Source of the DNA: a virus
Length of the DNA: 27,890 nt
Reading direction: 5' to 3' (one strand)
Virus record (IMG/VR): IMGVR_UViG_3300008216_000055
Span: 1-27,890 of that record
The position numbers and the translations under genes are program-made. Of the stretch, positions 1 through 27,890 are shown piece by piece; within the stretch, counting starts at the first letter, position 1; each line of letters starts with the position of its first letter. Below the pieces are notes generated by a model that saw nothing but the letters and a program-made list of their open reading frames with translations, was not told the DNA's origin and made no database searches.

Positions 1-119
1 ATCCAATCCGCCACCTTGGTGATAGTCTCCCAGACGGCGTTCGCTACATTCGTGGTGAACTTGAATGCAGCCTGTACCCCATTGGCGATCCAGTCCGTAA
101 CCTTGGTGATAGTCTCCCA
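1..119 (-). repeat. 87-bp (29-codon) tandem repeat in tape measure gene
   Basis: Positions 13-32 and 100-119 are identical over 20 bases, and bases 1-12 match 88-99 with three differences. The period is 87 bp, or 29 codons, and each copy encodes WETITKV followed by (T/A)DWI. More copies may lie left of the window. Tape measure proteins often carry tryptophan-spaced helical repeats, so this is probably protein-level periodicity. Confidence 0.75.
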
Positions 120-1169
120 CGCGTTACCGGCGAGGTCTTTCGTCAGCTTTAGGGCGGCATTAACAGCCGTTTTGCCACTCTCCCACCACCCTAATACTGT
201 CTCGACGATCTTATCGATCACGCCCTTCGTGAAGTTAATTGCGATGCCGATTCCTGTCGCTGCGAGGCCAACCCAGTCCTTAATCGTATCTATCAGGGAC
301 CAGAACGTACCCGTAAGAAAATTGATGGTAATACCGAAGGCCGCAGGGATAAGCTCGGTGAAGAACGCATTGAAATTGGCTTTCAGCTCGTCGCTAATAA
401 TGGACTTAAGGAAGTTGGGGATGGTCTCGGTGAATGCCTTCTTGAGGAACGGTAGGACGGTGTCGCTAATGTAATCCATTAACTTCCCCCAGTCCTCTTG
501 CAACTCCTTGCTAAACAGCAGGTCCTTGATATTGAAGTTCAGCAAGTCCTCTACGGCCTGCTGTAAGGTCGTCTTTACCTTATCGAGAACCGTCGTTGCG
601 CCCTCACCCGCGGCGATAATCCTCTGCATACCAGTCTCGTAGGAGCCCAGCCAGCCGACGAGGTCTTCAAGGGGCCGGATATTGCCCAGCATCGCCTCGC
701 CGATGGCCTTTGAGGCTTGCTCTACTGATACGCCCGTAGCCTGAACCAGGGCCAGGGCGGCCTCTACGTCGTCGATGCCGGTAGTGGCATCCTTCGATGT
801 GTTGAGAATGATTCCAAACGCCTTCTCGGCATCCTTGGCAGTCTTGGCGTACGCATCCCCAATAGTAGCAAATTGAGGCTTTGCCGCCTCGAAGGACTGC
901 TTAGCTATAGGCCCCATGCTTGCGACGACGAGGTTGGTATGAGCAGATACCTTCTGGAGTTCGCGGTGCACGTCAATAATGGCCTTTATCGAGAAGACAC
1001 CCGCGACGGCGCCGACCCCGATAGCGGCAAGGGCGCTACTGAATCCCTTGAGGCCAGTCGTTACACCAGCGAAGCCCCGCTTCGTAGTCGTCAGGCTACT
1101 ATCAAGCTCCTTGAAGCCCGCCTTGGCCTGTTTCGTATCTGCACTAACCTTTAGCTCTACGTCAGCCAT
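1..1169 (-). CDS. Tape measure protein, partial (C-terminus beyond window)
   Basis: Reading leftward from the ATG at 1169, the frame stays open to the window edge (about 389 codons), so the gene is cut. The N-terminus resembles tail length tape measure proteins: a charged start (MADVELKVSADTKQAKAGF), a glycine/alanine-rich hydrophobic stretch near residues 36-65, then long helical, coiled-coil-like segments with DDVEAALALVQATG typical of the family. Such proteins fill the tail tube and set its length. The ATG overlaps the stop of the frameshifted chaperone by 8 nt, the classic chaperone-tape measure arrangement. GGTGGGG just before the ATG is the likely SD. Downstream hydrophobic segments carry a 29-residue repeat. 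Family assignment is firm; length is unknown. Confidence 0.88.
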   Translation of the reverse strand, partial: MADVELKVSADTKQAKAGFKELDSSLTTTKRGFAGVTTGLKGFSSALAAIGVGAVAGVFSIKAIIDVHRELQKVSAHTNLVVASMGPIAKQSFEAAKPQFATIGDAYAKTAKDAEKAFGIILNTSKDATTGIDDVEAALALVQATGVSVEQASKAIGEAMLGNIRPLEDLVGWLGSYETGMQRIIAAGEGATTVLDKVKTTLQQAVEDLLNFNIKDLLFSKELQEDWGKLMDYISDTVLPFLKKAFTETIPNFLKSIISDELKANFNAFFTELIPAAFGITINFLTGTFWSLIDTIKDWVGLAATGIGIAINFTKGVIDKIVETVLGWWESGKTAVNAALKLTKDLAGNAWETITKVTDWIANGVQAAFKFTTNVANAVWETITKVADW

Positions 1170-1787
1170 TCCCCACCATCGTTATATCCGCGAGGTCCTT
1201 ATCGGTAATACCACCCTTGCCACCGTTAGACTCCGGTGTGTGCCGCCCGAGGGCTAGCACTTGCGATAGGCGTAAAATCTCGGTGCTCTCCGCGAGGAAT
1301 TGCCCCGGCGATAAATGCCACTTCTGGCACATCCCCTCTATTAACTCGGCCCGCTCTAGCTCCCAGGGTTTAGTGAACTCGCTCCCGTCGGCGTTAGTGG
1401 CACCGGGTCCGAAGTGCTTCCATTGGGCGAGTCGACTTCTAAAGGGACGGATACCTCGGCCACCATCCCCATCCACGCCTTTATTAGGAAAAGGCTGAAG
1501 CGCAAGATAGACCCCGTTCGAAAGCCCTCTACCGTCGCCGGGATCGGTTCTCCGTCGTCGTCGAGGAGGTTCCACCCGATCAGGACGTGCTCGGCGAAGG
1601 TAGCAAGTAGAACGGCGATCTGGGACTGTTCGCCGCCTTCGGCCGCCTGACCCAGCCCGATGAGGTCCAGGTATAGGGCGTTCGATACGTCAAGCTGTAC
1701 CTCGACCTTCGCGCCCACCCACTCCGTATCGTCAAAGTTGAGGTCCGCCGTCTTACGCTGGAGCGTATATCCCCTCTCAGATGTCAA
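1162..1787 (-). CDS. Tail assembly chaperone, -1 frameshift fusion (gpG-GT type)
   Basis: Two overlapping reading frames precede the tape measure gene. The upstream frame starts at a TTG (1787) with GGAGGGG five bases before it. If ribosomes slip -1 at the CCCTTTA heptamer (minus strand 1446 to 1440), translation continues in the second frame to the TGA at 1164-1162. The product is about 208 residues: 116 from the first frame and 92 from the second. The second-frame part reads like a real protein (helical WELERAELIEGM, WHLSPGQFLAES, EILRLSQVLALG). Lambda G/GT and many siphophages make such a pair in a fixed ratio as chaperones of the tape measure protein. Location, slip direction and heptamer all agree; slippage itself is inferred. 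Confidence 0.8.
1356..1787 (-). CDS. Tail assembly chaperone, unshifted short form (gpG-like)
   Basis: This is the zero-frame product, 143 residues, starting at TTG 1787 and stopping at TAG 1356-1358. It has a beta-rich N-terminal half (EWVGAKVEVQLDVSNALYLDLIGLG), then helices around residues 50-75 and 85-110. The last residues after the slip site (from about 117) are Ser/Pro/Thr-rich and look unstructured, as expected if only the slipped ribosomes produce a folded C-terminal domain. In lambda-like systems this abundant short form coats the tape measure protein during tail assembly. The gene sits between a tail tube-like gene and the tape measure gene. Confidence 0.75.
   Translation of the reverse strand: MTSERGYTLQRKTADLNFDDTEWVGAKVEVQLDVSNALYLDLIGLGQAAEGGEQSQIAVLLATFAEHVLIGWNLLDDDGEPIPATVEGFRTGSILRFSLFLIKAWMGMVAEVSVPLEVDSPNGSTSDPVPLTPTGASSLNPGS
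1440..1446 (-). other. Slippery heptamer C CCT TTA for -1 frameshifting
   Basis: In the upstream frame the codons read GTC CCT TTA GAA, so the X XXY YYZ pattern (CCC TTT A) is exactly in phase. A -1 slip lets both tRNAs re-pair with CCC and TTT and enters the frame that ends at 1162. No other in-phase heptamer of this form was seen in the overlap (1356-1575). No downstream pseudoknot was worked out. Confidence 0.75.
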
Positions 1788-1811
1788 CGTAGCCCCTCCA
1801 TTTACCTGTTT

Positions 1812-1830
1812 CCGGGGTCGGAGGCCCCGG
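1812..1830 (-). other. Hairpin between tail tube-like gene and chaperone gene
   Basis: A 6-bp perfect GC stem (CCGGGG/CCCCGG, 7-nt loop) lies in the 70-bp gap after the 134-aa gene. It is not followed by a T-run, so it is unlikely to be a standard intrinsic terminator. It could be an mRNA stability or processing element. Confidence 0.35.
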
Positions 1831-1857
1831 CACGTAGCCGAGGCCCTACCCTTCGCT

Positions 1858-2262
1858 TTAGGCCCAGGTCGGTACCGTTGTGCTATTGAGCAGGCCCGGC
1901 GCCGTATACGTCAGTTCGCCGGTAGCCGACCGAGCTAGCGCGTAGTCGGTGAAGATAGTCTCGTTCGGGAGGGTCTGCCCCGAGTGGACGAGCGTCACCG
2001 TACGCGTTACCGACGAAGACGACACCGTCTTGAACACGTCGTGGCTCAGGTTCGACGCATCGTTGAAGGTCCCCACGATCGTGATGGTGAAGTCAGCGAG
2101 CAGAAGCAGCCGCTCCATACCGCTTGAGTTGATCCCCGTCACGTCCTGAACGCCCCGAGGGACGCCCCAGTCGACCGTCTGGATATCGTTCGAGATGCTC
2201 CGGGCCGTTCCGCCGCTGTCGTCGACAGCGCAAGTCAAGCCTAGCCCTGCTTCCTTGGCCAT
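1858..2262 (-). CDS. Putative tail tube/tail structural protein (paralogue of the 243-aa protein)
   Basis: The product has 134 residues, with ATG 2262 preceded by AGGAGA. Residues 35-53 contain PRGVQD(V)TG...SS..ERLL and residues 66-74 FNDAS..SH, a block shared almost residue for residue with the 243-aa protein encoded at 2669-3400. The rest is Ser/Thr-rich and beta-like, as in phage major tail proteins. Because it sits directly upstream of the chaperone and tape measure genes, it is the better candidate for the tail tube subunit. Which of the two paralogues is the main tube protein cannot be told from sequence. The name is an inference from position and composition. Confidence 0.6.
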   Translation of the reverse strand: MAKEAGLGLTCAVDDSGGTARSISNDIQTVDWGVPRGVQDVTGINSSGMERLLLLADFTITIVGTFNDASNLSHDVFKTVSSSSVTRTVTLVHSGQTLPNETIFTDYALARSATGELTYTAPGLLNSTTVPTWA

Positions 2263-2271
2263 GTTGTTCTC

Positions 2272-2700
2272 CTATCCGCGCTTGCGCGCCTCCTGTAGTC
2301 GATACGCACTCTCGTTAAACTCCCCCATGAAGTCCGGGAAGTCCATTACCCTCGGCTGCGTGCCCACCTTGTGTAGGAAGATCGGCTCGCGCTCGATCGG
2401 TAGCAGGTGCTCGTTAAAACACTGCTGGCCAGGTGGGAATGCGAAGGTCACGATTCCGACCTCCTCCTTTGTGGTGAAGTGGAGAATGGACCGTCCCTCG
2501 CGGGTCCTCATGGGATTCATCGCGTTACGGATATATAGGTCCTTGTCCGATCCGATCGGCACCACGACCTCGAAGCCCATGATGTGTCGCGGACATGCAA
2601 CCTCGTCACATCGAGCCCGCCGCCAGTAGTCCTTGCCCCACGGCCTCGTGGCGCGGTAGCGATCCAGCTTAGGCGTACGCCGTGTCGTCAACAGACTCAC
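2272..2700 (-). CDS. Hypothetical phage protein between tail genes
   Basis: The frame has 142 codons and begins with GTG at 2700, overlapping the upstream tail gene by 32 bp; no clear SD precedes this GTG, so the start is uncertain. The product is basic at its N-terminus, has a possible metal-binding cluster near residues 31-39 (CDEVACPRH), then a beta-rich core (GFEVVVPIGS, ILHFTTKEEVGIVTF, EPIFLHKVG) and an acidic/aromatic end. No family is recognised. Its place between two tail tube-like genes suggests a tail or tail-assembly role, but this is only context. Confidence 0.5.
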   Translation of the reverse strand: MSLLTTRRTPKLDRYRATRPWGKDYWRRARCDEVACPRHIMGFEVVVPIGSDKDLYIRNAMNPMRTREGRSILHFTTKEEVGIVTFAFPPGQQCFNEHLLPIEREPIFLHKVGTQPRVMDFPDFMGEFNESAYRLQEARKRG

Positions 2701-3400
2701 CCCTTCTGATCCCGACCGCGAAGACGGCGGTGCTAAAGCTTCCCGAGGTGGTCACGCGCAGGTATCGATCCACGGTACCGGCGACGGTCAGCCGCTCCGT
2801 TGTTCTGCCTGTTGCGTTGGTGAACGCCTTCAGCGTCGCCCAGGTCGAATTGTTGGCACTGTCCTCTACCGTGATCGTTACCGTACCCGACGCAAGGCTC
2901 ATTACCTGGAGGAATACGGCGGCGCCGGATGCACTCGAGGCGGAATTGTCCACGCTCGTAGTCGAGGCCCCCGACGAATGGCTAACCTTCCCAGCGGTGA
3001 GCAGGTCGCCCCATTCCAGCGGAACGAGGTTAGCTAGGCACTGCACGGTCAGCGAGAGCGCCCCGTCCTGGGTACGGCTGCCGTCGTAATTGATCTGCTT
3101 CGAGACGAGGTGGGCCATCACGTCGCCTCGGGTCGTACTCTGCGCGTAGAAGGCCAGTACGTCGGTAGTGAGCAGCGGACTCAGGGCCGGGTGGGACTGA
3201 AGGCTCGCATCATTAAACCAGCTTTTGAAGTCCATCAGGCCGTCTCCGTGCGTCAGTAGCCGTTCAATCGCCGAACTGGATAGCCCGGTCAAGTCCTGGA
3301 CGCCGCGCGGCGAGGAGATCTGATCCAGGGCGCTAACGTCGCCTGAAAGGTCGTATCCACCGATATAAAACTGCCCCCCAAGGCCGCCCTTTTTGGCCAT
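2669..3400 (-). CDS. Putative tail tube protein with C-terminal beta-sandwich-like domain
   Basis: The product has 243 residues; ATG 3400 directly follows the stop of the 58-aa gene, whose last codons supply AAGGAGGTT as SD. Residues 31-49 and 62-70 match the 134-aa paralogue (PRGVQDLTG, ERLL, FNDAS..SH). The C-terminal part (about 145-235) alternates short hydrophobic strands with Ser/Thr/Gly (GTVTITVEDSANNSTW, TERLTVAGTVDRYLRVTTSG), typical of jelly-roll or Ig-like decorating domains on virion proteins. Likely a tail tube subunit with a surface-exposed appended domain. The homology between the two proteins is visible; the function is inferred. Confidence 0.6.
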   Translation of the reverse strand: MAKKGGLGGQFYIGGYDLSGDVSALDQISSPRGVQDLTGLSSSAIERLLTHGDGLMDFKSWFNDASLQSHPALSPLLTTDVLAFYAQSTTRGDVMAHLVSKQINYDGSRTQDGALSLTVQCLANLVPLEWGDLLTAGKVSHSSGASTTSVDNSASSASGAAVFLQVMSLASGTVTITVEDSANNSTWATLKAFTNATGRTTERLTVAGTVDRYLRVTTSGSFSTAVFAVGIRRGESVDDTAYA

Positions 3401-3577
3401 CTACTTAACCTCCTTCAGGAAGCCCCGTTCCACGTAGTCGCCAGGGATGCCCTCGAACGTATCACCCTCGTAAAACAGGACCGGACCATCATGGCTATCC
3501 ATCGTGATAACCGGCATGCCCTCGGGGACTCCGCGTGGATTCAGGACCTTGTACTTCCCATGCTTAGGCTTGGCCAT
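3401..3577 (-). CDS. Small conserved-looking phage protein (58 aa)
   Basis: ATG 3577 has TAGGAG upstream and the frame ends at TAG 3401-3403, directly before the next ATG. The product begins MAKPKHGKYKVLNPRG and contains VPEGMPVITM, GPVLFYEGDTFEG and a final GFLKEVK. It is basic at the start with several short beta strands. It resembles small proteins found among siphophage head-tail joining genes, but no family name is justified. Tight packing between two well-supported genes with proper SDs makes it a likely real gene. Confidence 0.65.
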   Translation of the reverse strand: MAKPKHGKYKVLNPRGVPEGMPVITMDSHDGPVLFYEGDTFEGIPGDYVERGFLKEVK

Positions 3578-3586
3578 GTTGTACTC

Positions 3587-4051
3587 CTACAACGCCGCGG
3601 TCGCCGAGTCGTCTACGATCAGCGGCAACATGATGTCCGCTACCCGGAACAGGATGCCGCTCTGGTCGAGGTGACCATATTCCGTTGCCACCGACTGCCC
3701 GTACTGACCGCCTACGTCGATATTGCGGATGTTGGCCCCGAGGTCCGCGTCCTCCACGAGGTCCTGCTTGATATTCGATACAGCGTTGGCTAGCCCTAGC
3801 TCCATACCCTCGACGGGCTCCTGGAGCATCTGGTAATAGCAGCGCAACATCACCAGGTGCAGTTCGATAGTCCCGCCGTTCAGCGAGAGGGCCGCTACGA
3901 AGTCGCGGAGCATGTAGATCGCGACGAATATCTTGTCGGTGTCCGCCTCGGGCGGCACCACTGGCTCGCCGATCACCACAGCGTGGGCGTACCGTCCCGC
4001 CGACACATGGCTGGCTACCTGTTTCAGTGTTGCGGTTACATCGAACGCCAT
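3587..4051 (-). CDS. Putative tail terminator/tail completion protein
   Basis: The product has 154 residues, and the ATG (4051) directly abuts the stop of the preceding gene. It has an N-terminal helix (MAFDVTATLKQVASHV), a beta segment (YAHAVVIGEPVVPPEA, KIFVAIYML, TIELHLVMLRCY) and helices. Size, alternation of strands and helices, and position between an HK97-gp10-like protein and the tail tube genes fit the tail terminator family (lambda gpU-like) that caps the tail tube. No diagnostic motif was found, so the name is mainly positional. Confidence 0.5.
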   Translation of the reverse strand: MAFDVTATLKQVASHVSAGRYAHAVVIGEPVVPPEADTDKIFVAIYMLRDFVAALSLNGGTIELHLVMLRCYYQMLQEPVEGMELGLANAVSNIKQDLVEDADLGANIRNIDVGGQYGQSVATEYGHLDQSGILFRVADIMLPLIVDDSATAAL

Positions 4052-4471
4052 CTAGCGCGCCTTGAGGTCGTTAATGAGCTTGTTTATATGGGCACCGAGC
4101 GCCGTCTTCTTCTTCTCGTTTAGCCATTGATCGGTACGGCGGAACATCGCGTAGCCCCGGAACCGGGTGCGCCCGATAGCCCCGACCTCAAGCCACGGCC
4201 CGTAGATCACCCCGCTATCGTGGAGTCGCCCTACCCGGCCATGTACCTCACCGTGAATGTTCCGCCGGTAGTGCCCCTTCGATGCCTTTCCGCGCCCGGC
4301 CTGTGAGACGGTCAGGAACACGCCCCCAGGACGCATCCGGGCCAACCCGTGCAGCCTGGCAAGCCCCAGGTCGACAAGCTCCCGCACCATACCGGCCGCC
4401 GCCCTCTCAACGATCTTCGGTCCGCGGAGTAGCAGGGGGCTCTTGATCTTCATGGAGACCCGCGTGGCCAC
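4052..4471 (-). CDS. HK97-gp10-like head-tail joining/tail completion protein
   Basis: The frame has 139 codons. The start is probably GTG 4471, overlapping the stop of the previous gene (TAGTG), with GGAGG ten bases upstream; ATG 4453 is an alternative. The product is very basic. It has a long N-terminal amphipathic helix (PKIVERAAAGMVRELVDLGLARLHGLAR), then SKGHYRRNIHGEVHGRVGRLHDSGVIYGPWLEVGAIGRTRFRGYAMFRRT, whose pattern (an early helix, then x-YG-x-x-x-E-x-G) is that of HK97 gp10/minor tail family proteins. It lies just after the connector genes, as in HK97-type modules. Confidence 0.62.
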   Translation of the reverse strand: MATRVSMKIKSPLLLRGPKIVERAAAGMVRELVDLGLARLHGLARMRPGGVFLTVSQAGRGKASKGHYRRNIHGEVHGRVGRLHDSGVIYGPWLEVGAIGRTRFRGYAMFRRTDQWLNEKKKTALGAHINKLINDLKAR

Positions 4472-4665
4472 TAGCTGTCGGCCTCCACTAGCTCGTATCT
4501 CTTGAATATCTTCCCAATGGCGCCCGTTGTCAGTACGTGAATCTCCACGTTAATGATAGCCGTCTGGGTTGGTTGCCAATCGAAGGAGATTCGAGCTACC
4601 TCGTTGGCATCCAGCCCCAACGCTTCGCATAGCTCGGTACCTACCTGGCCCACTTCAACGGCCAT
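4471..4665 (-). CDS. Small connector-region protein (64 aa)
   Basis: I chose ATG 4665 because it forms a TAATG overlap with the upstream connector gene and has AGGAG eight bases before it; a longer frame back to 4707 lacks an SD. The product begins MAVEVGQVGTELCEALGLDANEVARISFDW, followed by strands TAIINVEIHVLT and an acidic end. No family is recognised. Such short proteins between the connector and gp10-like genes are common in HK97-like phages. Confidence 0.6.
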   Translation of the reverse strand: MAVEVGQVGTELCEALGLDANEVARISFDWQPTQTAIINVEIHVLTTGAIGKIFKRYELVEADS

Positions 4666-5723
4666 TAGATCACTCCTGACCGCGGCCGAATGTAAAGGGC
4701 CATCCACGTCTTTATGAGGTCGGTTAGTTCGTTGCCCCTTAGCTCCTGTGCCGAATCCCCGACGCCTACCGTACGGGCGAAGTTGGCATTCTCCTGGACA
4801 ATCTTAGACAGGGCCAGTGCCAGGCACCACTCCCGGATGTTGAACGCGGGCTCGTACTTCGAGATAGCCGTGGCGTCGGCGTGGGTCGCCGCCGTGGTCC
4901 CGTTGACGCCGCGCTCGATCGTCAGTGTTCGGTTGATGTTGACCGCCGTATCGTCCGCGTGGGTGGCTACCTTCGTCCCGTTGTAGGCCCGGATCACGTC
5001 AACGTCGTTCGTGCGGACCGCCTTGACGTACATCTGCTCAGAGTCCAGCCGGATAACCTCACCCCGGAGAACGCCGTGGCTAGCATCCAGCGTGATCGTA
5101 TCGTCGTCTAGGGTCGCCACGATCGTCGCGTCGTTGACCACGACGGACCCCAGGGCTGCGAAGTCACGCTCGGACACGAATATCTGCTCGCTCTCGATCA
5201 GCAGGGTGTCCCCTACGTCGATCAAGGAAGCGTCGGAACAGACGCCCTCAGTCGCCGTGGCGTCAGAAGACAGGCCGCTTGAGACGGTACCGGTGGACTT
5301 CGTATCGTTGCTGTAGCCCCACGACCCGAGCACGCTGATAGATCGCTGCGGGGTATCACCAGACTGGAAGGCCGCCGAAGAGGATATATCTATCTCGATG
5401 CGGTCCTTCGGATCGACGTTATTGGGCTCGGTGAAGTAGTCGGTTGAGGCGATCGTGGTCGGGCTAGCGTTCTGGGCCTCGGACTTCAGGGTGGTCACCG
5501 CGAGGAGGTCCTGGTCCACCCAGAGCACCGTGCGGCGCCCGATCTGGTAGGGCGGCCAGCGGTAAAGGCGGGTTTCCGTCTTCGGGATGAAGAAGCGGCG
5601 CGTAGCCCGGTCTATGTCCCGGCTGGCAGCCTCGATGATGTCGTCGACCTTGCGGTCGCTATCCTGGCCCTTGATGCCAGCAGCAGCCTTCACGCGTTCG
5701 CGTGAGACGTACCAGTTTGCCAT
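4665..5723 (-). CDS. Head-tail connector (gp6-like adaptor) with inserted beta repeats
   Basis: The product has 352 residues; ATG 5723 is preceded by GGGGAGG. Residues 1-80 (MANWYVSRERVKAAAGI..., DDIIEAASRDIDRATRRFF, LYRWPP) and the last 60 residues (FNIREWCLALALSKIVQE, ELTDLIKTWMALY) match gp6/gp15-like connectors, which form the ring under the portal. A large middle insertion (about 145-300) has repeated units ending in NGT(K/T)(V/A)ATHAD-TA(V/I) and beta strands such as DTLLIESEQIFV and EVIRLDSEQMYV. This is about twice the length of a simple connector. The connector call is good; the job of the insert is unknown. Confidence 0.72.
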   Translation of the reverse strand: MANWYVSRERVKAAAGIKGQDSDRKVDDIIEAASRDIDRATRRFFIPKTETRLYRWPPYQIGRRTVLWVDQDLLAVTTLKSEAQNASPTTIASTDYFTEPNNVDPKDRIEIDISSSAAFQSGDTPQRSISVLGSWGYSNDTKSTGTVSSGLSSDATATEGVCSDASLIDVGDTLLIESEQIFVSERDFAALGSVVVNDATIVATLDDDTITLDASHGVLRGEVIRLDSEQMYVKAVRTNDVDVIRAYNGTKVATHADDTAVNINRTLTIERGVNGTTAATHADATAISKYEPAFNIREWCLALALSKIVQENANFARTVGVGDSAQELRGNELTDLIKTWMALYIRPRSGVI

Positions 5724-5780
5724 TGCCTCCCCTGCTTTCCAGTTCGGCTATCGGCGGGTTATTCAGTTGTTGCGTTTACG

Positions 5781-5945
5781 CTACCTAGGCCACCTGAAGT
5801 CCCCGAGCGGGCAGTTACGCCGCCCGTCCGGGTGAATGTCCAGAGGGTCCCCGTGACGAGGACAGGCGACGGGTGGCTCGGCGCGTTCACGCTCCGCCTC
5901 GCGCCTGTTCTCGTCCAGATACTCCTTTAACTGCTCCCAGGGCAT
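5781..5945 (-). CDS. Small phage protein with Cys/His cluster (54 aa)
   Basis: ATG 5945 forms a TAATG overlap with the 174-aa gene, and the frame closes at TAG 5781-5783. The product begins MPWEQLKEYLDENRREAERERAE (a charged helix) and then has ACPRHGDPL...RRNCPLGDFRWP, a short CPxHG...C knuckle. I recognise this layout (MPWEQL helix plus CP-x-x-G-x-PL and a terminal aromatic tail) from small proteins beside capsid genes of many phages; the function is unknown. A 57-bp gap to the connector gene follows. Confidence 0.7.
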   Translation of the reverse strand: MPWEQLKEYLDENRREAERERAEPPVACPRHGDPLDIHPDGRRNCPLGDFRWPR

Positions 5946-6469
5946 TAGTCCGGCTTGATCGTCAGGGTAACCCGGTACTTCTCGCCCGAGGTCGGGGTAT
6001 GGGCCGCAGAGCGCACTACCAGGACGCCGAACAGAGAGTCATCCCCGGCCGCGCAGACGAAGGGGATCGGCATTTTGAGGTCCGCGGATACCAGAGTGGC
6101 CTCCGAGGGACCCCCCAGGTCCTCCAGGGCCGCCCAGTCGATCTTCCCCTGGTAGTTGTCGCTCTCGGTTGCGTATACGGGGTTGGTGTTCGCCGCGTTG
6201 TCGTCGAGGTTCCCTGTCGGTGCGACATTGGTTAGATACATTGTCAGCACCGGCACCTTGGCCGTCTCGTCGCAGAGAACTACAGCCTTGGTGATCTTTC
6301 CACTCCCGCCGGGGGTGGGGACTACGGCATCGAAGTCCCAGTGTGTGCCCGCGGACGTGCTCTCCGAGATAACGTCCTCGTTGGTGTAGGCCGTAGTGTC
6401 GGCCGGGCGAGTCTTCTCGACCGATACTTCGATCTGTGCCCCGAGGACGCTTTTGTTCTTCATCGTCAT
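5945..6469 (-). CDS. Putative virion structural protein (174 aa)
   Basis: The product starts MTMKNKSVLGAQIEVSVEKTRP; a second in-frame ATG lies six bases on (6463). It is acidic and beta-rich with many Ser/Thr (ISESTSAGTHWDFDAVV, KVPVLTMYLTNVAPTG, DLKMPIPFVCAAGDDSLFGVLVVRS, YRVTLTIKPD), giving the look of a jelly-roll capsid decoration or minor head protein. It sits among virion genes and is translationally coupled to the 54-aa gene. No named family is recognised. Confidence 0.62.
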   Translation of the reverse strand: MTMKNKSVLGAQIEVSVEKTRPADTTAYTNEDVISESTSAGTHWDFDAVVPTPGGSGKITKAVVLCDETAKVPVLTMYLTNVAPTGNLDDNAANTNPVYATESDNYQGKIDWAALEDLGGPSEATLVSADLKMPIPFVCAAGDDSLFGVLVVRSAAHTPTSGEKYRVTLTIKPD

Positions 6470-6475
6470 GGGAGG

Positions 6476-6637
6476 CTAGCTCCTACTGCGTCTTGCTCGC
6501 CGCTTGGGCGGCTCTGGCCCCCTTGGCTCCCTAAGCGGCTTGGCCTCGACGACCGATGGGGTCATGGGCGCGTAGCAAACGTCGCACCTACGCGCCTGGC
6601 GCTCGGTCTCCCACCCGCACGCTTCGCACTGGTTCAT
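6476..6637 (-). CDS. Small zinc-ribbon protein (53 aa)
   Basis: ATG 6637 has GAGGTT eight bases upstream and ends at 6476. The product opens MNQCEACGWE and has CEAC (residues 4-7) and CDVC (residues 18-21), a compact four-cysteine zinc ribbon, followed by a basic, proline-rich tail (PRGPEPPKRRARRSRS) that could bind nucleic acid. A longer frame back to 6889 exists, but its upstream part is low-quality shadow sequence opposite the beta-helix gene. Function unknown; perhaps an assembly or host-interaction factor. Confidence 0.65.
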   Translation of the reverse strand: MNQCEACGWETERQARRCDVCYAPMTPSVVEAKPLREPRGPEPPKRRARRSRS

Positions 6638-6648
6638 ATACACAACCT

Positions 6649-7611
6649 CTAGCTGGAGGTTGCGGGGATGATCCCGCCCTGGCCACCGGCCGCACCGTCG
6701 TTGCCGAAGGTGCCGCCCGCGTGGATGAAGAACTTGTCCCCGATGGTCCCTACCAGCGTGGCCTCGGTAACCGCAGCTTCGGCTGGGGTATTGAAGCCCC
6801 CGGCTACCATCCCGCCCTCGCAGCCATCCACCAACTGGAACGGCTCGGCTCCCGAGAGCAACTGAACGCCGCGGCAGTTGACCACCCATACGTTCTTACC
6901 GGCGGTTGTTCGGTTGTGGATAATCGCCGTCTCGAAATTCCCGTAGAACTCGCAGTCCTCCACCAGGATGTTCTCGGAGTCGATGAAGAACAGGAACCCG
7001 GTGTCCACAGCCCCATCGCTCCCCGCAGGGTCGGTAGGCTGGAGGGCTGTGCAGCGCCGGATCGTGAGGTCGTCGAACGTGGTCGCCAGGTTGATGAACC
7101 CGAGGGCTTCTTTGGCCGACGAAGTCACGAAGTCGCAGTCCTCGATCAACACATTCCCGACGTTGATGTCGAGGAAGTTGACCAGGTCGTTTATGTCGCA
7201 GACCATGCGGAAGTTGCTTATCACCGTGTTGGCCGCGCTGATAAGGATGTCGGCCGTGGTATCGGTCCCGAAGGTCAGTGTCGGCTTGGCGGTACCGAAG
7301 CCCAGCCCTCGGATGCTGATGCCCGCAACGTCGCAGGTCCAGCGGGCGGAGTTCGTCAGCGTCTCCGTGTAGCCGGGCATGACGAAGATAGTGTCGCCCT
7401 GGTTAGCCGTACACTGGCCAATCGCGAAGTCCACCGTGGCAAAGGGATCGTCGGGTGTAAGGCCGTGGCCCGCCGTATCCGTCCCGCCGGTCATTACGAA
7501 GAAGACGTTGCCGGTGAAGACGTGGGTATCCACCAGAGTCGCCGTCAGCGCCCCGCGCTGCTTGGTGTAGAACAGGCCGCTACGCTGGCCTACGAGGGTG
7601 GGAAGTGCCAT
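6649..7611 (-). CDS. Right-handed parallel beta-helix (pectate-lyase-like) virion protein
   Basis: The product has 320 residues; ATG 7611 is preceded by AAGGAGAT. From about residue 60 it shows the pattern of a parallel beta-helix: regularly spaced short strands and Asn/Cys ladders (DTIFVMPGYTETL, VAGISIRGLGFG, NTVISNFRMVCDIND, GNVLIEDCDFV, DLTIRRCTAL, ENILVEDCEFYGN, NVWVVNCRGVQLL). The C-terminal part is Gly/Ala-rich. The fold occurs in phage tailspikes and in capsid-associated proteins that bind or cut sugars. Its place between head decoration candidates and connectors, rather than after the tape measure gene, favours a head-surface role, but this is inference; no catalytic residues were identified. 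Confidence 0.72.
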   Translation of the reverse strand: MALPTLVGQRSGLFYTKQRGALTATLVDTHVFTGNVFFVMTGGTDTAGHGLTPDDPFATVDFAIGQCTANQGDTIFVMPGYTETLTNSARWTCDVAGISIRGLGFGTAKPTLTFGTDTTADILISAANTVISNFRMVCDINDLVNFLDINVGNVLIEDCDFVTSSAKEALGFINLATTFDDLTIRRCTALQPTDPAGSDGAVDTGFLFFIDSENILVEDCEFYGNFETAIIHNRTTAGKNVWVVNCRGVQLLSGAEPFQLVDGCEGGMVAGGFNTPAEAAVTEATLVGTIGDKFFIHAGGTFGNDGAAGGQGGIIPATSS

Positions 7612-7706
7612 CTACGTATCTCCTTTGCTTTTCGGGGTTGGTTACCCTTGTTGCTACTTGCTCACAGGTGGACGCTTTACGCGCTTGTCCCGAGGTGGCC
7701 CCTTTA

Positions 7707-7985
7707 TCACTCTGCTACCGCTACCGGCTCTCTCTCGGCGACTCCCCTCATCCGGTTGCCGAACGTAGTCACCGCGGCGTCGTCGCCCTTCTCGGCGGCG
7801 AGGTCCGAAAACGCCCTTGCATCGCCCTCGTCCTTCAAGGGGCATCCGCAGCGGGTGCAGTTGTCCGGCAGCCCGATAGGCTTGTTCTTCTCGTCCCGTA
7901 TCTGGTGGGCCATCGAACAGTGAGGGCAGTCCGCCACGGTCACCGTGTCCCCGCTGATGTTGGGCATATTCTCTTTAAGTTCCAT
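7707..7985 (-). CDS. Zinc-ribbon protein of the head region (92 aa)
   Basis: I chose ATG 7985 because GGAGGGG lies a few bases upstream and the conserved-looking part starts here; the open frame extends to 8072 without an SD. The product has CPHC near residue 20 and CTRCGC near residue 43, a four-cysteine ribbon, followed by an acidic helix. It overlaps the 3' end of the 160-aa gene by 46 bp in another frame. Similar ribbon proteins beside capsid genes are common in uncultured phages; the role is unknown. Confidence 0.65.
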   Translation of the reverse strand: MELKENMPNISGDTVTVADCPHCSMAHQIRDEKNKPIGLPDNCTRCGCPLKDEGDARAFSDLAAEKGDDAAVTTFGNRMRGVAEREPVAVAE

Positions 7986-8422
7986 TGCTTTCCCCTCCCT
8001 AGAATGGTTAGGACGCTGTCGCAGAGCTTGCAGTACAGGGATTGCGGAGTCCCGTCGTGGTGGGGGCTCCACCTAGCCTCGCACCGCCCACAGTGCAATA
8101 CGCCCTCCTCGTCGAAACTGGCCGGGGTGAGGCGCCCACTAAGGGGCAGGTCCCCCCGGTATCGTGCCTTCCGTAGCTCCATCCACCACCCGATTTCCTC
8201 GGGCCACTCGCCGGTAGCCTCCCGCCATACGAGGGCCTTCGCCTTGACCCGGCAAAGCTCCTCGGGTGTCAGGAACTCGAAGCTGGGGTGCCAGAACGGG
8301 ACCTCCAGGATGTCCTCGCGGAGGGCAAGCTCGTGGAACTTGTCCCACCACTCCTGCGGGATCATGCCCGGAGGCACCTCCCGCTTGTTCGCCCGGATTT
8401 GCGGCTCTAGCACCCAGCCCAT
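7940..8422 (-). CDS. Hypothetical protein with C-terminal zinc ribbon (160 aa)
   Basis: The product starts at ATG 8422 and is rich in Trp and charged residues (MGWVLEPQIRANKREVPPG, PQEWWDKFHELA, EEIGWWMELRKARYRG). CGRC (about residues 111-114) and CKLC (about 130-133) form a zinc ribbon near the C-terminus. Only a weak SD (AGGGG, about 11 bases upstream) is present. It lies between a virion protein and a second ribbon protein. Function not recognised. Confidence 0.6.
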   Translation of the reverse strand: MGWVLEPQIRANKREVPPGMIPQEWWDKFHELALREDILEVPFWHPSFEFLTPEELCRVKAKALVWREATGEWPEEIGWWMELRKARYRGDLPLSGRLTPASFDEEGVLHCGRCEARWSPHHDGTPQSLYCKLCDSVLTILGRGKQWNLKRICPTSAGTR

Positions 8423-8436
8423 TTTTGCTTTTACCC

Positions 8437-8916
8437 CTATGTCGGCTGGACGTAGACCTTCGAGCCGGTCGTTGCCGCGCCCTGAAGCTCCTTCTGCGGG
8501 TAAGCCGACCCGTACACCACCTGGCTCGCCATCACGTCGTCGACGCCGGTGTTGCCATCCTCGCCCACGGTGGAGCGGACGGTCACGTCGGCGCCCTCTA
8601 CGTCTAGCTGCTCGGCTCGCGCCTCCATGATTACGAAGTCGCCGTCCGCGTCGACCGGATTGTCGGTGTCATAGTTGCCACCCGACGCGTCGGTCGTAAG
8701 CTCGCCCGAGCCTGTACCGGACGTGTCCTGCGCCGCTTCCAGGCGGCACTGGTCCAGATCGTCTGAGCTATCCCAGGTACCTAGCTCGACGTAGGTGCAA
8801 ACACGGACGGCGCTTTTTAGGGTTCGCCATGCCGTGCTCGCCGTGGTGCCCCCGACATCGGTGCCGCTCGGGCTCACGATGTCGAAGACCGCATGCTCCG
8901 AAAGCCTATTGCTCAT
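8437..8916 (-). CDS. Putative capsid-associated (decoration-like) protein
   Basis: The product has 159 residues; ATG 8916 has AGGAGAG upstream. It is acidic, Ser/Thr/Gly-rich and beta-like throughout (VFDIVSPSGTDVGG, VCTYVELGTWDSSDDL, GDFVIMEARAEQLDVEG, ADVTVRSTVGEDG, SKVYVQPT). It directly follows the major capsid gene, the usual site for a decoration or head-stabilising protein. No specific family motif is visible, so the assignment is by position and composition. Confidence 0.55.
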   Translation of the reverse strand: MSNRLSEHAVFDIVSPSGTDVGGTTASTAWRTLKSAVRVCTYVELGTWDSSDDLDQCRLEAAQDTSGTGSGELTTDASGGNYDTDNPVDADGDFVIMEARAEQLDVEGADVTVRSTVGEDGNTGVDDVMASQVVYGSAYPQKELQGAATTGSKVYVQPT

Positions 8917-8961
8917 GTCGTCTCTCCTATTGCTCAGGTCCCAGCTAATCGCTGGTCCTCA

Positions 8962-10368
8962 CTAGGCTCGGGTTGCTACCGACAGGAACGGGGTCAGGGT
9001 ATTAGAACCGTTCCGAGGCGTCAGAGCCGAGTCGATCCACGGGCGCCCATCCACACGCTGGATGAAGCGGAAGTCGGTCTCGTCTGTGCTGAAGCGGACG
9101 TGCTCGCTGGAAGCCATCTCCAACTGCATCCGGTCACCGATCAGGTAGTAAGACGGGTCGACCAGGTACACGTCACCCGCAGTCCCCAGAGTCTCGGCCT
9201 TCTCGGTGTAGACCACCGGTCGCCCCAGAAGCATCGGGGTAGGCGCGCCAGTGATCCCGCCAGCCGGGAAGTACATCGGGGCGCCGCCAGTGCCAACCGA
9301 CAGGCTCATCGTGTAAAGCTGCGGTTGTACGTCCGGGTTCACGAGCCAGATGCTCCGCATAATCGAAGAAGGAAGCATCCGGGCGAACATCTTGATGATG
9401 TTCTCCACGACGAGCGTAGTTGCCGCCTGGCCCGTCTCTTTGCCCACGGACACCAGCGCGTCAGCATTCTTGATGCCGAGGGGCTGCCCGCCGCCGATCC
9501 CGGCGATAAAGGCGTCGTCCTCAAAGTACGCCAGCGCCTCCGCGAACAGCGTGTTAAGCAGGGGCTCCAGGGTGATCGCGCTATCCCGCAGAAGTTCGTT
9601 GCTGATCCGGGTCCCGCCGACCAGCTTCTTAGCCGTCAGGACCGCCTGGGCAAACGTCGGCTCGCTCTGGGTAATGGTACCCGACTCAGGTATCCAGTAG
9701 GCCGTCACGCCGCCGTAGACGTTGCTGGCGTGGGTGGTGTCCCGGATGGTAGGGATACGAGTCGTCAGAGTAGCCATTGGGAGTACCCTGGCGCGGGGCC
9801 GTATGGCCGCCGCCTCAAGGGACATCCGCAGTAGCTCGGCGCGGAACTCCTCGGGTACGAGGAACCCGCCCTGGTCGCCCTGGCTCTCGCCGAGTACCTT
9901 CACCCTGGCGTCTAGCCCCTGCCTCGTAATGTGAGGGGAGATCGCCCTTGCGAAGTCGATGAAGTCCTCGAACTCGCCCGCGTCCATGCCCGCCCCAGTA
10001 CCGTTAGCGGCGATCTGGCGGGCCTCTTTGCGTGTCAGCTCAAGGTGCTTATAGATGGCCATACGGTCGGATCGCGTAAGGCCCTGCTTGCCCGCGGCGC
10101 TCGGGTCCATAGGCACCCGCTTGACGGCCTCGGGCATGATGGTCTCGTTCGCGTCGTAGAACTCTTTGAGGCCATTCGCCACGCCCTCGGCGATCTGCTT
10201 ATCGATATCGGGGTCGTGTTTGCGGTGGAGGGCGGCGTATTCCTCCATAAAGGATCGAAACTTCGCCTGGTCCTCCGGGTCCGTGCTCATAGCCCACTTA
10301 GCGACATGACCGCCGCTTAGCGCCTCCTCAAGCTCCTCAGAGGTCCGAGGTATTGCCTTAGTGACCAT
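8962..10368 (-). CDS. HK97-fold major capsid protein
   Basis: The product has 468 residues; ATG 10368 has TAGGAGG upstream, overlapping the protease stop region. Residues 1 to about 150 form a long charged helical N-terminus (EELEEAL, FRSFMEEYAALHRKHD, RKEARQIAANG) as in the delta (scaffold) domain of HK97 gp5-like proteins. The capsid domain follows, with GGFLVPEEFRAELL, YWIPESGTITQSEPTFAQAVLTAKKLVGGTRISNELLRDS, GIGGGQPLGI and a C-terminal beta region. The adjacent protease gene supports processing of the N-terminal domain. High confidence from motif pattern and neighbours. Confidence 0.93.
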   Translation of the reverse strand: MVTKAIPRTSEELEEALSGGHVAKWAMSTDPEDQAKFRSFMEEYAALHRKHDPDIDKQIAEGVANGLKEFYDANETIMPEAVKRVPMDPSAAGKQGLTRSDRMAIYKHLELTRKEARQIAANGTGAGMDAGEFEDFIDFARAISPHITRQGLDARVKVLGESQGDQGGFLVPEEFRAELLRMSLEAAAIRPRARVLPMATLTTRIPTIRDTTHASNVYGGVTAYWIPESGTITQSEPTFAQAVLTAKKLVGGTRISNELLRDSAITLEPLLNTLFAEALAYFEDDAFIAGIGGGQPLGIKNADALVSVGKETGQAATTLVVENIIKMFARMLPSSIMRSIWLVNPDVQPQLYTMSLSVGTGGAPMYFPAGGITGAPTPMLLGRPVVYTEKAETLGTAGDVYLVDPSYYLIGDRMQLEMASSEHVRFSTDETDFRFIQRVDGRPWIDSALTPRNGSNTLTPFLSVATRA

Positions 10369-10380
10369 TTGATATTCCTC

Positions 10381-11322
10381 CTAATGGACGCCGTTAAGGG
10401 CTTCGCGTATTACGTCGGCTGCATCCGGCGCCATCGGGTGCCCTTCCACCCCTAAGCGCCGGTCGAGGGCTTCGTCAAGGCGTTGCATAACTGCAATGTG
10501 GAACACATCGGCGAACGCCCGCAGCATGTCCTCGGTGACGCCGATGTCGATTTCAGGGACCTCCCGGAAGGCCGTCAGTTCGGCCTGTAGGCGCTCCAAG
10601 CCGCGTTGAAGCTGTGCCTCGGTGAGCGCCAGGTCGCCAGACGAGGTAGCGCCTTCAAGTAGAGCATCGTGCTCCAGGGTCTCCACGTACTCGCGGAGGC
10701 CGGGGTGGACACCGGCGAAGCCCTTGGCTAACTGTAGCGCCTCAGGGTTCGACGGGATGGTCACCTGGGAGATTTCGAGGAGTTCCTGGCCCTTGAACTC
10801 GTAGTTGGGCCACCAGTCGGAGGAGTCCTCCAGCTTGACGGCCTTCTCCATGTCGGGAACGAACCCGACGGAGTAGGCGGCCTTCCCACGCTTTGCAAGC
10901 TCCCAGCCCCAATCAGCCTCCTGGTTCCCAGCGTCCTTGTAGTAGGTAGCGACGCCCTTCAGTTCCTTGGCCTGCCTGTCGACGGACACCGAAAGCTCCC
11001 CGATCTGGTTCGTGAGGCCCCGATAGTTGTGCGAGGAGAGGAGGACATTATGGGTGCGGAAGGTCTTGAGGTCCCAGAAGCTCTGACGGATGATGTCGCC
11101 GTCGCGGTCCTTCGCCTCGGTGGAGAAGACCGCGGAGACGGTGCCCTTGTCCTCGTCGAGGACCTTCGTGGTGGCGGTGACGAACTTGACGCGCCGGTGC
11201 TGGGGATCAGGGATAGGCAGAAGGAACCTGCTCAGGTCCATAGTCCCCTGGGCAGGCCCGGTATCGTCTATATCGACTCGAGGATCGACGCCAGGGATGC
11301 CTTCGCCGCCGCTCTTAGCCAT
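10381..11322 (-). CDS. HK97-family prohead (maturation) protease
   Basis: The product has 313 residues; ATG 11322 has AGGAGG at 11327-11332. The conserved core runs from about 45 to 200: VSAVFSTEAKDRDGDII, then LLSSHNY with the probable catalytic His98, AAYSVGFVP with the probable nucleophile Ser151, and LLEISQVTIPSNPEA. These match U35/HK97 prohead proteases, which cleave the capsid delta domain and themselves. A helical acidic C-terminal extension (about 215-313) probably serves incorporation into the prohead. It lies directly before the capsid gene and directly after an unusual control region. Confidence 0.92.
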   Translation of the reverse strand: MAKSGGEGIPGVDPRVDIDDTGPAQGTMDLSRFLLPIPDPQHRRVKFVTATTKVLDEDKGTVSAVFSTEAKDRDGDIIRQSFWDLKTFRTHNVLLSSHNYRGLTNQIGELSVSVDRQAKELKGVATYYKDAGNQEADWGWELAKRGKAAYSVGFVPDMEKAVKLEDSSDWWPNYEFKGQELLEISQVTIPSNPEALQLAKGFAGVHPGLREYVETLEHDALLEGATSSGDLALTEAQLQRGLERLQAELTAFREVPEIDIGVTEDMLRAFADVFHIAVMQRLDEALDRRLGVEGHPMAPDAADVIREALNGVH

Positions 11323-11332
11323 GTCGCCTCCT

Positions 11333-11357
11333 GTTGGGCAACAAAAAAGCGCCCAAC
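11333..11357 (-). promoter_or_regulatory. Hairpin abutting the protease SD, alternative to the terminator fold
   Basis: On the minus strand GTTGGGC (11357-11351) can pair perfectly with GCCCAAC (11339-11333), with an 11-nt loop that contains the T-run of the preceding terminator. The second arm is directly followed by AGGAGG, the SD of the protease gene. The first arm overlaps the 3' arm of the terminator stem, so the two folds exclude each other. Confidence 0.55.
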
Positions 11358-11390
11358 CTGTACGTTCCGGTCAACGTACGAGTCGGGCGC
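11343..11390 (-). terminator. Intrinsic terminator (attenuator-like) upstream of the protease gene
   Basis: Read on the minus strand, GCGCCC (11390-11385) pairs with GGGCGC (11354-11349) and GTACGTT (11379-11373) pairs with AACGTAC (11366-11360) around a 6-nt loop. Between them the arms continue through two Watson-Crick pairs and two G-U pairs with one C/A mismatch. Six T residues follow (11348-11343). This is a classic Rho-independent terminator shape on the coding strand of the head genes. Confidence 0.75.
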
Positions 11391-11399
11391 TCAAGCGCC
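11386..11399 (-). promoter_or_regulatory. Small hairpin overlapping the 5' arm of the terminator
   Basis: GGCGCT (11399-11394 on the minus strand) pairs with AGCGCC (11391-11386) with a 2-nt spacer in the middle, so the effective loop is at least 4 nt. It shares bases with the first arm of the terminator and would compete with it during transcription. Small stem; moderate support. Confidence 0.35.
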
Positions 11400-11508
11400 G
11401 GGAGGGAGGGTGATATGCCCCTGCCTACCTAGCGGGCCACACGGTCGGGAGCATCGGGCGTCTAGCGCACTGGCCCCCGAAAGGGTTCTATATATTGGTT
11501 ACGCTAAT

Positions 11509-11539
11509 AGGATAACCACAACACTTAGGGGGTTGTCAA
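11509..11539 (-). promoter_or_regulatory. Candidate sigma-70-type promoter between portal and protease genes
   Basis: Directly after the portal stop codon the minus strand has a perfect -35 TTGACA (11539-11534) and a -10-like TATCCT (11514-11509) with a 19-bp spacer, or TTATCC with 18 bp. The -10 is weak and the spacer long, so strength is doubtful. It overlaps an imperfect operator-like dyad, GGTTA...TAACC, at 11497-11517. Together with the terminator it would make a start-and-attenuate module for the head genes. Confidence 0.45.
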
Positions 11540-11541
11540 GC

Positions 11542-13845
11542 CTACTCTATGACGTATCTCTCCGCTTTGCACCGGCGGCACCAGTGCTTCGAGCCCTTCG
11601 GTACATCCTTGGCCAGCAGAGCGTTGCAGTCGGAGCATCGGAACTCGGGTACGACTCGCGCGATAGGCTTGCCGCAGCCTAGACAATGGGTGAGGCCATT
11701 CCGGGCCGCAATCCGGTTTAGGTAGCCACACGGGCATTCCATAATCTGGATGGTTCCGCGCGACTCCTCGACCGCCTGCGCTGCCTCGTCTCCGATCCCC
11801 TCCAGCGGGTCGATGTCCGAGACCGGCGCCGTCCGATAGGTGTTCGCGCAGCGACAGTTGGGATGCTGCGGGATGGTGGAGCGCCCGGAGGGGAATGGGT
11901 CTCCTACCTTTATCCACCCCGCAGCCTCGTTGGCCCGGCACTCCACTGAGACTAGTTCATCCCCCTGCGTCACCCACTGCTTCTCGTCCTGGTCCTGGAT
12001 GATCGCCGCCTGCATGGCCCCCTCCCCGAGTGCCGTGGCCGTCTCCGTGCGGGCCACCAAGCTAGCCCGGTCCTTGCTGAAGGCGAAGTCGGATTGGAGC
12101 GCACCCTGTAGCTCCCCGAGACTCCGGCCTTCCTCGATCGTCTGCGCTACCAGTTCCCCTACCCGCCGTCGCGTATATGCAACTAGGTTGGCATCGCCTG
12201 TCACCGTGAGCAGTTCGGCGCCCCGGTGCTGGGCGTACCGTGAAGCGAGCACCTGGGCCTGCGCCGCCTCGACCTCGGGATAGGCTTCGGCAATGGATAG
12301 CTCGAACAGGTCCTCCAGTTCGGCCACGGTGTCGTCGCTGTACTTGCTCCACCAATCCCAGTCGTATCCGTTGACATCCGACTCCTCGATCTTCGCCACC
12401 GGTGGCAAATCCTTGGTGAAGTCGCCAATCGTCTGTATGCCCTTGAACTGTTCCAGATATGCAACAAGGGCACTCGACTCGGTAGCCAGGCGATCGGACC
12501 ACGACTGAGCTATCAGACGCCGCTGGCTCGCTACGGACTTCGTATCGAAGGCGTCCAGGATAAGGCCATTGAACTCGGCGACCGGGAAGGACCTGCGGGG
12601 CGGCTTGGCGCTCAGGGCAAAGGGTAGCCCTCCACCGGTGGGCTTGAACTCGTCGCCGTCGTCCACCTCGCCGTAGCCGAGGAGGCCACGGGACTCGTTC
12701 AGGGTCAGGATACCTGTCGCATAGCCGTCCCGCGCCTCCAGGAGGTCCCGATCCCGGTCCTGGGGTGTCGGGTCCCGGAAGTCGAAGGTCAGGTCAGACG
12801 GTCCGTATGTGGGCAATAGGCGCCTATTCAGCGCCCGCCGGAAGCGCCGCAGCCTGGGGCGCACTATCCACCTGCTGAAGGCCACCTCGGCCGCCTCGGC
12901 GTTGGCCCGGTTGACCGACTCGCTGATCCCCAGCATGGCCAGGGGCATCCCGAAGGCGCCGAGGATAATGTCACGCTCCAGGCGCCGTAGCTGCTCCATT
13001 TGCATATCGCGCTGGGTGTACTTCCGGTCGACCCATTTGCCCTTCTCCAGGATGGCGATGCGATGGGCATTGGCGACGCCCTTGTGCTGCTCCCTCCACC
13101 GCGTGATGTAGCGTTCCCACGCTGTATCGTCCATTGTCTGGTCAAGCTCGATCACGCCGCCGGGCTCGGCGTTGTTCACGAAGAAGTTTCGTGTCCACTG
13201 CCCGGCGTACTTCTCCGATTCGAGGTCGTATATGAGGGCCTGCACCGGCCCGAGGCCCCGGTAGGGGTTCAGCGGGTGCGGCATCCGAATGAAGATTATG
13301 TCGTCGACGTCCAGTGGGATGCGCTCGGACCCGATCACATAGAGGTAGCCCTGGATGAACTCGTCGGGGTGAGGGATCGGCCGGATGCGGTCGGGGCGCA
13401 TAGGCCATAGCTCGACGGGCCTGCCCCTGGAATCCCGCAGGATCAGCCACCAGCACTCCCCGGTAAGGTCGAGATGCTGCTGGCACGTCTCCAGGAACTC
13501 CTCGCGTCCGTAAAAGGGGTTAGGCTGCTCCCAGAGGTCGAGGACGGGGTGGGACTCGACCTCCCGGCGGTCGTCGCCGGTCCCACGGTACAGGGTCCAC
13601 TCGTTGGCGCCGACCCCTTGGCTAATCCGGCTGACCGTGGAGAACAGCCATCCGACATCGGCGTACCGCTCCATGTTGGCGGTGGGGCTCTGACCAGGCT
13701 GGCCACCACCGAACAGGCCGCCCATGAAGCCACCGACGAGCCCCAGGTTAGGGGCCATCGGTATCCGGTCCGGTGTCGCTGCCCTGATACGGCTCTTGAG
13801 GTAGCGCCCCATAAGCCCTACCAGGCTATCTGATCGTTCTAGCAC
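11542..13845 (-). CDS. Portal protein fused to MuF-like domain and C-terminal zinc fingers
   Basis: The product has 767 residues; it starts at GTG 13845 with GGAGG eight bases upstream. Residues 50 to about 400 are an HK97-type portal (GWLFSTVSRISQGVGANEWTLYR, HPVLDLWEQPNPF, MPHPLNPYRGLGPVQAL, GAFGMPLAMLGISESVNRANAEAAE). Residues about 430-670 match the SPP1 gp7/Mu gpF head morphogenesis family, with ARTETATALGEGAMQAA (598-614), KQWVTQ and the signature IPQHPNCRC (658-666). Residues 704-759 add two ribbons, CPC/CLGC and CSDC/CRRC; the latter, RCSDCNALLAKD, resembles the Mu Com zinc finger. Portal and MuF are normally separate proteins. The fused protein would form the DNA-entry ring and supply the internal head protein in one chain. 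Confidence 0.9.
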   Translation of the reverse strand: MLERSDSLVGLMGRYLKSRIRAATPDRIPMAPNLGLVGGFMGGLFGGGQPGQSPTANMERYADVGWLFSTVSRISQGVGANEWTLYRGTGDDRREVESHPVLDLWEQPNPFYGREEFLETCQQHLDLTGECWWLILRDSRGRPVELWPMRPDRIRPIPHPDEFIQGYLYVIGSERIPLDVDDIIFIRMPHPLNPYRGLGPVQALIYDLESEKYAGQWTRNFFVNNAEPGGVIELDQTMDDTAWERYITRWREQHKGVANAHRIAILEKGKWVDRKYTQRDMQMEQLRRLERDIILGAFGMPLAMLGISESVNRANAEAAEVAFSRWIVRPRLRRFRRALNRRLLPTYGPSDLTFDFRDPTPQDRDRDLLEARDGYATGILTLNESRGLLGYGEVDDGDEFKPTGGGLPFALSAKPPRRSFPVAEFNGLILDAFDTKSVASQRRLIAQSWSDRLATESSALVAYLEQFKGIQTIGDFTKDLPPVAKIEESDVNGYDWDWWSKYSDDTVAELEDLFELSIAEAYPEVEAAQAQVLASRYAQHRGAELLTVTGDANLVAYTRRRVGELVAQTIEEGRSLGELQGALQSDFAFSKDRASLVARTETATALGEGAMQAAIIQDQDEKQWVTQGDELVSVECRANEAAGWIKVGDPFPSGRSTIPQHPNCRCANTYRTAPVSDIDPLEGIGDEAAQAVEESRGTIQIMECPCGYLNRIAARNGLTHCLGCGKPIARVVPEFRCSDCNALLAKDVPKGSKHWCRRCKAERYVIE

Positions 13846-13884
13846 GACGGTCGCCTCCCCCTTGCGAATCCCCTCTCAGGTTGT

Positions 13885-13908
13885 TGCGGAGGCGACCGGG
13901 CCGCCGCA
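13885..13908 (-). other. GC-rich hairpin upstream of the portal gene
   Basis: Nine-base arms, TGCGGAGGC and GCCGCCGCA on the plus strand, pair with one mismatch around a 6-nt loop, directly after the stop codon of the 39-aa gene. No T-run follows on the minus strand. It may mark an mRNA processing or attenuation point in the 64-bp gap before the portal start. Confidence 0.35.
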
Positions 13909-13909
13909 G

Positions 13910-14029
13910 TTACGCGTAGATGTCCACCGCGCCGTTATCCCGCGGGAGCCCGATGGCGGCGTGGTGGTGTCCCTCATGTCCTGAGCCTCGGCGCCTTGTC
14001 CCATTACGAATAGAGCACCAGTACATCAT
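13910..14029 (-). CDS. Small His/Arg-rich protein (39 aa), coupled to the peptidase gene
   Basis: The ATG at 14029 overlaps the TGA of the peptidase gene (ATGA), and the frame ends at TAA 13910-13912. The product begins MMYWCSIRNGTRRRG, then has GHEGHHHAAIGLPRDNGAVDIYA. The overlap and close packing favour a real small gene, and the second half reads like natural protein, but the length is short and only GGTGGG precedes the start. No function is recognised. Confidence 0.42.
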   Translation of the reverse strand: MMYWCSIRNGTRRRGSGHEGHHHAAIGLPRDNGAVDIYA

Positions 14030-14487
14030 CGCACCCACCCGACCCGGCGCGGCGGCCAGTAGCGGAACGAGACGCGACCAAGGACCTTGTCGATTGGGAC
14101 ATCCGGGTAGTCGACCACGTCCCGGTTGTCACTGCGGAGGTCGGCGACAACACCCCGTCCCCGGCCGACGGTGAACGTGGTTATCCTCTTCACGACAAGG
14201 TCGAGGTCCACGATAGGCCGAGCGATCACGACGCAAAAGCTGAGCCGGTACCGCACCACGACGCAGCGATCACCGGGCTGGAGCGTCGGCGTCATGGACG
14301 TCCCGACCATCTTGACCAGCCACGGCCGCCTCATGCGTTCAGCCCCGCCGCCATCGCCGCGCCCTGTGCCGACTCGCCCACGACCAGCCCCGGCGTCTGG
14401 TGGGGGCCTTCGTGCTTCGGTGCCCGGCTCCCTCATAATCTCCTTCAGGACCTGGTATGCCCAATGCCACGATCGACAACGCTTCAT
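14026..14487 (-). CDS. S24/S26-type serine peptidase-like protein (signal peptidase/LexA fold)
   Basis: I chose ATG 14487, two bases after the preceding stop; MRRPWLVKM at 14334 is an alternative. The 153-residue form has VGTSMTPTLQPGDR with the predicted nucleophile Ser64, and LVVKRI with the predicted general base Lys100. The spacing of 36 residues is like the Ser-Lys dyad of LexA/UmuD and signal peptidases. LRSDNRDVVDYP and VLGRVSFRYWP fit the later conserved boxes. There is no obvious membrane anchor. Residues 13-22 (LKEIMREPGT) copy a terminase segment, and residues 23-50 are Gly/Arg/Pro-rich. It may process a virion or host protein, or be an auxiliary regulator; the position in the packaging cassette is unusual. 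Confidence 0.65.
   Translation of the reverse strand: MKRCRSWHWAYQVLKEIMREPGTEARRPPPDAGAGRGRVGTGRGDGGGAERMRRPWLVKMVGTSMTPTLQPGDRCVVVRYRLSFCVVIARPIVDLDLVVKRITTFTVGRGRGVVADLRSDNRDVVDYPDVPIDKVLGRVSFRYWPPRRVGWVR
14418..14450. repeat. 33-bp perfect direct repeat shared with terL (copy 1)
   Basis: These 33 bases are identical to 15565-15597 inside the terminase large subunit gene, 1147 bp away and in the same orientation. Both copies are read in the same frame and encode LKEIMREPGT. This copy lies in the N-terminal region of the S24/S26-type peptidase. Confidence 0.9.
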
Positions 14488-14489
14488 GG

Positions 14490-14714
14490 CTAGACTTCCC
14501 CAACGTCGAGCAGAGTGCCCGACCGCTCGTAGATTTGGCCTAAATGGAAGACCGCCTTCAAGCAACTCTCGATAGGGTGCTCGGCTAGGAGCACCGCGAA
14601 CATCGCCGCAAACTCCTCCTGCATTTCCGGGGAAGGCACCAGTGAGCCCTCCTCGATCACGCCAAGGGTATGCTCAAACGCCTTCAGACGGGCGGCGTGG
14701 CTTTCGTCATTCAT
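14490..14714 (-). CDS. Small hypothetical acidic helical protein (74 aa)
   Basis: I take the ATG at 14714 as start; a GTG at 14729 would add five residues, and neither has a clear SD. The product begins MNDESHAARLKAFEHTLGVIEEG and continues with EMQEEFAAMFAVLLAEHPIESCLKAVFHLGQIYERSG, an all-helical acidic protein. It ends two bases before the peptidase start, so the two are probably co-translated. No family is recognised. Confidence 0.55.
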   Translation of the reverse strand: MNDESHAARLKAFEHTLGVIEEGSLVPSPEMQEEFAAMFAVLLAEHPIESCLKAVFHLGQIYERSGTLLDVGEV

Positions 14715-14752
14715 ATAGACGAGTACCACACGTCAAGCACTTGGCTCCCCTC

Positions 14753-14831
14753 GCGGAGAGTTGCCCGAGTGGCCGAAGGGACTCGTTTTAGAAGCGAGTG
14801 GGGTGGCTTTGATCGGTGCCCCCACCTCCGC
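14753..14831 (+). tRNA. tRNA-like cloverleaf, anticodon UAG, aberrant T-arm (degenerate or pseudo-tRNA)
   Basis: The gap between the 74-aa gene and terL contains, on the plus strand, a 5' half very like a bacterial Ser/Leu tRNA. There is a D-arm CCC/GGG with loop GAGTGGCCGAA (14764-14780). An anticodon arm follows, CTCGT/GCGAG, with the 7-nt loop TTTAGAA (14782-14798), reading anticodon UAG (codon CUA, Leu). GCGGAG (14753) pairs with CTCCGC (14826-14831) as acceptor stem. TGGGG/CCCCA (14799-14803 with 14820-14824) forms a 5-bp T-like stem, but its loop has 16 nt instead of 7 and lacks TTCRA. No CCA is encoded. It is probably a decayed or non-canonical tRNA-like element, on the strand opposite to the surrounding genes. 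Confidence 0.4.
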
Positions 14832-14857
14832 TTGCCCGTCGACAAGCCCTAGCGTAA

Positions 14858-16225
14858 TCAAACGAACCTCACGCTTGGCTCCCCCTCCAGCATAAGCTCG
14901 GACAGGCCCCACACGACAGCATCGAGGCGGTCCGGCGACGCTTCCCCCGGCTTGTTCTCCCAGGTGCACATCTGATCTTCGAGGTCCGGGAACTCCCCGA
15001 CGTGGTGGACCTTGCCCTGTTGGTACAGTGCCGCTACCGGCTCCGCACGGGTACGTTTCCCTCGACTCGCGTGGACTAGCTGAACCGGCACCACCATACC
15101 ACGATTTCGAGCGGCGACGCCGATGGTAATCTCCACCAGTTCGCCGCCGTTGTTCGCTTCTGCAACGATGGTGTCGGCCTTTAGCTCCAGGTAGAGGTCG
15201 ATGGCCCGGTTAGCCCAGTCCAGCGGCGACATCCTGCCCGAGGCGTCCCGGAAGACGTAACCGTGGCTGTTCTCTCCGATCCCAGCCGCTACGATTCCCG
15301 CCTCATCGCTCTCCTCGGAAGTCGTAACGTTCGGGTCTATGGCTACCACAAGTCGTCGGATATTGTACTGCTCAGGTGTACCAAGCGCCACGCGCCGATC
15401 GTCGATCCAGGCCCGCTGCCATAGCGCCCCCTCTAACTGCTCTATCAGCTCGGCGTATATCTCCTGACGCCCTAGGTTGGTGCCCTCGTACTTGCGGATG
15501 ATGGCGGCGAAGAAGGACGGGGGCAGGTTCGCCATGTTGTCGTAGGTGGCGCCCCTGGTGGTCACGGTGCCCGGCTCCCTCATAATCTCCTTCAGGAGCT
15601 TGATGGGCTTCGGTGTCGTGGTGATGGTGACCCTCGGTGCCTGCCCGAGGCGAAGGCCGAATTGCAGGTTGTTCCACGTCTCCCGCGGGTATTTCCACGA
15701 TCCCAACTCGTCGCACCATGCCTCGTCGAACTGGGGGCCTCGTAGCTGGTCGGGCTCATAGGAGCTAAAGCAAAGCGCGAAGGCACCGTTGGGCCACGAT
15801 AGCTTCCGGTTGGCCTTGTTGTAGGTTGGCCGTTGATGCGGTGGTGAAACAGCGATCAGGCCGGACTCCCCCTCGATCATCGTGTCCCGGATGTCCGCCG
15901 GTGTCCGAGCCACCAGCGCCCACCTGCCCGAGCGACCAGAGTCTACGCCGTCACGGACTGTCTCGGCGCCCGTCCTCGTCTTCCCCCAACCCCTCCCCGC
16001 TAGGATCAGCCACGTCAGCCATGCCCCCGGCGGCGGCATCTGCTCCGTTCGCGCCCAGAACGTCCACTCGTATAGGAGGGCTCTCGCTTCCTCCTCCGGC
16101 AGAGAGAGCACGAGTGCCGTCAAGGAGTCCTTCTGCTTCAGCCTGCTCAAGTCTTCCAAAGTGGAGACCGAGCTTATCGAGGAGGGCTTTCCTGGGGTCG
16201 TCGTAGACGTTGAGGTCGATTTCAC
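14858..16225 (-). CDS. terL: Terminase large subunit (packaging ATPase-nuclease)
   Basis: The product has 455 residues; it starts at GTG 16225 with GAGGT six bases upstream. Walker A is GRGWGKT (77-83), Walker B ends in the acidic pair Asp172-Glu173 (EAWCDELG), and the coupling motif TTTP is at 202-205. The RNase H-like nuclease has Asp297 (VVAIDPN), Glu356 (VAEANNGG) and Asp432/Asp435 (PDRLDAVVWG). It pumps and cuts DNA at the portal. The start lies 275 bp inside the small subunit frame. Its segment LKEIMREPGT (211-220) is duplicated at DNA level in the neighbouring peptidase gene. Confidence 0.94.
   Translation of the reverse strand: MKSTSTSTTTPGKPSSISSVSTLEDLSRLKQKDSLTALVLSLPEEEARALLYEWTFWARTEQMPPPGAWLTWLILAGRGWGKTRTGAETVRDGVDSGRSGRWALVARTPADIRDTMIEGESGLIAVSPPHQRPTYNKANRKLSWPNGAFALCFSSYEPDQLRGPQFDEAWCDELGSWKYPRETWNNLQFGLRLGQAPRVTITTTPKPIKLLKEIMREPGTVTTRGATYDNMANLPPSFFAAIIRKYEGTNLGRQEIYAELIEQLEGALWQRAWIDDRRVALGTPEQYNIRRLVVAIDPNVTTSEESDEAGIVAAGIGENSHGYVFRDASGRMSPLDWANRAIDLYLELKADTIVAEANNGGELVEITIGVAARNRGMVVPVQLVHASRGKRTRAEPVAALYQQGKVHHVGEFPDLEDQMCTWENKPGEASPDRLDAVVWGLSELMLEGEPSVRFV
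15565..15597. repeat. 33-bp perfect direct repeat within terL (copy 2)
   Basis: This stretch is identical to 14418-14450. It encodes LKEIMREPGT right after the TTTP coupling motif of the terminase, a conserved place, so this copy is the likely source and the copy in the peptidase gene the duplicate. Confidence 0.9.
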
Positions 16226-16529
16226 CTGATACCTCGTGCCGCTGTGCGTTCTTCCACCGCTCCGGGCTCCGGTTGTATAGCCAAACCTGCTGCGCCGTTA
16301 CGTTGCCGCCGATCGCCGAGAGGTACATCGCCCCCTCGACGCGCTCGTTCGCCGTAGTCTCCGCATAGGATACGTCCTCGGCGAAGGCCGGATACTTGTG
16401 CATGTGCTTCTCGACGGTCCGGGCGTTGACGCCTACCTGAGCCGCGCACGCCATCCGACGCCCACCGGCGGTAAGGAGCCGGATGTACTCCTTCTTCTTT
16501 ACTGCGTCGAACTTTTCGATCCTACCCAT
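15951..16529 (-). CDS. terS: Terminase small subunit (HTH DNA-binding)
   Basis: I chose ATG 16529, whose first bases overlap the stop of the methyltransferase gene (ATGGGTAG); the longer frame to 16613 lies inside that gene. The 192-residue product begins MGRIEKFDAVKKKEYIRLLTAGGRRMACAAQVGVNARTVEKHMHKYP, a typical TerS helix-turn-helix (about 14-48). Helical regions follow (VSYAETTANERVEGAMYLSAIGGN, QQVWLYNRSPERWK). The last 91 or so residues overlap terL in another frame and become Gly/Ser/Asp-rich. It would recognise the packaging site and load the large subunit. Confidence 0.82.
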   Translation of the reverse strand: MGRIEKFDAVKKKEYIRLLTAGGRRMACAAQVGVNARTVEKHMHKYPAFAEDVSYAETTANERVEGAMYLSAIGGNVTAQQVWLYNRSPERWKNAQRHEVSGEIDLNVYDDPRKALLDKLGLHFGRLEQAEAEGLLDGTRALSAGGGSESPPIRVDVLGANGADAAAGGMADVADPSGEGLGEDEDGRRDSP

Positions 16530-17742
16530 CGACCAGCACCGCCTTCTGGCCAGTGTAGTCTTCCCAGCGTCGGATTGTGACGTCGCAGTAGCGAGGCTCA
16601 ATGTCCAAAGCATAGCACCGCCGCCCTAGGCGCTCCGCTGCGATGATGGTTGTCCCAGATCCGACGAAGGGCTCGTAGACATCGCCCTCGTGGTTGCGTA
16701 TCGGGCGCTCCATGCATTCGAGCGGCTTCTGGGTGCTGTGCCCTCCCTCGACGTTAGCGTCTAGCGGGATAGCCCATAGCGTCGTCTGGGATCGATCGCC
16801 AGCCCATGCGGCGGTCTTGCCCTTTCGGACGGCATACCAGCACGACTCATGCTGCCAATGGTAATGACCTCGCCCGATTGCGAATCGTGTCTTGGCCCAT
16901 ACGATTTGGGATCGCGTCTCGAACCCCTTGGCCTTTAGGCTTTCCTGAACCTCTTGCGCCGTCGCGTCATGCCACACGTAAGCAACGGCGCCTGGGAATA
17001 GCGCCCATGCCTCGCTCCAATCGGCCCGGTCGTCGTTCGTGACGGTGCCGACTCTTGGGCCTGTCCTGGCAGTTAACCCAGCGTCGGCGCGCCAAATCGC
17101 GTCATAGCTAACCCCATAGGGCGGGTCGGTCACCATGAGATTAGGCGTCACCCCACCCAGCAACGCCCCCACGTCCTCCTCGTCGGTCGAGTCCCCGCAC
17201 ATCAGCCGGTGCTCGCCGAGCTGCCACACCTGGCCCCGTTGCACCGTTGCAGCGTAGTCGTCCGCCTCGGCTGCATCTATAGCGGCGCCAGTGTCGTGGG
17301 TTTCCTCTTTCGGGTCCTCGGGCAACGTGAGCGTTGCTAGCCCACCATCTGCGACGGACGCAACGAGTTGCGACAGGACATCGCTGTCGAATGCGGCTGC
17401 ATCGGCAAGGGTCTTGATGGCATCGGTGTCCGCCTCCGCCATCGCCGCCAAGGGGTCCAGCGTCAGCAGGAGCTTGCGGGCCTCGTCGTCGTCGAGGTCG
17501 AGTACGAGCACCGGGACTTCCGTATCCGGGGTGGTCTCGGCTCGTAGGTGCCCGTCGAGTATCTGTAGGCCGTCCGGCGTCTCCCGCGCGAGGATCGCAT
17601 CAGCGTACCCTATCTCCCCGAGGACCGCTTCAATCGCCCGACGCTGAGCCGGTGGGTGCTGGCGCCAGTTCTCCGGGTGTGGCAGAAGCTCGGACGCCTT
17701 GACGGAGCGTAGCTCCTTTACTCTGTTGCGTATCTGCATCAT
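16522..17742 (-). CDS. DNA methyltransferase with N-terminal ParB-like domain
   Basis: The product has 406 residues; it starts at ATG 17742 or the adjacent ATG 17739, after GGGGGA. The N-terminal part has the ParB/Srx fold signature (ELLPHPENWRQH, then DGHLRAE at 63-69). The catalytic domain carries motif IV DPPY (206-209) and motif I FVGSGTT (359-365) in the order of beta-class N6-adenine/N4-cytosine enzymes, with STQKPLECMERPI between. DPPY suggests N6-adenine methylation. Such phage enzymes often protect phage DNA from restriction. It is coupled to terS by an 8-bp overlap. Confidence 0.9.
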   Translation of the reverse strand: MMQIRNRVKELRSVKASELLPHPENWRQHPPAQRRAIEAVLGEIGYADAILARETPDGLQILDGHLRAETTPDTEVPVLVLDLDDDEARKLLLTLDPLAAMAEADTDAIKTLADAAAFDSDVLSQLVASVADGGLATLTLPEDPKEETHDTGAAIDAAEADDYAATVQRGQVWQLGEHRLMCGDSTDEEDVGALLGGVTPNLMVTDPPYGVSYDAIWRADAGLTARTGPRVGTVTNDDRADWSEAWALFPGAVAYVWHDATAQEVQESLKAKGFETRSQIVWAKTRFAIGRGHYHWQHESCWYAVRKGKTAAWAGDRSQTTLWAIPLDANVEGGHSTQKPLECMERPIRNHEGDVYEPFVGSGTTIIAAERLGRRCYALDIEPRYCDVTIRRWEDYTGQKAVLVDG

Positions 17743-17933
17743 TCCCCCGCGTGTCGCCGCATTACGCCCTCGTCGAACCGAGCAGGCGATACTCGTATCC
17801 TCGACCTTCTATGGGCGCTCATAATCCGAAGTACCAGGACCCTATCGCAGCGAGTACACCGGCCGTGGAGCGGCGTGTTCGGGTATGCAACGATGTATAG
17901 GGGGCGCTCGTTAGCTCCAGGGCAGTTAGCCAC
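17739..17933 (-). CDS. Small hypothetical protein with Cys cluster (64 aa)
   Basis: The frame opens upstream to a TTG at 17975 without SD; I prefer GTG 17933, which has GGGAGG ten bases upstream. The product contains ANCPGANERPLYIVAYPN and HGRCTRCDRVLVLRI, a CxxC plus an earlier Cys, then a basic tail. Its stop overlaps the methyltransferase start (ATGA). No family is recognised; possibly a small zinc-binding protein. Confidence 0.5.
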   Translation of the reverse strand: MANCPGANERPLYIVAYPNTPLHGRCTRCDRVLVLRIMSAHRRSRIRVSPARFDEGVMRRHAGE

Positions 17934-17987
17934 AACAGAATGGGCCTCCCGGGCTGAGATAATGGCGGCGTTCAAGACGATCGTGGG

Positions 17988-18185
17988 TCACTCCCTTTTG
18001 TTCCTCATTGCCCGCCTCCGGCCCTCTGCGGCACGACGCCGGTGCTGTGCTGAAACGTTGAATTGCCCCTCCGGGACAGTGTTGTCCATGTCCCGCTTCG
18101 TGTTGCATTTACGGCACACGCCTATCGTTAACGCCTCACCCCGAGGTGGCGGGATGAGGAAATGGTGGACGCAGTCACTCGGCAT
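17988..18185 (-). CDS. Small phage zinc-binding protein (65 aa)
   Basis: ATG 18185 overlaps the end of the resolvase gene by 11 bp. The product starts MPSDCVHHFLIPPPRGEALTIGVCRKCNTKRDM: the Cys-x-His-His and GVCRKC pattern is a layout seen in many small phage and actinobacterial proteins of unknown function, and probably binds zinc. The C-terminal third is very basic (RRRAAEGRRRAMRNKRE), suggesting nucleic-acid contact. It is part of the tightly packed leftward operon. Confidence 0.65.
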   Translation of the reverse strand: MPSDCVHHFLIPPPRGEALTIGVCRKCNTKRDMDNTVPEGQFNVSAQHRRRAAEGRRRAMRNKRE

Positions 18186-19107
18186 CTTCTAGCTCGTCAT
18201 GGCCACATAGCGGACACGGCCCCTCGATAGGCTCCTCGAACTCGGCGTCGCAGTGCTGGCACGTCAAATCGTCGTCGTCATGCCATTCTTCCAGAGTAAT
18301 AATTGTCTTGTTGGTCCGGTTGTCCGCCCCCGACGTATTCGAGTTCCACTTCACGAACTTCGGCTCCCCGAAGACGCAGTGGTCCGGGCTATCGTCTACT
18401 AGGACACCCGCGTCTACAAGCCCGTCGAGGAAGGGCTTCATCCCAATAATCAGATTGTCCAGATCAACCTTCTGTTGATTTCGGAACGTATAGGTTACCT
18501 TAACCACGTCGGGCTTGTGTCGGATAAACTCGGCGCCCTCGATATAGCCCCACCAGTTACCGCTCTCGCGAACCTTCTTCGCCCACCGAGCCTTCTCGTA
18601 CCTATTCGCCCGGCTATTCCCCCTTAGCTGCTCAGGAGGCAGGTAGCCTAGCTCAATCGTCGCCGTGAGGGTCCTCTTATCGTCCCGCCCTATACAGTGC
18701 GCTTGGCAACGATGCTTGCGGGTCGGCGAGGTAGCGACAACGTCCATTATTTGCTCCAGGGTCTTTTTGAATCGCTTCTTGAAGGCCGCCCGGACAGCCA
18801 TCACAACCAGCGTCTCGTTCTTGTAGGGCCAGGCCCAAATCTCCTGCGCATAGGCACGGTTCCTGCGGTCGTCGACGAAGAACTCGACGACAATGTGGTA
18901 CTGGTCGTCTCGGTAGTGCCACCAGCCACGGCGGAACGTCGACTGATGCGCTCCGCCCTTCTCGTCCTCGCCGCTAAACCAGATACGCCGCGGGTTGAGC
19001 GGGCTATCGTACGGCTCGTGCCCGCAATAGGCGCAGGTGTAATACTCCCCGTCGTCGTGGAAGAAGTCCCCTCCGCACTTCGGGCATACCCTAGCCATCG
19101 TCGTCAT
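18175..19107 (-). CDS. RusA-like Holliday junction resolvase with zinc ribbons at both ends
   Basis: The product has 310 residues; ATG 19107 overlaps the preceding stop (ATGA) and has GAGGTGG upstream. The N-terminal ribbon is CPKC (8-11) and CAYC (25-28). A middle domain (about 55-125) is rich in aromatic and basic residues. The RusA domain (about 146-255) has LGYLPP...NSRANRYEKARW, VKVTYTF and the catalytic-type VDLDNLIIGMKPFLDGLVDAGVLVDD, with Asp215, Asp217 and Asp238/239 as likely metal ligands. The C-terminal ribbon is CQHC (283-286) and CPLC (298-301). RusA proteins are usually about 120 residues. It would cut branched DNA during recombination or before packaging. Confidence 0.75.
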   Translation of the reverse strand: MTTMARVCPKCGGDFFHDDGEYYTCAYCGHEPYDSPLNPRRIWFSGEDEKGGAHQSTFRRGWWHYRDDQYHIVVEFFVDDRRNRAYAQEIWAWPYKNETLVVMAVRAAFKKRFKKTLEQIMDVVATSPTRKHRCQAHCIGRDDKRTLTATIELGYLPPEQLRGNSRANRYEKARWAKKVRESGNWWGYIEGAEFIRHKPDVVKVTYTFRNQQKVDLDNLIIGMKPFLDGLVDAGVLVDDSPDHCVFGEPKFVKWNSNTSGADNRTNKTIITLEEWHDDDDLTCQHCDAEFEEPIEGPCPLCGHDELEDAE

Positions 19108-19445
19108 AGTGCCACCTCGTAGATTAGCGATCGCCAGACGCGACGCGGATTCTTGTGTGCCGATATCCGGCTAGATAGTCTATATCGGTCGGTGGGCGCT
19201 ATATAGCCAAGGGTAGCCGCCCGACGCATCACCGGTCCCATAGCCCTTAACTCGTGGGTTTGAACATCGTCGTCTAGGTGCGGCCATACTTCATCGACGA
19301 TAAAACTAGGACTAGCCAACGCAGCGGCTCTTACCGCCTCTAGCGCCGCGTCCTTCCACTCCACGCGAGCGTGAGCCTCTACTTGGGCCATCGCCTCGGT
19401 TTTTGCCTTGGCGGCTGCCTGCGGATCGAATGGAAGTTGCGTCAT
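19104..19445 (-). CDS. Conserved-looking phage protein (113 aa), DEVWPHL type
   Basis: I chose ATG 19445 because it overlaps the stop of the upstream gene; the open frame goes eight codons further. The product has a helical N-terminus (QAAAKAKTEAMAQVEAHARVEWKDAALEAVRAAALA), then FIVDEVWPHL, THELRAMGPVMRRAATLGYIAPTD and a final RRVWRSLI. This resembles small winged-helix-like proteins common in phage replication regions. Its exact function is not known; DNA binding is plausible. Confidence 0.65.
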   Translation of the reverse strand: MTQLPFDPQAAAKAKTEAMAQVEAHARVEWKDAALEAVRAAALASPSFIVDEVWPHLDDDVQTHELRAMGPVMRRAATLGYIAPTDRYRLSSRISAHKNPRRVWRSLIYEVAL

Positions 19446-20239
19446 GTCATACAGAACCCGGAGTCGCAAGGCAGCTCTAGCTGCTGAGCCCCCTCGTCCT
19501 CTGGAATCTTTACGGCCTCCGACAGCGGCTTGCGGTTAGGGTGAACGTACAGGAGATTTCCGGCAGATGCCCGCCGATCCCGGATGTTCGCGTCGACGGC
19601 CTCGGCCACCTGCCAATCAGGGCCACCCCGACGCTTCATATCCTTCCACACCGGGATGCTCTTATAGGGGCAGAACACACACGACGACTTAACAGGGACG
19701 GGCAGGTGGTTTCTTTCTAGCCACGCCTTGCACTCGGCCCGCGTCATGCGCGCGTCGATAAGCGGGTAGACGTTCTCAATATATTTCACGTCCGAGTCCC
19801 GCATCCGCGTCCACTCGTCGAGGCTAATACCCTGGAGGCTATGGACGGCGCCTGGGGTTGCCTTTATCCCCCGTTCAGTCATGACTTGGCGGAGGTACTG
19901 CCGGATTGGCGCTATCTTCCAGTCATGAGTACACTGTCGCCTAACTTGGCCCCTTGCCCCCGTCTGCGTATCGGTCGTAAAGGCCGGGATTGACACTGCG
20001 TTCGCCCATTCCTCGCGCACAACGTCAACCCGCCTAGCCGTGACCGTCACCACTTTGACGCCTTGCTCGCCCAGCCAAGGCGCCCACTTCTTAGCATGGG
20101 CGTACGTACCAGCGTGCTCGTAGGTCGTATCGGCGTGGATGGCGTAGTCCACGGGCTCAAGCTCCCCGAGCGCCGTCATGGCCGCCAGCGTCCAGGACTG
20201 GACGCCCCAGCCGAGCGATATAATACGTAGATTAGCCAT
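19442..20239 (-). CDS. PAPS reductase-like / PP-loop ATP pyrophosphatase family protein
   Basis: The product has 265 residues; ATG 20239 has AAGGTG upstream. The N-terminal ISLGWGVQSWTLAAM occupies the place of the PP-loop (SxGxxS variant of SGGxxS). RRQCTHDWKIAPIRQYLRQ, YPLIDARMTRAECKAWLERN, SSCVFCPYKS and the final LPCDSGFC are conserved boxes of phage PAPS-reductase-like proteins. These enzymes adenylate a substrate; some relatives (DndC) handle sulfur for DNA phosphorothioation, others sulfate or tRNA. The cysteine pairs could bind a metal or iron-sulfur cluster. With two DNA methyltransferases nearby, a nucleotide or DNA modification role is possible but unproven. Confidence 0.75.
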   Translation of the reverse strand: MANLRIISLGWGVQSWTLAAMTALGELEPVDYAIHADTTYEHAGTYAHAKKWAPWLGEQGVKVVTVTARRVDVVREEWANAVSIPAFTTDTQTGARGQVRRQCTHDWKIAPIRQYLRQVMTERGIKATPGAVHSLQGISLDEWTRMRDSDVKYIENVYPLIDARMTRAECKAWLERNHLPVPVKSSCVFCPYKSIPVWKDMKRRGGPDWQVAEAVDANIRDRRASAGNLLYVHPNRKPLSEAVKIPEDEGAQQLELPCDSGFCMT

Positions 20240-20248
20240 CTCGCACCT

Positions 20249-21277
20249 TCATCGGACGACCGCGTAAGTTTGCTGCTTCATCGGTTTATCCGGTGGCCCC
20301 TTGATATAGGGCGCGATCCAAATCAACCGATGCGCTTTTTCCGAGGGATACCACTGAGCCCGGATGTGGCCACTCACCCACCACTGGTGATTAAAGCCGG
20401 AAGCACCACCGGTAGCTTGTTGGGCAGCCCCGCTCGGAGTCGGCAGCGCCCGTCTCAGTACGATCGTGCTGTGCGAGGCGTCTTCTTTCCTGACAGCCTC
20501 GACACGGCGGCGGATGGTGCGAGGCAACGGCACCGATGCTTTTTCTATGTACGGCGAGTTGATAAACGCTAGCTTGCGAAGGACTGTTTCAGTCCCTCGA
20601 ATCATCCCCCCCGACCGAAAATCGTCGGGATACGTCTGGCCGTATTTGATGGTGCCCCCGACGATTGCGTATCGGTCCTCTGACGGTGCTTGGATATCAC
20701 TAAGTATATCGAGTTGATCGCCACGGTCCACAAGCAGCATCCAATTCATATCGCCGCCCAGGCTCTCGCCGGTCGCAGCGTTCCGGACGCGGTGCGCCGT
20801 TTCAGTCGACATAAACATGATCGGGTGGGGCATTGCCCGGCCGATCACATGGCGCGGCAGCGGTAGTTCACGCGCCACCGCGTCAATCTCGTTGCTCCAG
20901 TAGTATGTAGCCGCCATCATCAATAGCATCCCGATAGTGGCCCTGACCCATGCGTGAGGCTGCTCAGTGCGCCCACCAAAGATGTCTAACTTTAGCAAAC
21001 CACTCGTTTCAGGAAAGGCCAGCATTGCCACAGTGTAAAGCCGCTCCCCCTGAGCCATCCAGGGAGCGGTATGGCGGAAGTCGCGGCCAGTCTGTGTATG
21101 TGCCAGAGCCGATTGGGCGTATTGTTGGAACAGTGGATCGCAGCGTACGCGTTCGGCTAGCCGGTCCAATAGGCGCTGCGTCGCAGCCGTATCGTTCTGT
21201 GCAGCTTCCATAAACCGCTGCATTTCCGGCAGGTCCCGCGCCGCCAAGAGTTGGTCATAGTCCTCGAAACTAACCAT
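20249..21277 (-). CDS. Hypothetical phage protein (342 aa)
   Basis: ATG 21277 lies inside the last codons of the truncated radical-SAM-like frame. The product has an N-terminal helical part (FEDYDQLLAARDLPEMQRFMEAAQ, TQRLLDRLAERVRCDPLFQQY), a hydrophobic helix IGMLLMMAATYYW (about 117-129), a middle section with MFMSTETAHRVRNA and WMLLVDRGDQLDILSDIQAP, and a C-terminal WWVSGHIRAQWYPSEKAHRLIWIAPYIKGPPDKP. That last part is a block I know from uncharacterised phage and plasmid proteins. No enzyme motif is evident. Confidence 0.6.
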   Translation of the reverse strand: MVSFEDYDQLLAARDLPEMQRFMEAAQNDTAATQRLLDRLAERVRCDPLFQQYAQSALAHTQTGRDFRHTAPWMAQGERLYTVAMLAFPETSGLLKLDIFGGRTEQPHAWVRATIGMLLMMAATYYWSNEIDAVARELPLPRHVIGRAMPHPIMFMSTETAHRVRNAATGESLGGDMNWMLLVDRGDQLDILSDIQAPSEDRYAIVGGTIKYGQTYPDDFRSGGMIRGTETVLRKLAFINSPYIEKASVPLPRTIRRRVEAVRKEDASHSTIVLRRALPTPSGAAQQATGGASGFNHQWWVSGHIRAQWYPSEKAHRLIWIAPYIKGPPDKPMKQQTYAVVR

Positions 21278-21632
21278 GCCGACAGCCCCGCTGAGTGAAG
21301 CCTAGGCTGAACGGGTAGTCAGGGTAAATCGAGTAGTCGTAGTACTCGTACTTCTCATCGCCGATGAACTGCTCGACCGTGCGCCAGTCACCAGTTCCGG
21401 TGCCGCCAACGATAGCCTCGGGGTAGGCCGCTTTCAAGCGGTGAACAACAGGATCACTCCAGCGGAAGATAGACGACCCGTACACAGTGTCGTATCGGGG
21501 TTCAAACATACTGGGCGATGGCGTTCGGGCCAGCACCACTTGGTCTCCACGGTTCCGGTGCCAATGGGCGAGTTTCATCAGAGCCAGGTTAGGCAACTTG
21601 CCGTCGATATGGACCAGCCTTACGGTCTTCAC
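21270..21632 (-). pseudogene. Truncated B12-binding/radical-SAM-like protein (N-terminal remnant)
   Basis: From GTG 21632, which overlaps the TGA of the small frame before it, the product of 120 residues begins MKTVRLVHIDGKLPNLALMKLAHWHRNRGDQVVLAR. It continues with YDTVYGSSIFRWSD and EAIVGGTGTG, and ends YSIYPDYPFSLGFTQRGCR plus two residues. This is the cobalamin-binding-like N-terminal domain of a phage-type radical SAM protein. In intact relatives GFTQRGCR runs into the CxxxCxxC iron-sulfur motif. Here a stop follows just after the first cysteine, and the next gene begins at the same place. It is probably inactive as a radical SAM enzyme. Confidence 0.6.
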
Positions 21633-21783
21633 GTACGTTTCAACCTGTAATCCTCCGCCTCGCACCAGATCACCCGCACGAACTCGGGATTGGTCCGGTC
21701 GAATGCCAGCAGCGCCGGGGTGGTCTTCGCGAAAGAGATAATCACCGAGTCGCCTTCGATCCCGGAACGTCATTCGTCGACAT
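21629..21783 (-). pseudogene. Frameshifted remnant of a DnaC/IstB-like ATPase C-terminus
   Basis: ATG 21783 has a strong AGGAGG but opens a 13-codon frame that stops at 21742. The stop overlaps a GTG (21745) in the -1 frame, which encodes 38 residues: VIISFAKTTPALLA, FDRTNPEFVRVIWC, EAEDYRLKRT. This parallels the end of the loader encoded at 23195-24016 (MIAATNGTTPDQLA, then FDRSSGIVRVIWC and AEDYRLK), with about 11 residues missing between. The DNA is also similar (16 identical bases, cgcaccagatcacccg, in both). It looks like a decayed duplicate; the coupled starts mean a short peptide may still be made. Confidence 0.6.
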
Positions 21784-21806
21784 TGCTTACCTCCTGCTGT
21801 GTTTGG

Positions 21807-23198
21807 TTAAATCCCCAACGGTAGCGACACTTGGGCCAGCCTCTTTTCAGCCAGCGCCAGGTAGTCAGCATTGAGGTCAACGCCGATGGCTCGACGCCCG
21901 AGCTTCTGAGCCACGACACAGGTGGTGCCGGAGCCTGCGAAGGGGTCGAGCACTGTGGCACTTATCGGGGCTCGGTCGTGGTCGCAGGTGGGCCGCCAGC
22001 CGAGAGTCTGATCCGGATGTTCTGCCTTCCACCGGGCTTGTTCCTGCCCACTTAAGCGCGAAGCACGGAATCCCATATTGCCAGCACCGACATTTCCAGC
22101 TTGGCCGCGTTCAAGCCGCTTCGGTGGATTGCGGTGATTTGGTTCTGTTTGCGCTTTCCCTTTCTCAACGACCCGCTCCCACGGCGCGCCGCACTCGGGG
22201 CAGACGCCATGCTCCGACGTGCCGGCCAGGATGCACGGCTCGACCAGCGCCTCTGGAAATGTAGCGAAATGTGCCTCGGGGTAGGGCTGCGTGGCGACCT
22301 CCCACACCGACCGCTTGTTGCGGCCACTCACGAGGGTGTCATGCTTTGCAAATCCTGCTGCTGTCCGTCTATCGTTGGTAGGCGTAGCGCCATCGAGGTT
22401 CTTCGCATCGTGGCCAGACGCCCTAACTAAGCGGCCCTCGTGAATGGCGCTCTCCCGAACCGCGTCGGCGTCGTAGTAGTACCGTTCAGCCTTCGTCAAC
22501 AGGAAAAGGTACTCGTGGCTCCGGGTCGGGCGATCGGTCACGCTCTCGGGCATGGGGTTGGGCTTCGACCACACGACGTCGCTGCGCACCCACCAGCCAT
22601 CAGCTTGGAGCGCGAGCGCCACGCGGGCAGGCATCATGCAAAGGTCTTTGTCCTTCAAGCATCCAGACAAACGATCCACCCGTTCCGCAAGGGCTGGGGA
22701 TGTATTCCCAATGATGTTGCGCCTAGAGGTAGACCAGGCCGAGGCATAGGAATCGCCGATGTTCAGCCAGCACGTCCCGTCCTTCCGCAGCACACGCCAG
22801 AGCTTGCGGAACACCTCGACCATGTGCTCGACGTAGAGGTCGATGGTCGGCTCCAGGCCAAGGGTGCCACGCCAAGCGCCGCAGGGGCAGCAGGACCTAG
22901 ACGAGGCTGACCGTAGCGGCTCTCGCTTCGCATCGACCCCACCAGGCTGTAGTTCACCACGACCGTTGACACCCTGTGCCCAGTTGCCCTTGCCTATTTC
23001 AGTGGCGACCGTTTCGTTCTCCCACTCGTGCTCGTGGTCGTCGCCGCCCCAAACGCTCGGTTCCAGCCCGTAGTCCCTCAAGCCCCAGTAAGGCGGGCTC
23101 GTCACGATGCAGTGCACCGACTCGTCGGGGACCCCGCTCAGGTCGCGGGCGTCGCCCTGGTAGAGCCGCACCACGCCGTTGTCGTAGGTTGGGGTCAT
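21807..23198 (-). CDS. DNA methyltransferase (beta-class N4-cytosine/N6-adenine, TSPPYW type)
   Basis: I chose ATG 23198 because it overlaps the loader's TGA (ATGA) and starts the conserved region; the open frame to 23402 is shadow of the loader. The 463-residue product opens with YDNGVVRLYQGDARDL, has motif IV TSPPYW (33-38), later KPNPMPESVTDRPTRSHEYLFLLTK, and ends with motif I DPFAGSGTTCVVAQKLGRRAIGVDLN (FAGSGTT at about 420). SPPYW often marks N4-cytosine enzymes, but N6-adenine is possible. A cysteine pair CPECGAPW (about 340) suggests an inserted zinc knuckle. The gene is bracketed by an intact and a decayed copy of the loader tail. Confidence 0.9.
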   Translation of the reverse strand: MTPTYDNGVVRLYQGDARDLSGVPDESVHCIVTSPPYWGLRDYGLEPSVWGGDDHEHEWENETVATEIGKGNWAQGVNGRGELQPGGVDAKREPLRSASSRSCCPCGAWRGTLGLEPTIDLYVEHMVEVFRKLWRVLRKDGTCWLNIGDSYASAWSTSRRNIIGNTSPALAERVDRLSGCLKDKDLCMMPARVALALQADGWWVRSDVVWSKPNPMPESVTDRPTRSHEYLFLLTKAERYYYDADAVRESAIHEGRLVRASGHDAKNLDGATPTNDRRTAAGFAKHDTLVSGRNKRSVWEVATQPYPEAHFATFPEALVEPCILAGTSEHGVCPECGAPWERVVEKGKAQTEPNHRNPPKRLERGQAGNVGAGNMGFRASRLSGQEQARWKAEHPDQTLGWRPTCDHDRAPISATVLDPFAGSGTTCVVAQKLGRRAIGVDLNADYLALAEKRLAQVSLPLGI

Positions 23199-24016
23199 GC
23201 TGGCACCTTCAGCCGGTAGTCTTCCGCCACGCACCAGATCACCCGGACGATCCCCGAGGAGCGATCGAACAACCGCGACGCGAGCCGGTGGCCCCACTTC
23301 TCGGCCAACTGGTCCGGGGTGGTCCCGTTGGTGGCCGCGATCATGTACGACCCGTCCGCGTAGCGATGGTCGACGATGTCCGTCAGGTAGTCGACGCCCC
23401 ACGGGGTGACGTTTGAGTCAACGCCTATCTCGTCCAACGCGAGCAGGTGAACGGATCGCAGAAAGTCCATTAGCTCGGTAACGCCTTCGCCCGAACCTAC
23501 GGCCGCCCGGAGCCGGTCTAGGAGGTCTAACGCGTTCGTGTAGTAGACCGAGTGCCCCGCCGTAAGGACGGTGCGGCAGAGCGCCTCTAGCATGTGGGAC
23601 TTGCCCGCACCCGTAATCCCCGAGAGCAGGAGGTGACGCGGCCCAGCGCCCTTGCTTAGCGCGACCACGGCGCCGAACATCTCCCGCGTATCGGTTGTGG
23701 GCTTGAAGTTGTCGAAGGTCCGAGGACCGACCGGATCATTGCGGATCGGAAGGTGAGCCGCTATGAGGTTTTGCTGATCCTGCGCTTCGCGCTGTAGCAC
23801 CGCCTGATCCATTCCGCACATATACGGGGAAAGTCCGGCCGCCGACCCGTTAGCTAGGGCTGGCCGATGCTCCTTGGCCCACTCGACGAAGCTGGCGATC
23901 CTATCCGCCCGAAGACCGCCGCCAGCGCCACACTTGAAGCAATCCTCCCGGGGAGTACAGAAGAACTCGTCAGGGACTGGCGTCCTAGGGGTCGTATCGA
24001 ATACGAGCGGGTTCAT
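23195..24016 (-). CDS. DnaC/IstB-like AAA+ ATPase, putative helicase loader
   Basis: The product has 273 residues; ATG 24016 overlaps the stop of the replication protein gene (ATGA). N-terminal cysteines (C20, C26, C29; CTPREDCFKC) may bind zinc. The ATPase core has RTFDNF (99-104), Walker A GITGAGKSH (133-141), Walker B LLALDEIG (191-198), and a sensor region ATNGTTPDQLAEKWGHRLASRLFD. These are typical of phage helicase loaders, which place the replicative helicase on the opened origin. Position directly after the origin-carrying gene supports this role. Confidence 0.88.
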   Translation of the reverse strand: MNPLVFDTTPRTPVPDEFFCTPREDCFKCGAGGGLRADRIASFVEWAKEHRPALANGSAAGLSPYMCGMDQAVLQREAQDQQNLIAAHLPIRNDPVGPRTFDNFKPTTDTREMFGAVVALSKGAGPRHLLLSGITGAGKSHMLEALCRTVLTAGHSVYYTNALDLLDRLRAAVGSGEGVTELMDFLRSVHLLALDEIGVDSNVTPWGVDYLTDIVDHRYADGSYMIAATNGTTPDQLAEKWGHRLASRLFDRSSGIVRVIWCVAEDYRLKVPA

Positions 24017-24756
24017 CCGTGCGCCTCCTTCGCGGCCCGGACAGCGGCCCGTCGATCGTCCTCGCTCTGCGGGCCTGACTGTAGCCCAGCTAGACGCTTA
24101 CTCTCCGACGTTGTGCACCAGCGCATAAAGAAGCCCTTTACGCCCTTCGGCTTCCGGCTAGGCGCTGCGTTCTCGATCCACTCTAGGGCTGCCTCAGCCT
24201 CTAGCGACAGGTTGAGGAGAGGATACGCCTCCTCCATCTTCGCAACCCACCCGTTCTGGAGAGCAGCAGCGTCGAACTTCTCGTGGGCAGATAACCGGTT
24301 AGCCCAGTCGGGCACCCCTTCTAGTAGTAATAGTTCGTTGTTAGTTCCTTTGTTAGTTACGGGTGACGCGTCAGTGCGCCCCTCGGGTAACGCATCAGTG
24401 CGTCTCCCCCTAACGCGTGGGCGCGTCACCCCCTGACGCGTAGATGCGTTACCCCCTGTCGCGTGTACGCGACTCTCCTGGGCCTCGGTAAGGCCGGGTA
24501 GCGATAGGACGAAGACGTTCGAGGTCTGCCGCCCGCCCTCGAAACGGTTGGCTACCCTTAGTAGCCCGTCGTTCTTCATGGCGTCGACGTGACGCCATAC
24601 CTGACTCCTCGAAAGCCCGCAGAGGTGCCCGAGGTCCCTGGCGCTCGGCCAGCAGACCCCTACCTCGTCGGCACGGTTGGCAAGAGCTAGGAGGACGAAC
24701 TTCCTGGCTGCTGGCAATTCCTGATCCCAGGCCCACGCTGTAGCTTGCGCCGACAT
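24013..24756 (-). CDS. Winged-helix replication initiator-like protein carrying internal iterons
   Basis: I chose ATG 24756, in a TAATG overlap with the upstream gene. The 247-residue product has a winged-helix domain near residues 1-75: AWDQELPAARKFVLLALANRADEVGVCWPSARDLGHLCGLSRSQVWRHVDAMKNDGLLRV, a layout found in phage replication proteins (lambda O- and DnaD-like). A linker (about 85-150), rich in Arg, Thr and Gly, is encoded by the iteron array. The C-terminal domain (about 165-230) is helical. The gene precedes a helicase loader, as in lambda O-P. It probably binds the iterons in its own gene. Confidence 0.75.
   Translation of the reverse strand: MSAQATAWAWDQELPAARKFVLLALANRADEVGVCWPSARDLGHLCGLSRSQVWRHVDAMKNDGLLRVANRFEGGRQTSNVFVLSLPGLTEAQESRVHATGGNASTRQGVTRPRVRGRRTDALPEGRTDASPVTNKGTNNELLLLEGVPDWANRLSAHEKFDAAALQNGWVAKMEEAYPLLNLSLEAEAALEWIENAAPSRKPKGVKGFFMRWCTTSESKRLAGLQSGPQSEDDRRAAVRAAKEAHG
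24320..24474. repeat. Probable replication origin: five 23-24 bp iterons plus AT-rich tract
   Basis: Five related 18-bp units start at 24364, 24388, 24411, 24434 and 24457, spaced 24, 23, 23 and 23 bp. The consensus is about TRACGCRTNNNNGCGYNN, an imperfect dyad ACGC...GCGT; the units are separated by C-rich spacers. A period of 23 is not a multiple of three, so protein-level repetition cannot explain it. An AT-rich stretch (24320-24360) lies directly beside the array. Iterons and an AT-rich tract inside the initiator gene is the arrangement of the lambda origin within gene O. Confidence 0.7.
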
Positions 24757-25334
24757 TACAAGCCTAACTCCTCGGCCGGGGTAGGCTCCTGGCTGATCCA
24801 CCGATAGATGGCCTCGGCCGTCGCCAGGAGGTCTTCATTTAAGCGCACGTCCTTCGCGCCGCCGCCGATGCTGTAGTAGGCTATCGCCTTGTCGACGGCC
24901 CCCTGGCGCTCGATACTCCGCCGTTTAGAGGGGTGATCCGGCTTCATCGTGTCCTCGGGTATCCGAGGAGCCGAAACGTCGGGCTGGGGGCCTGTTGGGG
25001 CCTCCTGGTGGCCGTGCCCAGCGTTGAGCTTAACGAGGTTCCAGTGGCCGTGCCCAGCGTTGAGCTTAACGAGGTTCCACTGGTAATGGTTGTCGTACTG
25101 CCCGTCCTTGTCCTGCTTGAGCTTGCCCCGCTCGATGATCGAGGTGAAGGTCTGCCGGGGCGGCGCGCCCTTATCCGGGTTGCGGGGAATCCACATCTTC
25201 GACGGGTAGTTAGATATGGACGGAATCTTGACCGATAGCTCCCACTGCGGCTCGTACGGCTCCCGCTTGGATTCCGTCTCGGCCGCGCTCAGAACCTCTA
25301 GCTCGACGGTTCGACGTACCGGGTCTTCCGCCAT
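24756..25334 (-). CDS. Unknown early/replication-region protein with internal duplication (192 aa)
   Basis: ATG 25334 has GGAGGGAG upstream. The N-terminal half looks like a small beta-barrel (VELEVLSAAETESKREPYEPQWELSVKIP, MWIPRNPDKGAPPRQTFTSIIERGKL), which could be an OB-fold single-strand DNA-binding domain. The next segment is a perfect 12-residue tandem duplication (WNLVKLNAGHGH twice). The C-terminal part (about 140-190) is helical and charged. It lies between the Xre regulators and the replication initiator. The OB-fold idea is a guess from strand pattern; no family is certain. Confidence 0.6.
   Translation of the reverse strand: MAEDPVRRTVELEVLSAAETESKREPYEPQWELSVKIPSISNYPSKMWIPRNPDKGAPPRQTFTSIIERGKLKQDKDGQYDNHYQWNLVKLNAGHGHWNLVKLNAGHGHQEAPTGPQPDVSAPRIPEDTMKPDHPSKRRSIERQGAVDKAIAYYSIGGGAKDVRLNEDLLATAEAIYRWISQEPTPAEELGL
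25008..25079. repeat. Perfect 36-bp tandem duplication inside a coding region
   Basis: Positions 25008-25043 and 25044-25079 are identical over 36 bases, or twelve codons, so the frame is kept. The absence of any substitution points to a recent duplication, or an assembly or culture variant. It lengthens the protein by one copy of WNLVKLNAGHGH. Confidence 0.95.
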
Positions 25335-25336
25335 GA

Positions 25337-25549
25337 TTAACTCCCTCCGTTCCTCTCGATGATTGCTCGTAGCTCCTCTGCCGTCTTCCCGAGAGCCGTC
25401 GCGACCTTAGTAACCGTCGTAGGGTGAGGCCCATAGGGACGACGGTGCCGCTGGTCAAGTCGGACAATAGTCGAAAGAGACACGTCGGCTGCCCTTGCTA
25501 AAGACTCCTGGCTATAATTGGCGAGTTGCCGAGCGCGCCGGAAAGTCAC
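25337..25549 (-). CDS. Xre-family helix-turn-helix regulator (70 aa)
   Basis: The gene starts at GTG 25549, overlapping the stop of the first regulator (GTGA). The product has a Cro/C1-type HTH: FRRARQLANYSQESLARAADVSLSTIVRLDQRHRRPYGPHPTTVTKVATALGKTAEELRAII, with the recognition helix near residues 23-33. There is no C-terminal peptidase domain, so it is Cro-like in size. It is transcribed with the replication genes, so it probably sets early gene expression. Confidence 0.85.
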   Translation of the reverse strand: MTFRRARQLANYSQESLARAADVSLSTIVRLDQRHRRPYGPHPTTVTKVATALGKTAEELRAIIERNGGS

Positions 25550-25755
25550 GCCACCGTCTCCGCCATCAACTGAGTGCGGAGGTCCCCCGCTTCGATCCCC
25601 AGGTGCGGTGCCAGCGCCTTCGCGGTACGGAAACGCATCTGGTGACGCCGCCCGTTCTCGTAGGAAGCGATGGCTTGGATGCTGATACCGCTCAAGGCCG
25701 ACAACTCAGCCTGGGTTAGTAGTTTGGCTTCTCGGAGTCCCTTGAGAATACTCAT
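25546..25755 (-). CDS. Xre-family helix-turn-helix regulator (69 aa), first gene of leftward unit
   Basis: ATG 25755 has no SD; the probable -10 lies only eight bases upstream, so the mRNA is probably leaderless. The product is a compact HTH: LKGLREAKLLTQAELSALSGISIQAIASYENGRRHQMRFRTAKALAPHLGIEAGDL, with recognition helix near residues 24-34. As first gene of the leftward operon and next to divergent promoters it probably binds the 25756-25850 intergenic region and controls both directions. Confidence 0.86.
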   Translation of the reverse strand: MSILKGLREAKLLTQAELSALSGISIQAIASYENGRRHQMRFRTAKALAPHLGIEAGDLRTQLMAETVA

Positions 25756-25762
25756 ACTCGGA

Positions 25763-25792
25763 AGTATAAACGGCCTTGCATTGCCTCGTCAA
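25763..25792 (-). promoter_or_regulatory. Leftward promoter of the regulator/replication operon
   Basis: The minus strand has TTGACG (25792-25787), an 18-bp spacer and TATACT (25768-25763). Each box differs from the sigma-70 consensus at one position. The expected start of transcription falls at about 25756, right at the ATG of the first Xre gene (25755), and no SD lies between, which suggests a leaderless mRNA. Confidence 0.7.
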
Positions 25793-25807
25793 TACCCTCC
25801 GCAGGGG

Positions 25808-25836
25808 TTGACAAGTGGGATTCTATGCCTGACAAT
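25808..25836 (+). promoter_or_regulatory. Rightward early promoter
   Basis: The plus strand has a perfect TTGACA (25808-25813), a 17-bp spacer and GACAAT (25831-25836; four of six consensus bases). A second -10-like TACAAT is at 25842-25847. TGACAA recurs 21 bp apart (25809 and 25830), overlapping both boxes, and could be operator half-sites. The expected transcript has a leader of about 200 nt before the first well-supported start at 26046. An isolated AGGAGGT (25850-25856) in the leader has no start codon at proper distance. Confidence 0.65.
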
Positions 25837-25974
25837 GCCTTTACAATCAGGAGGTAGCTAGAGAGTACGAACAACAAACGGTGGTGACGACAACCAACCC
25901 AAACCAAGCCCGGCAGGCGGTGCAAGGGGGGAGCTTCGAGAGCGGCGAACCCGGACCCGGCGACGAGGCGGCAA

Positions 25975-26032
25975 AGGTTCAGGGGATGAAAGGGCCACCC
26001 CTGCTGACGAGGCCCCAGCCGGGCCGAAACCT
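25975..26032 (+). ncRNA. Type III hammerhead ribozyme in the rightward early leader
   Basis: All parts of a hammerhead ribozyme are present in order. Stem III is AGGT (25975-25978) pairing with ACCT (26029-26032). The cleavage triplet GTT ends at 25979. Stem I is CAGGGG (25980-25985) with CCCCTG (25998-26003) and a 12-nt loop. The core CTGACGA is at 26004-26010. Stem II is GGCCC (26011-26015) with GGGCC (26021-26025) and loop CAGCC. The core GAA (26026-26028) follows, with the A of ACCT pairing to U16.1. Every stem pair is Watson-Crick. Predicted cleavage is between 25979 and 25980. Loops I and II could pair (GGC with GCC). The SD GAGGAG of the next gene starts at 26034, so the ribozyme sits directly on the ribosome landing site. 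Confidence 0.85.
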
Positions 26033-26045
26033 AGAGGAGACGACG

Positions 26046-26471
26046 GTGCACGTTTACACCTACAACGGCGAGATACTAGAAGTAGACCGAATCATTGAAG
26101 TGAAGTTGAAGTACCAGCAGCGAGCGGAGAGGCGCTACGAGGCCATCGGCGACCTCGGGGCCTGCTCGCTCAACCGCGACGGGTTCAAGGAAGCGAAGCT
26201 AGCCATCGAGGCGGGCGAGGCCCACGCCCACGCGCTCTGGGAAATCCTCAAGGAGCCCACCGACCGAGACGCCTACATGATCCGCCCGCTTCCGTGGGAA
26301 GGGCCGGGCGAGTATCAGTACGTCCATTTCCACGACGGCACCCATCGGTACATCAAGGTCAACGGCTTTATGGGGATCGTCTTCGAGGTGCACGGGCCTT
26401 GCAAGGGCGAGCCGAAGCCCGAACCTCGTAACGTCATAGTTGAGCACGCGAAGCACTGCGCGAGGTGCTAG
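26046..26471 (+). CDS. First rightward early gene, unknown function (141 aa)
   Basis: I chose GTG 26046 because GAGGAG (26034-26039) is six bases upstream; the frame is open back to 25881, but that part covers the ribozyme and has no SD. The product begins MHVYTYNGEILEVDRIIEVKLKYQQRAERRYEAIGD, with AKLAIEAGEAHAHALWEILKEP, then an aromatic section EYQYVHFHDGTHRYIKVNGFMGIVFEVHGPC and a C-terminal HAKHCARC, a possible zinc-binding end. No family is recognised. Likely a small early host-takeover or regulatory protein. Confidence 0.65.
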   Translation: MHVYTYNGEILEVDRIIEVKLKYQQRAERRYEAIGDLGACSLNRDGFKEAKLAIEAGEAHAHALWEILKEPTDRDAYMIRPLPWEGPGEYQYVHFHDGTHRYIKVNGFMGIVFEVHGPCKGEPKPEPRNVIVEHAKHCARC

Positions 26472-26478
26472 GTGAGTC

Positions 26479-26518
26479 CGTCCGCCTTCGGGCGGGCGTA
26501 AACCCCACGGCCCCGTGG
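26479..26518 (+). other. Two tandem hairpins between the first and second rightward genes
   Basis: CGTCCGCC (26479-26486) and GGCGGGCG (26491-26498) form an 8-bp stem with one G-U pair, closed by a C(TTCG)G ultra-stable tetraloop. CCACG (26505-26509) and CGTGG (26514-26518) form a second 5-bp stem with a 4-nt loop. No T-run follows, so these are more likely mRNA stability or processing signals than strong terminators. Confidence 0.6.
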
Positions 26519-26554
26519 CAAGGCGCGGGCCAAATCGAACAAAGGAGGTAGCGA

Positions 26555-27025
26555 ATGACGAAGACAACCCGGCTACCGGGCCACCACCATCGACGGTTCA
26601 CGGTCACGACCGCGCTCCCGAGCGGGAAGACGGCGAAGGCCGATGATGGAATGCCCCTCAAGGAATGGAGCCAGGCCGGTGACCTGCTCCAGCGAGTAAC
26701 GTACGTCGGCGATGTGGACCGCATGGACGGGCGCTGGTCGCTCGTCGTCCAGTGGGTCGACCTCGACAACGTAGGCCACCGGATCGCCCTGCCGCACGAG
26801 GTCGTGGAGAAGCTATTCCACCACGCCGCCAACATCATGGCGGCGGCGAGGTCGGATAGAGCCCAGGCCGGGGCGGCTACCCGCAGGGCGAATTCAGGAC
26901 CGACGGCCGACGCGGAGTGCTCGTGCGAACACTACTACGACGACCACGAGTTCGGCTCCAACTGCCGGGCGGAGACAATGGAAGGCCGGGCGCGATGTAG
27001 CTGCCCTGGCTTCAAAGCAGCGTAG
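26555..27025 (+). CDS. Early protein with C-terminal Cys/His motif (156 aa)
   Basis: ATG 26555 has AGGAGG seven bases upstream. The N-terminal part is a beta-rich domain (RRFTVTTALPSGKTAK, WSLVVQWVDLDNVGHRIALPHEVVEKLFHHAANIMAAA). The C-terminal part has CSCEHYYDDHEFGSNC...CSCPGFK, a layout like the zinc knuckle C-x-C-x-H...C...CPCPGF found in many phage and actinobacterial small proteins. Function is unknown; it is part of the rightward early cluster. Confidence 0.7.
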   Translation: MTKTTRLPGHHHRRFTVTTALPSGKTAKADDGMPLKEWSQAGDLLQRVTYVGDVDRMDGRWSLVVQWVDLDNVGHRIALPHEVVEKLFHHAANIMAAARSDRAQAGAATRRANSGPTADAECSCEHYYDDHEFGSNCRAETMEGRARCSCPGFKAA

Positions 27026-27036
27026 TGCAACCCTGG

Positions 27037-27063
27037 GGGCCGGGGCCGCCACAACCCCGGCCC
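27037..27063 (+). terminator. Strong GC hairpin after the second rightward gene
   Basis: A perfect 9-bp stem, GGGCCGGGG (27037-27045) with CCCCGGCCC (27055-27063), has a 9-nt loop and starts 11 bases after the stop codon. It is followed by TCATTC, not a clear T-run, so termination would be partial. It may equally protect the upstream mRNA from 3' exonucleases. Confidence 0.45.
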
Positions 27064-27083
27064 TCATTCAACAAGGAGGGGAT

Positions 27084-27725
27084 ATGGATACCCTAACAAT
27101 AGAGTCGGCGACGATGCGATGGGTTCGACTCAAGTGCAAGGGCGCGGTACAGGCGGCGCGGTTGCGTTCACACCTGCGGCACGGCGGCGTCGCCGTCCTG
27201 GCGGTAGATAGCAATTACGTCACCTACGCGCGCATCCGCAAGGATCACGGGGTCGGCACGCCGTGGCTCGACAAGGTCCGCAGCGACTTTAACATAAGCT
27301 CGGCCACCAATACCGCCCCGGAGGGCGACGTACTCAAGGCGCGATGCGGCCTCTACGCCGTCGGCGCTCAGACGCTTGACTACCACCAGCGCCGGTGCAA
27401 CTCGTGCCAGTCGGCAAAACCTACGGCGCCCGCACCGGACCCCGTACGGACCTTTACCGCGGCGCCGGAGGCAGGCGATATCGTAACGCCGGTGCCCAAG
27501 GTAAACAAGCGGACCGATACCGATTCACTACCAACGCTTGACCTGCTACAGATCGTCCACGACGGGGCAATGGACTTAGCAGACCGTGCCGACAAGGCGA
27601 TGAACGCCTTGAAGGACGCGGCGAAACTACACGAGGCGATGCTGGAATTGGAGCGCCAGCACGAGGAGGCGCAGAACGCCCTCCGGGTATACGTCAGCAA
27701 GAGCCCGCTGCAAGTGGATAGGTAA
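27084..27725 (+). CDS. Early protein with Cys/His cluster and coiled coil (213 aa)
   Basis: ATG 27084 has AAGGAGGGG upstream. The N-terminal half is a mixed alpha/beta domain (RWVRLKCKGAVQAARLRSHLRHGGVAVLAVDSNYVTY) followed by ARCGLYAV...YHQRRCNSC (about residues 87-108), a C...H...CxxC zinc-finger-like cluster. A proline-rich linker leads to a long coiled coil (about 150-205: LLQIVHDGAMDLADRADKAMNALKDAAKLHEAMLELERQHEEAQNALR). No family is recognised. Confidence 0.65.
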   Translation: MDTLTIESATMRWVRLKCKGAVQAARLRSHLRHGGVAVLAVDSNYVTYARIRKDHGVGTPWLDKVRSDFNISSATNTAPEGDVLKARCGLYAVGAQTLDYHQRRCNSCQSAKPTAPAPDPVRTFTAAPEAGDIVTPVPKVNKRTDTDSLPTLDLLQIVHDGAMDLADRADKAMNALKDAAKLHEAMLELERQHEEAQNALRVYVSKSPLQVDR

Positions 27726-27743
27726 ATCCAAAGGGGGGGAGTA

Positions 27744-27890
27744 ATGAACGAAGGGACCCGAGACATGGAAGAATTGGTAAGGCGGTGGGGCGTCCTCGAC
27801 GAACGTATCAGGAAGGACACCGAGGACCGGGACCGCCTCGGCTGGGCGATCACCCGGTCGATGCAGGAGGACGGCGCGACCGCCCTCGAC
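27744..27890 (+). CDS. Start of a further early gene, partial
   Basis: ATG 27744 has AGGGGGGGAG just upstream, and the frame is open for 49 codons to the right edge. The visible part begins MNEGTRDMEELVRRWGVLDERIRKD and is charged and helical, probably coiled coil. It continues the rightward cluster 18 bases after the preceding stop codon. Nothing can be said about function. Confidence 0.6.
   Translation, partial: MNEGTRDMEELVRRWGVLDERIRKDTEDRDRLGWAITRSMQEDGATALD

Follow-up and report, generated by a model that had tools for sequence, protein, structure and literature searches.

The window, meaning the whole stretch of DNA analysed here, is a 27,890-base virus record from an uncultured phage and is possibly a genome fragment. 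Its head genes, which encode terminase, portal-MuF, protease and major capsid, lie on the minus strand. The features at and around the locus are as follows.

14858-16225, minus strand: terminase, a head gene
14026-14565, minus strand: HTH-like ORF lying between terminase and portal (1 kb), weakly matching a repressor-like family (phrog_4, E 8e-5)
11542-13845, minus strand: portal fused to MuF (PF04860 and PF04233)
11545-11643, minus strand: C-terminal Com-like zinc ribbon of portal-MuF, FRCSDCNALLAKDVPKGSKHWCRRCKAERYVIE, its C-x2-C..C-x2-C conserved in relatives
11534-11539, minus strand: -35 element TTGACA, seen as sequence, directly after the portal-MuF stop codon
11509-11514, minus strand: candidate -10 element TATCCT, seen as sequence, spacer 19 nt, a weak promoter part
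11386-11399, minus strand: antiterminator-type hairpin GGCGC-UUGA-GCGCC (seg2:seg3), 5 bp, -7.9 kcal/mol
11343-11392, minus strand: predicted intrinsic terminator hairpin (seg3:seg4), GAGCGCCCGACTCGTACGTTGACCGGAACGTACAGGTTGGGCGCTTTTTT, about -31.8 kcal/mol
11333-11357 (core 11356-11334), minus strand: downstream hairpin GUUGGGC..GCCCAAC (seg4:seg5), seen as sequence, -9.4 kcal/mol
11327-11332, minus strand: protease Shine-Dalgarno sequence AGGAGG, seen as sequence
10381-11322, minus strand: head maturation protease (PHROG head maturation protease, E 1e-11), the gene behind the putative attenuator
8962-10368, minus strand: major capsid, a head gene

The earlier note had described the gap between portal and protease as the only large one in the head operon. 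From portal to capsid this is borne out, as 11323-11541 is the sole large non-coding gap there; the 1 kb between terminase and portal contains the HTH-like ORF, which is a possible regulator within the head operon. The whole gap folds better than its shuffles (z -3.6, 1 of 200). Portal-MuF is a single 767-aa protein in the window and two genes in the type A relatives defined below, and its C-terminus has two Cys-rich ribbon-like stretches. This small phage genome also has two DNA methyltransferase genes (16522-17742 and 21807-23402, minus strand), the first of which has a ParB-like N-terminal part.

The individual elements that the earlier note placed in the gap are present in the window. The perfect -35, TTGACA, stands at 11539-11534 of the minus strand. 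The best -10, TATCCT, is poorly spaced at 19 nt from it, and this is the weakest point of the observation. The long stem followed by six T's was confirmed at 11392-11343, with apical loop GACCGG, an internal stem mismatch and the T-run at 11348-11343; a GC-rich stem followed by a U-run before the coding region, as in attenuator leaders, is thus found in the window. The upstream hairpin (11399-11386) uses the terminator's first arm, as had been proposed. The downstream hairpin shares the terminator's last arm and abuts AGGAGG, in agreement with the proposal that it touches the protease Shine-Dalgarno sequence, and the U-run lies in its loop. An imperfect direct repeat, GCGCTnGAnCGCCCGA, at 11451-11468 and 11380-11398 may provide, upstream, a decoy for the first arm of the terminator; repeated first arms similar to it occur in the relatives L113 and L013.

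A generic promoter and terminator scan listed neither the window promoter nor the window terminator. The pattern used for promoters is restricted to spacers of 16-18 nt, which excludes the window promoter; in the case of the terminator, an internal mismatch in the stem is the probable cause. The suggestion of a riboswitch was not upheld, since a scan of the window and six relatives against Rfam gave no match above the gathering score and nothing points to a ligand.

Relatives, all uncultured phages, were collected by portal and protease searches of IMG/VR. Besides near-identical contigs of the window (L003, L020 and L021), there are many further relatives at roughly 40-55% protein identity. 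About 30 distinct relatives have a promoter, a leader, an antiterminator-type hairpin and an overlapping terminator directly 5' of the protease gene. TTGACA or a one-base variant stands 5' of the element in nearly all of them, and TATCGT or TATCTT is found at the place of the -10. Portal relatives at about 50% (type A) with a readable gap usually have TTGACA, 16-18 nt, a TATCGT-like hexamer, a leader, a hairpin with a T-run and then the protease, so that their promoter spacing is mostly canonical. In type A, an unpaired AAUAG stretch is invariant and the sequence near the expected start site is conserved. The more distant protease relatives (type B: L095, L113, L120, L121, L123-L125, L129, L131 and L133) keep the layout with a different sequence. 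Their apical loop is often ACCGGA or ACCGAA, a feature that the window shares; GACCGGAAC is common to the window and L120. Dyad symmetries, possibly repressor sites, were seen between -35 and -10 in L005 (5455-5489, ACAGACC-ATTAAA-GGTCTGT) and in the promoter spacers of L013 and L039.

The element follows the protease gene. Where genes are inserted after MuF (L005, L015, L037, L039, L047 and L052), it stays with the protease; L200, a locus found through the zinc ribbon alone, carries it too; and in ten contigs no further copy was found outside the protease site. There is variation among the relatives: L113 and L124 are without a good antiterminator hairpin, and in some relatives the stem is followed by just four U's, which may make termination leaky. 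By eye, no conserved short ORF that could be a leader peptide was seen in the leaders. A T-arm-like stretch noticed by eye in the leader of L121 was rejected as a tRNA because ARAGORN finds none. The isolate search gave remote portal and protease matches only, and no isolate of the collection searched was found to have the element; isolates Dagobah and phiKM1 have neither the layout nor the gap. Two portal scans of GTDB genomes gave no prophage relatives.

In the protease tree the window has a long branch and groups beside type A (95/92). When a covariance model built from the relatives was run on the window, it hit the right place, but with 5.7 bits and an E value of 7, which is not significant; the case for kinship of the window element is therefore made by its position, its layout and the protease phylogeny. 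In L004, L005, L013 and near-identical contigs there is an N-terminal ORF just 5' of the protease start (about 2111-2368 in L004), in which an in-frame UGA stands in place of the Cys that relatives have in ARSHC. The frame is conserved beyond this UGA to the next ATG, with synonymous changes, one in-frame deletion and FEPASAPEIRS. The UGA is a candidate selenocysteine or read-through site of the head protease; the ORF may alternatively be split.

For covariation, 28 distinct elements were tabulated by hand. At the most variable position of the antiterminator (z4:x2), CG was found 13 times, UA 12 times and GC twice, with one mismatch (CA); 27 of the 28 distinct rows therefore pair, against 23.1 in shuffles (5 of 2000). 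The second position (z2:C1) is GC in 25 elements and AU in three, the changes from GC to AU being in L120, L129 and L131. Pairing is seen in 163 of 171 cells of the terminator arms; shuffles give 140, and none of 2000 reaches 163. The terminator helix has AU, GC, UA and GU at y1, UA and AU at y2, and CG to UA at C1, with arms such as CCCAU/AUGGG, CCCUA/UAGGG, CCCGA/UCGGG, CCCGUUC/GAACGGG and GUCCGAC/GUCGGAC. On the protease tree the antiterminator pair changed state at least eight times and terminator y1y2 at least seven times. A sign test on well-supported branches gave four pairs, all in the expected direction (p 0.125), and just four pairs cannot reach significance. In L095 an antiterminator G-C pair is kept at a place where the terminator arms are unpaired.

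The type B antiterminator segments were chosen by eye, and this is partly offset by an automatic control independent of segment choice, in which a hairpin of at least 4 bp with three GC pairs had to share the terminator's first arm. Such a hairpin was found at 21 of 26 element terminators (the listed rows minus two upstream terminators and three duplicates) and at 32 of 152 other terminator-like hairpins of the same loci (p 7e-9). The alternative, excluding hairpin is thus conserved with compensatory changes, as in attenuators. The downstream hairpin fared differently: it is present in four of the 26 elements (the window, L120, L129 and L131), is absent from the other 22, and was rejected as a core part.

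The layout of promoter, terminator and competing fold in the window is above chance because it is conserved and covarying in the relatives. As read from these alignments, the two folds exclude each other and both are kept by evolution. Separate control of protease and capsid by exclusive folds, as the earlier note had it, is therefore supported by comparison for the promoter, the terminator and the upstream hairpin, and is not supported for the downstream hairpin as a general part. It seems fairly likely to us that the gap serves the protease-capsid unit as a transcription attenuator close to its promoter, with the MuF ribbon as candidate reader of the leader, and head gene output is probably gated in these phages. 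The lowest rank among the alternatives falls to an ordinary terminator ending the terminase-portal transcript, with neighbouring hairpins and a promoter-like match by chance: a 4-bp hairpin sharing the first arm is not rare in the controls (32/152) and the window promoter is imperfect, but the promoter precedes the terminator, deep relatives have conserved the two of them, and the competing hairpin covaries and is enriched, which makes this explanation very improbable.

We infer promoter activity, termination, control of read-through, ligand and timing from sequence. RNA polymerase would start just inside the gap at the putative promoter and make a leader of about 160 nt in the window and about 75 nt in most relatives. 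Because the promoter is upstream of the terminator, its transcripts must pass the terminator. A separate simple terminator is found just 5' of the promoter in several relatives (automatically in L015 and L052; by eye in L037, L103 and L118), so the element terminator would there mainly meet RNA from its own promoter. By default the leader would end at the strong intrinsic terminator, since this is predicted to be far more stable than the competing hairpin (-31.8 against -7.9 kcal/mol, or about -32 against -8). Relief of this stop late in infection, which the earlier note had inferred, gained no support here. The small hairpin forming just before the terminator would take up the terminator's first arm. 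If some factor holds this antiterminator hairpin, the terminator could not form, and protease and capsid would be transcribed. At the family level the likeliest holder may be the Com-like zinc ribbon that ends MuF, encoded next door; this is a lead, and a weaker one for the window.

This putative attenuator resembles RAT-type leaders (BglG/LicT/SacT; ANTAR, PMC3369936) in having, close to the promoter, a small hairpin immediately 5' of an intrinsic terminator, with a shared arm and exclusive folds. It differs from them in that its hairpin is short, its loop is variable and the genes controlled would be phage head genes. No BglG or ANTAR protein was found with PHROGs and/or Pfam among 34 window ORFs, small and overlapping ORFs excluded, and such a protein could be the host's. 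As in trp-type attenuators, there is a chain of competing helices (possible seg1:seg2, seg2:seg3 and seg3:seg4); unlike in those, no conserved leader peptide was seen, and the possible seg1:seg2 hairpin keeps only about two pairs.

In the element-bearing phages with a readable MuF end, MuF ends in a zinc ribbon, RC-x2-C..C-x2-C; the MuF of L121 is not on its contig stretch, and the ribbon of L113 is more remote. With the window ribbon alone, the top PHROG match was gpCom (E 0.021), followed by 'translational regulator' (E 0.11), both weak scores. The L095 ribbon is above the Pfam cutoff for PF10122 (Com), with 24.1 against 22.9 bits. With E values up to 1 allowed, phrog_6417, 'translational regulator', is hit by 16 of 18 ribbons, the best E value being 3e-6. 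Comparison of the ribbon with solved structures gave no useful match. Neither ribbon nor gap is seen in the protease relatives that lack the element (L135-L163 and two isolates), and their MuF ends at its CRC motif; L135, L136 and L157 were flagged for a ribbon, which we judged to be due only to the pattern catching the CRC motif. The co-occurrence of ribbon and element is confounded by descent.

Com of phage Mu binds CC(N)2-3GAG in a hairpin loop in vitro; selection gave the longer motif NGAGNNCC(N)2-3GAGNNCCNN, and the natural site reads GAAUGCCUGCGAGCAUCCC (PMC6483171). Type A leaders mostly have UGAAUAG(A)CC(N)2GAGG. At a fixed place close before the terminator, CC(N)2-3GAG is found in 24 of 31 elements, the window being among the 31, whereas shuffles predict 2.1. 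For the longer motif, about 0.63 Mb of non-redundant sequence yielded 12 distinct contexts, of which 10 lie within these leaders; in the L095, L059 and L063 leaders it is at a different position. L129 and L131 have CCAAGAG further upstream. The core is absent from L113, L120, L123, L124 and the window, where the 70 nt before the terminator have only the GAG(N)2CC half, GAGCGCC. CCNNGAG occurs 113 times in the whole window against 104 expected, so that it is uninformative genome-wide and informative only by its fixed place in the leader.

CCNNGAGG overlaps seg2, and loops ending in GA are also found in many antiterminator hairpins, so binding could favour either the antiterminator or the terminator. 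It is possible, and we propose it tentatively, that the MuF ribbon, portal-fused in the window, binds the antiterminator or the CCNNGAGG hairpin, decides whether transcription passes into the capsid genes and thereby ties head-protein supply to portal/MuF. Because the window is a divergent member, with a weak ribbon score and no core motif, the Com reading is a family-level lead and for the window a possibility only. Our literature search found nothing on MuF-Com or on an attenuator before a phage protease.

In lambda, the pR'-tR' layout consists of a promoter, a short leader and a terminator before the late structural genes, and the order of the element here resembles it. Processive antitermination of the lambda Q type, for which lambda 6S RNA ending at tR' is the precedent, would give a short terminated RNA as long as no phage antiterminator has been loaded at the promoter or close to it; polymerase carrying one would pass the element terminator and later ones, and the competing hairpin would be secondary. 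The conserved sequence near the expected start site in type A agrees with this. However, covariation of the antiterminator hairpin and the conservation of both this hairpin and CCNNGAGG are not predicted by it, and no Q-like protein was recognised among the window ORFs searched, in what may be a genome fragment. We regard this mechanism as unlikely.

That the element is a gene for a small non-coding RNA acting in trans, the protease being transcribed by read-through or from elsewhere, is a little harder to sustain. Such a gene would explain a self-contained unit of 75-160 nt with promoter and terminator, as well as the invariance of unpaired AAUAG in type A; however, the element directly precedes the protease gene in every case and travels with it, and in several relatives another terminator blocks upstream transcription, which would leave the protease without an obvious other promoter.

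The attenuator that we favour shares with the Mu Com-mom switch (PMC6483171) a Com-like zinc ribbon whose coding sequence lies immediately 5' of the controlled leader, CC(N)2-3GAG in most leaders, the longer selected motif in several and, in type A, the flanking GAAU of the natural mom site. Mu Com, however, is a free small protein acting on mom translation, whereas the ribbon here is the tail of the virion protein MuF, and it would act on an intrinsic terminator ahead of the protease gene; the window is without the core motif. If control were translational as in Mu com-mom, the structures would mainly set access to the protease ribosome-binding site. The Com-like domain and motif of the relatives and the abutment of the window's downstream hairpin on AGGAGG would suit this. 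Nevertheless it is improbable, as the conserved structure is a hairpin with a U-run, many relatives have the Shine-Dalgarno sequence outside it or not recognisable, and the downstream hairpin is so rarely kept.

In conclusion, the comparative evidence indicates that a real, conserved attenuator-type leader lies before the protease-capsid genes of these phages, and its Com-like candidate reader is unexpected and testable. An RNA of this type, absent from Rfam, appears to gate the capsid genes across a set of tailed, uncultured phages. Should its reader be the Com-like ribbon, one structural protein would link head assembly and head-gene transcription, and the Com-like ribbons scattered among phage proteins would acquire a role open to testing, along with a known RNA motif to seek. 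Com-like proteins would then extend from translational activation to transcription attenuation, in a direct feedback loop from assembly.
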